NCBI GenBank assembly: GCA_017631325.1
Contig: JAGBTM010000049.1
Span: forward strand, 1 to 58,736
Direction: 5' to 3'
Length of the DNA stretch: 58,736 nt
Source of the DNA: Clostridia bacterium
GTDB lineage: Bacteria > Bacillota > Clostridia > Oscillospirales > CAG-272
The notes under the pieces are model-generated. The model was given only the letters and a program-made list of their open reading frames with translations. It made no database searches and was not told where the DNA came from. Of this stretch, positions 1 through 58,736 are shown piece by piece. Numbering within the stretch: the stretch's first letter is position 1; each line of letters opens with the position of its first letter. The translations under genes and the position numbers were made by a program.

Positions 1-378
1 GCTCTGCTTACGGTTAGCAACACCCTGGGTATCAAGAGTACCACGAATAATGTGATAACGTACACCGGGAAGGTCACGAACACGTCCGCCACGGATAAGA
101 ACAACAGAGTGCTCCTGAAGGTTGTGGCCGATACCGGGAATGTAGGAAGTAGCCTCCATTCCGTTGGTAAGTCTTACTCTGGCGATCTTACGAAGAGCCG
201 AGTTAGGCTTCTTGGGGGTAGTGGTTGTAACCTTGGTGCAGACGCCTCTTCTCTGGGGTGCAGTCTGGTCGATGGGAGCGTTCTTAAGAGCGTTGAAGCC
301 CTTCTGGAGAACGGGGGACTTGGACTTGTATGCCTTGTCCTGACGACCTTTCTTAACGAGCTGGTTAAAGGTTGGCAT
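1..378 (-). CDS. rpsL: 30S ribosomal protein S12, 3' end cut by the window edge
   Basis: S12 is a small-subunit protein at the decoding centre and helps set translational accuracy. The reverse-strand reading begins [13 protein letters not shown] and contains the family hallmarks [24 protein letters not shown] and [11 protein letters not shown], continuing to GVANRKQS at the window edge. 126 codons are present; the family is usually 137-140 residues, so only the C-terminal tail is missing. The lysine site where streptomycin-resistance changes usually occur has the ordinary PKKPNS context. The ATG at 378 is preceded by an AAAGGAGG ribosome site. A strong promoter lies about 170 bp upstream. In Bacillota this gene normally leads an rpsL-rpsG-fusA-tuf operon, which would lie beyond the left edge. 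Confidence 0.97.
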
Positions 379-546
379 GATTTTCCTCCTTTCACGAAAA
401 ATGAATGAATTGTTTATATATATCGCCGCGCCGCGAGCTAATACACAGGCCTTTCGGCTACATATTATTATATAAGCGCCGCGAACGGTATATTCACTAA
501 GGACGCAAAAGGGCGCAAAACACCCTATTTACGCACATTACACCAT

Positions 547-575
547 ATTGTAGCATTAATTAAACTGTTTGTCAA
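547..575 (-). promoter_or_regulatory. Sigma-A promoter for rpsL
   Basis: On the minus strand there is TTGACA, a 17-nt spacer, then TACAAT preceded by TGC, which is an extended -10. It gives an rpsL leader of roughly 160 nt (379-540). The leader contains no obvious terminator. Confidence 0.8.
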
Positions 576-720
576 TAGTTTTTTTAATTTTTTTGCTTTT
601 TTTAACTTTATTTATTATTTCTATATTTAACATAGAGTTAACATAGAGTTTCGCGCTCGCGCGTATGAGCGAGCGGTTTGCCCTAGCCGAAATGCGTCTT
701 GCCGTAATTTTCCGTTTTAC
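576..720. other. AT-rich intergenic end between azlD and rpsL promoter
   Basis: Together with 379-546 this is a gene-free stretch of about 340 bp. It contains a run of T/A, a direct duplication of AACATAGAGTT at about 630-650, and a GC hairpin (GCTCGC...GCGAGC, 655-674) just beyond the azlD stop. The hairpin may end azlD transcription, but no U-run follows it. No further gene is visible. Confidence 0.4.
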
Positions 721-1050
721 TCAAAAAAACGTCAAAATCATCTCCGTAGCAAGGGCTGTAAGGGTCGCAGCGGCAGATACCGTAAGAAGCGACCTTCTGA
801 AATACGAAAGCACTATGGCAACGACGGCGCCGACGCTCGCTGAAATTATATTTCCGGTCGAAAAAAATATAGCGGGAAAAACCATAGCCGAAAGCACAGT
901 GTACGGCACGTAGTATAAAAACGAGCGCACGAACTTATTCGTAATTTTGCGTCTGATAAGCGCAAGCGGTATCATTCTGACAAGATACGTCACAGCCGCC
1001 ATTACGAAAAGATAGATAAAAAATCCAGGAACGAAATCAAGCATTCTCAT
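721..1050 (-). CDS. azlD: AzlD-type small subunit of branched-chain amino acid exporter
   Basis: A small hydrophobic protein of about 109 residues with four predicted membrane segments and the AzlD-type motif TYLVRMIPLALIRRKI near the N-terminus. AzlD works with AzlC as a two-subunit exporter of branched-chain amino acids, and of azaleucine in Bacillus subtilis. The gene overlaps the 3' end of azlC by 14 nt. The ATG at 1050 sits close behind GAGGAGG inside azlC; a second in-frame ATG at 1044 has better spacing and could equally be used. The overlap implies translational coupling and a common complex. The substrate here is inferred from the family. Confidence 0.85.
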   Translation of the reverse strand: MRMLDFVPGFFIYLFVMAAVTYLVRMIPLALIRRKITNKFVRSFLYYVPYTVLSAMVFPAIFFSTGNIISASVGAVVAIVLSYFRRSLLTVSAAATLTALATEMILTFF

Positions 1051-1756
1051 CTGCCTCCTCACTCTCAACAGGACTAAGCAACGACATGATGGCGCTGACC
1101 GCTATTGCGATGATGATAATACCGAAGCCTGAGGGTATTACCGAAAGCGCGGGAATAAAATAAAGAGCGCACGAGAGGGCCACCGATATAAGAGCAGCTA
1201 TAAGAACGCTGAGCTTTTCCCTGGCCGCAGGTATAACGACGGCAGTAAGCATAGCGTATATGGCTATACCAAGCGAGGCCACGAGAACCTCGGGCAGAAC
1301 GTTTCCTGCAATAGCGCCAAAAAGCGTACCAAAGGTCCAGCCGATAACGGGCAGCAGAATAAGCCCAAACATATATCTTCGTCCGACGTGCGCCTTTCGG
1401 GAAATTGCCGCGGCAAATACCTCGTCTGTATTCGCAAATGAAATGATAAATCTGTCTGCACGGCTTACCGAGGGGGACAGCTTTTGCGACAGAGATATTG
1501 ACATAAGCGCATAGCGAGCGTTAATTACGAGCTGTGTAAAAATAAGCTCAATAATACTTCCCCCCGACACGATTATCGGTACAGCGGCAAGCTGACCTGC
1601 CGAGGTTACGTTGAAAAGTGAAATCATAGCCGCCTCAGGCACCGAAAGTCCCGAACAGATGGCGTATATTCCAAAGGCAAATGATACGGCAAGATAGCCA
1701 AGGCATATCGGCAAGCCGTCTTTAAGACCTGATTTAAAGCTGTTATTTTCGTTCAT
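1037..1756 (-). CDS. azlC: AzlC-type branched-chain amino acid permease
   Basis: A 239-residue polytopic inner-membrane protein. The N-terminal region reads KDGLPICLGYLAVSFAFGI and is followed by a helix with the ARYALMSISLSQKL motif typical of AzlC (the LIV-E family). With AzlD it exports branched-chain amino acids. Length is normal for the family (about 230-250). The start has AAGG spaced 6 nt upstream. The stop lies within azlD, so the two form one transcript. The intergenic space to recX (1757-1946) holds no clear promoter by eye. The tail EEADENA is acidic and cytosolic. Confidence 0.88.
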   Translation of the reverse strand: MNENNSFKSGLKDGLPICLGYLAVSFAFGIYAICSGLSVPEAAMISLFNVTSAGQLAAVPIIVSGGSIIELIFTQLVINARYALMSISLSQKLSPSVSRADRFIISFANTDEVFAAAISRKAHVGRRYMFGLILLPVIGWTFGTLFGAIAGNVLPEVLVASLGIAIYAMLTAVVIPAAREKLSVLIAALISVALSCALYFIPALSVIPSGFGIIIIAIAVSAIMSLLSPVESEEADENA

Positions 1757-1946
1757 TTTTACCTTATTTGCAAAGTTTAGTAGTCAATTTTGTGTTTTTT
1801 GATTAATCAAGCTCTGCAATCGCGTTTTTTCGCATTTTGTTTTTCGAATACAAAATACATCTAAATCACATTTTGCAAGCACGTGTTTTCGGGGCGTATG
1901 GTCGGCGTTTTTCATAAATCTTATGAAGATTTAGGGCGCTTTAAGC

Positions 1947-2537
1947 CTATGCGCGAGTATATCCACTCTTGTATAGAAGGGCGGCTCTCTCGTCGTCGGT
2001 GTAGTCCTCACCTAGCTTTTTATCTATAAGGCGCTGTGCATTTTCTCGAAAATCAATTTCTCCACGCTTAACGAGTTCAGACATAATTTCCTTGATTTTT
2101 TCGGTTTTGTATCCCTTGGATAAAAGAGACGAGACTATTCTTTTCTGCCCTTTTAGTTTGACGTTTGCTTCATTTAATATAATACGCTCAAGCTGTCGCT
2201 CCTCGTTTATATAGCCTAGTGACACCATCTCGCGCGCCACCTGCTCGGCAACCCTTGGACCAATACCTCTCATACAGAGCTTATTTACGAGATTTCTCTC
2301 GTTGTTGTCGGAATAGGAAAGAAGCGAGAGCGCCTTCTTCTTGGCCGTATAATACTCGTCCTCGCCCTTTATTTGCTCTAGGGTATCCACGTCTATTTCT
2401 TCACCCACGGAGAAGCCCGAAAGCTCGAAAAAAAGGCGCTCGCTTACCGTATAAGCGACCTTCTCCCCCTCCTCGATTATACCGAGGCGGAGGAGATGGG
2501 TATCCTTTATTCGTCTTATGTAGGATATTTGAGCCAT
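1947..2537 (-). CDS. recX: Regulatory protein RecX
   Basis: A 196-residue protein. RecX binds RecA filaments and limits their extension. The sequence shows the three-helix repeat pattern of the family: ALSLLSYSDNNERNLVNKL, then REMVSLGYINEERQLERI, then a C-terminal repeat ending DERAALLYKSGYTRA. It starts 5 bp after the recA stop, so the pair is co-transcribed, as in many bacteria. The ribosome site is poor and lies in the recA 3' end, which suggests low expression or coupling. The N-terminal 60 residues form a beta-rich extension seen in many Clostridia RecX proteins. Confidence 0.9.
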   Translation of the reverse strand: MAQISYIRRIKDTHLLRLGIIEEGEKVAYTVSERLFFELSGFSVGEEIDVDTLEQIKGEDEYYTAKKKALSLLSYSDNNERNLVNKLCMRGIGPRVAEQVAREMVSLGYINEERQLERIILNEANVKLKGQKRIVSSLLSKGYKTEKIKEIMSELVKRGEIDFRENAQRLIDKKLGEDYTDDERAALLYKSGYTRA

Positions 2538-2542
2538 AAATC

Positions 2543-3640
2543 TTAGATGTCCGTATCGAAGTCGGAAATCTCAAAATCGTCCTCGTCCGAAATATCCGCG
2601 TCCTCAGTGGCGCCCGCCTTTACCTTCTCGCGAACGAGCATCTCGAGCTTATCCATAAGCTCCTTGTCAGACTCTATGAGCTTTCTGACGTTGTCCTTGC
2701 CCTGGCCGAGTCTCTCACCCTCGTAGTAGAACCAAGCACCGCTCTTCTCTACTATTCCGAGCTGTATTGCCATCTCGATAATTTCAGAGGCCTTTGAAAT
2801 ACCGGAGCCGTAGAGAATATCGAACTCTGCAGTCTTGAAGGGAGGAGCAACCTTATTCTTTACAACCTTGCATCTCGTGTGAGAGCCATAAACCTCGGAG
2901 CCGTTCTTAAGCGACTCAACGCGGCGCACGTCAATACGCACCGACGCATAGAACTTAAGCGCCTTACCGCCCGTCGTAACCTCGGGATTGCCGTACATTA
3001 CGCCAACCTTCTCACGAAGCTGGTTTGTGAAGATTATGATGCAGTTGGATTTTGCGATAGCGCCTGCAAGCTTTCTCATAGCCTGTGACATAAGGCGCGC
3101 CTGAATACCTACGTGCGAGGCACCCATATCGCCCTCTATTTCCTGTCTGGGCACGAGAGCCGCAACCGAGTCGATAACGATAATATCTATAGCACCCGAG
3201 TTTACGAGGGTCTCAGCGATTTCAAGAGCCTGCTCGCCACAGTCGGGCTGAGAAACGAGAAGGTTGTTTATATCAACTCCAACCTTTTTCGCATACACAG
3301 GGTCAAGAGCGTGCTCTGCGTCAATGAAGGCCGCCTCACCGCCCTGCTTTTGCACCTCTGCGATAACGTGAAGCGCTATTGTCGTTTTACCGGAGGACTC
3401 GGGGCCGTAAATTTCGGTTATTCTTCCGCGAGGAATACCTCCGATGCCGAGCGCGAAGTCAAGCGCAAGCGAGCCTGTGGACACTGCCGACACGTTCATA
3501 GCGCTGTTCTCACCAAGTCGCATAATAGAGCCCTTGCCGCACTCCCTTTCTATTCTCTGCATTACGGTTTCGATAGCCGCCTTTTTGTCCTGAAGAGGTG
3601 CGGTTTCCTTTTCTGCCGTTTTCTTTGCTTTTGCTGCCAT
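2543..3640 (-). CDS. recA: Recombinase RecA
   Basis: RecA forms ATP-dependent filaments on single-stranded DNA, drives strand exchange and triggers SOS cleavage. The 365-residue product has Walker A GPESSGKT near residue 80, the [13 protein letters not shown] segment, Walker [13 protein letters not shown], the L2-adjacent [14 protein letters not shown], and an acidic tail ([17 protein letters not shown]) typical of RecA. An upstream extension to 3733 is open, but the ATG at 3640 is preferred: it has GGAG at the right spacing and begins MAAKAKK like homologues. recX follows directly. No Bacillota-type LexA box (GAACN4GTTC) was found upstream, so SOS control is not evident. Confidence 0.98.
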
Positions 3641-3841
3641 TTTTATATTCTCCTTGTCTTTTATTGAGATACGGGCAAGCGATACCCGTGTTAGTTTATT
3701 CAAAGTAAAAGTACTACTTAGATACCGACGCACAGCGTCCGCATTAGCTTATCCAATGCCAAACCTGTCCCATAAGCGAAAATACGCTGCACCCGTGTTA
3801 ATTTATTCCTGATTAACTCCACTTTCTTGGGACGTGTCAAA

Positions 3842-5116
3842 TTAGAAGAGCCTAACAGCTCCAAGAGGTCTGACACCGAGAATTTCGGTTGCGCCTTCTC
3901 CAAACACCGAGTTCATATATCCGGCAAACTCCTGTGCGTCACCGTTCCTTACAAACGCCTGAATGGTGCCTGCAAATCCTCCACCGTGAACCCTGAACGC
4001 GCCTCCCCTTGAACAAAGATAGCCGTCAGCCAATGCCAGAGCGAGAGATATTCCCTGCTCCTCGGGTGCTTTTGGCGCGTAGGAGTTCTGTAAATACTTG
4101 TACGACGAGTCTCCCGAGGCCTTTATCTGTACCAAAAACTTGGACACGTCCCCCATTAAGAGAGCCTCTTTGGCCTTCTCTACTCTTGCGCACTCTCTAA
4201 CGAAGTGAATAGCGCGAAGTAACGCTCTGTCGCCTGCCGTCTTTCTAATTTTCGCAGCGTTTGAAATGATTTCCTCTTCGGTCGTGCCTGCGAGAATTTC
4301 CTTGCCTAGCACAGCCGCCACAGCGCGCATTTCAGCGGGAACCGCTGCATAATCATCGTTGAGATTTGCGTGGCTTCCACCTGTATTTACTATGCAAAGC
4401 GAGTAGCCTGCATCGGAAAGCGAAAACTCAATAGGCTGTACCCGTGCTGCGTTTTTGTCCGAAAAATCCATATATACGAAACCGCCCACAGCACTCGCCA
4501 TCTGGTCCATAAGACCGCAGGGCTTGCCGAAATATACGTTCTCGGAATACTGCGCTATCACGGCTATTTTTTCATTTTCAACTCTGCCTCCGTTGTAAAG
4601 GTGGCTCAGAACGTTTCCTATCATAACCTCAAATGCGGCAGACGAGGAAAGTCCACTGCCCTTAGGCACCTCGGTGGTAAGGTATATATCACAGCCACCA
4701 ACCTGATACCCCTCGTCCATGAATTTTCGTGCAATGCCTGCGACGAGCGCGCGCGAGGTGTATTTTCTGAACGCCTCGGGATTTTTTATATCCGAAAGTC
4801 TTACGACGTCCTTATTAAATCCCTCTGAGCAAAATCTTATAACTCCGTCGTCATTCTTTGACGCAACGGCAATAATATCTCTCGTAACAGCGCCTGCCAT
4901 AGCAGTACCGCCGTTGTGGTCGGTGTGATTACCGATTATCTCACTTCTGCCGGGTGCGGAATAGACCGAAACGTCACGTCCCTTGCCGAAGTTTTTTTCA
5001 AAATCGTCTGCCGCCCTCGATATTCTCAGGGCCTCAGCGCAAACGTCGTCGTAAAGCGACGAATATTTTTCAAGTCCTTTCTCGGACAATATTTTTTTTA
5101 ACTCGTTAATTTTCAT
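3842..5116 (-). CDS. galK: Galactokinase
   Basis: GalK phosphorylates galactose to galactose-1-phosphate, the first step of the Leloir pathway. The roughly 424-residue GHMP kinase carries the galactokinase signature GRSEIIGNHTDHNGG, the glycine-rich ATP motif PKGSGLSSSAAFEV, and the C-terminal motif FRVHGGGFAGTIQAF. The first ATG (5116) has AGGTGA upstream; a GTG at 5125 is also open but less well placed. The start lies inside the end of miaA, so it belongs to the lipase-miaA-galK transcript rather than to a gal operon; galT and galE are not nearby. The N-terminal 40 residues are an extension ahead of the substrate-binding motif, common in Clostridia. Confidence 0.92.
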   Translation of the reverse strand: MKINELKKILSEKGLEKYSSLYDDVCAEALRISRAADDFEKNFGKGRDVSVYSAPGRSEIIGNHTDHNGGTAMAGAVTRDIIAVASKNDDGVIRFCSEGFNKDVVRLSDIKNPEAFRKYTSRALVAGIARKFMDEGYQVGGCDIYLTTEVPKGSGLSSSAAFEVMIGNVLSHLYNGGRVENEKIAVIAQYSENVYFGKPCGLMDQMASAVGGFVYMDFSDKNAARVQPIEFSLSDAGYSLCIVNTGGSHANLNDDYAAVPAEMRAVAAVLGKEILAGTTEEEIISNAAKIRKTAGDRALLRAIHFVRECARVEKAKEALLMGDVSKFLVQIKASGDSSYKYLQNSYAPKAPEEQGISLALALADGYLCSRGGAFRVHGGGFAGTIQAFVRNGDAQEFAGYMNSVFGEGATEILGVRPLGAVRLF

Positions 5117-6089
5117 TAGTTTCACCTAAATACCGTGATTTGAAGTCCCCAGCAAATGCCAAGGCCTCCAAAACAACCTCGTCCTGAGGACGCATATTTC
5201 CCTCGTTATCGTCCATATAAAGCGTACACGCCCCTGCAGTATTGCGAAACCAGGTAAGCTGACGCTTAGCGTATCTGCGAGTGGCAAGCTTGATTTTATC
5301 AACAGCCTCAGAGAGCGTGCATTCTCCTCTGAGATGCGAAATTATCTCCTTGTATCCTATCGCCTGAGAGGCGGTCGAGCCGTCAGGTATAGCGCCCCTC
5401 GAATAAAGTGCGCTTACTTCGTCAACAAGCCCCTCGCCCATCATTATATCAACTCTTTTGTCAATTCTTGCATAAAGAGTGTCTCTATTGTGAAAATCCA
5501 GAGTTATCATACCGACGAAAATCTCGGGTGAAGGTTCTCTTGAGCGTCTGTCAAGCTCGGTTTTGGTAACACCCGTCGCATCGTATATCTCAAGCGCCCT
5601 AATAACTCTCTTTACGTTGTTTTTGTGTATTTTTTCGGCTGAGTCCGGGTCAACCTGATAAAGCCTCTGCCAAAGCTCCTCTACGTCACCGTCGTTCTGT
5701 ATTTTATCTAAAATTCTACGTCTGTATTCGACACTCGCCTCGGGAACGTCACACCCCGGCGCACGCATAAGCGTGTTTATATAAAGCCCGGTCCCACCGA
5801 CGAAAATAGGCAGATTACCTCTTGACGTAACTTTCTGTGCACACTCGATAGCGTACTCGCGATAACGAAAGGCACTAAAATTCTCGCTCGGATGAGCGAT
5901 ATCAAGAAGATGGTGAGGAGCGCGCGCTCTTTCCTCGGCCGTGGCCTTTGCCGTGCCGATGTCCATTCCCTTGTATATCTGCATAGAGTCCGAGCAAATA
6001 ATCTCTCCCGATAGCCTCTCGGCAAGCGAGAGCGAAAGCGCCGTTTTGCCCGAGGCGGTAGGACCTGTTATTGCTAGTGAAAAAATCAT
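5106..6089 (-). CDS. miaA: tRNA dimethylallyltransferase
   Basis: MiaA transfers a dimethylallyl group to N6 of A37 in tRNAs reading UNN codons. The 327-residue protein has the P-loop GPTASGKT at residues 8-15, then DSMQIYKGMDIGTAK, the HHLLDIAHPSENFSA segment and FVGGTGLYI, all classic MiaA motifs. The C-terminal RRYAKRQLTWFRN segment binds tRNA. Length matches the family. The start ATG overlaps the stop of the upstream hydrolase (ATGA) and the gene overlaps galK downstream, showing translational coupling along the whole cluster. No hfq or mutL neighbours are present. Confidence 0.96.
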   Translation of the reverse strand: MIFSLAITGPTASGKTALSLSLAERLSGEIICSDSMQIYKGMDIGTAKATAEERARAPHHLLDIAHPSENFSAFRYREYAIECAQKVTSRGNLPIFVGGTGLYINTLMRAPGCDVPEASVEYRRRILDKIQNDGDVEELWQRLYQVDPDSAEKIHKNNVKRVIRALEIYDATGVTKTELDRRSREPSPEIFVGMITLDFHNRDTLYARIDKRVDIMMGEGLVDEVSALYSRGAIPDGSTASQAIGYKEIISHLRGECTLSEAVDKIKLATRRYAKRQLTWFRNTAGACTLYMDDNEGNMRPQDEVVLEALAFAGDFKSRYLGETNEN

Positions 6090-7021
6090 TTACCGAGGCA
6101 CCTCTCGAGCCATTCTACAATATCAGAGAATACCTCTTCTCTATTAGTTTCATTAAAGAGCTCGTGCCGTGCGCCCTCATACAATTTCAGCGTTAAATCC
6201 GACACGCCCTCGCCCTTTAGACTGTCATAGACGAATTTTACTCCCTTTCCAAAGTCTCCGACGGGGTCGTCAGCACCACTCATAACGAGAGTTGGCAAGC
6301 TCTTGGGATAGGCACGAAAATGCGCCCTCGAATTTGAAAGGCCTATCATGTTAAAAAGGTCTCTGTATCCCGAGGCAGTAAAGATAAAATCCGTATATGG
6401 ATTTCCCTTTCTGTCTGCTACGAGCGCTCCCTCTCGCGTAAGCCACGCCTCCTCGCCCTCGGACTTATCAAATCTCGCATTATACGAGCCAAAGGCGATA
6501 CCTGTGACGAGCTTTGAGCGATGTCTTTTGCCAAAGAAAAGCTCTACGAGTGCTATTATCGCCTTGCCTAAGGGCAGAAGCGGATTTTTTCCACCCGTTC
6601 CGTGAATTATAACTCCGTCGACAGTATCGGGGTAAAGCTCAGCGTAGAGCCTTGCAAGAAACGAGCCCATGCTGTGACCGAGAAGAAAAATCGGAACACC
6701 TGAAAGCTCCTCTTTGATAATAGCGTTCATTTTAAGAAGGTCGGCTAAAACGAGCTTGTATCCGTCCTTGTCGGCAAAGTATCCGAAATCCTCACTCGAT
6801 GCCGACGTTGCGCCATGGCCGAGATGGTCGTTTCCTGCAACGGCAAAGCCACGCGAGGTCAAATACTCGCACAGAAGCTTGTATCTACCGATATAGTCGC
6901 GCATTCCGTGAGAAATCGCAACCACACCGCGCAGCTGCCCCTCGGGGATAAACATTTCAGCATGAGAGGTGTTTTTACCGTCTGATGACGGGAATTGAAG
7001 AACCTTATGCGTATAACTCAT
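6086..7021 (-). CDS. Alpha/beta hydrolase, monoacylglycerol lipase-like
   Basis: A 311-residue serine hydrolase of the lysophospholipase/monoacylglycerol lipase group. It shows the oxyanion-region motif VVAISHGMRDYIGRY, the nucleophile elbow LLGHSMGS, the acidic residue in SGADDPVGDF, and the histidine in GARHELFNE, giving a complete Ser-Asp-His triad. No signal peptide is seen, so it is cytosolic. The ATG at 7021 has an ideal CGGAGGAAG site; a longer frame to 7084 lacks one. It leads the cluster with miaA and galK. The physiological substrate is unknown; a lipid or ester role is inferred from the family only. Confidence 0.88.
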   Translation of the reverse strand: MSYTHKVLQFPSSDGKNTSHAEMFIPEGQLRGVVAISHGMRDYIGRYKLLCEYLTSRGFAVAGNDHLGHGATSASSEDFGYFADKDGYKLVLADLLKMNAIIKEELSGVPIFLLGHSMGSFLARLYAELYPDTVDGVIIHGTGGKNPLLPLGKAIIALVELFFGKRHRSKLVTGIAFGSYNARFDKSEGEEAWLTREGALVADRKGNPYTDFIFTASGYRDLFNMIGLSNSRAHFRAYPKSLPTLVMSGADDPVGDFGKGVKFVYDSLKGEGVSDLTLKLYEGARHELFNETNREEVFSDIVEWLERCLGK

Positions 7022-7239
7022 AGCTTCCTCCGTAAATTTAAAGTGTTGCCTTGTCAATGAATCGGCTATTGCTTCTTGCCTCAAGGCGTTTATATTTCAG
7101 TCGCTCCTTAATATCGAGAGATTAAAGGGCCGAACGCCTCCCCTCGCCAGAGCCTTGTCATTTCAAGCATTATACTTGCTTTAGCACGTCGGTGCTTCAA
7201 TTATACTTTGGCATCGGTGCGTCTATCTTTATTTTACCT

Positions 7240-8178
7240 TTACATCAAAGCGTTGGCAATAAGGCTTTCCACCTCAGAGGCCGTAGGCATACACGTGCTG
7301 GCGCCATGGCGTGTGACGGCAATAGCTCCGGCAGCGCAGGCGTACTTAACCGCGCCCTTTATGTCACCTCCGTTGTAAAGATACTCGGTTATAAGCGCCG
7401 CACCGAATGCGTCGCCTGCCGCGGTAGTATCCACCGTCACACCTGCCCTGAATGCAGGGGACTGGCTGTAACGCTTGCCGTCGTAGATAAACGCTCCTCG
7501 CGAGCCAAGCTTGATTACGATATATTTACACTTCACGCGTCTGTAAAGCGCAAGTGACGCGCGCAGACACGCCTCCATAGTAGTCGGAGCAATACCCGTA
7601 TATTCAAGTATTTCGCTCTCGTTGGGTGAGAAAATTTCAATTTCGGGCAGAGCCTCAAGCTCGTGCTCCTTGCTTGCGGGGGCAGCGTCGATAAAGACGG
7701 GAATATTTCTCTCCTTTGCCATACGCGAGGCCGTAAGCGCTATGTTAAACGGTATCTCAAATCCGAGATATACGGCATCGGGATTAGAGTCAAAGGCCTC
7801 TCTGAGAGCCTCGGTGCTGATATATGAGTTTGCACCCGGGTAAACCACTATTCTGTTTTCGCCGTCTCCCTCCTTCATAACGACTGCAAGTCCCGTGGGG
7901 TGCTCGCGGTCAACCTTGACGCACGAGGTGTCGATGCCACACTCCTTGTAGTAGTTATAGAGCTTCTGTCCGTGTAGGTCTGCGCCGAGCTTTGCCGAAA
8001 AAACGACCTCTGCGCCAAGCCTCGATATACCAACCGCGGTGTTTGCGCCCTTTCCTCCCGGGGTATAGGCAACTCCTCCGTCGTCGATTATCGTCTCGCC
8101 ACGCTCGGGGATTTTGTACATATTCATGGACAAATCCATACTTGCGCTGCCAATGACGAGTATCCTTTTAAGTGACAT
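7240..8178 (-). CDS. rbsK: Ribokinase (PfkB family)
   Basis: A 312-residue sugar kinase predicted to convert ribose to ribose-5-phosphate. It has the first PfkB signature region (GGVAYTPGGKGANTAVG), the conserved AKLGADLHG segment, and the second signature DTTAAGDAFGAALI, whose aspartate is the catalytic base. The start has GAGGAGG 6 nt upstream and overlaps the previous stop by one base (TAATG). No ribose transporter genes lie near, so the real substrate could be another sugar or nucleoside. About 155 bp of non-coding sequence separates it from the hydrolase gene. Confidence 0.88.
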   Translation of the reverse strand: MSLKRILVIGSASMDLSMNMYKIPERGETIIDDGGVAYTPGGKGANTAVGISRLGAEVVFSAKLGADLHGQKLYNYYKECGIDTSCVKVDREHPTGLAVVMKEGDGENRIVVYPGANSYISTEALREAFDSNPDAVYLGFEIPFNIALTASRMAKERNIPVFIDAAPASKEHELEALPEIEIFSPNESEILEYTGIAPTTMEACLRASLALYRRVKCKYIVIKLGSRGAFIYDGKRYSQSPAFRAGVTVDTTAAGDAFGAALITEYLYNGGDIKGAVKYACAAGAIAVTRHGASTCMPTASEVESLIANALM

Positions 8179-10505
8179 TATACTACCTCCTCCTCAACAA
8201 CAGAGAGCTTGAAAACTCCTGCGTCGGGCACGACTTCGGTAGCAAGAAGAGCCTCTCTGCCACGACAGGTGAAAATGAAGCTCTGACAGCCCTCCTCGGA
8301 AAGCTGCTTAATCGCGCGCATCATAGAACGTGCTCTCACGTTATCCTGATGTGCAAAGCTCTCATCGAAGCAAATCGGGGGCTTCTCGGTATAGAGCATA
8401 TCTATAAGCGCTGCGCGTACGGCAACGTAAGCAAGCTCACGCGTACCTCCGGAGAGGAAATCAACAGACTTTCTCTCACCGTTAGGCGCTGTAAAGGTTA
8501 CCTTAAGTCCGTCGGAAACGTCGAAATCCGAGTACTTTTTGTCGGTCATTATCTCCATCATACGCGTAGCGTACTCGCCAAGTCTCGGTGAAATCTCAGC
8601 ACGAAGATTTTCGCTGGCGCCCGTAATTGCTCCAAGGGCTATAAAGTAGGCCTTATGCTTATCCTGAAGCTCCTGACGGCGAGTGGAAATCGCCTCGATT
8701 TTTGAATAATACTCGGCCGGGTCACTTGCTCTGCCCTTGAGAAGCGCAAGCTCGTTTTCAACGTCAAATGCGAGTGCGTCCTCCTTTGCTATTGCGGCCT
8801 TGGTGTCCTCAATTCCGTTTACTATCTCGTCGTGATTTATGCCGACAAGCGCCTTTCTCTTAAGAGGCGACACCTGTGCGCGCACGTCCACCTCGCTCTT
8901 GTCTGCGAGGCTGCGTCTGATTTCCTTAACGGTTATCTCAATTCCGGTTTTCTCCTCAAAAAGCTCTGCCTTTCTGTCAAGGTATGCCTTAACTCTGGCC
9001 TCGAGCTTATCAAGAAACTCGCCAAGCTCGGAAACCGGAGGCTCCTCGCCCCATTTGAGAATGAGTGCCGTAAGCTCGCGCTTCGAGTTCTCGTATCTCT
9101 CCTTGGCTCTCTCGGTTGCAAGTCTTGCGCTCTCGGTTGCAGAGAGCATGGCGTCTCTTTTGCCTCTGGCCTCGGCTACAACGGCAATTTTGCCCTTAAG
9201 GTCGGAGTAAGTAGAGGTGCCGAAGAGCTTCTCAAGCTCGACGAGAGAACGGCTTGCGCCAACAAGCTTCACAAGGCAAATTACACCGCACACAAGCGCG
9301 ATAACACCTGCCGAGGCGACTGCGATTTTGGGGAAAAGGTCGGTGTTCGGTATATCAACTATCTCAAAGACCGACGCGGCTATTACACCGAGTGCGGCAA
9401 GAATTGAAAGAGCTATAAACTGGATACGAGACTTAAAGAACGAGGCCGCGCGCTTGAGTATGCTCTCCTCTCCACCCACCTCGTCGGCAAGCTCGATGGA
9501 GGCCTCGATTTCTCTGGTAATGCCTACGGCATTCTTCTGCTCGGTATAGGCGTCCTGCGCGTCACCGAGAGCGTGATATGACTCGTTTACGCCCTTGCGC
9601 GCTACTGCAAGGTCGGTGAGATACTGCTCGGTGGGAGCAAAATCAGCCTTGGTGTTCTCCTCTATGTAGCGAACGTACCTGTCGTTCTTCTCTTCAAGCT
9701 CAAGCTCAAGCTCATGAAGCTGGTCAAAGGCCTGAATAAGCATTACGTTGCTATAGCAATTATCGAGGCTATACAGGTCGTCCTGCTTCACCTCTGCGTC
9801 CTTACGTCTTTTGCGTATCTGAAAAAGCTCGTTCTCCTTTGCGAGTATACGTCTGTTATCCTCGTTGCATTCCAAGAGCTTCTCTTCAAGCTCCTCCTCG
9901 CGAGTAACGAGGTCTACTATCGCTCCGCCGTTTCCGCTCTCGTGAAGAAGCGCATGCATTTTCTCGGTAATCTTTGCCGCGGCGCGCTGGTTGTTAATGC
10001 GCTCACTGCCCGAGAAAAGTATATTCTCTATCGACTGCTTAACCGAGTCCTCGGATATACCTGCGTCGCCTATCTGACCGATAAACGCAGTGTTGTCGAA
10101 AAGCTCTCTGTCAACGCCGAAGAAGACGTCGCCTGCGGCAAGCTTGCCAAATGCGGGCGCGCCTGTCTCGAGGTCAACGATAGAAGCCTCCTCCTTGTAT
10201 GCGGGACGGGGCGAGTTATCAGTAGGAACGGTGGTACGGGTGATAAGGTAACGCTTGTCTCCTACGCGGACGTACATCGAGCCCTGAGCAATTCCCGTTT
10301 CCCAGTTTATTCTCTTCTTTCTTTCGCTTACGGTGTCTAAGCTGTCAACACTCTCAAATCCGTAAAGCATGTATTTAATAAATGCGGCGATGGTGCTCTT
10401 TCCAGCCTCGTTCTGACCCTCTATGACGTTAATCTTGTCCGAAAACTCAAGCGTCATATCGGTAATAAGACCGAAGCTCTTGATAACGATTTTCTCAATA
10501 ATCAT
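8178..10505 (-). CDS. SMC/Rad50-like ATPase with central membrane hairpin (YhaN/SbcC-like)
   Basis: A 775-residue AAA/ABC-type ATPase. Walker A is GQNEAGKS at residues 30-37, the ABC signature FLSGGTRE is near residue 684 and Walker B CFDES near residue 712. Long coiled coils flank a central hydrophobic hairpin at about residues 360-420 (two segments separated by a short loop), the arrangement of B. subtilis YhaN. YhaN-type proteins usually pair with a metallophosphoesterase (YhaO/SbcD-like), but none is present here; the upstream neighbour is a DUF6062 protein. A role in DNA end processing or repair at the membrane is inferred. The ATG at 10505 has GAGGAGATGCAG ahead of it. Confidence 0.8.
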   Translation of the reverse strand: MIIEKIVIKSFGLITDMTLEFSDKINVIEGQNEAGKSTIAAFIKYMLYGFESVDSLDTVSERKKRINWETGIAQGSMYVRVGDKRYLITRTTVPTDNSPRPAYKEEASIVDLETGAPAFGKLAAGDVFFGVDRELFDNTAFIGQIGDAGISEDSVKQSIENILFSGSERINNQRAAAKITEKMHALLHESGNGGAIVDLVTREEELEEKLLECNEDNRRILAKENELFQIRKRRKDAEVKQDDLYSLDNCYSNVMLIQAFDQLHELELELEEKNDRYVRYIEENTKADFAPTEQYLTDLAVARKGVNESYHALGDAQDAYTEQKNAVGITREIEASIELADEVGGEESILKRAASFFKSRIQFIALSILAALGVIAASVFEIVDIPNTDLFPKIAVASAGVIALVCGVICLVKLVGASRSLVELEKLFGTSTYSDLKGKIAVVAEARGKRDAMLSATESARLATERAKERYENSKRELTALILKWGEEPPVSELGEFLDKLEARVKAYLDRKAELFEEKTGIEITVKEIRRSLADKSEVDVRAQVSPLKRKALVGINHDEIVNGIEDTKAAIAKEDALAFDVENELALLKGRASDPAEYYSKIEAISTRRQELQDKHKAYFIALGAITGASENLRAEISPRLGEYATRMMEIMTDKKYSDFDVSDGLKVTFTAPNGERKSVDFLSGGTRELAYVAVRAALIDMLYTEKPPICFDESFAHQDNVRARSMMRAIKQLSEEGCQSFIFTCRGREALLATEVVPDAGVFKLSVVEEEVV

Positions 10506-10517
10506 ACTGCATCTCCT

Positions 10518-11228
10518 CTATATTTCACCCTTCGGGTCGCCCGAAAGAAATTTTATCGTTCTCTGTACAGAGTCCTTTGAATTGTACCACGGCTCCTCGT
10601 CGTATCGGTAGTCAAACTTTTTACAGAACCAGCTTACGTCCGAGCGAAGCTCGCTTATGTATTTTTCTTCTATCTTGTACGCCGTGTCAAAGAAGTCGGG
10701 GAACGTGCGCTTTGACATTTTCTTCGAGGCATATTCCACCATAGCTCTGTAATGAGGCAGACAGAAATACGGAACGTTCTCGAACTTCTTTCTGAATTTA
10801 AGCTCTATATCGAACTCCCACAGATACACGGCCGTGGATATCATAGCCGTGAGGTTCTTATTAATTCTGCCACAAACGTAGCAGCTATTCTCAAGGGTGG
10901 TAAGCTTCGTTATTGACGGTGCGCCCTTCTGGCCCAAGAGCGCCTTTGCCGACAGCTTCTTTTTGACCTCGTCAAGATGGCTCTCGAGCATAAGACCCAT
11001 GCCGAGCATTCTCCTCTTGCCAAGCATCATATTGTAATGCGAGAGGCAAAAGCCCTCCTCGTTGGTTCTAATTCTGATATCAGGCTCCATCATAGACGCG
11101 CCGAGTATAATATCCACTTCGTCCTCTTGAAGCTTGCGGTAAAGGTGGCAAAACGGACAGCCACACTCGGGCTTCTCTCCCACGAGCTCAAACGCCTCGT
11201 TGACCGGTATTGTGTAAATCTGTTCCAA
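10518..11228 (-). CDS. DUF6062 family protein
   Basis: A 236-residue protein of unknown function that I assign to DUF6062. It has paired cysteines near the N-terminus (CGCPFC, residues 22-27) and a second CYVCG pair near residue 116, plus conserved histidines (FCLSHYNMML, FCLPHYRAM), so metal binding is plausible. No membrane segment is predicted. The start codon is TTG at 11228 with GGAG 6 nt upstream. It sits 12 bp before the YhaN-like ATPase and probably shares its transcript. Function cannot be read further from sequence. Confidence 0.7.
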   Translation of the reverse strand: MEQIYTIPVNEAFELVGEKPECGCPFCHLYRKLQEDEVDIILGASMMEPDIRIRTNEEGFCLSHYNMMLGKRRMLGMGLMLESHLDEVKKKLSAKALLGQKGAPSITKLTTLENSCYVCGRINKNLTAMISTAVYLWEFDIELKFRKKFENVPYFCLPHYRAMVEYASKKMSKRTFPDFFDTAYKIEEKYISELRSDVSWFCKKFDYRYDEEPWYNSKDSVQRTIKFLSGDPKGEI

Positions 11229-11262
11229 GGTTCACTCCAAATTCTTCCCTGAAAAACGGGAC

Positions 11263-11291
11263 TTGCAATTTATCTTAAAATATGCTAAAAT
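11263..11291 (+). promoter_or_regulatory. Promoter for ogg
   Basis: TTGCAA, 17-nt spacer, TAAAAT, with TGC directly before the -10 (extended). The transcript would start about 60 nt upstream of the glycosylase ATG. Confidence 0.65.
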
Positions 11292-11360
11292 ATATTCAAG
11301 TATTATTATACAATTACCATTATACAATATTATGTAGCAATTTGCAAGAGGAAATCGAAA

Positions 11361-12314
11361 ATGTTTCACAAAATTAGGGAAGTTTGGAAAAACAGAGAGT
11401 GTTTTGTCGTAAAAAATGCAGGTGATATCGACCTTTACGACACCCTCGAGTGCGGTCAGGCGTTCAGATACGAGCTGATATGCAAGGAGGAGGGCTACGT
11501 CGAATATATGACGGTCGTCGCTGACAAGATAGTCACAGTCGGCCAAAGAGAGCGTGGCGAGCTTATGTTCTTCGGTCTCTCGGAGGAGGAGCTTGAAAAT
11601 ACGGTTATTCCCTATTTTGCTCTCGATACGGATTTTTCGGCAATTTCCGACAGCGTCGCGCACTCCACCGAAAGCGAGTGGCTAAAGAAAGCAGCCGAGA
11701 GCGCAAGGGGAATCGTCATACTGAGGCAGGACCCCTGGGAGACGCTTTTCTCGTTCATAATTTCACAAAACAATAACATACCGAGAATACGAAAAATCAT
11801 AAGAGCCATGAGCGCCGAATACGGTGAAAATCTGGCAGTAAAGCAGGGACTTTTGCACTGTCCTCTCTCTAAGGTGGACGGTGCGCCATGCGAGGGGGAG
11901 TGTCGCAAATGTGGAATATGCTACTCCTTTCCGAGCGCCGAGGCCGTCTTTAAGCGCCCCGAGGGAATGTTACCCTCAAAGCCCGGCTTCAGATATAAAT
12001 ATCTGCTTTCGGCAGCCGAGGCCGTGTGCGAAGGTCGGCTTGATTTAGAGGAAATAAAATCCAGAGGCTCTCTTGAATATACAACCGAACGACTTAAGGA
12101 AATAAAGGGTGTAGGCGACAAGGTTGCCTCGTGTGCCGCGCTGTTTGGCTTTGGAAACCTCGACGCCTTTCCTATCGACGTGTGGATGCGTCGCGCCATC
12201 GACGAGTATTTCGACGGCTCGCTTGATACAAAGAGCTTCGGCGAGGTGGCCGGCGTCGTACAGCAATACATCTTTCATTACATTAGAAATTACGAAAACA
12301 AAAAAGAGGCATAG
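11361..12314 (+). CDS. ogg: 8-oxoguanine DNA glycosylase/AP lyase, OGG1 type
   Basis: A 317-residue base-excision repair enzyme that removes oxidised guanine. The N-terminal half matches the OGG_N fold (TLECGQAFRYE). The helix-hairpin-helix reads IKGVGDKVASCAALFGF; its lysine (about residue 254) is the expected Schiff-base nucleophile, and the aspartate in AFPIDVW (about residue 272) is the catalytic acid. The QDPWETLFSFIISQNNNIPRI segment is also typical. Odd feature: an insertion near residues 165-187 carries five cysteines (C-x10-C-x3-C-x2-C-x2-C), which suggests a metal site. The gene starts after GAGGAAA and is monocistronic with its own terminator. Confidence 0.9.
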   Translation: MFHKIREVWKNRECFVVKNAGDIDLYDTLECGQAFRYELICKEEGYVEYMTVVADKIVTVGQRERGELMFFGLSEEELENTVIPYFALDTDFSAISDSVAHSTESEWLKKAAESARGIVILRQDPWETLFSFIISQNNNIPRIRKIIRAMSAEYGENLAVKQGLLHCPLSKVDGAPCEGECRKCGICYSFPSAEAVFKRPEGMLPSKPGFRYKYLLSAAEAVCEGRLDLEEIKSRGSLEYTTERLKEIKGVGDKVASCAALFGFGNLDAFPIDVWMRRAIDEYFDGSLDTKSFGEVAGVVQQYIFHYIRNYENKKEA

Positions 12315-12379
12315 ACCGTTTTATCGTAAAAAATCCATTATATGTCAACTATACATTACAAATTCAGTTAAAATATCGC

Positions 12380-12426
12380 AAAATCCGCAGTTCGACACAC
12401 ATCGTGCAAAACTGCGGATTTTTTAT
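12380..12426 (+). terminator. Intrinsic terminator after ogg
   Basis: AAAATCCGCAGTT pairs with AACTGCGGATTTT across a 16-nt loop and is followed by a T-run. It lies 65 bp past the ogg stop. Confidence 0.85.
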
Positions 12427-12434
12427 GTTATAAT
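12427..12434 (+). promoter_or_regulatory. Extended -10 promoter for the ParB-HTH gene
   Basis: The sequence TGTTATAAT (from 12426) is a perfect extended -10 directly after the ogg terminator. No -35 match is visible at the right distance. Confidence 0.5.
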
Positions 12435-12486
12435 ACTTTAAAAACGGAAATTTCAAGCTCCGAAGCAACAGATGGGAGGACTAAAA

Positions 12487-12960
12487 ATGAACATGTTCGA
12501 CGAGGCTCGCGCCGTTTTAGGCGTGATTAAAATGCAGAATATAACCCAAGGTGAGATGGCTCGACAGCTAGGTGTCAGCCAGTCCTACGTCGCCAACAAA
12601 TTAAGGCTTTTAAAATTTTCACCCGAGATGGAGAAAAAGATAATTGAAGCAGCTCTTACCGAAAGGCACGCAAGAGCTCTTCTTCGCCTTGATAACGAGG
12701 ACAAGATTAACACGGCGCTAGCAAGAATAATTGAGCGCAGACTTAACGTTGCAGAGAGCGAAGCGCTCGTCGACATGCTCGCAGATACCGAGGCTCCGAA
12801 GAAGATAGGAGGTGCCGACAGGCTCTTTAAAATCGACACCTTTAAGGACACCCTGAAGCATAGCATTAATACACTCGTATGTGCAGGTGTTGACGCAAGG
12901 CAAAGCGTAAGCTACTACGGCACGAAAACCTACATAACCGTGTGTATTGACGAAGCGTGA
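12487..12960 (+). CDS. ParB/Spo0J-type HTH protein lacking the ParB nucleotide-binding domain
   Basis: A 157-residue protein. Residues 10-70 match the KorB/Spo0J DNA-binding domain (ITQGEMARQLGVSQSYVANKLRLL, then LTERHARALLRL). The N-terminal ParB/CTPase domain with its GERR motif is absent, and no Spo0A or Soj partner gene is adjacent, so it is not a complete partition protein. The ATG at 12487 follows GGGAGGA; the track ATG 15 nt upstream overlaps that site. The last 17 codons (ending TVCIDEA) are the first unit of the 52-bp tandem array that follows. It may act as a site-specific regulator or nucleoid protein; this is inference. Confidence 0.75.
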   Translation: MNMFDEARAVLGVIKMQNITQGEMARQLGVSQSYVANKLRLLKFSPEMEKKIIEAALTERHARALLRLDNEDKINTALARIIERRLNVAESEALVDMLADTEAPKKIGGADRLFKIDTFKDTLKHSINTLVCAGVDARQSVSYYGTKTYITVCIDEA

Positions 12961-13118
12961 GCTACTACTACTGCACAAAAACTACGTAACCGTCTGTATT
13001 GACGAAGCGTGAGCTACTACTACTGCACAAAAACTACGTAACCGTCTGTATTGACGAAGCGTGAGCTACTACTACTGCGCAAAAACTACGTGACCGTCTG
13101 TATTGACGAAGCGTAACG
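12905..13118 (+). repeat. 52-bp tandem array derived from the 3' end of the preceding gene
   Basis: Four units share GACGAAGCG(T/G)GAGCTACTAC. Anchor positions at 12949, 13001, 13053 and 13105 give an exact 52-bp period. The first unit is coding and is 50 bp long; later units are nearly identical to each other but carry stops. The last unit again encodes NYVTVCIDEA followed by a stop. The array ends in a hairpin, AAGCGT-AACGTA-ACGCTT, at about 13110-13127. Confidence 0.95.
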
Positions 13119-13154
13119 TAACGCTTTACAGTGATTTAAATTCCCTTCATACGC

Positions 13155-13270
13155 AAAAAGGACAGAGATGGCAGCAGATATAATCCTCTTAGAGTAGACA
13201 CTTGAAAAACAAAAAGTTTTCAAGACTACTTTAAGAGGGGTTATATCAATACGCTTTCTCTGTCCTTTTT
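13155..13270. repeat. Nested long inverted repeat, possible bidirectional terminator or MITE-like element
   Basis: The outer arms AAAAAGGACAGAGA (13155-13168) and TCTCTGTCCTTTTT (13257-13270) are perfect complements. Middle arms at 13177-13197 and 13226-13247 match with two mismatches and one bulge. The inner arms CTTGAAAA and TTTTCAAG close a loop at 13201-13224. It lies between two convergent genes and ends in T-runs on both strands, so bidirectional termination is the simplest role. The three-tier 116-nt structure is far larger than the other terminators here. Confidence 0.85.
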
Positions 13271-13304
13271 ATATCGTTGATACCGTATCTTAGCCGCTTG
13301 TTTA

Positions 13305-15635
13305 TTACTCAAGTATAGCCTTTGCGATACCGAGACCGCTGTTGCCTATAACCTTGATAATGTTTCCAAGAAGCTCCATCTCTTCAAGCGGGAACTGAAG
13401 AAATTCAAGGCAAACCGTGGTATTGTCGGGAATTGTTGCCTTAATTCTCATATAGACCTTCTGCTTGCCGTAGTATTCAAGCGTCGCCTTGAGTATCTCG
13501 TGGATACGCGTGGTGATGTTGGGATCTACGCTTCTACGGAACAGAAGTTTGACGGTCTTGGATACGTAGGTGTAGTTATTATCGCTGTGTGCACCGCTTG
13601 CCGCATTTTCGGCGGTCTCCTTTTTAGCGCGTGCCTCTTCCTCACGGCGAAGACGCTCTGCCTCAGCTCTGCGAGCTGCCTCAATGCGCTCCTCCTCTTC
13701 ACGACGGCGGCGCTCCTCTTCGATGCGGCGCTCCTCCTCGAGCTTAATACGCTCCTCGCGAAGTCTCTCGGCCTCAAGTCTATGCTGCTCCTCGACTGCC
13801 TGGCGTGCTGCCTCTGCAAGTCTCTCGCGCTCCTTAGCCTCCTGGCGCACCTGCGCCTCTATCTGCGCGCGAAGTCTCTCAGCCTCGGCTCTGCGATTCT
13901 CCTCAATTCTGGTCCACTCAGCCTTCTCGCGACGGGCCTTGTCAATAAGTCTCTCGTTCTCAAGTCTGAGCTGCTCCTGCTCGCGACGGAGACGCTCTGC
14001 CTCCTGCTCTGCTCTCTCTCTTGCGCGGCTCTCATACTCAAGGCGTATCTTAGCCTCAATTTCACCGCGAAGCTTTGCTTCAAGGTCTGCTGCCGTTATA
14101 GGCTCGTCCGCCTCGGGCTGCTCGCACTCAATATCCTCGCATACGGGCTGCAGAGCCTCGGGTGCCTCGTATACAGGCTCGTCCTTAACGGACGCTTCTG
14201 CGAATATATCAATTTCCTCTTCCTCAGCCGTGGGGTCCTCGGGAACCATTACGAGAGTTCCGTCGTCCTCATCGCTGACAAGGTCGTCCGCAAAGGTGAT
14301 AAGAGAAGGCTCGTCGATTTCTTCAAGCTCGTCGACCTCCTCGAGCTGCTCGGCTACCTCTGAGCTCTCCCCTGGCTCGTCCGCTTCGGTCTGCAGGCTT
14401 GCTGCTTTGAGAGCCTCAAGCGCCATTCTGGTTATCTCTTCGAGCTCGTGTGCCTCGTCGAAATCGTCTGCAACGGCACCGCGGCTTGCTTCGGGTGTCG
14501 GCTCGTCGGAGTAGAAAGCCTCAAGCTCGTCAAGCTCCTCCTCTTCCTCTTCGTCCGAGATGGTAGCCTCTTCAGAAACGCTATCAATAGCGCGTCGAGC
14601 CATCTCCATAGCAAGACGAAGCTCTTCGTCCTCGCTGATTTCAACAGCCGTACCTATCTCAGAAGCTATATCCGTAACAGGCTCGACTGCCACCTCGGCG
14701 CTCACCGTCGCGGGTATCTTCTCTTCAAGATTGATAGGCGCAGCTGCTACAATTTCCTCTGCACGCTCAAGGTCGCCTCTCTTAATTGCACGCTTGATGA
14801 CGTCGCGCCACTCGGTTACGTTCTTTCTGCCCATAGCGTTGTGGTATTTGTCCTTGCCTGCGCGCGTTAGGAAGCGATACTCTTTCTCCTTAATCTTCTG
14901 AGGAACGTCCTCACCGATTTCGAAGAGTATCTCTCCCTTTGCAACGTGGTCGGAAACACTGTATGCGCCCTTGCCGTCGAGCCTTGTCCACTTTATCCAG
15001 AAATCTCTTGGAGCAGAGGACTTGTCAACGAGGAGCAGGCGTCTGTACGTCGTGTTCTCCGAGGTATGCTCCATATATGTATCGGGGGCAAAAACGATAG
15101 CCAGCTCAATGCTGCTGTCCTCAATACCCTTGACCGACATAGCCTCGCATATAGCGGGGGTAAGCTGGCGCGCCATCTCGTCGATGAAGGTCTGAGAATA
15201 TTTGCCCGAAAGTATAGTTATATTCGATGCTGTGGTCTCAACCCTCAGCTTAACCGAACCGCCCTCGCAGTATATCGCTCTATTCTGAAGCGATGCGGCA
15301 AATCCCTCGGGAAGTGACTCTACAAGCTCAAAGGAAAGAAGCTCGTCACCAAGATAAGCAAAGGGCACGTCGCCCTCAAACTGACCGCGAGGCATATCCC
15401 AACAAATCCACTCACTCACAGCGCCACGGGAAAGCGTGTAAACGGTGATGGGATAATAAAAGGTCTTGCCCACGGTGAAGTGTTCGGACAGATAGTCCTC
15501 GTACATCTGTATTCCTTCAATATCGTCCCCGTACTTCTCCTGGAGAAGCGGAATAAGATTTTCGGACATGCTGATGGTGAACTTGTCCGTTACCGTCGAT
15601 GCGACTATTTTGTTGTGAAGAAAATCAATAATCAT
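13305..15635 (-). CDS. Large acidic and ER/K-helix protein of unknown function
   Basis: 776 residues, not recognised. Residues 1-275 are globular and beta-rich (begins MIIDFLHNKIVASTVTDKF). Residues 275-515 are very acidic and low in complexity (EEEEEELDELEAF and similar). Residues 515-680 are a continuous Arg/Glu-rich helix (RREQEQLRLENERL, LEAERLREERIKLEEERR), which resembles a single alpha helix or coiled coil. Residues 690-776 form a small C-terminal domain (KTVKLLFRRSVDPN...LGIAKAILE). No signal or membrane segment is present. The start at 15635 follows GGAGGCA with a long gap, so translation may be modest. It has its own promoter, divergent from yjjG. A structural or scaffold role is inferred from composition only. 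Confidence 0.7.
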   Translation of the reverse strand: MIIDFLHNKIVASTVTDKFTISMSENLIPLLQEKYGDDIEGIQMYEDYLSEHFTVGKTFYYPITVYTLSRGAVSEWICWDMPRGQFEGDVPFAYLGDELLSFELVESLPEGFAASLQNRAIYCEGGSVKLRVETTASNITILSGKYSQTFIDEMARQLTPAICEAMSVKGIEDSSIELAIVFAPDTYMEHTSENTTYRRLLLVDKSSAPRDFWIKWTRLDGKGAYSVSDHVAKGEILFEIGEDVPQKIKEKEYRFLTRAGKDKYHNAMGRKNVTEWRDVIKRAIKRGDLERAEEIVAAAPINLEEKIPATVSAEVAVEPVTDIASEIGTAVEISEDEELRLAMEMARRAIDSVSEEATISDEEEEEELDELEAFYSDEPTPEASRGAVADDFDEAHELEEITRMALEALKAASLQTEADEPGESSEVAEQLEEVDELEEIDEPSLITFADDLVSDEDDGTLVMVPEDPTAEEEEIDIFAEASVKDEPVYEAPEALQPVCEDIECEQPEADEPITAADLEAKLRGEIEAKIRLEYESRARERAEQEAERLRREQEQLRLENERLIDKARREKAEWTRIEENRRAEAERLRAQIEAQVRQEAKERERLAEAARQAVEEQHRLEAERLREERIKLEEERRIEEERRRREEEERIEAARRAEAERLRREEEARAKKETAENAASGAHSDNNYTYVSKTVKLLFRRSVDPNITTRIHEILKATLEYYGKQKVYMRIKATIPDNTTVCLEFLQFPLEEMELLGNIIKVIGNSGLGIAKAILE

Positions 15636-15680
15636 TGATACAAATGCCTCCGTGCTGCAAGATATAATTTTACACAGTAT

Positions 15681-15709
15681 ATTTTATCATATTCCCGAGT
15701 GAAAATCAA
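15681..15709 (-). promoter_or_regulatory. Promoter for the ER/K-helix protein
   Basis: On the minus strand there is TTGATT, a 17-nt spacer, and TAAAAT with TGA before it (extended -10). It lies about 45 bp upstream of the start. Confidence 0.7.
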
Positions 15710-15780
15710 TATTTTTCGCACGAATAATTTAAATATTTTTCAAATAATTTGACATTCTCTCTAAATTATCGCCAAGATAC

Positions 15781-15809
15781 TTGATTTAAGCGCGTTTTTG
15801 TGATAAAAT
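15781..15809 (+). promoter_or_regulatory. Promoter for the yjjG-PLP lyase-thiN block
   Basis: TTGATT, 17-nt spacer, TAAAAT with TGA before the -10. It is divergent from the promoter at 15681-15709. Confidence 0.7.
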
Positions 15810-15874
15810 ATTGCAGTAAAGCGCGAGGGACGGCGAAGCTCAAAGTCCGCGCGACGTCTTAGAGAAGGTGAATT

Positions 15875-16561
15875 ATGATAAAAACGCTCCTTTTGGACCT
15901 TGACGATACGATACTTGATTTTCATGCGGCCGAGCGTGTCGCACTCTCCTCTGCCCTCTCCGAGCTTGGAATTGAGCCGACCGAGAGGCTGCTCTCTCGC
16001 TACAAGGAAATCAACCGCTCCTGCTGGGAGCGTCTGGAGCGCGGTGAGCTGACGCGCGAGCAGGTTCTGACCCTCAGATTTAAGCTCTTATTCGATGAAT
16101 TTGGCTACACGGTCTCGCCGTGTGAGGTCCAGAGCCTTTACGAATACAAGCTCAGCCTCGAGCATCAGTTTATGCAAGGCGCACCCGAGATGCTCGATTC
16201 GCTGTACGGAAAATACAAGCTCTATATCGCATCAAACGGCACGGCCTCGGTACAAGACAGGCGCATTGCCGACACGGGTATTGCAAAATACTTCGACGGA
16301 ATTTTCATCTCCCAAAGAATAGGCGCAAACAAGCCCGAGCGTGAGTTTTTCGACAGATGCTTTGCCGAAATTGACGGATTTGAGAAAGGCGAGACCATGA
16401 TAGTCGGTGACAGTCTTTCCTCGGATATTCTCGGGGGCAAAAATGCCGACATTCTCACCTGCTACTTTAACCCGCACGCCCGTCCGAACACAACGGATAT
16501 AAATCCCGATTTCGAAATACGCTCACTCGATGAGCTAATACCACTTCTTGAGAGGTTATAA
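15875..16561 (+). CDS. yjjG: YjjG-family HAD nucleotidase
   Basis: A 228-residue HAD phosphatase. Motif I is LLLDLDDTILDF with the nucleophilic aspartate, motif II IASNGT, motif III lysine in GANKPEREFFD, and motif IV VGDSLSSDILGG. The alpha-helical cap and QDRRIADTGIAKYFDGIF match YjjG, a nucleotidase that removes non-canonical pyrimidine nucleotides. AAGGTGA precedes the ATG. The PLP lyase gene begins 3 bp after its stop, so they are co-transcribed. Exact substrate is inferred from family. Confidence 0.88.
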   Translation: MIKTLLLDLDDTILDFHAAERVALSSALSELGIEPTERLLSRYKEINRSCWERLERGELTREQVLTLRFKLLFDEFGYTVSPCEVQSLYEYKLSLEHQFMQGAPEMLDSLYGKYKLYIASNGTASVQDRRIADTGIAKYFDGIFISQRIGANKPEREFFDRCFAEIDGFEKGETMIVGDSLSSDILGGKNADILTCYFNPHARPNTTDINPDFEIRSLDELIPLLERL

Positions 16562-16564
16562 TCT

Positions 16565-17824
16565 ATGTACTACGGCTACAAAATAAGCGATTACACGGTG
16601 CGTCTTGCGCAAGAGGCAGAGCGTGACTGCCTACCCGTGTTCAAAAAAATAGAAGAAAACGCGCTTCTTTGCTCGGCAAAGGTGCTGTCTGCCTTTCAGG
16701 AGGCTAGGGTATCAACAGCCGATTTTATAGAGATTACAGGATATGGCTTCACCGACTCGGGCAGAGACAAGCTTGAAGAGATTTACGCCAAGGTTTTCGG
16801 TGCCGAGGACGCCCTCGTTCGTCCTCAGCTTATGTCGGGCACGCACGCGCTTGCCGTGACCCTCGGAGGACTTCTGAAGCACGGTGAAACCCTCGTTTAC
16901 GTCTCGGGCGAGCCATACGATACCCTGAAAAGCGTCATAGGAACAGCTGGTGAAAGCCGCAACTCGCTTATAAAGTGCGGTGTTAAATACGAGGAAATCG
17001 ACCTTCTCGGCGACGACTTCGACCTTGAGGCCATCAAAACGAGGCTCTCACGGGGTGACGTCAGGGTTGCTGCTATACAGCGCAGCCGCGGATACTCGCA
17101 GAGAAAGAGCCTTACCATAGATAAAATTGCAGAGGCCATAAGGGTGATAAAGGAGGCTTCTCCCGACACCGTCGTTATGGTTGATAACTGCTACGGTGAG
17201 TTTACCGAGGACCGTGAGCCTACCGACGTCGGAGCCGATGTTTTTGTCGGCTCAATGATGAAAAATCTCGGCTCGGGATTTGCCGTAAGCGGAGCTTACT
17301 GCGTAGGTCGTCACGACGTCATCGAGGATATAGCCGAGCGCTTCTCTGCCCCCTGTATAGGCAAGGAGCTTGGAGCGAATTTCAACCAGCTCGCCTCTCT
17401 TTACAAGGGCTTCTTTATGGCGCCTGCATGCGTCTGCTCAACCCTCAAATCCATGGTCTTTGCCGCAAGGCTTCTCGAGCTTGCCGGATTTAGCGAGGTT
17501 TCTCCGAAATACGACGAGCACCGTACCGATATAGTACAGACCATGAACCTGCACTCTGCCGACAAGCTCATAAAGTTCTGCAAGGGTATTCAGATGGGCT
17601 CGCCCGTCGAGTCATATTGCGTCCCCGAGCCGGGTGATATGCCGGGCTATCCTCACCCCGAAATCATGGCGGCAGGCACCTTCATCACGGGCGCTACCAA
17701 CGAGCTTAGCTGCGACGGTCCTATATGCGAGCCGTACACGGCTTATATGCAAGGCGGTCTTACCTATGAGTACGGCAAGCTCGGTGTTATGCGCGCGCTT
17801 GACGAGATGCTCGATTTGTCATAA
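16565..17824 (+). CDS. PLP-dependent methionine gamma-lyase-family protein (aluminium-resistance type)
   Basis: A 419-residue fold-type I PLP enzyme of the group annotated as methionine gamma-lyase family or aluminium resistance protein (B. subtilis YnbB-like). It has LVRPQLMSGTHALAVTL, the aspartate in VVMVDNCYGEF, and the Schiff-base lysine in GSMMKNLGSGFAVSG. The C-terminus contains CDGPICEPYTAYMQGGLTYEYGKLGV, characteristic of this group. Length matches. In other Bacillota this gene often lies near miaA, hfq or glnR; here it lies between yjjG and thiN. The true reaction is not settled for the family. Confidence 0.88.
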   Translation: MYYGYKISDYTVRLAQEAERDCLPVFKKIEENALLCSAKVLSAFQEARVSTADFIEITGYGFTDSGRDKLEEIYAKVFGAEDALVRPQLMSGTHALAVTLGGLLKHGETLVYVSGEPYDTLKSVIGTAGESRNSLIKCGVKYEEIDLLGDDFDLEAIKTRLSRGDVRVAAIQRSRGYSQRKSLTIDKIAEAIRVIKEASPDTVVMVDNCYGEFTEDREPTDVGADVFVGSMMKNLGSGFAVSGAYCVGRHDVIEDIAERFSAPCIGKELGANFNQLASLYKGFFMAPACVCSTLKSMVFAARLLELAGFSEVSPKYDEHRTDIVQTMNLHSADKLIKFCKGIQMGSPVESYCVPEPGDMPGYPHPEIMAAGTFITGATNELSCDGPICEPYTAYMQGGLTYEYGKLGVMRALDEMLDLS

Positions 17825-17846
17825 ATACAGTTTGGAGTTTTCTGTT

Positions 17847-18470
17847 ATGGGAATTTGTTATATCGTAGGAGCAGGCGAGTTTTACGGCAGCCTCTCCCCT
17901 ACGGACGACGATTTTGTAATTGCCGCTGACGGCGGACTTGATACACTCCATGCACTCGGTATAAGATGTGACCTGCTCGTTGGTGATATGGACTCTATAT
18001 CGGCCCCAAATTACAGCGGTGAGATTGTAAAGCACCCTGTCGAAAAGGACGAAACGGACATGCATCTTTCATACCTTGAGGGTGTCAAAAGAGGATATTC
18101 GAAATTTGTGCTCTACGGTGGTGTCGGAGGACGCGAAGACCATACTTTTGCTAACTATTCTTTGCTTTTATATGCAAAACTGCACGGCCACGATATGAAG
18201 CTCATATCAAAAAGAGACGAGATATTCGTGATAAAAGACGAAAAAATAGAGATTTCCGGAAGTGGCGGCGAGCCCTTCTCACTCTTCGCATTCGGCTCGG
18301 TTGCCACGGGCGTTACCATACGGGGCGCGAAATACGAAGCCAAGGGCGTTTCGCTCACTCCCGACTTTCCTCTCGGGGTCTCAAACGAGCTTAAAGACAC
18401 TCGTGTCACACTCTCGGTTGAGTGTGGAAGCCTACTCGTTATGCACTCAAAATTTGCGCCTTTGAAATAA
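17847..18470 (+). CDS. thiN: Thiamine pyrophosphokinase
   Basis: A 207-residue enzyme that transfers pyrophosphate from ATP to thiamine, giving TPP. The N-terminal half has VIAADGGLDTLHALGIRCDLLVGDMDS, and the aspartate-rich HPVEKDETDMHLS motif binds the nucleotide and metal. GGVGGREDHTFAN follows; the C-terminal half is the small beta-rich thiamine-binding domain. The ATG at 17847 has GGAG upstream; a longer frame from 17634 overlaps the PLP lyase and is not real. It precedes the TPP riboswitch-thiT unit, so uptake and activation of thiamine are neighbours though on separate transcripts. Confidence 0.93.
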   Translation: MGICYIVGAGEFYGSLSPTDDDFVIAADGGLDTLHALGIRCDLLVGDMDSISAPNYSGEIVKHPVEKDETDMHLSYLEGVKRGYSKFVLYGGVGGREDHTFANYSLLLYAKLHGHDMKLISKRDEIFVIKDEKIEISGSGGEPFSLFAFGSVATGVTIRGAKYEAKGVSLTPDFPLGVSNELKDTRVTLSVECGSLLVMHSKFAPLK

Positions 18471-18575
18471 AGGGAAAACCCTCTTTCTATTAACCTTCTT
18501 CCTTTACTAAAAAAACGCGCACGCGCACGCCTAAATAAAATATTTATACTTCAATCACCTTGACTTCCGGATATT

Positions 18576-18638
18576 AAAAAGCATGCTTTCCTTTGCCTTG
18601 AGTTCACTTCAACCTCCGGCATGAGAGTATGCTTTTTT
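18576..18638 (+). terminator. Terminator after thiN
   Basis: AAAAAGCATGCTTTC pairs with GAGAGTATGCTTTTT (two G-U pairs) around a roughly 30-nt loop and is followed by T-rich sequence. Confidence 0.65.
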
Positions 18639-18652
18639 ATTTTATCTTTACA

Positions 18653-18885
18653 AGCTCTCGGGGGCGTCTTTGCCTTGCCACCCTTAACACTGCGGGGTGC
18701 TATTTGGTTTGCCATTCAAAGCGCTCTGTGGCTGCTTTGCTTTATCGCTTTTGGCGCTCGGGTGCGCTTTTGCTTTCTCATTATTAACTATCAGGGTGCG
18801 CCTTTGTCTTGCCGTGCTTAACGCTCTTAGAGTACTTTGCTTTACCACCCTCAGCGCTTGTGGGCGTTTTTTTGTGCGCTCAGAA
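18653..18885 (+). repeat. Degenerate 33-bp tandem array, seven units
   Basis: Units begin near 18653, 18688, 18721, 18754, 18788, 18822 and 18854. Each contains a variant of GCGCTC-GGGTGC followed by a T-rich segment (TTTGCTTT) and CATT/CCCTTAA. Similarity is clear but no two units are identical. Because 33 is a multiple of three, the array yields spurious open frames with an 11-residue period; these are not considered genes. It fills the space between the thiN terminator and the thiT promoter. Confidence 0.85.
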
Positions 18886-18923
18886 CACTGCTGAATTTTC
18901 GTTCGTTTTTTTCATACATTTAC

Positions 18924-18952
18924 TTGACAAGACCCTTTCTTTGTGCTATAAT
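18924..18952 (+). promoter_or_regulatory. Promoter for the TPP riboswitch and thiT
   Basis: TTGACA, 17-nt spacer, TATAAT, with TGTGC before the -10. The riboswitch aptamer begins about 20 nt after the expected start point. Confidence 0.88.
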
Positions 18953-18978
18953 ATACGCGAACCGAACAGAATATTTCA

Positions 18979-19057
18979 TCAGGGGTGCGTTTTTGCTGAG
19001 ACGGTGCTTTGCGCCGAACCCTTTAACCTGATACGGATAATGCCGTCGTAGGAAGAT
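18979..19057 (+). promoter_or_regulatory. TPP riboswitch aptamer (THI box)
   Basis: It contains the conserved blocks AGGGGTGC, GCTGAGA, GAACCCTTTAACCTGAT, and ACGGATAATGCCG followed by GTCGTAGGAA, in THI-box order. It binds thiamine pyrophosphate. A terminator hairpin follows at 19081-19122, so TPP binding should cause early termination and lower thiT expression. Confidence 0.96.
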
Positions 19058-19080
19058 TGGATTTTGGTACACTCTTAGTC

Positions 19081-19122
19081 TACCGCGCACGTGATTTATC
19101 CTGCGCGGTATTTTTTATTTTT
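19081..19122 (+). terminator. Riboswitch-controlled terminator
   Basis: TACCGCGCA pairs with TGCGCGGTA around a 12-nt loop and is followed by TTTTTTATTTTT. It lies 24 nt past the aptamer, which fits an attenuation switch. Confidence 0.88.
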
Positions 19123-19344
19123 GGCGGACGGATTTCCGCCGTATGCAAGAGAGGACCGGCCTTAGTCGATACCTTACGCTAAGAGGAAAAAGCAAAGGGC
19201 TATACTCCCACGCCGTGCTTTTAAAATTATAACGGGCAGGAGTATACAAGCCGAAGCAAGACGCGCCGAAACGCAAGTCGGCAGCACGCTGTCGCCCTAG
19301 TATCTCGGGCAGTCCGTCTCTCGCATAAGAAAGGAAGGTACTAA
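19123..19344 (+). other. Long structured leader between riboswitch terminator and thiT
   Basis: Over 220 nt separate the terminator and the start codon, more than a switch needs. The stretch has a GGCGGA...TCCGCC hairpin (19123-19140) and an inverted repeat TATACTCC...GGAGTATA (about 19202-19247). Nothing in it looks coding on either strand. Confidence 0.5.
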
Positions 19345-20169
19345 ATGAGTACAAAATCCAAAAAGAGCGTTTTCGCTCTAACCGAGTGCGCCATTATGGT
19401 CGCGCTGGCAACGGTGCTAAGCATCGTCAAGCTGTTCGAGATGCCCTACGGTGGCTCGATAACACTCGCCTCTATGCTCCCGATAGTTATTCTCGCGTAC
19501 AGACACGGTGGGCGAGTTGGATTTGGAGCAGCCCTTGTGGCGAGCCTTATTCAAATGCTTCTCGGACTTAACAACTTTTCTTATTTCACAAGCTGGGTGT
19601 CTATCGTAGCTCTTGCCGTGTTCGACTACGTTCTCGCATTTGCCATATTTGGCTTGTCGGGTGCATTCAGAGGAAAAATCAAGAACCAAAGTACAGCAAT
19701 GGTAATGGGAGCAGTCCTTGCTTCTGTCATACGCTACGCCTGTCACGTTATATCGGGCGCAACCGTCTGGGCAGGCCTCTCTATTCCCACCGAGGCGGCG
19801 CTCGTCTACTCGCTCAGCTACAACGCGACTTATATGATACCCGAGAGCATAATACTCGTTCTCACCTGTGCGTACGTAGGTGTCTCTCTTGATTTCTCGA
19901 AAAGAATACCCACAAGGAAAAGAGGCGAGAAGCTCGACCCCGTGTCCTCATATCTCTATATGGGCGCAGGACTGCTCGTGCTCGCAGCACTTATTACCGA
20001 CACGATTTTAGTCTTCTCAAATCTTCAGAACTACGATAGCGGTGAGTTTATGATATACGGACTTAATAACGTCAACTGGCTCGCCCTGGCCATCGTTACG
20101 CTCTCGCTAGTCGCTTTGGCCTCGGTCCTTGTAATCGTTGCAAAAAAGAGAGAAAACAAAACGGCCTGA
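19345..20169 (+). CDS. thiT: Thiamine transporter, ECF S component
   Basis: A 274-residue membrane protein that binds thiamine and works with a shared energy-coupling factor (EcfA/A'/T, not in this window). Six core helices carry ThiT-type residues (MPYGGSITLASMLPI, FSYFTSWVSIVALAVFDYVLAF, and RYACHVISGATVWAG). ThiT is usually about 190-220 residues; this one has an added C-terminal part from about residue 195 with a charged loop (KRIPTRKRGEK) and two more predicted membrane helices. The start follows AAGGAAGG. Control by the TPP riboswitch supports the assignment strongly. Confidence 0.92.
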   Translation: MSTKSKKSVFALTECAIMVALATVLSIVKLFEMPYGGSITLASMLPIVILAYRHGGRVGFGAALVASLIQMLLGLNNFSYFTSWVSIVALAVFDYVLAFAIFGLSGAFRGKIKNQSTAMVMGAVLASVIRYACHVISGATVWAGLSIPTEAALVYSLSYNATYMIPESIILVLTCAYVGVSLDFSKRIPTRKRGEKLDPVSSYLYMGAGLLVLAALITDTILVFSNLQNYDSGEFMIYGLNNVNWLALAIVTLSLVALASVLVIVAKKRENKTA

Positions 20170-20265
20170 TTATAAAAATACATAATAATCAGTAGTATAA
20201 TACCAAAGGAAAAAGAATACTGGAAAGTATACCAAAAAACACACAAAAAAACAAAAAATGCAAAA

Positions 20266-20305
20266 AGAAAAAGGCTTGTTTCATACGGAAACAAGCCTTT
20301 TTTAA
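20266..20305. terminator. Bidirectional terminator between thiT and the aldolase gene
   Basis: AAAAGGCTTGTTTC pairs with GAAACAAGCCTTTT around ATACG, with A/T runs on both sides. It can end both convergent genes. Confidence 0.88.
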
Positions 20306-20376
20306 TATTATTGTTTACATTTTAGCGCATTTTCCACTCTTGCGCTCGTTTTATACGTGAGGTGGCTGTGCTTAAA

Positions 20377-21342
20377 TTATTTCTGTACGAGGTGAATAGC
20401 AAATCCCGAGATTTCGTCCTTGAAGTACGCAAACTTCGGCTTACCGCTCTTCTCGTCGTAGGTAATGCTGGACTCGTCGAACTCAAAGCCCATTCTCTTG
20501 AAATATGCCATAGCTCTGTCAACGAAGCTTGTGCGAATGCCGATATGACCGCACTTGCCGGGGCCCTTGAAGTTCATAAACTCAAACTCCTCGGAGGCAA
20601 AGATGGACTTCGAGGTCTCACGCAGTGGCATACCAAAGAGAAGCTCAAAGAGCTTGGCACTTTTCATTGCCTCCTCCTTATTCTCGTTGTTGATGCCTAT
20701 GTGTACAAATTCGAGGCCGAGCATCTTCTTAACCGCGTTCTTAGTAAGAGCAGTAATCTCGTCCCACTTCTTCTCCTTAACGAGCTCGTCCTTAACCATA
20801 AACGAGCCACCGCATGCAACTATCTTGTTGAACTTGAGGTACTCAAGAAGGTTGTCCGCATTGATACCGCCGGTAGGCATAAAGGTAAGATTGCCGTAGG
20901 GAGCAGCCATAGCCTTGAGCATCTTAAGACCGCCAACTGCTTCTGCAGGAAAGAACTTAACGGTAGAAAGTCCAAGCTCGAGAGCCGCCTCAACGTCGGA
21001 GGGGTTGGAGCAGCCGGGTATCATGGGAACACCCTTGGAAAGACAGTAGGACACTACCTTGGGGTTAAGGCCGGGGGAAACTATAAACTTAGAGCCGGCA
21101 GCAATAGCAGCGTCAACCTGCTCGGTTGTAAGCACGGTGCCTGCGCCCACGAGCATCTCGGGGTATGCGTCGGTAATGTTCTTAATTGCCTCTGCCGCGC
21201 ACGCGGTCCTGAAGGTTATCTCGGCTGCGGGAAGTCCACCGTCGATAAGCGCCTTGGCAAGCGGAACTGCATCATCGGGGTTCTCAATCTTGATAACGGG
21301 TATCAAGCCGATAGTATAAAGCTCTTTAATCATTTTATCCAT
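20377..21342 (-). CDS. eda: KDPG/KHG aldolase fused to a C-terminal VOC (glyoxalase-like) domain
   Basis: 321 residues in two domains. Residues 1-208 are a KDPG aldolase: the catalytic acid E41 lies in AAEITFRT, AGTVLT is present, and the Schiff-base lysine K129 lies in STVKFFPAE. KDPG aldolase cleaves 2-keto-3-deoxy-6-phosphogluconate to pyruvate and glyceraldehyde-3-phosphate. Residues 211-321 match a VOC/glyoxalase fold (EFVHIGINNENKEEAM, then KCGHIGIRTSFVDRAM, ending FAIHLVQK) with possible metal ligands. The start follows AAGGAG. No Entner-Doudoroff partner is adjacent. The role of the fused domain is unknown; it might act on the keto-acid product or sense it. Confidence 0.9.
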   Translation of the reverse strand: MDKMIKELYTIGLIPVIKIENPDDAVPLAKALIDGGLPAAEITFRTACAAEAIKNITDAYPEMLVGAGTVLTTEQVDAAIAAGSKFIVSPGLNPKVVSYCLSKGVPMIPGCSNPSDVEAALELGLSTVKFFPAEAVGGLKMLKAMAAPYGNLTFMPTGGINADNLLEYLKFNKIVACGGSFMVKDELVKEKKWDEITALTKNAVKKMLGLEFVHIGINNENKEEAMKSAKLFELLFGMPLRETSKSIFASEEFEFMNFKGPGKCGHIGIRTSFVDRAMAYFKRMGFEFDESSITYDEKSGKPKFAYFKDEISGFAIHLVQK

Positions 21343-21477
21343 TTTTTTACTCCTTGGTTTTAATTATATATTAATTATACTATATATCTTGCGTGCATTA
21401 AATTGCAAAAATTGCTCATGGACTTGCAAAAATTGACATAACGGCAATTAAAAATCAATTTTTAAGGGCGAAGCAAC

Positions 21478-21506
21478 TTGACAAAGACGGCAAAATATAA
21501 TATAAT
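21478..21506 (+). promoter_or_regulatory. Promoter for the winged-helix regulator
   Basis: TTGACA, 17-nt spacer, TATAAT, located 60 bp upstream of the ATG. It lacks the extended -10 seen at most other promoters here. Confidence 0.85.
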
Positions 21507-21565
21507 ATTCTTACAAATCTAATAAATTAGAGACCATTCAGCTTACAGATAAAAAAGGACAAAAA

Positions 21566-22093
21566 ATGAGGATTTCAGTAGTAACCGAAAACGAATATTT
21601 ATATCAAAAAATATGCCTTTTATTCCTGCGAGAGCATACGGTTGAGCGCATAAGCGGCAGCTCCACTCGCTCATACGACGTATGTATATGGGACACCGAC
21701 ACGGCGGGCGCGCCCTCGGGTGACAAAATCATAACGGTCGGAAGGTGGGGAGGCGACATACCATACCCCGTACCGTCAGACGTCCTCAGGCGCACAGTTG
21801 AGAATATGGGGGGTGACGGTGTCGCTCTTATTCTCGGTGATGAGTGCGTGTATTTGCGCGGTGAAAAAATAGAGCTTACCGAGGTTGAATACGCGCTTAT
21901 TTCGGCGCTATACAGCTCAAAGGGTCACTTTGTCAGCAGGCGCGAGCTTCTGCGCACGGTCTGGGGCGACTCGGCAGGCGAGAGCGTACTGAACGTGTAC
22001 GTGCATTATCTCAGGCAGAAGCTTGAATTTGGCGAAAAAATAATTATTTCATCTCGCGGCGAGGGCTACAAAATCGACGAAAAATATCTGTAA
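21566..22093 (+). CDS. OmpR-type winged-helix protein with shortened receiver-like domain
   Basis: 175 residues. Residues 95-172 are a clear Trans_reg_C winged helix (ELTEVEYALISALYSSKGHFVSRRELL, then VYVHYLRQKL and SSRGEGYKI). The first 82 residues look like a response-regulator receiver cut to about two thirds: a first strand MRISVVTENE, a strand plus acidic site YDVCIWDTD (D43 in the phosphoacceptor place) and a DVLRRTVENM helix. The usual lysine of the last strand and the acidic pair at the start are missing, so phosphorylation is doubtful. No histidine kinase is nearby. It lies upstream of addB on the same strand with a 159-bp gap. Confidence 0.82.
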   Translation: MRISVVTENEYLYQKICLLFLREHTVERISGSSTRSYDVCIWDTDTAGAPSGDKIITVGRWGGDIPYPVPSDVLRRTVENMGGDGVALILGDECVYLRGEKIELTEVEYALISALYSSKGHFVSRRELLRTVWGDSAGESVLNVYVHYLRQKLEFGEKIIISSRGEGYKIDEKYL

Positions 22094-22252
22094 GACCTTA
22101 GTGGCTTTCCGTTTTCCAAAGAAGGACCGTACCGCCTCACTAAATCTTAGAGGCTTATGTTTTTGAAGCGTGAAAAGAAAAACTCGCCAATTTTAAAAAA
22201 CAGACTTCTAATATTCATATCTTAACAACCGACAAATCCAAGAGGACGAAAA

Positions 22253-25200
22253 ATGCTAAGAATAATCAGAACGAACTTAAATTCAAGCGGCTCGCGCCGA
22301 CTTGAAAATGAAATATCAGAGCGCGTAGAAAAAAGACTGCCGACCTACCTGATAGTACCCGAGCAGGACACGGTTATGCGAGAGGCCGCCTCTGCCAAAA
22401 ATCTGCCCCCACACGCTCCGCTGTGCTTTGAGGTCACTAACTTTACGCGACTTGCAGACAGCGTTTTTCGTACACTTGGTGGCATTACTGGTGATTTTTG
22501 CAGCAGCGGAAAGCGAGCGCTTATTATCTGGCGCGCCTTGACGGAGCTTTCGCCCGTCCTATCCCTTACCAAGAGCACAAAGACAGTCAGCGCAGCAGCG
22601 GTAGCAAGCATTACGCGTGCTATCGGTGAAATAAAGAGCGCAGGTATAACCCCGGAAAATCTGCTTTTGGCAAGCGAGGAGAAGAAGATAAAATCTGACG
22701 CGCGCCTTAGCTCAAAGCTTAGGGATTTAGCGAGCGTTTACGCTCTTTATAAGAATTTGCTTTCGGAAAACGGGCTTGACGGAGGCGAATCCACAGAGGC
22801 GGTTATAAAAAAGCTTTCCGAAAACCCTAGCTTCCTATCAAACCATACGGTTTATATCGACGGCTTCACCTCGTTTACCGAACCGCAGTACAGACTTATA
22901 GGACTTCTCTCAAACAGATGCACAGTCGAGGTTTATCTTCCTCTACCAAAAGGGTGCGACGAGCTTTTTGAATACACCGAAATCCGAGGCGCAATAGAGA
23001 AGCTCAAGCGCATATCAAGGCTTTATTCCAGCGACGTTCAAATAAAGCACTCCTACGATTTAAAGAGCGAATTTGAAGAAAACATTTCTTCACTTTGTAA
23101 CGCTTTGTGGCGCAAAAATGCCAGTATTGACAAGATAACTTTACAAAATGCAGAGCAAATTCGAATTTTCGAAGCGCAAACACCATTTGAAATGTGCGAG
23201 TTTGTGGCGTCGGATATCAAGCGCAGAATTATAAGCGGCTCAAAGTACCGCGACTTTGCGATAGTTGCAAGAAGCACCAGCTCATATCTTGGAATTTTAG
23301 ACACAGCCCTCGATTATGCTTCAATACCCCATTTCTTCTCGGCAGGCACCGACGCATCGACCTTTGAGGCTATAAAGCTCATTTATACCGCCTACTCGGT
23401 TATACGCACCTCATTTGCAAGAGAGGACGTCATAACGTATATGAAATGCGCTCACTCGGGCATCAGCCGAGAGGCTCTGGACGAGCTTGAAATGTACGTC
23501 AACACCTGGCAAATAAGCGGTAGCCGCTTCTACGACGGAACGCTTTGGAATATGAACCCAGACGGATATACCACTCGTCGAAGCGAAAAGGGCGCAGAGA
23601 TGCTCGTTAGGATAAACGAGACAAAAAACAAGCTTATAGCACCTCTTATATCATTTAAGGACGCAGTAGCAAAGGCGACAACCGTCAGAGAGCACGCAGA
23701 AGCCCTTCTTTCGCTTCTTCTTGAGTTAAATCTTGAAGAGGCTCTCGAGGAGCGCGCAAAAAAGCTCGCCTCTCTCAAAGAGAACAGTGCTGCCGTCGAA
23801 AATCTAAGACTTTGGAGATTAATTTGTGACACGCTCGACACCTTAGTGGAGCTTACGGGCGATTTACCCTGCGACACAGACGCCTTTCTTACACAGTTTA
23901 AAATACTCATTTCCGAGGAGCAAATCGGCAAAATTCCTTCCTACACCGACCGAGTTACCGTTGGCTCTGCCGATATGCTTCGCCTCAGCGACAAAAAACA
24001 TATTTACCTAATAGGAATGTCGGCCGGGGAGTTTCCGCACGCTCCCAGTGAGAGCTCGTTTTTCTCGGAACGCGACAAGCTGACGCTTCATTCACTCGGC
24101 CTGTCTCTTGAGCCCGAAATGGAAACAAAGAACGCAAGAGAGCTGTTTATTCTCACCAGAGCCCTCTCTTATGCAAGCGAGAGCGTAACGCTTCTCTACT
24201 CCTCCACCAGCACTCGCTTCAAGGGAGTTGAGCCGTCAGAGGCACTTATGAGAATCTCGGAGATTTCCTCTGTTAGCAAGGTAAAAATATCCTCTCTCTC
24301 GGCCCTGGAGCGCATTTTCACTCCAGAAGCAGCCCTCACCGGCACGACAGCTTTAGAATGTGATGAGCGCGCCTCAATAGACGAAGCGCTCAAAAATTCC
24401 GGATACAGCGAGATACTCTCGGTTAGCAAAAGCCTTATAACGAACCCCTCGCTCAAGCTATCAAAGGAAATAACCGATGGACTTTACTCCCGTCCGATGT
24501 CCTTGACCCAGTCAAGAATAGACAGCTTCCGAGGCTGTCCTCTTGAGTATTTCTGCAAGTTCACCCTGAAGCTCGGAGAGGAAAAGATAGCGAGCTTTGA
24601 TTCGGCAGGTATCGGCTCGTTTATACACGCGATACTTGAGAATTTCTTCAGCGAGCTTACGAAAAACGAAAAAAACGCAAAGGATCTCTCAGCCGAGGAG
24701 CGCAAAAATCTGACAATGGCAGCGGCTCGAAAATACATTATGGAGCTGGGCGAGGACGCAGGCGAAAGCTCACCCGTCACCAAAATAAAGCTCTCACGTC
24801 TGACGCGCGCCGCTCTGCCGATAGTAGACGGTCTGTGCGAGGAATTTTCCGACTCGAAATTCAAGCCGCTCTTCTTTGAGCTGAAGATACAGGACGGTAT
24901 AAGCGACTCTCCCTCGCCTATTAAAATGAGGACCGAGGGCGGACACGACATATCGGTATACGGTACAATAGACCGAGTTGATACCTACAAAAGCGACGAC
25001 AGAGTATACGTCAGAGTGGTCGATTACAAAACGGGCAGCAAGGATTTTTCACCCGAAGATTTAGACGAGGGCAAAAATCTGCAAATGTTCCTCTACCTTA
25101 AATCCATACTCGACACCAAAAACCGCGAGTTTATAGAAAAAGTCGGTGAGGGTGAGCAGGTAAAAATCCTACCCGCAGGCGTTATCTACGTCAAAAGCTC

Positions 25201-25564
25201 GGTTGCCGACACAAGGGTCAGTCTGCCAAGCGACGAGCTGGCGCGCCAGAAAATAAAGGACGGTGTTGAGCGTGAGGGAATGGTGCTCGACGACGAGGAA
25301 GTAATCTCTGCTATGGGGCTTAAATATACCCCTCTTTATTCCTCGCGCTACCCCGACAAAATTACCGATGCGAAAAAGAAATACCTCTTTAGCGAAAACG
25401 GCTTCGATACGATTATGAAAACGGTAGAAGGGGCTGTAGGCTCAATCGCCGACAAAATAGCGGACGGCGACGCATCTGCAACTCCAAAGGAAATAAACTC
25501 GGGTGAAAACAGATGTGAGTGGTGCAAATTCAAGCCTATATGCCGCATGGGAATAACTAAATAA
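22253..25564 (+). CDS. addB: AddB-type subunit of the AddAB helicase-nuclease
   Basis: AddAB processes double-strand DNA ends for recombination, a RecBCD equivalent. This 1103-residue protein has the AddB layout: a helicase-like N-terminal region whose first motif is degenerate (no GxxGxGKT, only NSSGSRR), and a C-terminal PD-(D/E)XK nuclease with VVDYKTG near residue 924. The nuclease carries the AddB iron-sulphur cysteines: C near 762 in FRGCPLEYFC, then CEWCKFKPIC near 1087 (C-x2-C-x5-C). GIGSFIHAILENF is also typical. The ATG follows AAGAGGA. The usual downstream addA is absent; a repeat array and terminator follow directly. Confidence 0.9.
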   Translation: MLRIIRTNLNSSGSRRLENEISERVEKRLPTYLIVPEQDTVMREAASAKNLPPHAPLCFEVTNFTRLADSVFRTLGGITGDFCSSGKRALIIWRALTELSPVLSLTKSTKTVSAAAVASITRAIGEIKSAGITPENLLLASEEKKIKSDARLSSKLRDLASVYALYKNLLSENGLDGGESTEAVIKKLSENPSFLSNHTVYIDGFTSFTEPQYRLIGLLSNRCTVEVYLPLPKGCDELFEYTEIRGAIEKLKRISRLYSSDVQIKHSYDLKSEFEENISSLCNALWRKNASIDKITLQNAEQIRIFEAQTPFEMCEFVASDIKRRIISGSKYRDFAIVARSTSSYLGILDTALDYASIPHFFSAGTDASTFEAIKLIYTAYSVIRTSFAREDVITYMKCAHSGISREALDELEMYVNTWQISGSRFYDGTLWNMNPDGYTTRRSEKGAEMLVRINETKNKLIAPLISFKDAVAKATTVREHAEALLSLLLELNLEEALEERAKKLASLKENSAAVENLRLWRLICDTLDTLVELTGDLPCDTDAFLTQFKILISEEQIGKIPSYTDRVTVGSADMLRLSDKKHIYLIGMSAGEFPHAPSESSFFSERDKLTLHSLGLSLEPEMETKNARELFILTRALSYASESVTLLYSSTSTRFKGVEPSEALMRISEISSVSKVKISSLSALERIFTPEAALTGTTALECDERASIDEALKNSGYSEILSVSKSLITNPSLKLSKEITDGLYSRPMSLTQSRIDSFRGCPLEYFCKFTLKLGEEKIASFDSAGIGSFIHAILENFFSELTKNEKNAKDLSAEERKNLTMAAARKYIMELGEDAGESSPVTKIKLSRLTRAALPIVDGLCEEFSDSKFKPLFFELKIQDGISDSPSPIKMRTEGGHDISVYGTIDRVDTYKSDDRVYVRVVDYKTGSKDFSPEDLDEGKNLQMFLYLKSILDTKNREFIEKVGEGEQVKILPAGVIYVKSSVADTRVSLPSDELARQKIKDGVEREGMVLDDEEVISAMGLKYTPLYSSRYPDKITDAKKKYLFSENGFDTIMKTVEGAVGSIADKIADGDASATPKEINSGENRCEWCKFKPICRMGITK

Positions 25565-25579
25565 GCCCTTAACTAAAAG

Positions 25580-25790
25580 CGCAAAAACTCTAATTTGCAA
25601 AACGAAAGCGCCAAACTCAAAGGCTAATCAGCACGGCAAAAGCGACAATCAGCGCAAAAAAAACTCTAATTAGCAAAGCAAAAAGCTCTAATTAGTAAAG
25701 CAAAAGCTCTAATTAGTAAAGCAAAAACCAGCTTCAGGCGAAGCAAAAAACACTAACAAGGCAAAGTAAAAAAATCTCAAAAAAGACAAA
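25580..25790 (+). repeat. Degenerate 21-22-bp tandem array after addB
   Basis: About nine units of the type GCAAAAGCTCTAATTAGTAA lie in a row. Two central copies (25681-25701 and 25702-25722) are identical; outer copies decay to both sides. It begins 15 bp past the addB stop and ends at the addB terminator, so it would be transcribed as part of the 3' UTR. Confidence 0.85.
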
Positions 25791-25836
25791 AATCACACTA
25801 AATGTAATTAAAAGATTACATTTAGTGCGATTTTTT
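25791..25836 (+). terminator. Terminator after addB
   Basis: CACTAAATGTAAT pairs with ATTACATTTAGTG around a short loop, followed by CGATTTTTT. Confidence 0.88.
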
Positions 25837-25878
25837 ATGTTCGCAGTTTTGGTTTTTGTTTGTTTTGCTTGTTATTTG

Positions 25879-25945
25879 TTTGTTTTCTCTTGTGTTTTCT
25901 CTTGTGTTTTCTCTTGAGTTTTATCTTGTGTTTTCTTTTCCGCTG
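25879..25945 (+). repeat. 12-bp tandem repeat, T-rich
   Basis: Five consecutive units of TTTTCTCTTGTG, with one reading TTTTCTCTTGAG and one TTTTATCTTGTG. The T-blocks start at 25883, 25895, 25907, 25919 and 25931. It fills the gap between the addB terminator and the end of the carD gene. Confidence 0.85.
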
Positions 25946-25988
25946 TTCTCTTTTATTCAGAGCGGTTTTACACTACCTTCTATCAAAA

Positions 25989-26522
25989 TCAAATTTCTGC
26001 TACGCTCTTATTGGGAAGCCACGCAACCCTCTTTGATATAAAGTCGCAAACCTCGTCCTCCGAAATGCCGAGAACTGCCGAAAATTCGGAATAAAGAACG
26101 TGCTCGGCCTTCTTCATTGCGGCCTCGTCGGAAAGGTAATTCTTCTTGCCCTCTTCAGCACGGCGCGTGCCCGTTGACCATATCGCCTTTATCATAGCGA
26201 TAATATCCTCGTGCGAGCCACACTCGACGGTCTCCTTAAAGCGCTCTGCTCTCGTGCGATTATCGTTTATCCACTCAACCTCGCTGATGTCGGGTATGAG
26301 GTCTATAATCTCGATTATTCTCTCTTTTGATGCCAGAGGGCGCATAGCTTCCGTGAGCTTCTCGTTATCAATAGGCACGAAAGTGAGAGAGTCCTTATTT
26401 GCAGTAGGGGATTTTAGAACGTAGTAGCTTCTGGGAACGTCACCTATTGTCTCTTCTCTGATATCCGTAACCGTCATGACTCCGTTTGAGCCGTATACTA
26501 CGTTATCTCCTATTTTATACAT
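25989..26522 (-). CDS. CarD/CdnL-family transcription factor
   Basis: A 177-residue protein. The N-terminal 60 residues form the CarD/TRCF RNA-polymerase interaction domain (YKIGDNVVYGSNGVMTVTDI, SYYVLKSP and SLTFVPID), followed by an all-helical C-terminal domain (RPLASKERIIEII, then FKETVECGSHEDIIAMIKAIW and KKAEHVLYSEFSAVLGISED). CarD-type proteins bind the polymerase beta subunit and stabilise open promoter complexes, including rRNA promoters. The ATG at 26522 is preceded by GGAGG; the longer frame to 26558 has no ribosome site. Probably monocistronic. Confidence 0.9.
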   Translation of the reverse strand: MYKIGDNVVYGSNGVMTVTDIREETIGDVPRSYYVLKSPTANKDSLTFVPIDNEKLTEAMRPLASKERIIEIIDLIPDISEVEWINDNRTRAERFKETVECGSHEDIIAMIKAIWSTGTRRAEEGKKNYLSDEAAMKKAEHVLYSEFSAVLGISEDEVCDFISKRVAWLPNKSVAEI

Positions 26523-26672
26523 TTCATACCTCCGTGAATTATGCGCGGGGGTGCGCAATTAAGTATTAATCTCTATTATTATTTTACCATATTTTCCTAG
26601 AAAAATTCAAGGGGCAAAATGCACAAATATAATATTTTTATTTTTCAAAATATAAGAAAAACCGACTATAAA

Positions 26673-26719
26673 AACAAGGCGCCCCCCAAGAGAATTTTGC
26701 TTTCGGGACGCGCCTTTTA
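26673..26719 (-). terminator. Terminator after the repeat surface lipoprotein gene
   Basis: On the minus strand AAGGCGCGTCCC pairs with GGGGGGCGCCTT around a 23-nt loop and is followed by GTTTTTAT. Confidence 0.8.
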
Positions 26720-26779
26720 GTGTTAATTCAAGCTGCTTTTATCTTTAATTTCGCCCTTTTTCATAGCCGTCAAGCTTAG

Positions 26780-29700
26780 TTATACGCCGTATTCTACGGG
26801 CATAACGGTTACCTCGAAGCTGAGGTATTCAACGTTCTGGCAATCCGGCTCGTCGAGGTAGATGCGCACCTCGTAGACGTACGGCCGGGGCTCTGTACAG
26901 TCCACGGGCCAACAAGGCCAGCACGTCATAACGTAAGCGCTAAGCTCTTCGCTATACTCCGTTCTACCACCCCAGCTAACGTCGCGTTTTTCGCCAATGT
27001 AGATGTTAGCGCCAAGATATTCCGTTTGGGTAACACCCTCGAGTATTACGTACACGGGCTTGCGATAGTCTCTCTGGAGTGTTAAGGTGTCAGCGTCTAT
27101 ATTCACGCCGTCAAAGCTGAATCCAATGATAGCCGGGTCGCGTTTTGCCGACTCGTCAACCTGCACAATGAAGGCGTTGTGGCAGTCGTCCTCACCGGGG
27201 AAGGTGTTCTCGTAGGTGTCCTTCATAGTAATCGAGCACTTATCACTCTCAAGACCCGAAAGACTAAAGTATACGGGATATCCGCCAAGGCCAGCGTCAT
27301 ATTCCTTAATCTCGCCAAGCACGTACTCGTCAGGTCTTGCGCCTAAGCAGTTATAAAATCTTACCTCGCTTGGCAAAACGCTGTAAACTACGATAAGGTT
27401 AAGCTTTCTATCCTTTAAATAAACGTGATAGCCCTCGGGCTTCTGGTCAGTAACGTCCTCACCCGTATCGGCATTAATTATCCTTACAAGTCGCGCAACT
27501 CGAAGTTCAAATTCCACCTCGGCAGTGTACTCTACGTAGATGTTTTTGCGGTTATACGTAACGTAGAGAGTGTTATATCCCTCGGAAAGAGAGACCCTTG
27601 CGGTGTCAATCATAAAGGTAGCATAGGTGTAAATACCGTCGTAGCTTATCTCGGGCATTCCACCGATAACGTTTTGCGCTACGTCATAGAGATAGAACAC
27701 CTCTACCTCGCCCTCGAAAACGAAGGTAATTCTCGGTATCTCGCCCTTAATTACACCGTTGATTACGTCTGTGTAAGAGTCCGCGTCCTCGTAGGTTACA
27801 CCGAGGAACTTCGGTGCTTCGCCTTCGCTCACGCCAACCTCAAAATAGAGCTGGTCGCCCATCATATACTGGCTGTACATATAGTTAAAGTACATCTGTA
27901 CTCTGCCGGTCATAGTCGGCTGAAGCGCAACTTCAACGACGAAGTTGCCGTCTGTATCCCAATACGCTCCCATAATCGAAGCGTTCAGAGAATCCGCAGA
28001 TACGTCCTGAGGAGTTATCTCAGAGCCAAACACAAGGTAAATAGTATATGCCGTACCCGTCAGAGAAACGTTGATATCACCGTACGTAAGCTCCTCGCTA
28101 TCCTCCGTGCGAACTCCGAGGAACTCGGGTTTTGTGGGATTGAGGGGGTCCTCGGTGGGCTCAATACCAATGTATGCGTACTCCTCCATACCGTTTGAAA
28201 GCCTGTATTGAACGCCTACCTTAGTGGCATGTTCGAATGCGAAGTAATCGAATTTTACTATAAAGTATCCGTTTTCCTCTCTGGTTTCATATACGATAGA
28301 ATAATCGTCTGAACTTTCAAAAACGCGAGCGACCTCAAACACACGGTCAAAATACATCTCTATGGGAACAAGTCTGCCCATGGGCACATATACGCAGTCG
28401 CCAGGGGTCATCGGATTACCGTCTGCCGCGACGCCGACGAGATTAGGATACACCACCTCTGTGCCGTCACCGTATACGACAGCAACGTCAATATATAAGG
28501 TAGTTAAGGAGTAGTCAGCAAGGTAATATTCAAATCCAATGCGGTAATCCTTGTCTCTCCACGGAGCGCATACGCTTATTATGTAATACTCACCCTCATA
28601 TCTCGTTTCATACGAAACGTCTTCGTCGTTGTCGGCAACGAAGGCTCTGCTGCCCATCAAGTATTTGTCGAAGTATATATCAATCCACAAGTCCTTGCCG
28701 TGCGGAACGCTGAGATAGGTGCCGCTCTGCATATTCTCGCCGCTAATGGATACGCCGAGATGTACGGGGTCGCTCTCCTCTTCACCGGGGTATCCGGTCC
28801 CGTTTGAAACCACGTAAAGCTGGAAGCTCTCTGTCACAAGGTCAAAGCCACTCGTACCGTGCTGAAGCTCCACGAAGTAGCTGTTATCAGACGGCAATAT
28901 AAATGTGTCTATCTCAAACCAATAGGTATAATAACCGCACCAGCTCTCTTCTTTATAGGGAACGTAGCTGTTGTAAGGATATTCGTTTATCATAAGCCTA
29001 AGATTTGACACGGGTGCGGTGTAGCACACCAAAAGAGTAGCGCAAGAGTCACTCTTAACCGTGGCATCGTACGTCGGGCCTATTGCCTCGGGCTCGCAGG
29101 CGCCGACAAACTCAGCCATCTCACCGCCGGGAGCGTCCATACCGTCGTCTACGGTAAATCTGTAGGACTGACTATGTTCATTATCGCCGTTTATAAAGCC
29201 AAATCTCGGAGCGTATTCGCCCTCTGCGTATATGGGCTCAATGTAGAACGACATAGCGTAATAGGTCTCGCCGTCTACGTCAACCGTTCCAATGTAACTA
29301 CCCTCTACAATAACGCTTGATGCGGGAATATCGTTGTACTCAAAATATGCACTCTCGGGCGCACCGCCTCTGAAGAGCATATATATAACCATAGACTTGT
29401 TAGGATACGTGTATATCCAATCCGCAATTCTTGAGTTAGACTCTGCATCGTAAAGTCCAACAAACTCTATGTACGCATCGGGATTGGGCTTTTCGCCCTC
29501 GCCGCCCTCGTCCGGCTCGTTCGGATCGCTGTCGGGGATATCCTCAGCCGATATTGCAAAATTATAGTCAACGCTCTGCTCTACTCCGTCACAGCGAATA
29601 TATGCGCCAACGATTTCGCCGTACGCCCAGTTAGTAGTGTCAATCTCGAATACTACTACGTAGTAAATGTCCGACTGAAAGGCCTCAATCGGTGAAAGTT

Positions 29701-31516
29701 GCGCCTCGTCCTTACCTACGTAAAGCATCGGGTTTTCCACAGGCTCTCCAAAGAAAATATAGAGTGAGGCACACTTGGATATATCAACAATCGCATGAGC
29801 ACCGCCGGGCGCCTGACTAAGAAAGGCCGCGCCGCCGACAAATCCGTCTGGAATTTCGTCGCTTCCTCCGGGCGCATCAGGATTGATAGGCTTGTCAACA
29901 TTTTCGCCCTGACCGGGCTCCTCTTCTTTTCCCGTAACAACAGTGAGTCCAAAACGGTCGGTTTTTTCTTCGCCGTCTACACTGTATTTAACGACTGCCA
30001 TAATCGGAATGCCCGTAGGCAGATTTGTAGTATCTACCTCATAAGCGTAAATATAATATTGACCTGTAAACTCTTCGAGCAAGTACTTTACGTTCTGCAC
30101 TCCGGCAATACTGATTACAGGATTTGACACGGGTGCCGTGTATGCTACAAAAAGAATGGCATCGGGCGCAAACTTTACAGTAGGATCCATCACAGGTCCC
30201 ACAGCTTCAGCCTCAAACGCTCCAACGAACTCAGGCTCGGTAACCTCGGGAGCATCAGGATTTAATTTATCTCCCCACTGAACAGTGCAATTATCGGGGT
30301 TCCAATTCGAAGCCCACCCCTGAGGCTGACTTGCAACCTCGCAGCATATAACGAGATCCTGATGATCGCAGCCCTTAAACGAATCTGCGCCAAGAGACGT
30401 TACACCAAACGGTATGTAAATTTCCTTAAGTGATCTGCAACGGTAAAACGTGGACGTACCTATAGTTTCAAGCTTGCTGTTCTTACCTATTGTTACAGTA
30501 TTAAGCTGCGTGCATTTATAAAACGCGCTACCGCCAATTTCCAAGACGCTATCCGGTATTGTAATGTCGGTCAGCTTTTCGCACTCATAGAAAGCACATG
30601 CTCCAATGCCTTCAACCTTGCTGGTGCCGTTAAACGTCACAGAAGCAAGATTTGTACAGCTTGAGAACGCATAAGATTGGACGTATGTTACATTTGAAGG
30701 TATAGTGATGCTCTCCAGACTCTTACACTCAGAGAATGCACCGAATCCGATAACAGTCAGGCTTTGAGGCAGAGTCACATTCTTAAGAGCTGAAGCGGAA
30801 AATGCGTAGCTGCCCATATTAATAACGCCTTCCGATACGGTTATGCCCTCAAGCTTCGCCTTACGGAACGCAAAAGTATCAATAAATTCTACACCGCTGG
30901 GTATCGTAAAGCTTTTTTCGCTCTTTCCTATCGAGTATTGAAAAAGAGTTTTGCCATTCTTTGAATAAAGATTTCCATCAACGGATTTATACACGGGGTT
31001 ATCTTCGCTCACAACGATAGCCGTGAGTCCACTAGCCTCGTAAAACGCAGAATAATCAATATTGGTCACGTTGCTCGGTATATAAATCCTTGTAACACCG
31101 TTGCACCGTATAAACGCTTCTCTGCCGATGCCCGTTACAGCCTTCGTCTCGTATACAGAAGGTATAACGACCTCTGCTTCCGTACCCTCATACTTTGAAA
31201 CGAAATACGTGTCGGTCGCATCATCAAGAGTGAACTTAAGTCCCTCCGTATATTTACCAAAGCCGCCTTCGGTTCCTGAGCCGCCACCCTCGTTTTCGGT
31301 GCCGCCACCCTCGTTTCCGGTGCCACCGCCTCCGTTTTCAGAGCCGCCACCCTCGTTTCCTGAGCCGCTACCGCCGTTTTCAGAGCCGCCATCGCCGGTG
31401 CCTCCACCGCTGCCTCCGCCACCACCGAGGGCGCACGCCGAAAGCAATGCGATAGACAGTACTGTCATTATAACCAAAATTATTTTGATAATTGATGTAA
31501 GAGTTGCCTTTTTCAC
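26780..31516 (-). CDS. Surface lipoprotein with BspA-type leucine-rich repeats and about ten Ig-like modules
   Basis: 1578 residues. It begins with a lipoprotein signal (hydrophobic core, lipobox LLSAC at about residues 24-28), then about 60 residues of Gly/Ser/Glu-rich linker in repeats such as NEGGGSENGGG. Residues 90-400 are BspA/LRR_5 repeats (IPSNVTNIDYSAFY, ITIPDSVLEIGGSAFYKC). From about 430 to the end there are roughly ten modules of 110-130 residues, several opening EFVGA-EAEA-GP or FLGV and ending with a Tyr-rich strand, resembling Ig or carbohydrate-type beta sandwiches. It should be anchored outside the membrane and bind host or polysaccharide targets. The start is GTG after AAGGAGAA. 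It has its own promoter and terminator. Confidence 0.85.
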   Translation of the reverse strand: MKKATLTSIIKIILVIMTVLSIALLSACALGGGGGSGGGTGDGGSENGGSGSGNEGGGSENGGGGTGNEGGGTENEGGGSGTEGGFGKYTEGLKFTLDDATDTYFVSKYEGTEAEVVIPSVYETKAVTGIGREAFIRCNGVTRIYIPSNVTNIDYSAFYEASGLTAIVVSEDNPVYKSVDGNLYSKNGKTLFQYSIGKSEKSFTIPSGVEFIDTFAFRKAKLEGITVSEGVINMGSYAFSASALKNVTLPQSLTVIGFGAFSECKSLESITIPSNVTYVQSYAFSSCTNLASVTFNGTSKVEGIGACAFYECEKLTDITIPDSVLEIGGSAFYKCTQLNTVTIGKNSKLETIGTSTFYRCRSLKEIYIPFGVTSLGADSFKGCDHQDLVICCEVASQPQGWASNWNPDNCTVQWGDKLNPDAPEVTEPEFVGAFEAEAVGPVMDPTVKFAPDAILFVAYTAPVSNPVISIAGVQNVKYLLEEFTGQYYIYAYEVDTTNLPTGIPIMAVVKYSVDGEEKTDRFGLTVVTGKEEEPGQGENVDKPINPDAPGGSDEIPDGFVGGAAFLSQAPGGAHAIVDISKCASLYIFFGEPVENPMLYVGKDEAQLSPIEAFQSDIYYVVVFEIDTTNWAYGEIVGAYIRCDGVEQSVDYNFAISAEDIPDSDPNEPDEGGEGEKPNPDAYIEFVGLYDAESNSRIADWIYTYPNKSMVIYMLFRGGAPESAYFEYNDIPASSVIVEGSYIGTVDVDGETYYAMSFYIEPIYAEGEYAPRFGFINGDNEHSQSYRFTVDDGMDAPGGEMAEFVGACEPEAIGPTYDATVKSDSCATLLVCYTAPVSNLRLMINEYPYNSYVPYKEESWCGYYTYWFEIDTFILPSDNSYFVELQHGTSGFDLVTESFQLYVVSNGTGYPGEEESDPVHLGVSISGENMQSGTYLSVPHGKDLWIDIYFDKYLMGSRAFVADNDEDVSYETRYEGEYYIISVCAPWRDKDYRIGFEYYLADYSLTTLYIDVAVVYGDGTEVVYPNLVGVAADGNPMTPGDCVYVPMGRLVPIEMYFDRVFEVARVFESSDDYSIVYETREENGYFIVKFDYFAFEHATKVGVQYRLSNGMEEYAYIGIEPTEDPLNPTKPEFLGVRTEDSEELTYGDINVSLTGTAYTIYLVFGSEITPQDVSADSLNASIMGAYWDTDGNFVVEVALQPTMTGRVQMYFNYMYSQYMMGDQLYFEVGVSEGEAPKFLGVTYEDADSYTDVINGVIKGEIPRITFVFEGEVEVFYLYDVAQNVIGGMPEISYDGIYTYATFMIDTARVSLSEGYNTLYVTYNRKNIYVEYTAEVEFELRVARLVRIINADTGEDVTDQKPEGYHVYLKDRKLNLIVVYSVLPSEVRFYNCLGARPDEYVLGEIKEYDAGLGGYPVYFSLSGLESDKCSITMKDTYENTFPGEDDCHNAFIVQVDESAKRDPAIIGFSFDGVNIDADTLTLQRDYRKPVYVILEGVTQTEYLGANIYIGEKRDVSWGGRTEYSEELSAYVMTCWPCWPVDCTEPRPYVYEVRIYLDEPDCQNVEYLSFEVTVMPVEYGV

Positions 31517-31558
31517 AGTTATTCTCCTTACAAAATTGTATTTTAAGTATACGCCTAT

Positions 31559-31587
31559 ATTTTAGCATAAGTAAAATAAAAAGTCAA
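31559..31587 (-). promoter_or_regulatory. Promoter for the repeat surface lipoprotein
   Basis: On the minus strand there is TTGACT, a 17-nt spacer, and TAAAAT with ATGC before it (extended -10), about 40 bp upstream of the start. Confidence 0.82.
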
Positions 31588-31702
31588 ATAATTATGTTTT
31601 TATCGCGCAAAATATTTTAAAAACGCAATCTAAAGGAAGTAAATTTCCGAGCGTAATAAGCCCCCACCGTTCGCATATTCAAGCGAAAAATTAAATAAAA
31701 TC

Positions 31703-31747
31703 AACAGCCGTAAATCTGCGAAAACGCAAATTCACGGCTGTTTTGTA
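31703..31747 (-). terminator. Terminator of the rimP-infB operon
   Basis: AACAGCCGT and ACGGCTGTT, extended by GCG...CGC with small mismatches, form a long hairpin 30 bp past the infB stop. T-rich sequence follows on the minus strand. Confidence 0.82.
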
Positions 31748-31777
31748 AATATTAGTTGTCAAAATCTTGATTTTTGG

Positions 31778-34654
31778 TTAATTCTTAACCTCTTCCATGA
31801 TAAACGCCTCGAGTGTATCTCCCTCTCTGATGTCGTTGAACTTCTCAATTCCAACACCACACTCGTAGCCCTCTGCTACCTCGCGTACGTCGTCCTTGAA
31901 TCTTCTGAGAGAGGATATTTTGTCCTCGAATATAACGATACCGTCACGGACTATTCTTATCTGAGCCTGACGCGTAATCTTACCGTCCTGGATATAACAG
32001 CCCGCAATGATGCCGACGCCGGGCACCTTGATGGTCTGTCTGACCTCTGCGTGACCGAGAAGCACCTCCTTGAAGGTGGGCGCAAGCATACCCTTCATAG
32101 CCGACTCTATCTCATCGATAATCTCGTATATGATACGGTGGCAACGGATATCTACTCCGTTTCTCTCAGCGCTATCAAGCGCGTTTTTGTCGGGACGAAC
32201 GTTGAAGCCTACGATAATAGCGTTTGAAGCAGTCGCAAGCATAACGTCGGACTCGGTGATACCACCGACCGCCGAGTGAATAACAGAGACCTTAACCTCT
32301 TCGTTAGAGAGCTTGATAAGTGATGCCTTTACAGCCTCAACCGAGCCTGCTACGTCAGCCTTTACTACAATATTAAGCGTCTGAACACCTGCTGCTATCT
32401 GTCCGAACAGCTCGTCAAGGTTTACTCTTGCATTAGCTGCAAGAATCTCCTGGCGCTGCTTGTCACGGCGCTGCTCTGCAAGGTCCTTTGCCATTCTCTC
32501 ATTCTCAACTGCATTAAGCTCGTCGCCTGCCTGCGGAACGTCGTCAAGACCTATAATCTCAACAGGAACCGAGGGACCTGCTTCCTTAGCCATCTTGCCC
32601 TTGTCGTCAACCATAGCACGAACACGGCCTACCGCGTTGCCCACTATAACGTAGTCGCCCTGGTGAAGAGTTCCGTTCTGTACGAGAACGGTAGCAACGG
32701 GTCCTCTGCCCTTATCGAGCTTAGACTCGATAACGATACCCTTTGCACGTCTTTTGGGATTAGCCTTAAGCTCCTTAACCTCTGCAACGAGCAGAACGCT
32801 CTCGAGCAGGTCCTCGATACCCATACCCGTGTGAGCGGAAACGGGAACGCATATAACGTCACCGCCCCACGCCTCGGGCACAAGCTCGTACTGAGTGAGC
32901 TGATTTAAGACGTTATCGGGGTTTGCCGTGGGCTTATCCATCTTGTTAATTGCTACTATAATATCAATGCCTGCTGCCTTAGCGTGATTAATCGCCTCGA
33001 TGGTCTGGGGCATAACGCCGTCGTCTGCGGCTACGACGAGAATTGCTATATCGGTGGACTTAGCTCCTCTCATACGCATAGCGGTAAACGCCTCGTGGCC
33101 GGGAGTATCAAGGAATGTTATATCCTTGCCGTTTGCCACAACTCTGTATGCGCCTATTGCCTGAGTGATACCTCCTGCCTCGCCGCGAGTAACGTTCGTG
33201 TGTCTTATCGCGTCGAGAATAGAGGTCTTACCGTGGTCAACGTGTCCCATAACGCAAACTACGGGAGCACGCTCTACAAGGTCCTCTGCGCTATCCTCGG
33301 CCTCGGTAAAGAGCTTCTCCTCGATAGTAACCACTACCTCACGCGTTACCTTTGCGCCGAACTCGTCTGCGATAAGCTCTGCGGTTGCATAGTCGATAGT
33401 GTCGTTAAGACCCTTCATCTCACCCATGAACATAAGCTTCTTGATGACCTCGCCCGCGGACTTCTTAAGCCTTGAAGAGAACTCAACGACGCTTATCTCG
33501 TCGGGAACGGTAAATTCAAGCTGCTTGTTTCTTGCGCGCTCTGCCTCGAGCTTCTTGATACGCTCCTGCGCTGCGCGCTCCTTGTCCTTTGCGCTCTTCT
33601 GGTTCTGACCCTTGTTGTCCTGCTTTTTGAGCTTCTGCTTAGAGGACTTGTTGTCGGTACCGTTAAGAATTGCGTAATACTGCTCGTTGTATCTGTCGTC
33701 GTACTTCGAGAGGTTGACGTCGCTGGTTCTCATGTCAACCACACGCGTCTTGGGACCTGCCGTGCTTACGCTGTAATCAGCTCCGATATTTACTCCACCC
33801 TTAACGCTGGACTTGTCAATCTCGCGAGTGATGGTCTTGAACTGCTGCTTCTGAGGCTTCTTCTCTTCCTTCTTCGGCTTCTGCTGCTCTGCCTGGGGCT
33901 TCGGCTGAATTTTCTGCTGCTTTTCAAGCTGAGCCTGCTGAGCCGGACGAACGGTATTCTTCTCTACCGCGGGCGCAGGTGCTGTGGTCTGTACGGGAGG
34001 ACGCTTTATCTGCTGAGGCTGCTGGCTCTGCTGAGACTGTTGGGTCTGCTGAGGCTTGTTGCGATCAGCGTTTCGATTGCGAAGTCCCTGAGCAGCTCTT
34101 GTCATATTGTCAAGCTTTTTGGCAAAGGGATTTGCCTGAGGAGCTGCGTTGTACTTCTGATACGAGGGAACCGTCTGCTGACGGTCGCGTCTATCCTGGC
34201 GCATATCGGCTCTGTTATCCTGAGCGTGCGCTCTGTCAAGTCTCTGTGAGGGCTGCTCGGGTCTTGGCTGCTTTGCTATGGGCTTGTCGACGGGTCTGTC
34301 GATCTTAGCCTGAGCCTTAGCTCTCTCTTCCATTTTCTTCTTTTGCTCAGCGGCTTCTCTTATGCGCTTTTCTTCAAGCTCGCGCGCAGTCTTCTCGGCC
34401 TCTGCCTTTTCTAAATCGGCCTTTTCCTTTGCGGCCCTTGAGGTAATCTTTATTTTACCGTCGCGGTATGCGTCGGCGTCCTTTATCTGATGGCTTACGG
34501 TCATCTTCTGGACGAAAAGCTCAAATTCGTCAAGCTCAACCGAGCCACCGCTCTTTTTCTCAATACCAAGCTCGTGAAATAAATCTATTATGTCCTTAGC
34601 TTTTATATTGAAATCCTTTGATAGCTGAGTAATCTTTATAGGTAATTGCGGCAT
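31778..34654 (-). CDS. infB: Translation initiation factor IF-2
   Basis: IF-2 is the GTPase that brings initiator tRNA to the 30S subunit. About 958 residues. The N-terminal IF2_N motif ([24 protein letters not shown]) is followed by a long low-complexity Lys/Gln/Pro-rich linker (residues 70-330), a second IF2_N segment ([21 protein letters not shown]), then the G domain with [17 protein letters not shown] and NKMD, domain II, and the C-terminal initiator-tRNA domain. The start is placed at the ATG (34654) with GGTGA upstream; a GTG three codons earlier is possible. It is the last gene of the operon. Confidence 0.97.
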
Positions 34655-34694
34655 ACGCTTCACCGGTTTCTATACAGAAACTTCCTTTCTTATT

Positions 34695-35039
34695 TTAGGA
34701 TTTATCACCGTCGACGGCGATAGCTTTCTTTATTTCAGTCGCGAAGGCCTCGTCGGCTACTCCTACGGTAACGGGCGAGAAAACCTTTCCGAGTAATTTT
34801 CCAAGCTCCAAGGAATCAACAGGGAGCAAGCATGCCTCGGTGTTGTAAAACTCGCATTTGCTGAAAACCCTTTTTTTAGTTGCGTCCGATGCGTCAGAGG
34901 TAACCAGAACGAGCTCTACACGCCCCCTGCCATTTGAGGCAACAGCGCGTAAAACAAGCTCAGTTCCTATAACGAGCCGACCCGCTCTCATAGCAAATCC
35001 GAGCATACCCGTAATTCGCGTCAACGATTTATTTTTCAC
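34695..35039 (-). CDS. ylxQ: L7Ae-family RNA-binding protein (YlxQ)
   Basis: A 114-residue L7Ae/L30e/S12e-fold protein. It has the family pattern TRITGMLGFAMRAGRLVIGTELVLRAV, and LVLVTSDASDATKKRV. B. subtilis YlxQ occupies the same operon position between ylxR and infB and binds RNA kink-turns or a related motif. The GTG at 35039 is chosen as the start because AGGAG is spaced 7 nt upstream and it overlaps the ylxR stop, as usual for this pair; the longer reading frame to 35105 lies inside ylxR. Its exact role in the cell is not known. Confidence 0.88.
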   Translation of the reverse strand: MKNKSLTRITGMLGFAMRAGRLVIGTELVLRAVASNGRGRVELVLVTSDASDATKKRVFSKCEFYNTEACLLPVDSLELGKLLGKVFSPVTVGVADEAFATEIKKAIAVDGDKS

Positions 35040-35313
35040 CCTGAAGCTCCTCTTCCATTCTCGAGTAAACCTCGGCGGGAATAGAGCATTCAAGCGAGGC
35101 TTCAAGCCTTTTTGATTTTACTGCGCGTCTGTAACAGGTAAGGCTCTTACAAATGTAAGCTCCACGTCCCGAGCGCTTGCCGGTTGTATCGAGAGCTATC
35201 TCACCCTCGGGTGTGCGCAAAATTCTGATAAGAGTATTCTTCGGAAAATGCTCACCACAGCCAACGCATCTTCTCTCGGGCAGCTTTCTTTTAGGTGTCA
35301 AATTCTGTGCCAT
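35029..35313 (-). CDS. ylxR: YlxR/RnpM family RNA-binding protein
   Basis: A 94-residue protein with the YlxR signature: RRCVGCGEHFPKNTLIRILR, followed by GRGAYICKSLTCYRRAVK. The family has been linked to RNase P regulation (RnpM) and to nucleoid-associated roles in B. subtilis. It sits 2 bp after nusA and overlaps ylxQ, in the canonical nusA-ylxR-ylxQ-infB order. The CxxC could bind metal, though this is not established. Confidence 0.92.
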   Translation of the reverse strand: MAQNLTPKRKLPERRCVGCGEHFPKNTLIRILRTPEGEIALDTTGKRSGRGAYICKSLTCYRRAVKSKRLEASLECSIPAEVYSRMEEELQGEK

Positions 35314-35315
35314 AT

Positions 35316-36347
35316 TTACGCCTTAATGTCAATCTTGCAGCCTGTAAGACGGGCAACGAGCTTGGCATTACGTCCCTCCTTACCTATTGCAAGGGAAAGC
35401 TGGTCGGGAGAAACGGTTACACGGCAGGTTCTCTCGTCCTCGAGATAAACGTCAAGCACCTTTGCAGGTGAAAGAGCCTCTGCTACGTACTCGGCAAGGT
35501 CGTCGCTGTACTTGATAACGTCAACCTTCTCGCCCGAAAGCTCGGACAGTATTGCCGAAATTCTCATACCGTTCTTACCGATACACGAGCCTACTGCGTC
35601 TACGTTCTCGTCTCTTGACTCAACCGCAATTTTGGTTCTCATTCCGGCCTCACGGGCAACACCCTTGATAAGTATAGTTCCGTCCATAATCTCGGGAACC
35701 TCAAGCTCGAAAAGGCGCTTTACAAAATTCGGGTGTACTCGAGAGAGTGTTACGATAGGTCCGCGTGTCTCTCCACTCTTTACCTCGGAGATAAATACCT
35801 TAATTCTGTCGCCAACCTCGAAGCTCTCACCGGGAATCTGCTCCTCTCTGATAAGCGTAGCGTAGCCCGTACCCGTGTCAAGAATTGCGTTGCCGTTTAC
35901 GGTATCTACCTTATCAACGATAGCAGTAATGATTTCTTCCTTCTTGTTCTCGTATTCCTTGGTCTGACGCTCACGCTCTGCGGTACGGATAGCCTGAACT
36001 ATCATCTGCTTACCTGCCTGAGCCGAAAGGCGTCTGAAGTCCTTGGTCTTAAGCTCGGTTTCAACGACGCCACCCATCTTGTGACGGCGGGAAAGAGCCT
36101 TTGCCGCGGTGTAGCCTATCTCACATTTTTCGTCATACACCTCGTCGTCGGGAACTACCTTTCTCTGCTGGAAAACTCTCATATCCTTTTTGTTGGGGTC
36201 GAGCTGAACTCTGATTATAGTGCTAGCTCCCACCTCCTTGCGACAAGCGTTGGCAAGCGCAAGCTCGATTTGAGATATCATATACTCCTTTGAAATGCCG
36301 TTTTCCTTCTCAAGAAGGTCAAGGGCGTTAAAAAATTCCGCGTTCAT
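35316..36347 (-). CDS. nusA: Transcription termination/antitermination factor NusA
   Basis: NusA binds RNA polymerase and nascent RNA and modulates pausing, termination and antitermination. The 343-residue product begins MNAEFFNALDLLEKENGIS, and has the N-terminal polymerase-binding domain, an S1 domain (about residues 135-200) and two KH domains (SRDENVDAVGSCIGKNGMRISAIL and LSLAIGKEGRNAKLVARLTG). It lacks the acidic C-terminal repeats of proteobacteria, as normal for Bacillota. The start at 36347 is set by homology; ribosome binding is weak (TGGAAAA). About 200 bp separates it from rimP. Confidence 0.95.
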   Translation of the reverse strand: MNAEFFNALDLLEKENGISKEYMISQIELALANACRKEVGASTIIRVQLDPNKKDMRVFQQRKVVPDDEVYDEKCEIGYTAAKALSRRHKMGGVVETELKTKDFRRLSAQAGKQMIVQAIRTAERERQTKEYENKKEEIITAIVDKVDTVNGNAILDTGTGYATLIREEQIPGESFEVGDRIKVFISEVKSGETRGPIVTLSRVHPNFVKRLFELEVPEIMDGTILIKGVAREAGMRTKIAVESRDENVDAVGSCIGKNGMRISAILSELSGEKVDVIKYSDDLAEYVAEALSPAKVLDVYLEDERTCRVTVSPDQLSLAIGKEGRNAKLVARLTGCKIDIKA

Positions 36348-36549
36348 TTTTCCATTGTACCCGCCGTGATACACACGGCGTCCTTTCGTTTAGCATCTTT
36401 TTATTTTTATTTAATTATTTTCGTATTTGATTTTTGTAAGGTTTCATTAAATCACGGCCCGAAACTCTAATCCGTACCTTTGAATCCCATGGATTACAAA
36501 GTCACCTCGTTCGTCCCAGTGACGTATTTATAGATTAAATCAGCTCTCG

Positions 36550-37011
36550 TCAGCTCTCGAAAAACACGGTGTTGAGCTTTGATATCTCAGAAAGCTTAAT
36601 AACCTCGTCCCTCTCGTCTTCTTTGATAGTAACGGTATCACCGTCGGTGCCGACGAGCGTGCCTATCACGGATTTTTTGCCGTCTCTCGCTGCAAAAAGC
36701 TTTGCCTCAACCTTGACGCCGATGCAAGCCTCAATATGCTCTGCCGTACGAAGCTCGCGCTCTATACCCGGCGAGGAAACGTCAAGATAATAGAAGCTCT
36801 CGATGGGGTCTATTTCGTCGAGGATAGGGTCTATTGCTCTGTGCACCTTCTCGCAGTCCTCAATATAAACACCCGCGTCGCAGTCAATCGTTATCTCGAG
36901 GTGATAATCCGCTCCAACCTTTGAGTAGGTTATGTCCCAAATTCTGTAACCGAGCTCGGCTACGGTGGACTCGATAGCCTCTCTTACTGTGTCCTTAATA
37001 CTCTTTTTCAT
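36550..37011 (-). CDS. rimP: Ribosome maturation factor RimP
   Basis: A 153-residue protein needed for 30S subunit assembly. It shows the RimP pattern: REAIESTVAELGYRIWDITYS, LEITIDCDAGVYIEDCEKVHRAI, YYLDVSSPGIERELRT, and the small C-terminal SH3-like domain. The ATG at 37011 follows AAAGGAGG; the longer frame upstream crosses the leader hairpin and is unlikely. It heads the rimP-nusA-ylxR-ylxQ-infB operon. Confidence 0.94.
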   Translation of the reverse strand: MKKSIKDTVREAIESTVAELGYRIWDITYSKVGADYHLEITIDCDAGVYIEDCEKVHRAIDPILDEIDPIESFYYLDVSSPGIERELRTAEHIEACIGVKVEAKLFAARDGKKSVIGTLVGTDGDTVTIKEDERDEVIKLSEISKLNTVFFES

Positions 37012-37050
37012 TCTGCCTCCTTTAAGTCGGATATAGCTTCTTCCAACAAT

Positions 37051-37083
37051 GAAATGAAGAGTGACCGCGGGGCCACTCTTCAT
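37051..37083 (-). promoter_or_regulatory. Hairpin in the rimP operon leader
   Basis: ATGAAGAGTG and CACTCTTCAT form a 10-bp stem around a GC-rich loop in the 5' leader, between promoter and rimP start. No U-run follows, so it is not a simple terminator. A regulatory role, for example through NusA, is inferred from position only. Confidence 0.5.
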
Positions 37084-37105
37084 CATAAACTATTTAACTG
37101 TATTC

Positions 37106-37133
37106 ATTATAGCATATTTTCAGAAAAAATCAA
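37106..37133 (-). promoter_or_regulatory. Promoter of the rimP-infB operon
   Basis: On the minus strand there is TTGATT, a 16-nt spacer, and TATAAT with ATGC before it (extended -10). Confidence 0.75.
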
Positions 37134-37206
37134 TAGTTTTTTCAATATTTCTAATTTTTTTATTGATTTTCGTCAAAAAGCCATAGCTTATACGTCTTTT
37201 AGAATA

Positions 37207-37413
37207 TTATTCGTAATCGTTAGGAGCCTTACCAACGCTGAACTTACGTCTGGTGTACTTATCGTCGCCTGTCGCCTTTGCGTACTCACGCATAAGCTTT
37301 TCAAGCTCCTTTACGATTTCAAGTCTTCTGCGCTCAAGGTCGCACGCCTCGGAGGAACGGCCCTTTATAGCAGAGGTATTTTCAAGCTGAGCTGTGTTTT
37401 TATCTTTTTTCAT
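37207..37413 (-). CDS. Small charged protein of unknown function
   Basis: A 68-residue soluble protein, mostly helical (RRRLEIVKELEKLMREYAKATG) with a short C-terminal tail. It has an excellent AGGAGG site overlapping the end of the upstream giant gene, 15 bp away, so it belongs to that operon. I do not recognise a family. The size, charge and position suggest an accessory to the tail-anchored coiled-coil protein. Confidence 0.72.
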   Translation of the reverse strand: MKKDKNTAQLENTSAIKGRSSEACDLERRRLEIVKELEKLMREYAKATGDDKYTRRKFSVGKAPNDYE

Positions 37414-37428
37414 CTACAATTCCTCCTA

Positions 37429-40400
37429 TTAAAGTCCAAACGTCGAGCCGATAGCGCCAAAGAAGTCAGCGCCGAAGAAATAAAGGAATGCTGCAATAGC
37501 GCCTATGAGGACGACGAGCAGAAGACCGATGCCCATCATCCAAGAGCCGCCCATATCCTTACCAAGATTTTTAAGTCTGCCAAGAAGCCAGTCAAATCTC
37601 TTTGCCGCCATCTTTGCCGCCTTGGTGTTTACCGCGATATCCTTTTTGAGCTGAGCCTTTTCGTGCTTCGGAACATTCTCGTGCTTGAGACGGTACTTAG
37701 CAAGAGCCACGGTAGACTTAGCGTCTATCTGAGTGTTGAGAAGGTCGTAGAGCTTCTGCTTATCTCTTCTCTCAGCGGAAAGTCTCGATACTCTCTTTGC
37801 GCGGCCGGCGAGCTTCTTATATTCCTTTGCGGCAGCAGCTGTCTTAATCTTGCGCATTTCAAGAGTAATAGCGCGGCCGTCCATATCTACCTCGTAGCCG
37901 GTGTAAATCGACAGAAGCTTGCTGTTGATAAGCTCTCTCTCGTTGAGAAGCTGCATTACCTTCTCGCGAATATCGGCTATATCGTGCTTGGTGTACTTCT
38001 TAGAGAAGATACCGCCGTTTTTGATCTTAACCGTCTCGGGATTATTTCTAATTACCTCGTAGTAACGCTGGTTGTCTGCCTCTTCGGAAACGAGCGCTCT
38101 CTTGCCCTTGTCGTCAAGCTCCTTGCAGCGACGCGCTATCTCGCGCTCGGAAGTCACGCTCTGCTTCTGAGATACTGCGTATCTGTAAGCAAGCATATCG
38201 TTCTTACTCTGGAGCAGCCCCTTTTCGAACATAAATCTTGCAGCAATAAGCTCAAGGTCCTTGTTCTGCTGCTTTGCAATACGGCTGGAGAGCTGTGCTA
38301 TCTCGTAGCTTGCCGCGTTGCTTCTCTCTACTCTGTTGTGAGCCTGAGCCGCCGCGAGCTTCTTATCGTTCTCGTTCTTGACGTCGTAAGCCGTGAAATC
38401 AGCAAAATCGTACTCGTATACCGAGGTATTGGTTTCGCAGCTGATGTCGGGAATTGCAGTGTAGGGACGTCCGGATACTATCTTCTCAGCCATTTCGGTA
38501 TCAGCCTTGGTGATAGCGTCACCCGTCAGGCTCTCATACTCATCAACTACCTTATTGTAGACGGCAATCTCTTCATTAAGCGACTTTCTGAGCTTGTCAA
38601 TCTGCTTTTTGCTGGTAGAAACCTGAGATGCGGCAAGAAGATTGTCAGCCGCAAGAGAAACAGCCTTCTTCTGAGTAGTAAGAGATGCGCAAATAAGCAT
38701 CACTTTCTCTCTACCCGTTGTAACTGCTCTCTGCTTTTCGAGGTTTGCGAAATCCTCCTTGATGATAGCGTCCTCTTTCTTTGAGGACTTAAGAAGCTTT
38801 GAAAGCTCCTTCTTGTTCATAACGCTCATAGCGCGGTTTGCCTTGCTGTTGTACTCGGCCTTGGGAGCGTTTTCCTTGCCCTCAGTCTCTACGATATGAA
38901 CGGTCTGAGTAGGTGCCTTTTCGATTATATGATACTCGAATTTAGGGGTCTTGAAGTAGCCGTTGCCTGCGATAACGGTCTTATAAAGGTCGGTCGATAC
39001 CTTGCTGAGGGTGATACCGCCGTTTGCCTTAAGTGTGTCAACTATTACGTTGTGAGATGCAATCTCAGCCTCAAGGCGCTTCTTAGACTGCTTCTGATAG
39101 GATTTCTGCTCAGAGACGAGAGAAACCGCTACGTTGTCGCAAAGGCTGTCGATAAGGTTCTTAACTATACCAAGACGCTTAACGTCTAGGTCTACGAGAG
39201 CCTCACCGGTGAGAGATTTTCTCTCCTTTTCAAGCTTAGCAAGCTCCTTTTTAGTAGCGTTGTAGCTTTTTTCACTTTGCTTTTTGTACTTACCGAACGC
39301 CGACGCGTCGAGCTTGTCGGAGGCGGGAGCGGCCTTCTCTTTTCTGTCAACCTCTATTATCTCCGTCTCGCTTTCACACGCCTCGGGCTTCTTCGCATTC
39401 TTCTCGGCCTTCTTCTCAGCCTTAAGAGCCTTCTTTGCCTGCTTCTCGGCCTTCTTCTCAGCCTTGGCAGCCTTCTTTGCCTGCTTCTCGGCCTTCTTCT
39501 CAGCCTTAGCAGCCTTCTTTGCCTGCTTCTCGGCCTTTTTCTCAGCCTTGGCAGCCTTCTTCGCCTGCTTCTCAGCCTTCTTCTCAGCCTTAGCGTTTTC
39601 GGGGGCTGTCTCGCTTACGGGTGCGGGAGCGCTCTCGGTGTCGGAGCTATCTTCGGGAGCTGCCATTGCGCTCTGCTCCTCGGCAAAACTCGACACGGGT
39701 GCCACCTCAGAAGCATTAGCATAGGATACTCTGCTTGATGCAGTAGCAAGCATAGCGGCAAGAGAGCCTGCTGCTACGCCGTCAATTGAGTTAGATGCGG
39801 CTACGCTCTGAGGTGTGGGTGTCTGCGCGCCGCCAAAGATAAAAGTGCAGCAAGCATCAAGAGCGCCGGACTTTGACTCGGGCTCTCCAACGACTCTCGT
39901 CATATCACCAACCGTCTCGTAGAGCTCGGTAAGGTGAACCATAACGGGCATATCGGGAAGAAGTCTTGCGTCTGCAATTTTCTCAACAGTTGCGGAATGA
40001 ATAGCCGTAATAGAGGTATTGCAAGCCTGCTCGCACTCTCTTGCGAAGCCGTTGTATCTGATAAACGCATCGATAAGGTCGCGCTTGTTAGATGCAATAA
40101 ACTTAGTGATACCAAGGCTAAGAGAAGCAAGGAACACCTTAGAGGATACAAGCGCTCTCTCCCTCTCGATAGCGAGAAGCATTACGCTCTTATCCTTTTC
40201 GTTCTCTATCTTGCTGAAGCGAGCCGCTTCCTTATCAAGCTTCTTGTTTGCCTTCTTTGCAAGCTTGAGAAGCTTCTTATACTGTCTCTTGTTTTTAATT
40301 GCTCCGTCGCCGACAAGGGTGTCTGCGGTAAGGGGAGAAGATATAACCTTAGAGAGAGTGATTTCGTTCTTCTTGGTCTCGGGCGAATTTGCGGTAACGG

Positions 40401-42447
40401 TAGGACAAGCGGGAGATGCCACGCCGTTTACGAGAGTAGCAAGGCTCGGGAAGGTGAAGGTGTACGACGTAGGCGCTGCCTCCTCCTTCTTAAGCTGCTC
40501 GTATCTCTCCTTGAACGCAAGGGCGGGAATTACAGCCTTTCCGGTGCCGTCTGCAAGACGTTCGGGAAGGAAAGCTGATACACGGGTAAGCTCTTCACCG
40601 GTTATTGCGGCAAAATCACCTGCCTTACGGTTGTACTCCTCAATAGACGCGTAAAGAGAATTCTTTGCGCTTCTAAGAACTCTGGAATTGGTTATTTTTG
40701 CGACGCAGGAAACGTTATCGCACTTGATTTCGAGAATCTTAGCGCAGATAATTATCGACTTACATACGGTTACGTAGGTTGCACTTACGTCACCAAGCTC
40801 GTAAGCCATCTGGTCGAGCTTTGACTTCTGCTTCTCAAAGGTCTTGATAGCCTTATTGCTCTTTTTGAGGTACTTCTTAAGCTGCTTTTTGTTCGTAACA
40901 GCCTCACACATAGCGCGAAGCTCTGCTACTACGGGGTCGCCGCTTGCAACGGGCTCAAGCGCGGGCGCCTCTTCGGTAGTGGCTACGGTCTGCTCGACAA
41001 CAGCCTCCTCTACCTCAGTAGGTGCAGATGCTACGTTCTCTGCGATAACTGCCTCAACGGGCTCGCTCTCGCAAACGCTCTCGTAAGCCTCGCTCGTCTC
41101 ACGGGTTACGTTGAGGTCGCATGCGGAAAGCTTGGGAAGCGACACGGGTGCGCTTACAAAGGAGTTAATCTCGTCTATAACGGCCTGACGTCTTCTTGCA
41201 TGAGAGGTGGCTATCTCAATTCTGTGAGCGTTGAGCGCCTCCATCTCGTAGTTGAATCTCTGCTGCTCCTCGTCAACGATGCGCTTCATCTCGTTCTTTG
41301 CGATTTCGGTGCTATCCTTGATTACGGAAAGTATGTATTCGTGCTGTGCCTTTGCCACAGCTATCTCGTGTGCGTACTGCTCGACGGTGGGATTAGAACC
41401 GGCGGGAGCGATAAGAGGATCGTCCTCAGAGGTAAGGCTTACCACCATTCTATCGTCCTCTATGTTGAGTATGAACTTATCGTCAGAGGTGTCAAGCATT
41501 TCGCCTACAAGGAAGCTTTCTACCTCGCGACGCGCTGCCTCAAGCTCGCTTGTGGGCTCGGAATATGCATACACGGTGGTGGGGGTGGGCGCCTTTTGGG
41601 TCTCGGGCTCTTCTTTCTTTTCGGGTATATCTTTTGCCTCGGGAGCAGTCTCAATTACTGCCTTGTCAAGCGTCTCGGCGCTCTTATCCTCAACGGCCTC
41701 GCCGTTTGCATCAAGATTGCCCTTCTTGATATCCATTCTGTCAACGAGACGAAGATTTCCGTTCTCGTCGATTATAGCGCACTTGGTTACGCGATTGAGT
41801 AGCGCTGTCGCCTTTTCTCCGCGTTCGTGGGCCTCGCCACGCTCCTTTTCGAGCATCTCGGCTATCTCCTTAGCCTTCTCCTCGCGTACGCGCGCGGCCT
41901 CAGCCTCTTTTTCTTCTCTCTCACGAAGCTTAGCGGCGGAAAGAGCCTTTTGTCTGTCCTTCATAAGCTTCTTTCTGTAATTCTGAGCGTAATCGAGGGC
42001 GGCAAGCTTCTGCTCTGCTACTATCTGAGCCAGGCGCTCGTCCTCCTGATGCTTCTTCTCGATTTCCTCAATTCTCTCCTGAGCCTCAGCCTCGGACGAC
42101 CTGTTGGTCTTCTCCTGCTCGCTTCTGCGGGTGCGCGCGTCTGCGCTTGCCTTTTGGATGTTGCCGGCAGCCTCCTTGAGCTTGTCGGAAATGTCGTCTG
42201 AAACAACCTCTTCAGCCACAACCTCTTCAGTAGCTGTCTGCTCGACAACTGCCTCTTCTGCTACAGCTTCCTCAGCAACTGCCACCTCGACAACTGCCTC
42301 TTCTGCTACAGTTTCCTCAGCAACTGCTTCCTCGACAACTGCTTGTGCGACAACCTCCTCTGCTATAACGGTGGTTACAGCCTCCTCTGTCGTTTCGGGT
42401 GCCGGAGCGGTCTGTTCGGCGGTCGAAATGTTCTTTTCTTCTGCCAT
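37429..42447 (-). CDS. Giant tail-anchored coiled-coil protein
   Basis: 1672 residues, not recognised. No signal peptide. Residues 10-60 are an Ala/Val/Glu repeat (VAEEAVAEEAVVE type). Most of the rest is charged helix with at least three copies of a degenerate block of about 150 residues (NKKQLKKYLKKSNKAIKTFEKQ, NKRQYKKLLKLAKKANKKLD, NKKELSKLLKSSKKEDAI), suggesting internal duplication. Residues 950-1017 are a pure Lys/Ala/Glu 14-residue repeat. A single hydrophobic segment sits at the very C-terminus (MMGIGLLLVVLIGAIAAFLYFF), so it would be anchored by its tail with the bulk in the cytoplasm. The start overlaps the CBS gene stop (TAATG). A scaffold or filament role is inferred. Confidence 0.75.
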   Translation of the reverse strand: MAEEKNISTAEQTAPAPETTEEAVTTVIAEEVVAQAVVEEAVAEETVAEEAVVEVAVAEEAVAEEAVVEQTATEEVVAEEVVSDDISDKLKEAAGNIQKASADARTRRSEQEKTNRSSEAEAQERIEEIEKKHQEDERLAQIVAEQKLAALDYAQNYRKKLMKDRQKALSAAKLREREEKEAEAARVREEKAKEIAEMLEKERGEAHERGEKATALLNRVTKCAIIDENGNLRLVDRMDIKKGNLDANGEAVEDKSAETLDKAVIETAPEAKDIPEKKEEPETQKAPTPTTVYAYSEPTSELEAARREVESFLVGEMLDTSDDKFILNIEDDRMVVSLTSEDDPLIAPAGSNPTVEQYAHEIAVAKAQHEYILSVIKDSTEIAKNEMKRIVDEEQQRFNYEMEALNAHRIEIATSHARRRQAVIDEINSFVSAPVSLPKLSACDLNVTRETSEAYESVCESEPVEAVIAENVASAPTEVEEAVVEQTVATTEEAPALEPVASGDPVVAELRAMCEAVTNKKQLKKYLKKSNKAIKTFEKQKSKLDQMAYELGDVSATYVTVCKSIIICAKILEIKCDNVSCVAKITNSRVLRSAKNSLYASIEEYNRKAGDFAAITGEELTRVSAFLPERLADGTGKAVIPALAFKERYEQLKKEEAAPTSYTFTFPSLATLVNGVASPACPTVTANSPETKKNEITLSKVISSPLTADTLVGDGAIKNKRQYKKLLKLAKKANKKLDKEAARFSKIENEKDKSVMLLAIERERALVSSKVFLASLSLGITKFIASNKRDLIDAFIRYNGFARECEQACNTSITAIHSATVEKIADARLLPDMPVMVHLTELYETVGDMTRVVGEPESKSGALDACCTFIFGGAQTPTPQSVAASNSIDGVAAGSLAAMLATASSRVSYANASEVAPVSSFAEEQSAMAAPEDSSDTESAPAPVSETAPENAKAEKKAEKQAKKAAKAEKKAEKQAKKAAKAEKKAEKQAKKAAKAEKKAEKQAKKALKAEKKAEKNAKKPEACESETEIIEVDRKEKAAPASDKLDASAFGKYKKQSEKSYNATKKELAKLEKERKSLTGEALVDLDVKRLGIVKNLIDSLCDNVAVSLVSEQKSYQKQSKKRLEAEIASHNVIVDTLKANGGITLSKVSTDLYKTVIAGNGYFKTPKFEYHIIEKAPTQTVHIVETEGKENAPKAEYNSKANRAMSVMNKKELSKLLKSSKKEDAIIKEDFANLEKQRAVTTGREKVMLICASLTTQKKAVSLAADNLLAASQVSTSKKQIDKLRKSLNEEIAVYNKVVDEYESLTGDAITKADTEMAEKIVSGRPYTAIPDISCETNTSVYEYDFADFTAYDVKNENDKKLAAAQAHNRVERSNAASYEIAQLSSRIAKQQNKDLELIAARFMFEKGLLQSKNDMLAYRYAVSQKQSVTSEREIARRCKELDDKGKRALVSEEADNQRYYEVIRNNPETVKIKNGGIFSKKYTKHDIADIREKVMQLLNERELINSKLLSIYTGYEVDMDGRAITLEMRKIKTAAAAKEYKKLAGRAKRVSRLSAERRDKQKLYDLLNTQIDAKSTVALAKYRLKHENVPKHEKAQLKKDIAVNTKAAKMAAKRFDWLLGRLKNLGKDMGGSWMMGIGLLLVVLIGAIAAFLYFFGADFFGAIGSTFGL
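39394..39600 (-). repeat. In-frame 42-bp repeat inside the giant coiled-coil gene
   Basis: About five tandem units encode AEKKAEKQAKKAAK, highly alike at DNA level, giving a Lys/Ala helix of about 70 residues. Copy number is likely to vary between strains by slippage. Confidence 0.85.
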
Positions 42448-42869
42448 TACGTGTTCCTCCTGTCGTTTTCATTATAAAATTTTGATAAATAATTTAAAAT
42501 ATCTCGTCTTAATATTATGCCTATGAAGCAGTCGCGGTCGTCCACAACAGGCACGAAGTTGTGTTCCTTTACCTTATCGATAACGTCCTCAAGAGAGGCT
42601 GTGTGATACACGGGCTTGACGTAGGGCTCGTTCATAATATCGACCACCCCGCACGTCTCAAGCTTCTTTTTAGTAACAGTGCCTGCCTCAAATAGATATT
42701 TGAGGATATCGTCGTTCCTTAGCGTTCCGACGTATACACCGTCCTTATCGATAACCGGAATTGCTGCGTATCGGTGAAAGCGCATTTTTTCTATACCCTG
42801 TCTGACGGTGCTGTCTACGGTGACGTACTCCACCATACTCTTTGGTATTATAAAGCGCATTATATTCAT
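42447..42869 (-). CDS. CBS-domain pair protein
   Basis: A 140-residue protein made almost entirely of two CBS domains (about 12-65: VTVDSTVRQGIEKMRFHRYAAIPVIDKDG; about 80-135: PVYHTASLEDVIDKVKEHNFVPVVDD). CBS pairs bind adenine nucleotides or derivatives and regulate partners. It has no attached catalytic domain. Both ends overlap neighbours (ATGA with the pantothenate kinase, TAATG with the giant gene), so it is tightly coupled and may sense nucleotide or CoA state for the operon. The specific ligand is not evident. Confidence 0.88.
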   Translation of the reverse strand: MNIMRFIIPKSMVEYVTVDSTVRQGIEKMRFHRYAAIPVIDKDGVYVGTLRNDDILKYLFEAGTVTKKKLETCGVVDIMNEPYVKPVYHTASLEDVIDKVKEHNFVPVVDDRDCFIGIILRRDILNYLSKFYNENDRRNT

Positions 42870-43729
42870 TTATCGCTACCCCCGTATTCACGGTCAAAGC
42901 CCGCAAGGGCGGTGCCAATAACGGTTGCATACTGCGAATGCTCAGGGATAATAAACCTTACTCCGTATCCCATATCGTTAAGCTGCTCAAACTTCTCTTT
43001 GCAAAAGCCGAGCCTTGTAACGTTACCCGTGAGGACTATACTCTTGACACCCGCGGCGCGTGCGGCGAATACCGACACCATCGCAACGGCCTCAAATACC
43101 ATATTCATGATACCGAGCGCCACGTCGCTTTTAGTCGCAACGTCGGATACTCCTCCAAAATTCGAAGCTGTAAGGTCGCGGTGAAGAGCTCCCAACATAT
43201 CGGGTGCTGTGATATCCTTGATACGCAGGTCTATGTTTCCTATTTCGCCGTCCTTTGCAAACTCTGCAAGGTGGTCGATGTCCTCAAGATTTAAAAGCAG
43301 TCTTGAAAGTCCAAGCAGCGTTCCGCCGCCAACTCCGGTTCCGCCGACGTACTTCATTTTGCCGTCTCTTGTCGCATGCACGAGCGCGGTACCCGTTCCC
43401 ATGCTTACTACAAGAGCCTCGTCAAGTCCCGAAAGATACAGGCCTCCTCGACCTATACCGGTAAACTCCTCCAGTCTGTGCGACTCGAGTCCGTAGAGGT
43501 CCTTTTTAATGTAAGACGAGCCAACACCCGTCATCATAACTCTCGTAATATCCGATATACTCAGATTGTTGTCGTCGGTAAATTTACCGAACGCGCCGTA
43601 GGTTGCAGTTACGGGGTCGTTCGCACGCACGTGCTGGGGCGTAATAATTACGTGCCCTGTGCCATCCTTTTTTACACCGACTATCTTGGTGGTCGAGCCG
43701 CCTACGTCAATACCTATAATTAAGCTCAT
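42866..43729 (-). CDS. coaW: Type II pantothenate kinase
   Basis: A 287-residue ASKHA-fold kinase that phosphorylates pantothenate, the first step of coenzyme A synthesis. It has LIIGIDVGGSTTKIVGVKKDG (phosphate 1 motif), VSMGTGTALVHA (phosphate 2), and VGGTGVGGGTLLGLSRLLL, a type II hallmark shared with the eukaryotic/Staphylococcus enzymes. The C-terminal LTGNVTRLGFC closes the fold. It overlaps the MutS-like gene upstream and the CBS gene downstream by 4 nt each. Type II enzymes escape feedback by CoA in Staphylococcus; whether this one does cannot be read here. Confidence 0.9.
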   Translation of the reverse strand: MSLIIGIDVGGSTTKIVGVKKDGTGHVIITPQHVRANDPVTATYGAFGKFTDDNNLSISDITRVMMTGVGSSYIKKDLYGLESHRLEEFTGIGRGGLYLSGLDEALVVSMGTGTALVHATRDGKMKYVGGTGVGGGTLLGLSRLLLNLEDIDHLAEFAKDGEIGNIDLRIKDITAPDMLGALHRDLTASNFGGVSDVATKSDVALGIMNMVFEAVAMVSVFAARAAGVKSIVLTGNVTRLGFCKEKFEQLNDMGYGVRFIIPEHSQYATVIGTALAGFDREYGGSDK

Positions 43730-45345
43730 TTTATCTCTCCTCTCTGCTCTTTTGCCCTTGCCATAAGAGTGTCAAAGGAAAGTCCGTATTTGTCTGCAAT
43801 ATCTCGTGCGTAGGACTTGCCGTCGGGCTTTGCTCTGTGTATTTTAAATGAACGGCGGCCCGATTCAATTCCCGCCACTAGCGTGTCAACCGACACACCG
43901 CCCTCGGCGGCCGAGCGGGCGTTAATCTCGGGGATAGCCGAAGCAAGCTCGTGTAGGTGGGTTGAGAAAATTCCCCGACAGCCCACGACGGCAAAGCCTG
44001 TAAGTATCTCCGAGGCTATATACGAGGCCTCGTAAGCTCCGGTAGACGAGAGCGACTCGTCAAGAAGAATAAGACTGTGAGAGCTTACATCGTCGAATAT
44101 TTCCTTAAGTCTCTCACACTCCTCACCGAGCCTACCCTTGTCGATAGTATCGTCAGCGCCCTCGGGGAAGTGAGTAAATATAGCGTCAACGGGCGAAATT
44201 TTCGCCTCGGTGGCCGTTACGGGAAGACCAAGCTGACACATAGCCTGTGCCGCGCCGAGCGCCACGGTTATTACCGATTTGCCGCCGCGGTTCGGGCCTG
44301 TAAGAACGTAAATTCCGGCGTCAGCGTCAAACTCAAGGTCGTTTGTGACAATCTCGTCGTCGATAGCGAGCGCCACTCTGGGATTATAAAGCTCCTTAGC
44401 CGAGAACACTCTCTCGTCTACATTGCACACGGTCGGCTCTGCTAGTGGACAGCCGCGTGAGGAGAGCCTTGTAATAAGCTCCACCGACTTAGTTACAAAT
44501 TCTATCTCGGGAAGCAGCTTAAGAAGGAAATCCGTGTTGTCGATAACGTACTCACCGACTATACTGCGCCAGCCTCGAACCGAGGAATGAAATACCTCCT
44601 CTATGGCCGTGTTAAACGCTCCGATGAGAGCCTGCTGTCTGTTTTCACTCTCTCCCTTGCCGAATGGCGAAAGCTCCGCAATGCAGGTAAAGGCGTCGTT
44701 CTTGAACGAGAGCCTGAGGATTTTATCAAGAAGCTTTCCCGACTTGAACTGCTCGGAGTTTATCGAAATAACTCCCGCAGAAACGGGCCTCAACTCTCTG
44801 TCAAGGTTTACGCCAACCGTAATGCTGCGCACCTCGTGAACTCTTGCGGCCAAAGAGGTGAGCTTAGCGTTAAGCTCCTTATAATATTCCGAGCCGACAA
44901 GCTCAGACGTGAAATCCGAAAGACGCTCAAGCGCAGGCGAGCTTATCCTGTCCCTCACCGACTTGAGTCCGTCCGCAAGCGTGTCAAGGCAGGAAACGTA
45001 CAGCTCAATTTCGCTTATGCTGTAAAGGTACGCTTCGCCGGAACCCATATCGGAGGCTAGGCGCCTGAGCTCCATTATATCGTCAAGGATAGGCTGAACC
45101 TTAGCGAGCGTTTCTCTTACCTCGGGAATATTCTGTATATCAAGGAAGGTCTTTTGTCTGTACCTTATGACCTCCTCGTCCATTGTAAAGAAATCCGAAA
45201 GGCGTCCGCGCTTAAGACCAAGTATTTCAAAGAGGCCAAGCTCCAAGCAAACGTCCTCGGAAATATTAGGCCTACGCTCTCCACCGACGTGAGCCATATA
45301 GGACTCGGTTGTGGGGTAAAGCAAGCTGATAAATTTATCCTGCAC
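43726..45345 (-). CDS. MutS-like ATPase without mismatch-binding domain
   Basis: A 539-residue protein of the MutS-related group. Walker A is GPNRGGKSV near residue 350, Walker B is LILLDESLSSTGAYEAS, and FSTHLHELA follows; these are all MutS domain V. The N-terminal 330 residues are helical core and lever (domains III and IV), while mismatch-recognition domain I (FxE motif) is missing, as in MutS2-type or orphan MutS-like proteins. There is no Smr nuclease domain, so it is not MutS2. The start is GTG after AAAGGAGAA. It leads the operon. A DNA or RNA structural role is inferred. Confidence 0.85.
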   Translation of the reverse strand: MQDKFISLLYPTTESYMAHVGGERRPNISEDVCLELGLFEILGLKRGRLSDFFTMDEEVIRYRQKTFLDIQNIPEVRETLAKVQPILDDIMELRRLASDMGSGEAYLYSISEIELYVSCLDTLADGLKSVRDRISSPALERLSDFTSELVGSEYYKELNAKLTSLAARVHEVRSITVGVNLDRELRPVSAGVISINSEQFKSGKLLDKILRLSFKNDAFTCIAELSPFGKGESENRQQALIGAFNTAIEEVFHSSVRGWRSIVGEYVIDNTDFLLKLLPEIEFVTKSVELITRLSSRGCPLAEPTVCNVDERVFSAKELYNPRVALAIDDEIVTNDLEFDADAGIYVLTGPNRGGKSVITVALGAAQAMCQLGLPVTATEAKISPVDAIFTHFPEGADDTIDKGRLGEECERLKEIFDDVSSHSLILLDESLSSTGAYEASYIASEILTGFAVVGCRGIFSTHLHELASAIPEINARSAAEGGVSVDTLVAGIESGRRSFKIHRAKPDGKSYARDIADKYGLSFDTLMARAKEQRGEIK

Positions 45346-45481
45346 GGCAATTCTCCTTTCTTAATTTGAGATTCTTGCAAAAAAATGAAAGCTTAGCAAA
45401 AAGTTATCGACGCACTCAAATCACAGCGTACGAATATTATATTAAAAATCTATAAATTTATAAAAATATTTATGCAAAAAT

Positions 45482-45510
45482 ATTATATCACACCAAATCC
45501 CCACTTGCAA
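45482..45510 (-). promoter_or_regulatory. Promoter of the MutS-like/CoaW/CBS operon
   Basis: On the minus strand there is TTGCAA, a 17-nt spacer, TATAAT, with TGTGA before the -10. It lies about 135 bp before the GTG start. Confidence 0.75.
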
Positions 45511-45622
45511 TAGGTTTTTGAAGATTTTTCGGGCGAATTTAGGTTTTTTCGGTCTTTTTTTGCGAAAATTACGCCTCTTTTTGCCCTTTTCGGTGGAATT
45601 TCTATTTTTTATCTCTATGAAC

Positions 45623-45651
45623 TTGAAAAAGCTAAGGCTTTGTGCTACAAT
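45623..45651 (+). promoter_or_regulatory. Promoter upstream of flavoprotein gene
   Basis: TTGAAA, 17-nt spacer, TACAAT, with TTGTGC before the -10. The expected start is near 45658, about 300 nt before the flavoprotein ATG. Confidence 0.75.
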
Positions 45652-45657
45652 AAAACA

Positions 45658-45830
45658 GACCCACCTTTTAGACAAAGCACACGGTGTGCCATGGGAAAAT
45701 CTCCGGCTCACCCGCGGCACAGTAGCCAAAAAGCAGCAAAACCAAGGCAAAAAAACGGTGACAAAAAAGCCCCAAATACCCTAAAAACTCGACAGCACCC
45801 CCTCGTAATGCAAAAAACGGCGTTTTTTTA
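45658..45830 (+). ncRNA. Candidate structured leader or small RNA
   Basis: The segment begins at a good promoter. It contains a GTGCC...GGCAC stem (about 45686-45722) with CCGGCTCACCCGC inside, and ends near an AAAAAACG...CGTTTTTT palindrome at 45812-45828 that could terminate. It matches no RNA family I can name with confidence. It could be a riboswitch-type leader for the flavoprotein or an independent RNA; the rest of the gap to 45959 holds only AC-rich unstructured sequence. Confidence 0.35.
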
Positions 45831-45959
45831 CGGCACTAAAAATTGGGCGTACCCGAGCCCCTTTTAACACAGCGCCCCCCAGACAAACAGGGGCGAAAAA
45901 TCAAAAGCACTAACAAAAAACACACAAAATAACTAAACGAAAACGGAAGAGAGATTGTT

Positions 45960-46580
45960 ATGAAGGTACTTATTATTAACGGAAGTCCGCACAAGGCCGG
46001 CACTACTGCAACGGCGCTCACCGAGGCTATGAACACGCTTAAGGATGGCGGTGCCGAGGTAGAGCTTTTACACGTAGGACTTGAGGATATACGAGGCTGT
46101 CGCGGCTGCCTCGCGTGTAAAAAGACGGGAAAATGCATTATCGACGACTGCGTAAACGAAATAGCTAAGAAGCTCGACGAAGCTGACGGCCTCTTAATCG
46201 GCTCGCCCGTCTATTACGCTTCGCCAAACGGAACGCTCATTTCTCTGCTTGACAGACTTTTTTACAGCTCCCACTCAGACAAGACCATGAAGGTCGGCGC
46301 CGCAGTAGTATGCGCAAGGCGTGGCGGCTGCTCAGCGTCGTTTGACGTTCTGAATAAGTATCTTACAATATCGGGGATGGCACTCGCTACCTCGACCTAT
46401 TGGAACCAGGTACACGGAGCAGTCGGAGAAGACGCGCTTCTTGACCAAGAGGGTCTTGCCTGCATGCGCAACCTTGCACGCAATATGCTTTTCCTTATGA
46501 ATGCCATCTCACTCGGAAAGGAAAAATACGGTCTGCCCACAATGGAAAGGGGAATACGCACGAATTTCATAAAGCGCTAA
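45960..46580 (+). CDS. NAD(P)H-dependent FMN reductase-family flavoprotein
   Basis: A 206-residue flavodoxin-fold protein. It starts MKVLIINGSPHKAGTT with the phosphate-binding loop for FMN, and has a CRGCLACKKTGKCIIDD segment, the cysteine pattern found in iron-sulphur flavoproteins and related reductases, then LIGSPVYYASPNGTLISLLDRLFY. A redox role such as quinone or metal reduction is inferred. The ATG at 45960 follows GAAGAGAG. The gene has its own terminator. Confidence 0.88.
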   Translation: MKVLIINGSPHKAGTTATALTEAMNTLKDGGAEVELLHVGLEDIRGCRGCLACKKTGKCIIDDCVNEIAKKLDEADGLLIGSPVYYASPNGTLISLLDRLFYSSHSDKTMKVGAAVVCARRGGCSASFDVLNKYLTISGMALATSTYWNQVHGAVGEDALLDQEGLACMRNLARNMLFLMNAISLGKEKYGLPTMERGIRTNFIKR

Positions 46581-46629
46581 GCACTCCACCCACTTAAGCA
46601 GCACTTGTTTGTGTAAATAATTATTTACC

Positions 46630-46668
46630 AAAAGGAATCCGCCAAAATTCAGAGCGGATTCCTTTTTT
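46630..46668 (+). terminator. Terminator after the flavoprotein gene
   Basis: AAAAGGAATCCGC pairs with GCGGATTCCTTTTT around an 11-nt loop with a T-run. Confidence 0.92.
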
Positions 46669-46847
46669 AACAAAAAACCCCACAGCACCCCCTCGTTTGT
46701 ATTTATGCGAACGCAAAATGATAATAAAAGTTTACATTTTCATTTTTGCTCTTTTTAGGTCACTTCCGAGCATAACCCCCAAAAACGCGCACGAGCAAAA
46801 ACCCAAATTACAAAGCATATAAAGCCGCGAAGCACTAAATCAAAAAA
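46669..46847. other. Gene-free intergenic stretch
   Basis: AT-rich with scattered C-runs. It contains AGCACCCCCTCGT at about 46685, a 13-mer also present at about 45794. No coding signal or RNA structure was recognised. Confidence 0.4.
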
Positions 46848-47030
46848 CCTACACTTGTTTATCAAAGTCCTATACACGATGGCCCAAAGTCTAAACTTAT
46901 TAATCTAATATCCATCTCATTAATATAAACCCATATTATCTATACCCTACGCTTATCAAGTGAAAACCTATATTTATCTAAACCCTATACTTATTATTTC
47001 AAAACGTATACCTGTGCCTTTTCTTCAAGA
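46848..47030 (+). repeat. Irregular 16-22-bp AT-rich repeat array
   Basis: Eight or nine degenerate units of the form CCTATACTTATTATTTCAAAA follow one another (CCTACACTTGTTTATCAAAG, CCTATACACGATGG, CCCATATTATCTATA, CCTATATTTATCTAAA). The period is not constant, and similarity rests on the CCTATA-CTTAT core. Confidence 0.6.
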
Positions 47031-47059
47031 GTACACTATTTAGCGCCGCTACGTCTAGC

Positions 47060-47215
47060 GCAAATACACGTCATAGCGTCATATAAACATTTTACATAAT
47101 TATAGCGCAAATGCACGTCACTACCCAATACAAACTTTATATAATACCACAGCTACACGTCACTGCCCAATACAAACTTTATATAATACCACAGCTACAC
47201 GTCACTGCCCCATAT
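47060..47215 (+). repeat. 42-47-bp tandem array upstream of the tRNA pair
   Basis: CACGTCA occurs at 47067, 47114, 47156 and 47198. The last two intervals are exactly 42 bp and the units ACAGCTACACGTCACTGCCC are nearly identical; the first is more diverged. Each unit ends in AT-rich ATATAATA. Confidence 0.9.
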
Positions 47216-47377
47216 AAATATTTTATATAATAATAATGTAGAGTTTGTGCAATAATAGATAAGCTCCTACTTAAAATGAATTCCGCCACAGGCTATAAGG
47301 ATAAGATGTTTTTCCGTCACGTTTTCCCTTGCTTTAAAATTAATTATGGGAGTTTTAAAAAACTTTCAAAAAAAGTA

Positions 47378-47406
47378 TTGACTTTTTCTTTTCATTATGA
47401 TATAAT
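47378..47406 (+). promoter_or_regulatory. Promoter for tRNA-Met and tRNA-Glu
   Basis: TTGACT, 17-nt spacer, TATAAT, with TATGA before the -10. It lies about 50 bp upstream of the first tRNA. Confidence 0.88.
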
Positions 47407-47456
47407 ACACAAGCGAGCTTTGAGATGCTCGTATATGGTAGCCCCGAGGCTTTTAT

Positions 47457-47533
47457 GGCGGATTAGCTCAGCTGGCTAGAGCGCCCGGTTCATACCCGGT
47501 AGGTCGTTGGTTCAAATCCGACATCCGCTACCA
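47457..47533 (+). tRNA. trnM: tRNA-Met (CAU)
   Basis: A 77-nt cloverleaf with an encoded CCA. The acceptor GGCGGAT pairs with ATCCGCT (one G-U), the D-arm is GCTC/GAGC and the anticodon loop is TTCATAC with CAT at the centre. The T-arm is TTGG-TTCAAAT-CCGA. It lacks the three G-C pairs of an initiator anticodon stem, so it is an elongator type; an Ile (lysidine) identity cannot be ruled out. Confidence 0.93.
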
Positions 47534-47538
47534 TAATC

Positions 47539-47613
47539 GGCCCGTTGGTCAAGCGGTTAAGACACGGCCCTTTCACGGCTGTAACATGGGTTCGATTCCC
47601 GTACGGGTCACCA
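47539..47613 (+). tRNA. trnE: tRNA-Glu (UUC)
   Basis: A 75-nt tRNA with an encoded CCA, starting 5 bp after tRNA-Met. The acceptor GGCCCGT pairs with ACGGGTC; the anticodon loop is CTTTCAC (TTC). Its T-arm is ATGGG-TTCGATT-CCCGT; a split copy of this T-arm occurs downstream at 47774-47860. Confidence 0.95.
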
Positions 47614-47620
47614 GACCACA

Positions 47621-47657
47621 AGAAAAGCACCACAAACGTGGTGCTTTTCTTTTTTTC
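47621..47657 (+). terminator. Terminator of the tRNA pair
   Basis: AGAAAAGCACCAC pairs with GTGGTGCTTTTCT, followed by TTTTTTT. An outer GACCAC/GTGGTC pair encloses it. Confidence 0.92.
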
Positions 47658-47773
47658 GTGGTCTGTTGCCCGTACTTGGAACCGAACCCGGCGCACACAC
47701 GCGTTAAAGTCCCCACTCCACAAAAGCCAAGCATCTTAAACTCACTCCGGGCCGCACTCAGCACCCGTGCGCT

Positions 47774-47860
47774 ATGGGTTCGTATTTGCCGCTCGAAGAT
47801 CGGCAAGCTCGCTTGCCAGACGCAGAGCGAGCAAATATTCGCGCAGCGAAATTCCCGTCC
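47774..47860 (+). repeat. Structured insert within a copy of the tRNA-Glu T-arm
   Basis: ATGGGTTCG (47774-47782) and ATTCCCGT (47851-47858) are the two halves of the tRNA-Glu T-arm. They are separated by a 68-nt insert (47783-47850). The insert folds as an outer stem TATTTGC/GCAAATA plus CGCTC/GAGCG, an inner hairpin GGCAAG-CTCG-CTTGCC and a 3' hairpin TTCGC-GCA-GCGAA. It is homologous to the inserts at 56510-56580 and 56681-56751. The 100 bp between the tRNA terminator and this element holds no gene. Confidence 0.85.
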
Positions 47861-47937
47861 GTCTCTTTAATACCTTGCGCGGCGAGGCAAATTACCGTCT
47901 GCTCTTTAAGTCCTTTTAAACAAGCTAATTCCAGTAC

Positions 47938-47974
47938 AAAATCCCGACGGCCCCTGCGCCCTTGGGATTTTTAT
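47938..47974 (+). terminator. Terminator-like hairpin past the tRNA-Glu-linked repeat
   Basis: AAAATCCC pairs with GGGATTTT around an 18-nt GC-rich loop, followed by TATTTTT. Confidence 0.65.
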
Positions 47975-48006
47975 TTTTCCCTCGTCAAACGGTAAAAAGC
48001 CAAAAT

Positions 48007-48072
48007 AAAAAAACAAGCCACTCTCGGCGCTCGCATTTAGCTTGTGCTTTGGTGGCTTATTTTTTGTTTTTT
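48007..48072 (-). terminator. Terminator of the O-antigen ligase-like gene
   Basis: AAGCCAC (48015-48021) and GTGGCTT (48052-48058) form the stem, with A/T runs outside on both strands. It lies just past the stop of the minus-strand gene. Confidence 0.78.
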
Positions 48073-48090
48073 TAAACTTTTATTTACATA

Positions 48091-49710
48091 TTACGCATTT
48101 TCGCCCGATTTGCACTCACATTCAGGCTCTTCAGAAACACACTCTGCCGTCTCACTATTTTCATCATTTTCCACAGGGTCGGCATTAGAGCCGAGGCTCT
48201 CACACGCCACGTTACACTCGGGAGAGATAACACTCTCTGCACTCTGCACTACCGCTTGTGCAGATGCACAGCACACGGTGCACTTCTGCTCTTCAATATG
48301 CTTCTCAGCGACCGCAAAGCAGGTCGAGAAATAGAACATCGGAAGAATATAAAAGACGAAATTCTCAAGAAGTGAGCCTATGAGCACCGAAAGAAGCGCG
48401 AGCCCGAGAAGAGATTTTTCAAGAGTCGGCTTCTTGAAGAACGGTATGATGGTACAAACGCGATAGAGCGCGTAAGCAATAAATCCAACTGCGCCGTATG
48501 CTGCGAGCATATGAATGGGAGTGTTGTGCATCATAAACGGTATAATATCCGCGTATGTGAAACTGTATGGCGAGAGCTTTGAGAGTGCGACGGTTCCAAC
48601 ACCGAAAATCGGATTCTCAAAGAACATCTCCATACCGTGTTCCCAAATCTTATATCTGCCCGAGTCGTTTATTCCACGGGTGGTGTAGTTCTCTATAAGA
48701 AGCTCTATACTGTCATAAACGGGTATCAGGGCAACGGCCATCACGGCTACAACCGCCAAAATTTCGACAACGTTGCGGAGCTTGTGCTTGGATTTCACCA
48801 CGTAAACTATGAGGCAAACGATATAAATCGGAACTCCCGTGAGAACAGCCGTACGCGAGGCGTTCATAATAGAGGCTACCAGCGCAAGTGTTGCAACCGT
48901 AAAATAATAAATCTTCTGCCAGGGCCTCTCGCTCTTTATCGTTCCTATGAACAGAACCGGAACGACAACGCCAACCGCCTGGGCGCCGGTGTTACACACG
49001 CCCCAGCCGTATCTGAGAAGGTGGCGGTCGATAAATTCTCCCTCCAGACTCATCATATTTTCGGTCGTGAGATATATTTCAAGCACCTCGGCAATAAGAA
49101 TCAGCGCGACCAGCGAGCTTATGTAGACAAAATAGCCCGTCAGCTCCTTTGCATTCTCATTTTTGAAGCCGAGAATAAATAGGTAAAAGATAACAAACCA
49201 GCATACAATCTGCACACCGACAAATCCAAGCTCATCGGTCGTCCAATAGCCCGAGAGCGCGCCGCCGAGGAAAAATGCGACCGTCAGCAGAGCACTGGGG
49301 ATAAGGTACGGCAGGGACAGCAGCCTGCGCCCTGTGATAAGCCTGTTTTTGATAAAGAAATACACTAGTGCTATGAAAACACAGACGAATGAAATAACGA
49401 CGATAGGCAGTCTTGCGCCCTCAAAGTAATAGTTAGACGGGCCGTCTGCATCAAGATTTGCCGGGGAATTTTGCATCGAAATCTGAAAAACGAAGCTGCA
49501 AAGCGGCATCATCATAGGTCTAAGCGAATCGCAGACAAAAAGCGCCATGCAAATCATAGCCATATTGAAAAGATGCAGGTAGAACTCAAGTCCCGTGAAA
49601 TAACCAACGATAACTATCAGGGCAACGATAAGAGGGTAGGTCCTCCCCATAAAGAAATCGCGAAGGCTCTCTTTGGTAAAAGCTCTCTTGAATTTCAAAA
49701 TCATATTCAT
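48091..49710 (-). CDS. O-antigen ligase/polymerase-like membrane protein
   Basis: A 539-residue protein with about ten to twelve membrane helices and a large loop carrying the Wzy_C/O-antigen ligase pattern: SGRYKIWEHGMEMFFENPIFGVGT, followed by HNTPIHMLAAYGAVG. These enzymes polymerise or ligate undecaprenyl-linked glycans at the outer face of the membrane. The C-terminal 75 residues are soluble, acidic and contain eight cysteines (CTVCC near the start, CECKSG near the end), unusual for the family. The gene stands alone; no glycosyltransferase genes adjoin. The acceptor glycan is unknown. Confidence 0.85.
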   Translation of the reverse strand: MNMILKFKRAFTKESLRDFFMGRTYPLIVALIVIVGYFTGLEFYLHLFNMAMICMALFVCDSLRPMMMPLCSFVFQISMQNSPANLDADGPSNYYFEGARLPIVVISFVCVFIALVYFFIKNRLITGRRLLSLPYLIPSALLTVAFFLGGALSGYWTTDELGFVGVQIVCWFVIFYLFILGFKNENAKELTGYFVYISSLVALILIAEVLEIYLTTENMMSLEGEFIDRHLLRYGWGVCNTGAQAVGVVVPVLFIGTIKSERPWQKIYYFTVATLALVASIMNASRTAVLTGVPIYIVCLIVYVVKSKHKLRNVVEILAVVAVMAVALIPVYDSIELLIENYTTRGINDSGRYKIWEHGMEMFFENPIFGVGTVALSKLSPYSFTYADIIPFMMHNTPIHMLAAYGAVGFIAYALYRVCTIIPFFKKPTLEKSLLGLALLSVLIGSLLENFVFYILPMFYFSTCFAVAEKHIEEQKCTVCCASAQAVVQSAESVISPECNVACESLGSNADPVENDENSETAECVSEEPECECKSGENA

Positions 49711-49750
49711 AAAATACCTTCAAAATTTTATTTTAAAAGAACACAACTAT

Positions 49751-49779
49751 ATAATACCACTTTTTGTATCTGTTGTCAA
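49751..49779 (-). promoter_or_regulatory. Promoter for the O-antigen ligase-like gene
   Basis: On the minus strand there is TTGACA, a 17-nt spacer, and TATTAT with GTGG before it. Confidence 0.82.
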
Positions 49780-49881
49780 GTGCGCTATTTTTGAGTGCCG
49801 ATATTAGCCGCCTGCCGCATCTCTTTCTTGAAAATGTGCGTTTGTGTCGAAAAATTTAACCCAGGACCAAAGCTCTGACAG

Positions 49882-49910
49882 TTGACAAAAGGGTCAAAAA
49901 ATGATAAAAT
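49882..49910 (+). promoter_or_regulatory. Promoter for the RNase III gene
   Basis: TTGACA, 17-nt spacer, TAAAAT with ATGA before the -10, 40 bp upstream of the start. Confidence 0.82.
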
Positions 49911-49949
49911 CTATACAGTAAAAGCAAAATTCAGTCAATGGAGCAAAAA

Positions 49950-51233
49950 ATGGATTTCAAAAAGCATATCCCAACCATAGAAAAGAAAATAAATTACACC
50001 TTTCGCGACAAATCGCTGCTGACACAGGCCTTCACGAGAAGCAGCTTCTGTAATGAAAAGAACTACAAGGGAAAGGAAAGCTACTCATCTAACGAGGTGC
50101 TGGAATTTTTCGGCGACAGCGTTCTTTCCTGCGCCATAATCAGTCTGCTTCTCGAAAAAAAGGTGGAGCGATACCCCCACGGCATAAAAACCGACTTAAC
50201 CGAGGGCGACCTCTCGGCCATACGCTCGAAGCTCAGCGATAAAAGGCACCTATCATCACGCACGGCAGAGCTTGGTTTACAACGCTTCTTGCTGCTCGGT
50301 GAAGGCGATGAGAAGCTCGGAATAGCCGACGAAGCCTCGGTTATGGAGGACCTCTTTGAGAGCATCATAGGTGCAATATACGTCGATTCGGGTATGGATA
50401 TAAAAACCGTAATTGAGGTAGTATCAGGGCTTATTGACGTATCGGTGTACGCCGATGGAGGCGCGCCTATACAAAGCTACAAAAACGCACTTCAGGAGTG
50501 GTGCGCAAGCAAAAAGCACCGTATGCCCCCACCCGTGTACAAAACTTTATCCGAAAGCGGACCCGAGCACAAGCGCGTATTTGAGCGCGGTTGTTATATT
50601 GGCGAGAAGCTCTATGGCGTCGGTGTCGGCAAAAACCAAAAGGAAGCAGACACGGCGGCGGCGAAGGAAGCTCTCGAGGCACTTTCAAGAATCAAAGACG
50701 CCACCACCACAGATGACAGCTTAAACGAGCTTCGCGCGCTTCTATCCTCAAAAAAAGCCCCCTCCCCCGAGTTTCACGACTTAGGCGAGGTCCCCGGCCT
50801 TAGTGACGGTGAGCGCCGCTTCATCGTTGAATGCTCAGCGCTCGGTGTCAGTGCCTCCGGAACGGGATATAGCAAGCGCGACGCGAGAGCCGAGGCGGCA
50901 GGTAAGGTCCTCGCACAAATCAAGCTCTCAAACACCCCTCAAGAGCAGCCAAAACCTCAAAAGAAGGTAAAGGGCAAGAAAATTCTCAAGAAAAAAGAAG
51001 ACGGTGTCCAAAATAGTGAAAAGCACACTCTCACACCGCAAAAGCTAAAATCCCCCGAGCAAAAGTCAAGACCCCAGACCCAAAAGGGACCCATACAAAA
51101 AAAGAAGTCTTCATCGCTCGGCAACAACACCGCAAAAGTCGAAAAATCAACCAAAAAAGCAAACGCATCTGTCCAAGGAAAAACAAGCGCTAATAAAAAT
51201 ATTCGCTTAGTTTCTAAGGCAAAACAGCGATAA
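49950..51233 (+). CDS. rnc: RNase III with two dsRNA-binding domains and a basic tail
   Basis: A 427-residue endonuclease for double-stranded RNA, nearly twice the usual bacterial length (about 230). Residues 1-165 are the RNase III domain: signature NEVLEFFGDSVLS and active-site acids in EDLFESIIGAIY. Residues 174-246 are a normal dsRBD (SYKNALQEWCASK, ending KEADTAAAKEALEAL). Residues 257-323 are a second, diverged dsRBD (SLNELRALLSS, then FIVECSALGVSASGTGYSKRDARAEAAGKVL). Residues 325-427 are a disordered Lys/Gln/Pro/Ser-rich basic tail. The ATG at 49950 uses the GGAG found inside the earlier ATG context. It is monocistronic, not linked to acpP, smc or ftsY as commonly seen. Confidence 0.9.
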   Translation: MDFKKHIPTIEKKINYTFRDKSLLTQAFTRSSFCNEKNYKGKESYSSNEVLEFFGDSVLSCAIISLLLEKKVERYPHGIKTDLTEGDLSAIRSKLSDKRHLSSRTAELGLQRFLLLGEGDEKLGIADEASVMEDLFESIIGAIYVDSGMDIKTVIEVVSGLIDVSVYADGGAPIQSYKNALQEWCASKKHRMPPPVYKTLSESGPEHKRVFERGCYIGEKLYGVGVGKNQKEADTAAAKEALEALSRIKDATTTDDSLNELRALLSSKKAPSPEFHDLGEVPGLSDGERRFIVECSALGVSASGTGYSKRDARAEAAGKVLAQIKLSNTPQEQPKPQKKVKGKKILKKKEDGVQNSEKHTLTPQKLKSPEQKSRPQTQKGPIQKKKSSSLGNNTAKVEKSTKKANASVQGKTSANKNIRLVSKAKQR

Positions 51234-51297
51234 TTGACTATGTTTGTTTACAAAACGCGCATTTCAGCTATAATACGAATGCTGAAATGCGCGTTCT

Positions 51298-51909
51298 TTA
51301 TTCATTGTTTTTCTCTGCATCTAAAGTCGCAATAAGCTCCTTGTACCCGTCAAAGCCGTATAGCAAATTCATAGCCTCAATAAGTGCGTTTGCGCTCATA
51401 TCAGGTGGCAATTCGCAAAGCTTTGCAAGAGAGGAGCGTCTGTTCGAGGCACCCTCGCCTCCCGAAAGACCGTCTAAATAAAAATCAGTCTTGGTGATTT
51501 TTTTATCCGTGCGTAGCGTCTGCTCACCCGTGCTTATAAATGGTGAAAGAAGTCTGAGAAGCACCTCGCTCCCCATTCCCTCTACGCCTATAAGACCTGC
51601 GCGAGAGCGATGGGTCTTTCTTTTTTCCTTACCCTCTCTTTTGGGAATGTAAAGATTGTGTATTTTTTCCTTTGGAATAATCCCCTGCAAAAACGAGCGT
51701 ATCTGCACCCCACCACCGTCGGAATCGGTAAGGACTATAACACCGTTATAGGATAGCTTTCTTAAGAGTAACTGCTTTTCCTTATTGTTGAATACAGAGA
51801 AGCCGTCGGTGGTTACAACCGTGGCGTCAACTATACTCTGAAGTGTGGATTTATCGTAGCGTCCCTCTACTATTATTGGCAGGCTCACCCTTGGTTTTTC
51901 ACTTGTCAT
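51298..51909 (-). CDS. rnmV: Toprim protein, RNase M5-like (DUF4093 type)
   Basis: A 203-residue protein with an N-terminal Toprim domain: the acidic motif PIIVEGRYDKSTLQSIV, followed by GVIVLTDSDGGGVQIR. A C-terminal helical part follows (GVEGMGSEVLLRLL, then DLYLDGLSGG-like sequence). RNase M5 trims 5S rRNA precursors in Bacillota; this form is longer than B. subtilis RnmV and keeps the C-terminal extension typical of clostridial DUF4093. The ATG at 51909 follows AAGGGAG and overlaps the nth stop (ATGA), so the two are coupled. The M5 function is inferred. Confidence 0.72.
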   Translation of the reverse strand: MTSEKPRVSLPIIVEGRYDKSTLQSIVDATVVTTDGFSVFNNKEKQLLLRKLSYNGVIVLTDSDGGGVQIRSFLQGIIPKEKIHNLYIPKREGKEKRKTHRSRAGLIGVEGMGSEVLLRLLSPFISTGEQTLRTDKKITKTDFYLDGLSGGEGASNRRSSLAKLCELPPDMSANALIEAMNLLYGFDGYKELIATLDAEKNNE

Positions 51910-52562
51910 TCTCGCTCTCCCTTCTTGTGACTGCACAAATCAGAAAGCGGACAGACGTCGCACTTCGGCCCTCTTGCAAGGCATATTTCCCTACCAAAGT
52001 TTACAATTCTATGACAAAAGTCGCTTCCCTTTTCTATATCCATAAGCGAGCGTAGTATCATTTCTATCTTGTAAGGGTCGCGCAGGGTCTCAGGATACAT
52101 ACCGAGCCTTCCACATATCCTGATGCAGTGTGTATCGCACACAATAGCACCCTTGCCGTATACGTCACCGAGCAGAAGATTTGCTATTTTTCTGCCAACT
52201 CCGGGCAACTTTAGCAGCTGTTCCATCTCGCTTGGCAGAACACCCGAAAATCTATCTATGAGCATCTGTGATGCCGCCTTGATATTGTCCGCCTTCATTC
52301 TGTACAGACCGCAGGGCTTTATAATTTCCTCGATTTCGGATAAATCGCCCTCCGCCATATCATAGGCCGTCGGAAAGCGCGAAAACAGCTCCTCTGACAC
52401 TATATTCACTCTTGCATCGGTACACTGTGCCGAAAGCCTGCCCATAACGAGAAGCTTCCACGGGTCGCCCTTGTAGTTGAGCGCACATTCGCTCTCAGGA
52501 TACAGCGTCTCAAGTCTGTCTATTACAGCTTCCAGCCTCTTGGCCTTTTCCTTTTTTGTCAT
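51906..52562 (-). CDS. nth: Endonuclease III
   Basis: A 218-residue DNA glycosylase/AP lyase for oxidised pyrimidines. The helix-hairpin-helix LLKLPGVGRKIANLLL carries the catalytic lysine, and VCDTHCIRI has the catalytic aspartate. The C-terminal cysteines CLARGPKCDVCPLSDLC (C-x6-C-x2-C-x5-C) bind a [4Fe-4S] cluster. Length matches E. coli Nth. Translationally coupled to the downstream Toprim gene. The N-terminal helix (KKEKAKRLEAVIDRLETLYP) is as expected. Confidence 0.95.
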   Translation of the reverse strand: MTKKEKAKRLEAVIDRLETLYPESECALNYKGDPWKLLVMGRLSAQCTDARVNIVSEELFSRFPTAYDMAEGDLSEIEEIIKPCGLYRMKADNIKAASQMLIDRFSGVLPSEMEQLLKLPGVGRKIANLLLGDVYGKGAIVCDTHCIRICGRLGMYPETLRDPYKIEMILRSLMDIEKGSDFCHRIVNFGREICLARGPKCDVCPLSDLCSHKKGERE

Positions 52563-52665
52563 TTTCTTCCTCTTAACTTTTATTTGCTATGCCGAATTCA
52601 ATCCCCGAAAGAAGCACCTAGCTTTCGGTATTAAAGTCACAAAGCCGAAAATTTAAGGCGCGCTA

Positions 52666-53238
52666 TCACGCCTCTCGGTCTTCAAGCGCCTTATTAATAA
52701 GTGCGCGCGTCAACGTAAGGGATAGTCCCATTATGCTCTCGAACTCGCCCTCAAATTTCAGAACGAACCTACCGCCCCCACCTTGTATACCGTAAGCGCC
52801 GGCCTTGTCCATAGGCTCTCCTGTGTCGATATATTCGTATATTTCTCTGCTCGTCATTTCCTTGAAATACACTCTTGACGTATGAGTACCGCTGTACACC
52901 CTGTCTCTATAATGAACCGCGACGCCCGTATGCACTCTATGGCATTTGCCAGACAGTCCCGAGAGCATAAAATATGCGTCCTCTCTGTCGCGCGGCTTGC
53001 CGAGTGCCACTCCGTCAAGCTCAACGAGAGTGTCCGAGGATATAACCATATCCTCTCGGTCTACTAGCTCTGCCACCGCAGCGCCCTTTCTCCGTGCGAG
53101 CAGCTCAACACCCTCTTCACAGCCGACCGTAGATGGCAAATTTTCGTCGGTTTCCTTAGTTATAATATCAAATTTATCTACTATTCTAGATAAAAGCTCG
53201 CGTCGTCGAGGCGACTTCGAGGCCAAAATAATTCTCAC
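52666..53238 (-). CDS. maf: Maf-family nucleotide pyrophosphatase
   Basis: A 190-residue house-cleaning enzyme that hydrolyses modified nucleoside triphosphates such as dTTP/UTP analogues. It starts MRIILASKSPRRRELLSRI with the phosphate-binding SxSPRR motif, then SSDTLVELDG, the GKPRDREDAYFMLSGLSGKCH segment and the GAYGIQGGGG region near the C-terminus. Length and motifs match the YhdE-type subgroup. A 100-bp gap separates it from nth. In B. subtilis it adjoins the mre/min cluster; here it does not. Confidence 0.93.
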   Translation of the reverse strand: MRIILASKSPRRRELLSRIVDKFDIITKETDENLPSTVGCEEGVELLARRKGAAVAELVDREDMVISSDTLVELDGVALGKPRDREDAYFMLSGLSGKCHRVHTGVAVHYRDRVYSGTHTSRVYFKEMTSREIYEYIDTGEPMDKAGAYGIQGGGGRFVLKFEGEFESIMGLSLTLTRALINKALEDREA

Positions 53239-53288
53239 CTTAATACCTCACGGTAATTTAAAACTCGCGCCATTAGGCACTATATTCT

Positions 53289-53317
53289 ATTTTACAACAA
53301 AACGCCCGCTTTTTCAA
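53289..53317 (-). promoter_or_regulatory. Promoter for maf, overlapping the first unit of the 22-bp array
   Basis: On the minus strand there is TTGAAA, a 17-nt spacer, TAAAAT. The -35 lies inside the first repeat unit (TTTTCAAGTG on the plus strand), so the array abuts this promoter directly. Confidence 0.65.
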
Positions 53318-53550
53318 GTGCTGTTTTGATTTTTGCAAATACCGTTTTACATTTTGCCAAGTGCAGTTTTATCTTTTGCCAAGTGCAGTTTTATCTTTTG
53401 CCAAGTGCAGTTTTATCTTCTGCCAAGTGCAGTTTCATCTTTTGCCAACTGACATTTTATCTTTTGCCAAGTAACATTTGCTTTTGATGAGCACTCTTCT
53501 CTGACGCCAAGCGTCGATATCTTTACTAAGCGATGATTTCATTTCTTACC
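53311..53550 (+). repeat. 22-bp tandem array upstream of maf
   Basis: About eleven units of TTTTGCCAAGTGCAGTTTTATC. The GCCAAGTGCAG anchors at 53356, 53378, 53400, 53422, 53444 and 53466 give a 22-bp period, and an earlier unit at 53335 is 21 bp before. Central copies are near-identical; flanking copies degrade gradually. No hairpin potential within a unit. Confidence 0.92.
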
Positions 53551-53560
53551 AACCTTATAT

Positions 53561-53593
53561 AAATAAATGAGCGGAGCTCAAACGAGCTCCGCC
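53561..53593 (-). terminator. Terminator of the solute-binding lipoprotein gene
   Basis: On the minus strand GGCGGAGCT pairs with AGCTCCGC around a 6-nt loop, followed by T/A-rich sequence, 20 bp past the stop. Confidence 0.8.
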
Positions 53594-53612
53594 CTGATTT
53601 TGTTTGTAATTA

Positions 53613-55730
53613 TTACTGCTGTGCAGTGCTTCCAAGCATCTTCCAAGAGGTAATTACGTTCTTGAGGTAATTCGTCTTCTTGACGGTCATTTCATCGTAA
53701 ACGGTCTGCATGTTAGCAATCTTGTATCCGTTACCAACGAGAATCTCGTGCCAACGGTTACCTACTGCGCTACCGTCGGTGGCGCTGTTGAAGTCACCCA
53801 TGATGTCCTCAAAGGTCTTGTCGAACACGTCACGAACGTGGTTACGTATGTAGGTAAGCATCGCTACGTTATCGCTACCAACCGCACCCTGAACCGACTG
53901 AGCAAGCTCCTGCTCGTAGTAGTTCTCAAGGATCGCAGAGGAGTGAGTAGATACGTAGTCAAGGAACGCTGCACACTGCTCGAAGCTCTTGGTAAGAGAA
54001 GCAACGGCTACGATACGAGCGTCGTTGTGAACGAAGGTCTGGTACTCGTCGCCTGCTCTGTATACGGGAATGGGTACGATACCGAAGCCGGACTCCTTTC
54101 TCATGCCCTGGTAATCGGACTCCTCGAGCTGACCAAGAGGAATGATGCTACCAAAGAGAATCTTGCCGCCAACGAATCTGGTACGGATACCGGACATGTT
54201 GGAGTCGAAGCAGATACCCGCGTTAGCGCCCTCGGTGAAGAGCTTGTTAAGAGCCTCTGCAAATGCAACGAACTCGTCGTTCTTCTCGGGGTAGGTTACA
54301 AGATAGTCGCCTACTACGAAGTCCTTGGTCTTCTCGTCTGCGAGAGCTGCAGCCTTTCCTTCAGCGGTAAGAAGCGTCTTGTTAAGAATCTTTACGCTGG
54401 AGGTGTAAAGAATACCCGAAGCGGGAAGCGAGGTACCTATAGCAAATCCGAGAGTATCGGAAAGGTCTGCAGTACCTGCCATACCGGTAGCGCCGCTATC
54501 TTTGTAAACTGCAGAGCTGAACTTAGCAAGAGTGTCGTAGGTCCAACCGCCACCCCAAACGAGTGCGTAGAAGTACTCAATGTTGGAGTCGTAATTCTCG
54601 GGAAGAACCTCCTCGCCCTCGAAGGTAATGCCTTCAATGGTAGGAAGACGTTTCTTGTTGATGGTGTTCATAAGCTCGATGTTTACAGGAATAATATGGA
54701 ATGCACGAACAAGGTCGGTGCAGTAGTTCGAGCCGAGGCAGTATATCTTATCGTTAGAAAGCGAAAGCGAGAGCATGTACTGGTAGAAGTAACCCTTACC
54801 GGACTCGGAATCGAAGTAGTTGTCGCTCGAGTACTCGTAGTCGGGGGAGTTGAACTGGAAGTAGTTGTTACCCATACCTACTACGGGTGCACCTGCTTCG
54901 CCGCTATTAGACTTAAGGTTAGCAAAGCAGCCCTTAAGAGCAGCACAACCTAAGTCGTATACGAAGTTACAGTACATATCGGGCGAAGAGCCGGGGGTAT
55001 ATGTAGTACTGTTCTTGTAGATAACGTCGATAGCGTAACTCCAGTCGTACTTAGAAATGCTGTAATCGTAAATGACGTTTACGCCGGTGCTACGCTGAGC
55101 ATCTCTGTTTCTCTTCTTGATGTTGACGTCGATGTCAGCAGTGCTATCGCCAACGTCGCCTGCGTAGAATCTTCTCGTACCTGCAGGAAGCTGACCGGAG
55201 TCAGAAGCCTCAGTCATAGAGAATACCAAGCTGGTGGTGTCCCAATAGTAGTTGTCGGAAACGCCGCCAAGGGTCTTTTCCGCACCGCAAACACTACAAG
55301 TGTTGCCGTCGAACGTATGCTCGGTCTTGGAGCCTACGTCAGTCTGAACGTCGGTAGCGTCGCATCTGTCACACTTTGCGGTCTTGGTACCATCCTTAGT
55401 ACAAGTCGCATCGTTGTTGGATACGTAGTTTGTAAAGCTGTGTCCGCTAGCGCAAGGACCTTCAGTGGTTCCCTCTGTAGCTCCACAGGTGCAGATGCCA
55501 TTTACGTAGGTATGGCTGAGCATCGTGCCCGCATCAGGCTGGGTATCGGTCTTGTCACAGTTGTCACACTTAGCAGTCTTGGTTCCGTCCTTGGTGCAGG
55601 TAGCGTCGTTGTTGGACGAATAGCTCGTAAAGCTATGTCCGCCGGCGCAGGGATCCTCTTCACCGCCACAGGAAACCAATGCGAATACAACCGCAAAAGC
55701 CAAAAGCAAGCCTAAAATTTTGGTTTTCAT
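53613..55730 (-). CDS. Extracellular solute-binding lipoprotein with two cysteine-rich N-terminal modules
   Basis: 705 residues. It has a lipoprotein signal with lipobox LVSC (C21). Residues 27-150 hold two tandem modules of about 60 residues (HSF-Y-SNNDATCTKDGTKTAKC, then CD-CD/RCD-TD, and a CTCG/CSVCG tail), each with paired cysteines and a histidine, which suggests a structural zinc site. From about 160 onward the fold resembles a large ABC solute-binding protein (periplasmic-type, with GIVPIPVYRAG). No permease genes lie adjacent. The two modules are similar also at DNA level, showing recent duplication. The ligand is not predicted. Confidence 0.8.
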   Translation of the reverse strand: MKTKILGLLLAFAVVFALVSCGGEEDPCAGGHSFTSYSSNNDATCTKDGTKTAKCDNCDKTDTQPDAGTMLSHTYVNGICTCGATEGTTEGPCASGHSFTNYVSNNDATCTKDGTKTAKCDRCDATDVQTDVGSKTEHTFDGNTCSVCGAEKTLGGVSDNYYWDTTSLVFSMTEASDSGQLPAGTRRFYAGDVGDSTADIDVNIKKRNRDAQRSTGVNVIYDYSISKYDWSYAIDVIYKNSTTYTPGSSPDMYCNFVYDLGCAALKGCFANLKSNSGEAGAPVVGMGNNYFQFNSPDYEYSSDNYFDSESGKGYFYQYMLSLSLSNDKIYCLGSNYCTDLVRAFHIIPVNIELMNTINKKRLPTIEGITFEGEEVLPENYDSNIEYFYALVWGGGWTYDTLAKFSSAVYKDSGATGMAGTADLSDTLGFAIGTSLPASGILYTSSVKILNKTLLTAEGKAAALADEKTKDFVVGDYLVTYPEKNDEFVAFAEALNKLFTEGANAGICFDSNMSGIRTRFVGGKILFGSIIPLGQLEESDYQGMRKESGFGIVPIPVYRAGDEYQTFVHNDARIVAVASLTKSFEQCAAFLDYVSTHSSAILENYYEQELAQSVQGAVGSDNVAMLTYIRNHVRDVFDKTFEDIMGDFNSATDGSAVGNRWHEILVGNGYKIANMQTVYDEMTVKKTNYLKNVITSWKMLGSTAQQ

Positions 55731-55796
55731 GTTTTTCTCCTTTATTATATAAATTTTTATTATTCAGTCATAAAATAAGAGTCGACCGGTACAATA

Positions 55797-55825
55797 ATAA
55801 TACCACAACGGGCACGCTAAGTCAA
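55797..55825 (-). promoter_or_regulatory. Promoter for the solute-binding lipoprotein
   Basis: On the minus strand there is TTGACT, a 17-nt spacer, and TATTAT with GTGG before it. Confidence 0.85.
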
Positions 55826-56274
55826 GTAATATCAAATAATTAAATATATATTTAGAAAAGTTTTTGCATATTGCACAACATTTTTTGACAATATTTGTAT
55901 AACATGTACATAATGTTTTTAACATAATATTACAAAAGATTTAAAAATGTTACGTCCCTTCTAGGAGTCCAAAATCGCCTCGGCAACAGATGGCCCAAAA
56001 TCGCTCAAGCGAATAGGGGGCGCAAAAATACCTAACCCTACTCAAACTTAAAAATCGGCCCCGTATTAAAAGTTCAAAAGCGCTTAGGCAAAATGCAACG
56101 CGGGTGATACGCGCCGTTTCAAAAGGCTCCCGAGCGCCACACCTCCAGTGCCGTCTTACGCCTTGAAGAGCATCGGCTCGTGAAACCTCCTACAAAAAAT
56201 AAAACGCCAAAGCACTGCACTAAGAAAAAAATACGAATATGTGACAACTTTTTTAAAAAAATGCAAAAAATCTA
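55826..56274. other. Gene-free stretch upstream of tRNA-Gln
   Basis: AT-rich on the left, then GC-mixed from about 55960 to 56200. I see no open frame with a ribosome site, no strong hairpin and no repeat array here. Confidence 0.5.
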
Positions 56275-56303
56275 TTGACAAACCAAATTTTGTGTGCTAG
56301 AAT
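56275..56303 (+). promoter_or_regulatory. Promoter for tRNA-Gln
   Basis: TTGACA, 17-nt spacer, TAGAAT, with TGTGC before the -10. The spacing to the tRNA is 33 bp. Confidence 0.88.
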
Positions 56304-56336
56304 ATACAAGCACGAAAAAGCAAACACTACTCATAT

Positions 56337-56410
56337 AGCGGAATTGTGTAGTGGTAGCACAGCAGACTCTGACTCTGTATGCCTGGGTTCGAATCCTAGT
56401 TCCGCTGCCA
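56337..56410 (+). tRNA. trnQ: tRNA-Gln (CUG)
   Basis: A 74-nt tRNA with an encoded CCA. The acceptor AGCGGAA pairs with TTCCGCT and the anticodon loop CTCTGAC gives CTG. The T-arm is CTGGG-TTCGAAT-CCTAG. Halves of this T-arm recur twice downstream, each split by a structured insert. Confidence 0.95.
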
Positions 56411-56411
56411 A

Positions 56412-56450
56412 AAACAAAAAGCACTCTACACGGAGTGCTTTTTGTTTTTG
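56412..56450 (+). terminator. Terminator of tRNA-Gln
   Basis: AACAAAAAGCACTC pairs with GAGTGCTTTTTGTT around TACACG. A second copy (without the leading A-run) lies at 56593-56622 within the 171-bp duplication. Confidence 0.9.
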
Positions 56451-56501
56451 TCTGCAAAACCGCGGCTTCGAGCACAGTGTTTTGCCCTCCTCGGCAAAAC
56501 G

Positions 56502-56592
56502 TGGGTTCGCATACCTCGCCCGGAGATCGACAAGCTCGCTTGTCAGGCGCAGGGCGTGGGTATCTTCGCTACAAGCGAATATTCTAGTTCCG
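56502..56592 (+). repeat. Structured insert in a copy of the tRNA-Gln T-arm, copy 1
   Basis: TGGGTTCG (56502-56509), a 71-nt insert (56510-56580), then ATTCTAGTTCCG. The insert folds like the tRNA-Glu-linked one: outer stem ATACC/GGTAT with CGCCC/GGGCG, inner hairpin GACAAG-CTCG-CTTGTC, 3' hairpin TTCGCT-ACA-AGCGAA. Confidence 0.85.
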
Positions 56593-56672
56593 CACTCTAC
56601 ACGGAGTGCTTTTTGTTTTTGTCTGCAAAACTGCGGCTTCAAGCACAGTGTTTTGCCCTCCCCGGCAAAACG

Positions 56673-56767
56673 TGGGTTCGCATACCTCGCCCGAAGATCG
56701 ACAAGCTCGCTTGTCAGGCGCAGGGCGTGGGTATCTTCGCTACAAGCGAATATTCTAGTTCCGCTGC
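56673..56767 (+). repeat. Structured insert in a copy of the tRNA-Gln T-arm, copy 2
   Basis: TGGGTTCG (56673-56680), a 71-nt insert (56681-56751), then ATTCTAGTTCCGCTGC. It differs from copy 1 at one position inside the insert (GAAGATC against GGAGATC). Confidence 0.85.
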
Positions 56768-56800
56768 AAAAAAATCCAACTCAAAAGAGTTGGATTTTTT
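56768..56800 (+). terminator. Terminator hairpin after the duplicated element
   Basis: AAAAATCCAACTC pairs with GAGTTGGATTTTT around AAAA, with a T-run. It can act on both strands. Confidence 0.88.
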
Positions 56801-56803
56801 CAT

Positions 56804-56983
56804 TTGTGCCACAAGGCACAACATCATTTGCGTGGCACACGCAACATCATTTGACCGTCAGGTCAACATCATTGCCGCCCCGTGTGGCACAAATTAACGA
56901 GGTTGAGGCGTTGCCTCAAATAATGTTGCAACAAGTTGCAAACGATGTGATGCTTCGCATCAACGATGTTGCGCTCCATGCAA
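56804..56983. repeat. Array of eight short hairpins with variable stems
   Basis: Hairpins start at 56804, 56828, 56851, 56873, 56903, 56926, 56948 and 56969. Stems are TTGTGCC/GGCACAA, TTGCGTG/CACGCAA, TTGACC/GGTCAA, a degenerate TGCC/GGCA, TTGAGGC/GCCTCAA, TTGCAAC/GTTGCAA, TGATGC/GCATCA and a degenerate TTGCG/TGCAA. Loops are 2-4 nt in the intact units. Spacers are CATCAT in the first three, an irregular one, ATAATG, then ACGATG twice. No coding signal was recognised. Confidence 0.9.
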
Positions 56984-57072
56984 ACGGATACGCCTTTATT
57001 TCGAAAAACCGGTTGGCTGTTAGGAGATGCAGAAATGATAAAGAACAAAAAAATGACATTAATATCTGTTTT

Positions 57073-57136
57073 ACTAGAGATTGGACTGAAGTATCCTTTA
57101 AAGCTATACGCTTTTGAAGTATCAGACCAATCTCTT
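57073..57136 (+). terminator. Long stem-loop followed by T-run
   Basis: GAGATTGG pairs with CCAATCTC, extended by CTGA/TCAG and CTTTAAAGC/GCTTTTGAAG, with a TATAC loop, then TTTTT. It could end a transcript reading through the hairpin array. After it lie two direct copies of CGACTTGTGTG (about 57160 and 57181). A short frame from 57036 (56 codons, AGGAG ahead) runs through it but looks unconvincing. Confidence 0.6.
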
Positions 57137-57201
57137 TTTGCTATGCTTTTATTAACTTGCGACTTGTGTGGAGCGACTTTCGACTTGTGTGAGGCGAAGT
57201 A

Positions 57202-57230
57202 TTGACTTTTCTTAGAATTATCTGTATAAT
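57202..57230 (+). promoter_or_regulatory. Promoter for the rubredoxin-PnuC operon
   Basis: TTGACT, 17-nt spacer, TATAAT, 57 bp before the ATG. Confidence 0.85.
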
Positions 57231-57286
57231 AAATATGAGTAGAAGCTCTGATTTTCTGCAAAACAAAAAACCGAAAGGGTAAATTT

Positions 57287-57889
57287 ATGAACACAAACGC
57301 TCTTTTCAATATTGGATACGGACTGTACGTAATCACTTCAAACGACGGCGTGCGGGATAACGGAATGATATGCAACACGGTGTGTCAGCTTACCAGCAAC
57401 CCGATACAGCTCTCGGTAACCTTGAATAAGGGCTCATACACGCACGATACCGTAAAGAATACGGGAAAAATGAACGTATGCTGCCTGTCCACCGAAGCTC
57501 CGTTTAAAGTTTTTGAGGCCTTTGGATTTAAAAGCGGACGTGACACAGACAAATTTGCGGACTGCACGCCGCCGCGCTCCGAAAACGGACTCGTATTCCT
57601 GCCAAAATATATAAACGCCTATCTCTCACTCAAGGTTGAAAATTATATCGACCTCGGCTCTCACGGAATGTTTATTTGTACCCTCAGCGATGCCGAGGTT
57701 TTAAATAACAACGAGAGCATGAGCTACTCGTACTACCAAGGGAACGTAAAACCAAAAAAGGACTCAAAAAAAGAGAAGCGCGGCTACGTTTGTACTCTCT
57801 GCGGATACGTGCATGAGGAAGAAACAATGCCCGACGATTTCGTCTGCCCCTGGTGTAATCACGGCAAGGAATTCTTCGAAAAACTCTAA
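57287..57889 (+). CDS. hrb: High-molecular-weight rubredoxin (flavin reductase domain plus rubredoxin)
   Basis: 200 residues in two parts. Residues 1-150 match the FMN-binding flavin reductase-like fold (NALFNIGYGLYVITSNDG, NPIQLSVTLNKGSYTHDT). Residues 163-200 are a rubredoxin domain: YVCTLCGYVHEE and DFVCPWCNHGKEFFEK give two CxxC pairs for one iron. In Moorella and relatives such proteins pass electrons to oxygen- or NO-detoxifying flavodiiron proteins. The start follows AAAGGGT. PnuC follows after 3 bp. Partner reductases are not in this window. Confidence 0.92.
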   Translation: MNTNALFNIGYGLYVITSNDGVRDNGMICNTVCQLTSNPIQLSVTLNKGSYTHDTVKNTGKMNVCCLSTEAPFKVFEAFGFKSGRDTDKFADCTPPRSENGLVFLPKYINAYLSLKVENYIDLGSHGMFICTLSDAEVLNNNESMSYSYYQGNVKPKKDSKKEKRGYVCTLCGYVHEEETMPDDFVCPWCNHGKEFFEKL

Positions 57890-57892
57890 AAA

Positions 57893-58597
57893 ATGAAAGC
57901 TTTACTTTACAAATTGCGCTATTTTACGATATTTGAGTGGTGCTTATGGGGTGGCTCACTATTAGCAATTTTTCTCTCGTTTTTCATATTTGACGGAGCG
58001 AATTATATCGCCCTCATAGCCTCGGTTATCGGCGCCACCTCGCTGATATTTGCCGCCAAGGGCAACTTTATTTCCCCCGCTCTTATGATTATTTTCTGCC
58101 TCTTTTACGGCATTATTTCATACGAGTTTTCCTACTACGGAGAGCTTATAACCTACGTCGGAATGGCTCTTCCCATGTCGGTCGTAGCGCTTGTCGAATG
58201 GTTGAAAAACCCTTCGTCCTCGGGCATAGCCGAGGTAAAGGTAAACAAAATGCAGCCTCGCGAGTGGCTTCTTATGGCTCTTCTCACCCTTATCGTTACC
58301 GTAGCCTTCTACTTTATTCTGAGGGCGTTCAGTACTGCAAATCTTCTATTTAGCACTATTTCGGTAGCAACGAGCTTCGCGGCGGCATACCTCACCTTTA
58401 GGCGAAGTGTTTTCTTTCCTCTGTTCTACGCCTCAAACGACCTCGTCCTCATAATTCTTTGGACGCTAGCTTCTATCGAGAACAGGCGCTACGTTTGCGT
58501 GGCCGTCTGTTTCATCTGCTTTTTCCTTAGCGATATTTACGGTTTTATCAGCTGGCTCAGAATGGAAAAGCGCCAAGCAAAAGTCTCACAGCGCTAA
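57893..58597 (+). CDS. pnuC: PnuC-family vitamin transporter
   Basis: A 234-residue membrane protein with seven predicted helices of the PnuC family, which moves nicotinamide riboside or related B-vitamin precursors by facilitated diffusion followed by intracellular phosphorylation. It has the WGGSLLAIFLSFFIF start, the ALIASVIGATSLIFAAKGNFISP repeat and a C-terminal DIYGFISWLRMEKRQ motif, characteristic of PnuC. It is co-transcribed with the rubredoxin gene, which might reflect NAD(P)-linked redox. The substrate could also be thiamine (PnuT) or riboflavin (PnuX); no riboswitch is seen to decide this. No gene follows before the window end (58736). Confidence 0.87.
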   Translation: MKALLYKLRYFTIFEWCLWGGSLLAIFLSFFIFDGANYIALIASVIGATSLIFAAKGNFISPALMIIFCLFYGIISYEFSYYGELITYVGMALPMSVVALVEWLKNPSSSGIAEVKVNKMQPREWLLMALLTLIVTVAFYFILRAFSTANLLFSTISVATSFAAAYLTFRRSVFFPLFYASNDLVLIILWTLASIENRRYVCVAVCFICFFLSDIYGFISWLRMEKRQAKVSQR

Positions 58598-58736
58598 ATA
58601 GATTACACCTCTTAAAAAAGCACCTCACAGCACAGCCTCAAATCAAAATTCATAACGCGACTGCAAGCAAAATAAATAACACTTCCGCAAACAAACAAAC
58701 AAACAAATAAATTAACAACATTACTGTAAATAAATA

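Follow-up and report, generated by a model that had tools for sequence, protein, structure and literature searches.

The closest described system to the elements reported here is the intervening sequence (IVS) of 23S rRNA with its S23/IVP gene, which has the same protein family and inverted repeats at its ends. An IVS lies inside 23S rRNA, from which RNase III excises it. Its repeats flank the gene, whereas in the present elements the two inverted halves both precede it; unlike IVSs, the arrays are often found behind tRNA genes and carry hairpins between repeated heptamers. Passages of PMC4990558 call the IVS a selfish element, list its mobility as a hypothesis, and describe the function of the IVP protein and the mobility of the element as unclear; for the Xanthomonas member, the same source presents a toroidal homopentamer built from four-helix bundles. 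According to a part of PMC10053308, Avd, an accessory protein of diversity-generating retroelements, is related to the IVP family PF05635, and a section of PMC3733652 describes REP/BIME elements as short palindromes in intergenic space. The likeness of our array to REP/BIME elements and RAYT lies in its short intergenic palindromes. In REP/RAYT systems, the palindrome and a short tag are both constant; unlike them, the array described here lacks a conserved palindrome sequence, its stems vary and its heptamer is constant.

In the window (the whole stretch of 58,736 nt that was analysed), an array of eight hairpins occupies positions 56804-56983. This array is probably a leftover copy of a small, apparently mobile element family of uncultured Clostridia that is often found behind tRNA genes. 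Inspection of the sequence confirmed the hairpin array with the coordinates, conserved ends and spacers given in a preliminary description of this DNA. By eye, six stems are clean (TTGTGCC, TTGCGTG, TTGACC, TTGAGGC, TTGCAAC and GATGC) and two are imperfect (56874-56888 and 56969-56983).

The array consists of two halves. In the left half, three copies of the heptamer ACATCAT (56821-56827, 56844-56850 and 56866-56872; recorded on the reverse strand, ATGATGT on the other strand) alternate with hairpins, all of which, like the other features given below, are recorded on the forward strand: hairpin 1 (56804-56821, TTGTGCC-acaa-GGCACAA, seen in the sequence and in the RNA fold), hairpin 2 (56828-56844, TTGCGTG-gca-CACGCAA), hairpin 3 (56851-56866, TTGACC-gtca-GGTCAA, also present in the fold) and the imperfect hairpin 4 (56874-56888, GCC-gccccgtgt-GGC). 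The arms of a long-range stem, P0, detected as inverted repeat I3, lie at 56802-56812 (ATTTGTGCCAC, shared with hairpin 1) and at 56884-56894 (GTGGCACAAAT, overlapped by hairpin 4). The right half carries four copies of the heptamer on the other strand, each one or two letters off the motif. It begins with the decayed heptamer ACGAGGT (56897-56903, placed by sequence and by alignment with relatives), followed by hairpin 5 (56903-56919, TTGAGGC-gtt-GCCTCAA), the decayed heptamer ATAATGT (56920-56926), hairpin 6 (56926-56941, TTGCAAC-aa-GTTGCAA), ACGATGT (56942-56948), hairpin 7 (56949-56961, GATGC-ttc-GCATC), a second ACGATGT (56963-56969) and the decayed hairpin 8 (56969-56983, TTGCGCTCCATGCAA; many relatives have TTGCGCTTCGCGCAA). 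In the window copy, the left-half linkers are thus intact, and the right-half linkers and the last hairpin are decayed. The preliminary description had named two spacers, CATCAT and ACGATG; both are present, but they represent a single 7-nt motif on opposite strands: the left half has ACATCAT, and the right half has the inverted form (ATGATGT) in a decayed state. In an exact search, the spacer AACATCATTTG occurred twice in the own genome, both times inside the window array and nowhere outside it. The RNA fold of the 221-nt array region was better than that of 200 out of 200 shuffles (z -4.9); for the reverse strand, z was -3.7 and one of 200 shuffles was equally good. At the gathering threshold, Rfam gave no family match for the window array, and no rRNA was matched in the window.

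The host gene ahead of the element is tRNA-Gln(ctg) (56337-56410, forward strand, ARAGORN). The array had been placed 460 bp after this tRNA, which is about right for the distance from the tRNA start (467 nt) but not from the tRNA end at 56410 (394 nt). Directly before the element, a partial copy of the tRNA-Gln 3' end (attctagttccgctgca, 56752-56768) was found as direct repeat D2, with 91% identity over 22 nt. It is followed by an intrinsic terminator at 56769-56800 (inverted repeat I4), which has a perfect 14-bp stem (AAAAAATCCAACTC/GAGTTGGATTTTTT) and a T-run. Downstream of the array, a stem-loop with arms at 57076-57089 and 57122-57135, 93% complementary and followed by a T-run, is probably a terminator; neither this stem-loop nor the stem at 56769-56800 was among the results of the consensus terminator scan. 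The array does stand between a terminator and a second stem-loop, as had been proposed.

To find related arrays, we searched for the pattern AACATCATT-N10..24-AACATCATT, which was present in 16 of 59 genomes, the own one counted; its reversed control was present in 0 of 59. A wider scan of genome contigs gave at least 116 stretches, many of them by chance; among the 116 listed, 25 had at least five window-type linkers within 220 nt, and 24 of these 25 came from Clostridia. At least 120 stretches were obtained from viral contigs. Two layouts could be distinguished: class A, the window type, starts with ACATCAT, and class B starts with ATGATGT. In many copies of both classes a terminator stands right after the tRNA CCA (by eye), and the terminator at 56769-56800 probably belongs to the element, since class A relatives have it in the same place and form. 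The preliminary description held that hairpin-directed evolution would lose its support if relatives had no other arrays or no new stem variants. Other arrays with other stems were found in relatives, so the stems are not fixed in this way.

Covariation was scored in an alignment (A1) of 20 class A arrays including that of the window. The score was 0.274 versus 0.067 after shuffling, with none of 500 shuffles as high, and it was far lower for all structures slid by 1-3 columns. Indeed, both arms of the stems change together, as the preliminary description had suggested. Hairpins 2 and 3, whose stems covary, showed two-sided change in eight pairs and 39 cells and no one-sided change; four to five sequences with a different third hairpin were off the common register and were scored as unpaired there. 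In hairpin 1, one pair is unpaired in 9 of the 20 arrays. P0 is 99.4% paired in the 20 arrays, a figure that is partly built in because class A was picked by a pattern that included both P0 arms.

Among 87 parsed arrays, a perfect linker-flush stem of at least four pairs was present in 195 of 333 inter-linker segments and absent in 138; the corresponding values were 5.5% for shuffled segments and 9.7% when halves were re-paired between segments. In the comparison of stems, both arms had changed with pairing kept in 1091 cells, a single arm had changed in 37, both had changed but were not both paired in another 37, and 1066 cells were unchanged; the ratio of 1091 to 37 is inflated, since the stems were chosen as paired stretches, and the segment and covariation tests are fairer. 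There were 230 hairpins without mismatch and 62 with mismatches (10 G-T, 11 A-C and 69 other) among a total of 292, and 70 further segments had no stem of four pairs. The hairpins abut the linkers directly: the gap between neighbouring stems peaks at 5-7 nt, and its mode is 7 for linkers written G..T, A..C and T..T, the ends of which do not pair. The view of the linker as the constant part and the stem as the variable part was borne out across relatives. By eye, the first hairpin of the second half often has tandem G-A mismatches beside a GAA-like loop (GAGC-gaa-GCGA), examples being L270, the L297 region and L408, all of them arrays upstream of IVP genes.

The open frames behind class B and some class A arrays were identified as PF05635 (23S rRNA-intervening sequence protein, IVP) and TIGR02436 (four helix bundle protein). 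The two proteins scanned had E values of 6e-28 and 2e-26 for Pfam and of 8e-31 and 2e-27 for TIGR02436, and the sole solved structure matched by sequence was PDB 2rld (E 2e-30), which has five chains. In the relatives set, PF05635 was present in 47 of 59 genomes (own genome included; up to seven per genome); the counts were 64 of 196 for the class, 29 of 149 for the phylum and 0 of 14 for control genomes. We studied 90 loci out of 128 IVP matches in the relatives set and 29 new loci in the class-wide set, the latter being the best scoring of 130 matches. No IVP gene adjoins the window array; in the own genome, IVP genes are found at three loci (L299-L301), all on other contigs and with a linker unlike that of the window. 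Among arrays with enough flank, 15 of 19 in class A and 9 of 18 in class B had no IVP frame within 800 nt, so that the array may exist independently of the IVP gene. Bounding inverted repeats of the IVS type are present in the window and its relatives in the form of the inverted heptamer halves and P0. The window copy is located behind tRNA-Gln and not in 23S rRNA, and a PF05635 gene accompanies some relatives with the same kind of array but not the window copy. Since no PF05635 gene goes with it, we regard it as a derivative and not as a full IVP/S23 member; the best description is that of a remnant or non-autonomous copy of an IVP element.

Repeated heptamers are a frequent feature of the sequence upstream of IVP genes. 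A 7-mer occurring at least five times, counted over both strands together, was found upstream of 42 of 73 IVP genes (12 of 85 had too little sequence to be scored), compared with 0 of 73 after shuffling and 6 of 62 downstream. Hairpins usually stand between these heptamers; at least L317, L331 and L332 among the 42 have repeats without the hairpin layout. In other orders of the class, heptamer repeats were present at 5 of 26 IVP loci (shuffled, 0 of 26; 3 of 29 loci were too short). A further linker, ATTTAGC, was seen there at L448, L451 and L456, and one of the five loci, L452, is hairpin-less. By eye, no hairpin arrays were found outside the genus in the 25 phylum loci inspected. The 7-mers include ATGATGT, GTGATAT, AGTTATA, GTTATGA, ATGAAAT, TTGAAAT, ATGAATT, GTGAAGT, AATGAAG, GCGATAT and ATGATAT, with a consensus by eye of roughly [AG]TGA[AT]NT.

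In a full unit, a terminator is followed by about four pairs of heptamer and hairpin, a hinge that is complementary to the array start, about four inverted pairs, often a promoter-like site, and the IVP gene; in slightly more than a third of cases, a tRNA immediately precedes the whole. Four units, hinge and four inverted units is the commonest order, with three to five units per side. The halves mostly have three or four heptamers and not five, and so do not exactly fit a pentamer with one heptamer for each subunit. A promoter-like pair starting at the last linker was present in 10 of 27 arrays with enough room (shuffled, 0.4). Stems are replaced by others but keep their self-complementarity. 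Linker type follows the protein tree: it required 9 changes versus a shuffled mean of 26.8, and 0 of 200 shuffles were as low; this count excludes three of 44 rows, whose linkers were unclear, and includes the hairpin-less L317. Linker types such as TGATAT and TGAAGT occur in more than one protein clade, and the linker type of the window taken alone is not clearly clustered: its 2 changes in 3 rows were matched or undercut by 23 of 500 shuffles. The agreement between linker and protein can be explained by inheritance as one unit, without binding.

An inverted repeat that beat every shuffle was detected around the IVP gene at 31 of 112 loci. Its best internal period was 7 or 14 at 24 of these 31 loci and 11 at two; the rest were mostly hairpin arrays. 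Hairpin-less IVP copies have bare 7-nt tandem repeats in inverted orientation, and some occupy the same tRNA positions as hairpin copies. Others lie inside LSU rRNA (L388, L392 and L399), a location found for four of the six loci picked by eye for Rfam. Because the hairpin-less relatives have inverted repeats with a period of 7, we read the hairpins as additions; they look like insertions between heptamers. At L394 and L396, which are hairpin-less as well, an IVP gene with heptamer repeats is situated inside an RNase P RNA gene (1229-2003), where the RNaseP_bact_a match spans 775 nt for a model of 367 positions.

The IVP genes favour a position behind a same-strand tRNA. Such a tRNA was present at most 450 nt upstream at 27 of 76 IVP loci for which 450 nt of upstream sequence were available, an opposite-strand tRNA at none, and within 450 nt downstream there were two (77 loci). 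In the 3' flank of tRNA-Gln(ctg), eight of 24 congeners have an element by eye, with five types represented: class B at L408 and L418, GTGATAT at L422, ATGATAT at L412 and L423, a hairpin-less TTCACT type at L414 and L431, and class A in the window (L425). In the other 16, no element was seen within the inspected stretch, which was short in some; the 24 loci are those in which the tRNA pattern was found, out of 60 genomes. When copies at different sites were compared in pairs, the similarity started at the array start or else within or immediately after the tRNA, and its end lay from 69 nt upstream to 82 nt downstream of the IVP stop, the exceptions being pairs with a homologous flanking gene or tRNA. 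We infer that the IVP unit moves or has moved. A strict empty site was not found; the neighbouring gene at 57287 occurs without an adjoining tRNA-Gln at 19 other loci.

Elements also occur at a second place, behind the coding end of a gene whose product reads ..FPxTGHVESVVCL, which we take to be an rRNA uridine methylase (L293, L296, L313, L316, L318, L322, L338, L340, L342 and L349). Arrays of three linker types start at the same point of the 3' end of this gene. In the first hairpin at this site, host codons pair with element sequence; our script found such a stem at 4 of 10 loci (perfect over 18 bp at L322 and over 12 bp at L296 and L349, and 17 with one mismatch at L340) and none at the other six, where it is imperfect by eye.

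The hairpins could belong to a structured RNA, transcribed by read-through from the tRNA or from its own promoter and acting, for example, as a sponge, a scaffold or a regulator of the IVP mRNA. The strong fold and the covariation speak for such an RNA, as does P0 within the selection bias given above. In a structured RNA, compensatory change would pass through wobble intermediates; in the array stems, G-T was rare and no commoner than A-C (10 versus 11), compared with 44 versus 18, and 25 other mismatches, in 146 terminator-like hairpins of the same loci, a comparison of small numbers that involves 21 array mismatches, slightly different code for the two kinds of stem, and a control comprising any hairpin with A- and T-runs after CCA, not proven terminators. 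The loops are predominantly TTC in one orientation of the linker and GAA in the opposite one, a pattern that would be favoured by no single RNA strand. The lack of an Rfam match at the gathering threshold, the terminator before the array and the promoter-like site after it in 10 of 27 cases also argue against an RNA, which we consider unlikely. Two observations weaken the multi-hairpin RNA of the preliminary description: wobble pairs are rare, and the array is preceded by a terminator and, where the gene is present, followed by a promoter-like site. Together, wobble rarity, loop orientation and the promoter-like pair at the last linker argue with moderate force that the array works as DNA. About as improbable, in our estimate, is a passive by-product, in which heptamer repeats attract both hairpins and quasi-palindrome correction (template switching) when the DNA is replicated, and the hairpins are tolerated behind tRNA terminators without being of use. 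In its favour, 230 of 292 hairpins have no mismatch, and at the methylase-like site the second arm is the inverse of host coding sequence at 4 of 10 loci, perfectly over up to 18 bp; hairpin-less IVP elements at the same sites also imply that hairpins are not essential. However, the layout of about four plus four units, the linker length of 7 and the flush hairpins recur across many clades, and homologous stems differ two-sidedly far more than one-sidedly, which suggests upkeep.

We give very little weight to a palindrome family of the REP or IS200/IS605 kind that depends on a Y1 (HUH) transposase for its movement. Intergenic palindromes in either orientation would fit such a family, and Y1 matches occur in 13 of 40 genomes; they are absent from the other 27, among them 9 of the 11 genomes tested that carry class A or B arrays, and from the own genome (93% complete). 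Moreover, a variable palindrome with a constant tag is the reverse of REP, and the co-occurring gene is IVP. Reverse transcriptase (PF00078) had no match in the own genome, in contrast to Avd retroelements, and none in 32 of 40 genomes or in 10 of 11 tested class A/B carriers. Since Y1 and reverse transcriptase are lacking in most genomes, neither is the general driver, provided that the assemblies, some of them incomplete, are trusted. A two-part toxin-antitoxin or defence unit, with a repeat RNA upstream of a small gene as in type III toxin-antitoxin systems, has the same gross order of repeats and small gene. It is likewise very improbable, as the two scanned proteins match IVP (Pfam) and four-helix-bundle (NCBIfam) families and no toxin family, the array has inverted halves with free stems and not identical tandem RNA units, and the gene is missing at 24 of the 37 class A and B arrays whose flanks were long enough.

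The reading that we favour, with some reserve on account of the imperfect stems and the weak clustering of the window's linker type, is that the window array is a non-autonomous derivative of an IVP element in which the heptamers are putative protein-binding sites and the hairpins sequence-free spacers. The IVP ring would recognize the heptamers, probably as DNA, in view of the scarcity of wobble pairs and of the array's position between a terminator and a promoter. Each hairpin would fix the distance of adjacent heptamers, its letters being free and its fold not, and through the last heptamer, next to the -35 box, IVP may control its own expression. TRAP-type rings bind spaced RNA repeats; the proposed ring with repeated short motifs resembles TRAP, but IVP has another fold and is not a member, and here hairpins separate the motifs. 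Of the three mechanisms suggested in the preliminary description, a binding protein fits best, provided that it binds the constant part rather than the hairpin itself. For new stems, snap-back or template-switch synthesis would suffice, and template switching, also suggested there, is a possible source. The earlier reading is partly supported; it had missed the inverted linker order, the link to IVP, the tRNA 3'-end site and the bare-heptamer relatives. On a wider scale, we propose tentatively, and with somewhat less than even expectation, a large group of selfish elements of Clostridia whose IVP ring reads clade-specific heptamers parted by hairpins. The hairpins would be generated as hairpins by whole-stem exchange (snap-back or template switch), and the elements would be aimed at the 3' ends of tRNA, tmRNA and the rRNA-methylase-like gene. 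The classical IVS of 23S rRNA would be a hairpin-less branch of this group with a shared 7-nt period.

The heptamer rule offers a concrete candidate for what the IVP protein reads, and pairing clade protein with clade heptamer provides a ready specificity test. The arrays also represent a natural system in which the form of a hairpin, and not its sequence, is inherited. Titles and abstract openings in the open-access literature, a scope that leaves subscription journals and preprints mostly outside, contained no report of heptamer-hairpin arrays with IVP genes. A CRISPR array has a constant repeat of about 20-40 nt and unique spacers that are not self-complementary. We rejected CRISPR, as did the preliminary description, on account of its different anatomy: the constant part here is about 7 nt long and the variable part is self-complementary. 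Such arrays could nevertheless pass for CRISPR-like or structured-RNA loci. A figure legend in a CRISPR survey (PMC10910872) lists 23S rRNA IVP among its protein domains, whether or not on account of such arrays.

Between tRNA-Gln and the element, positions 56421-56762 contain two tandem 171-nt units that are 98% identical, each closed by a partial copy of the tRNA-Gln 3' end. Similar units with GGGTTCGCAT...GAATACCCTAGTTCC were also seen by eye behind tRNA-Gln in several congeners, at L409, L413, L414, L416, L417, L426 and L427. This looks like a second repeat family, which enters the T loop of the tRNA and copies the tRNA 3' end. By eye, the sequence gggttcgtatttgcc...gcaaatattcgcgcagcgaaat behind tRNA-Glu at 47690-47900 of the window resembles this T-loop repeat family.
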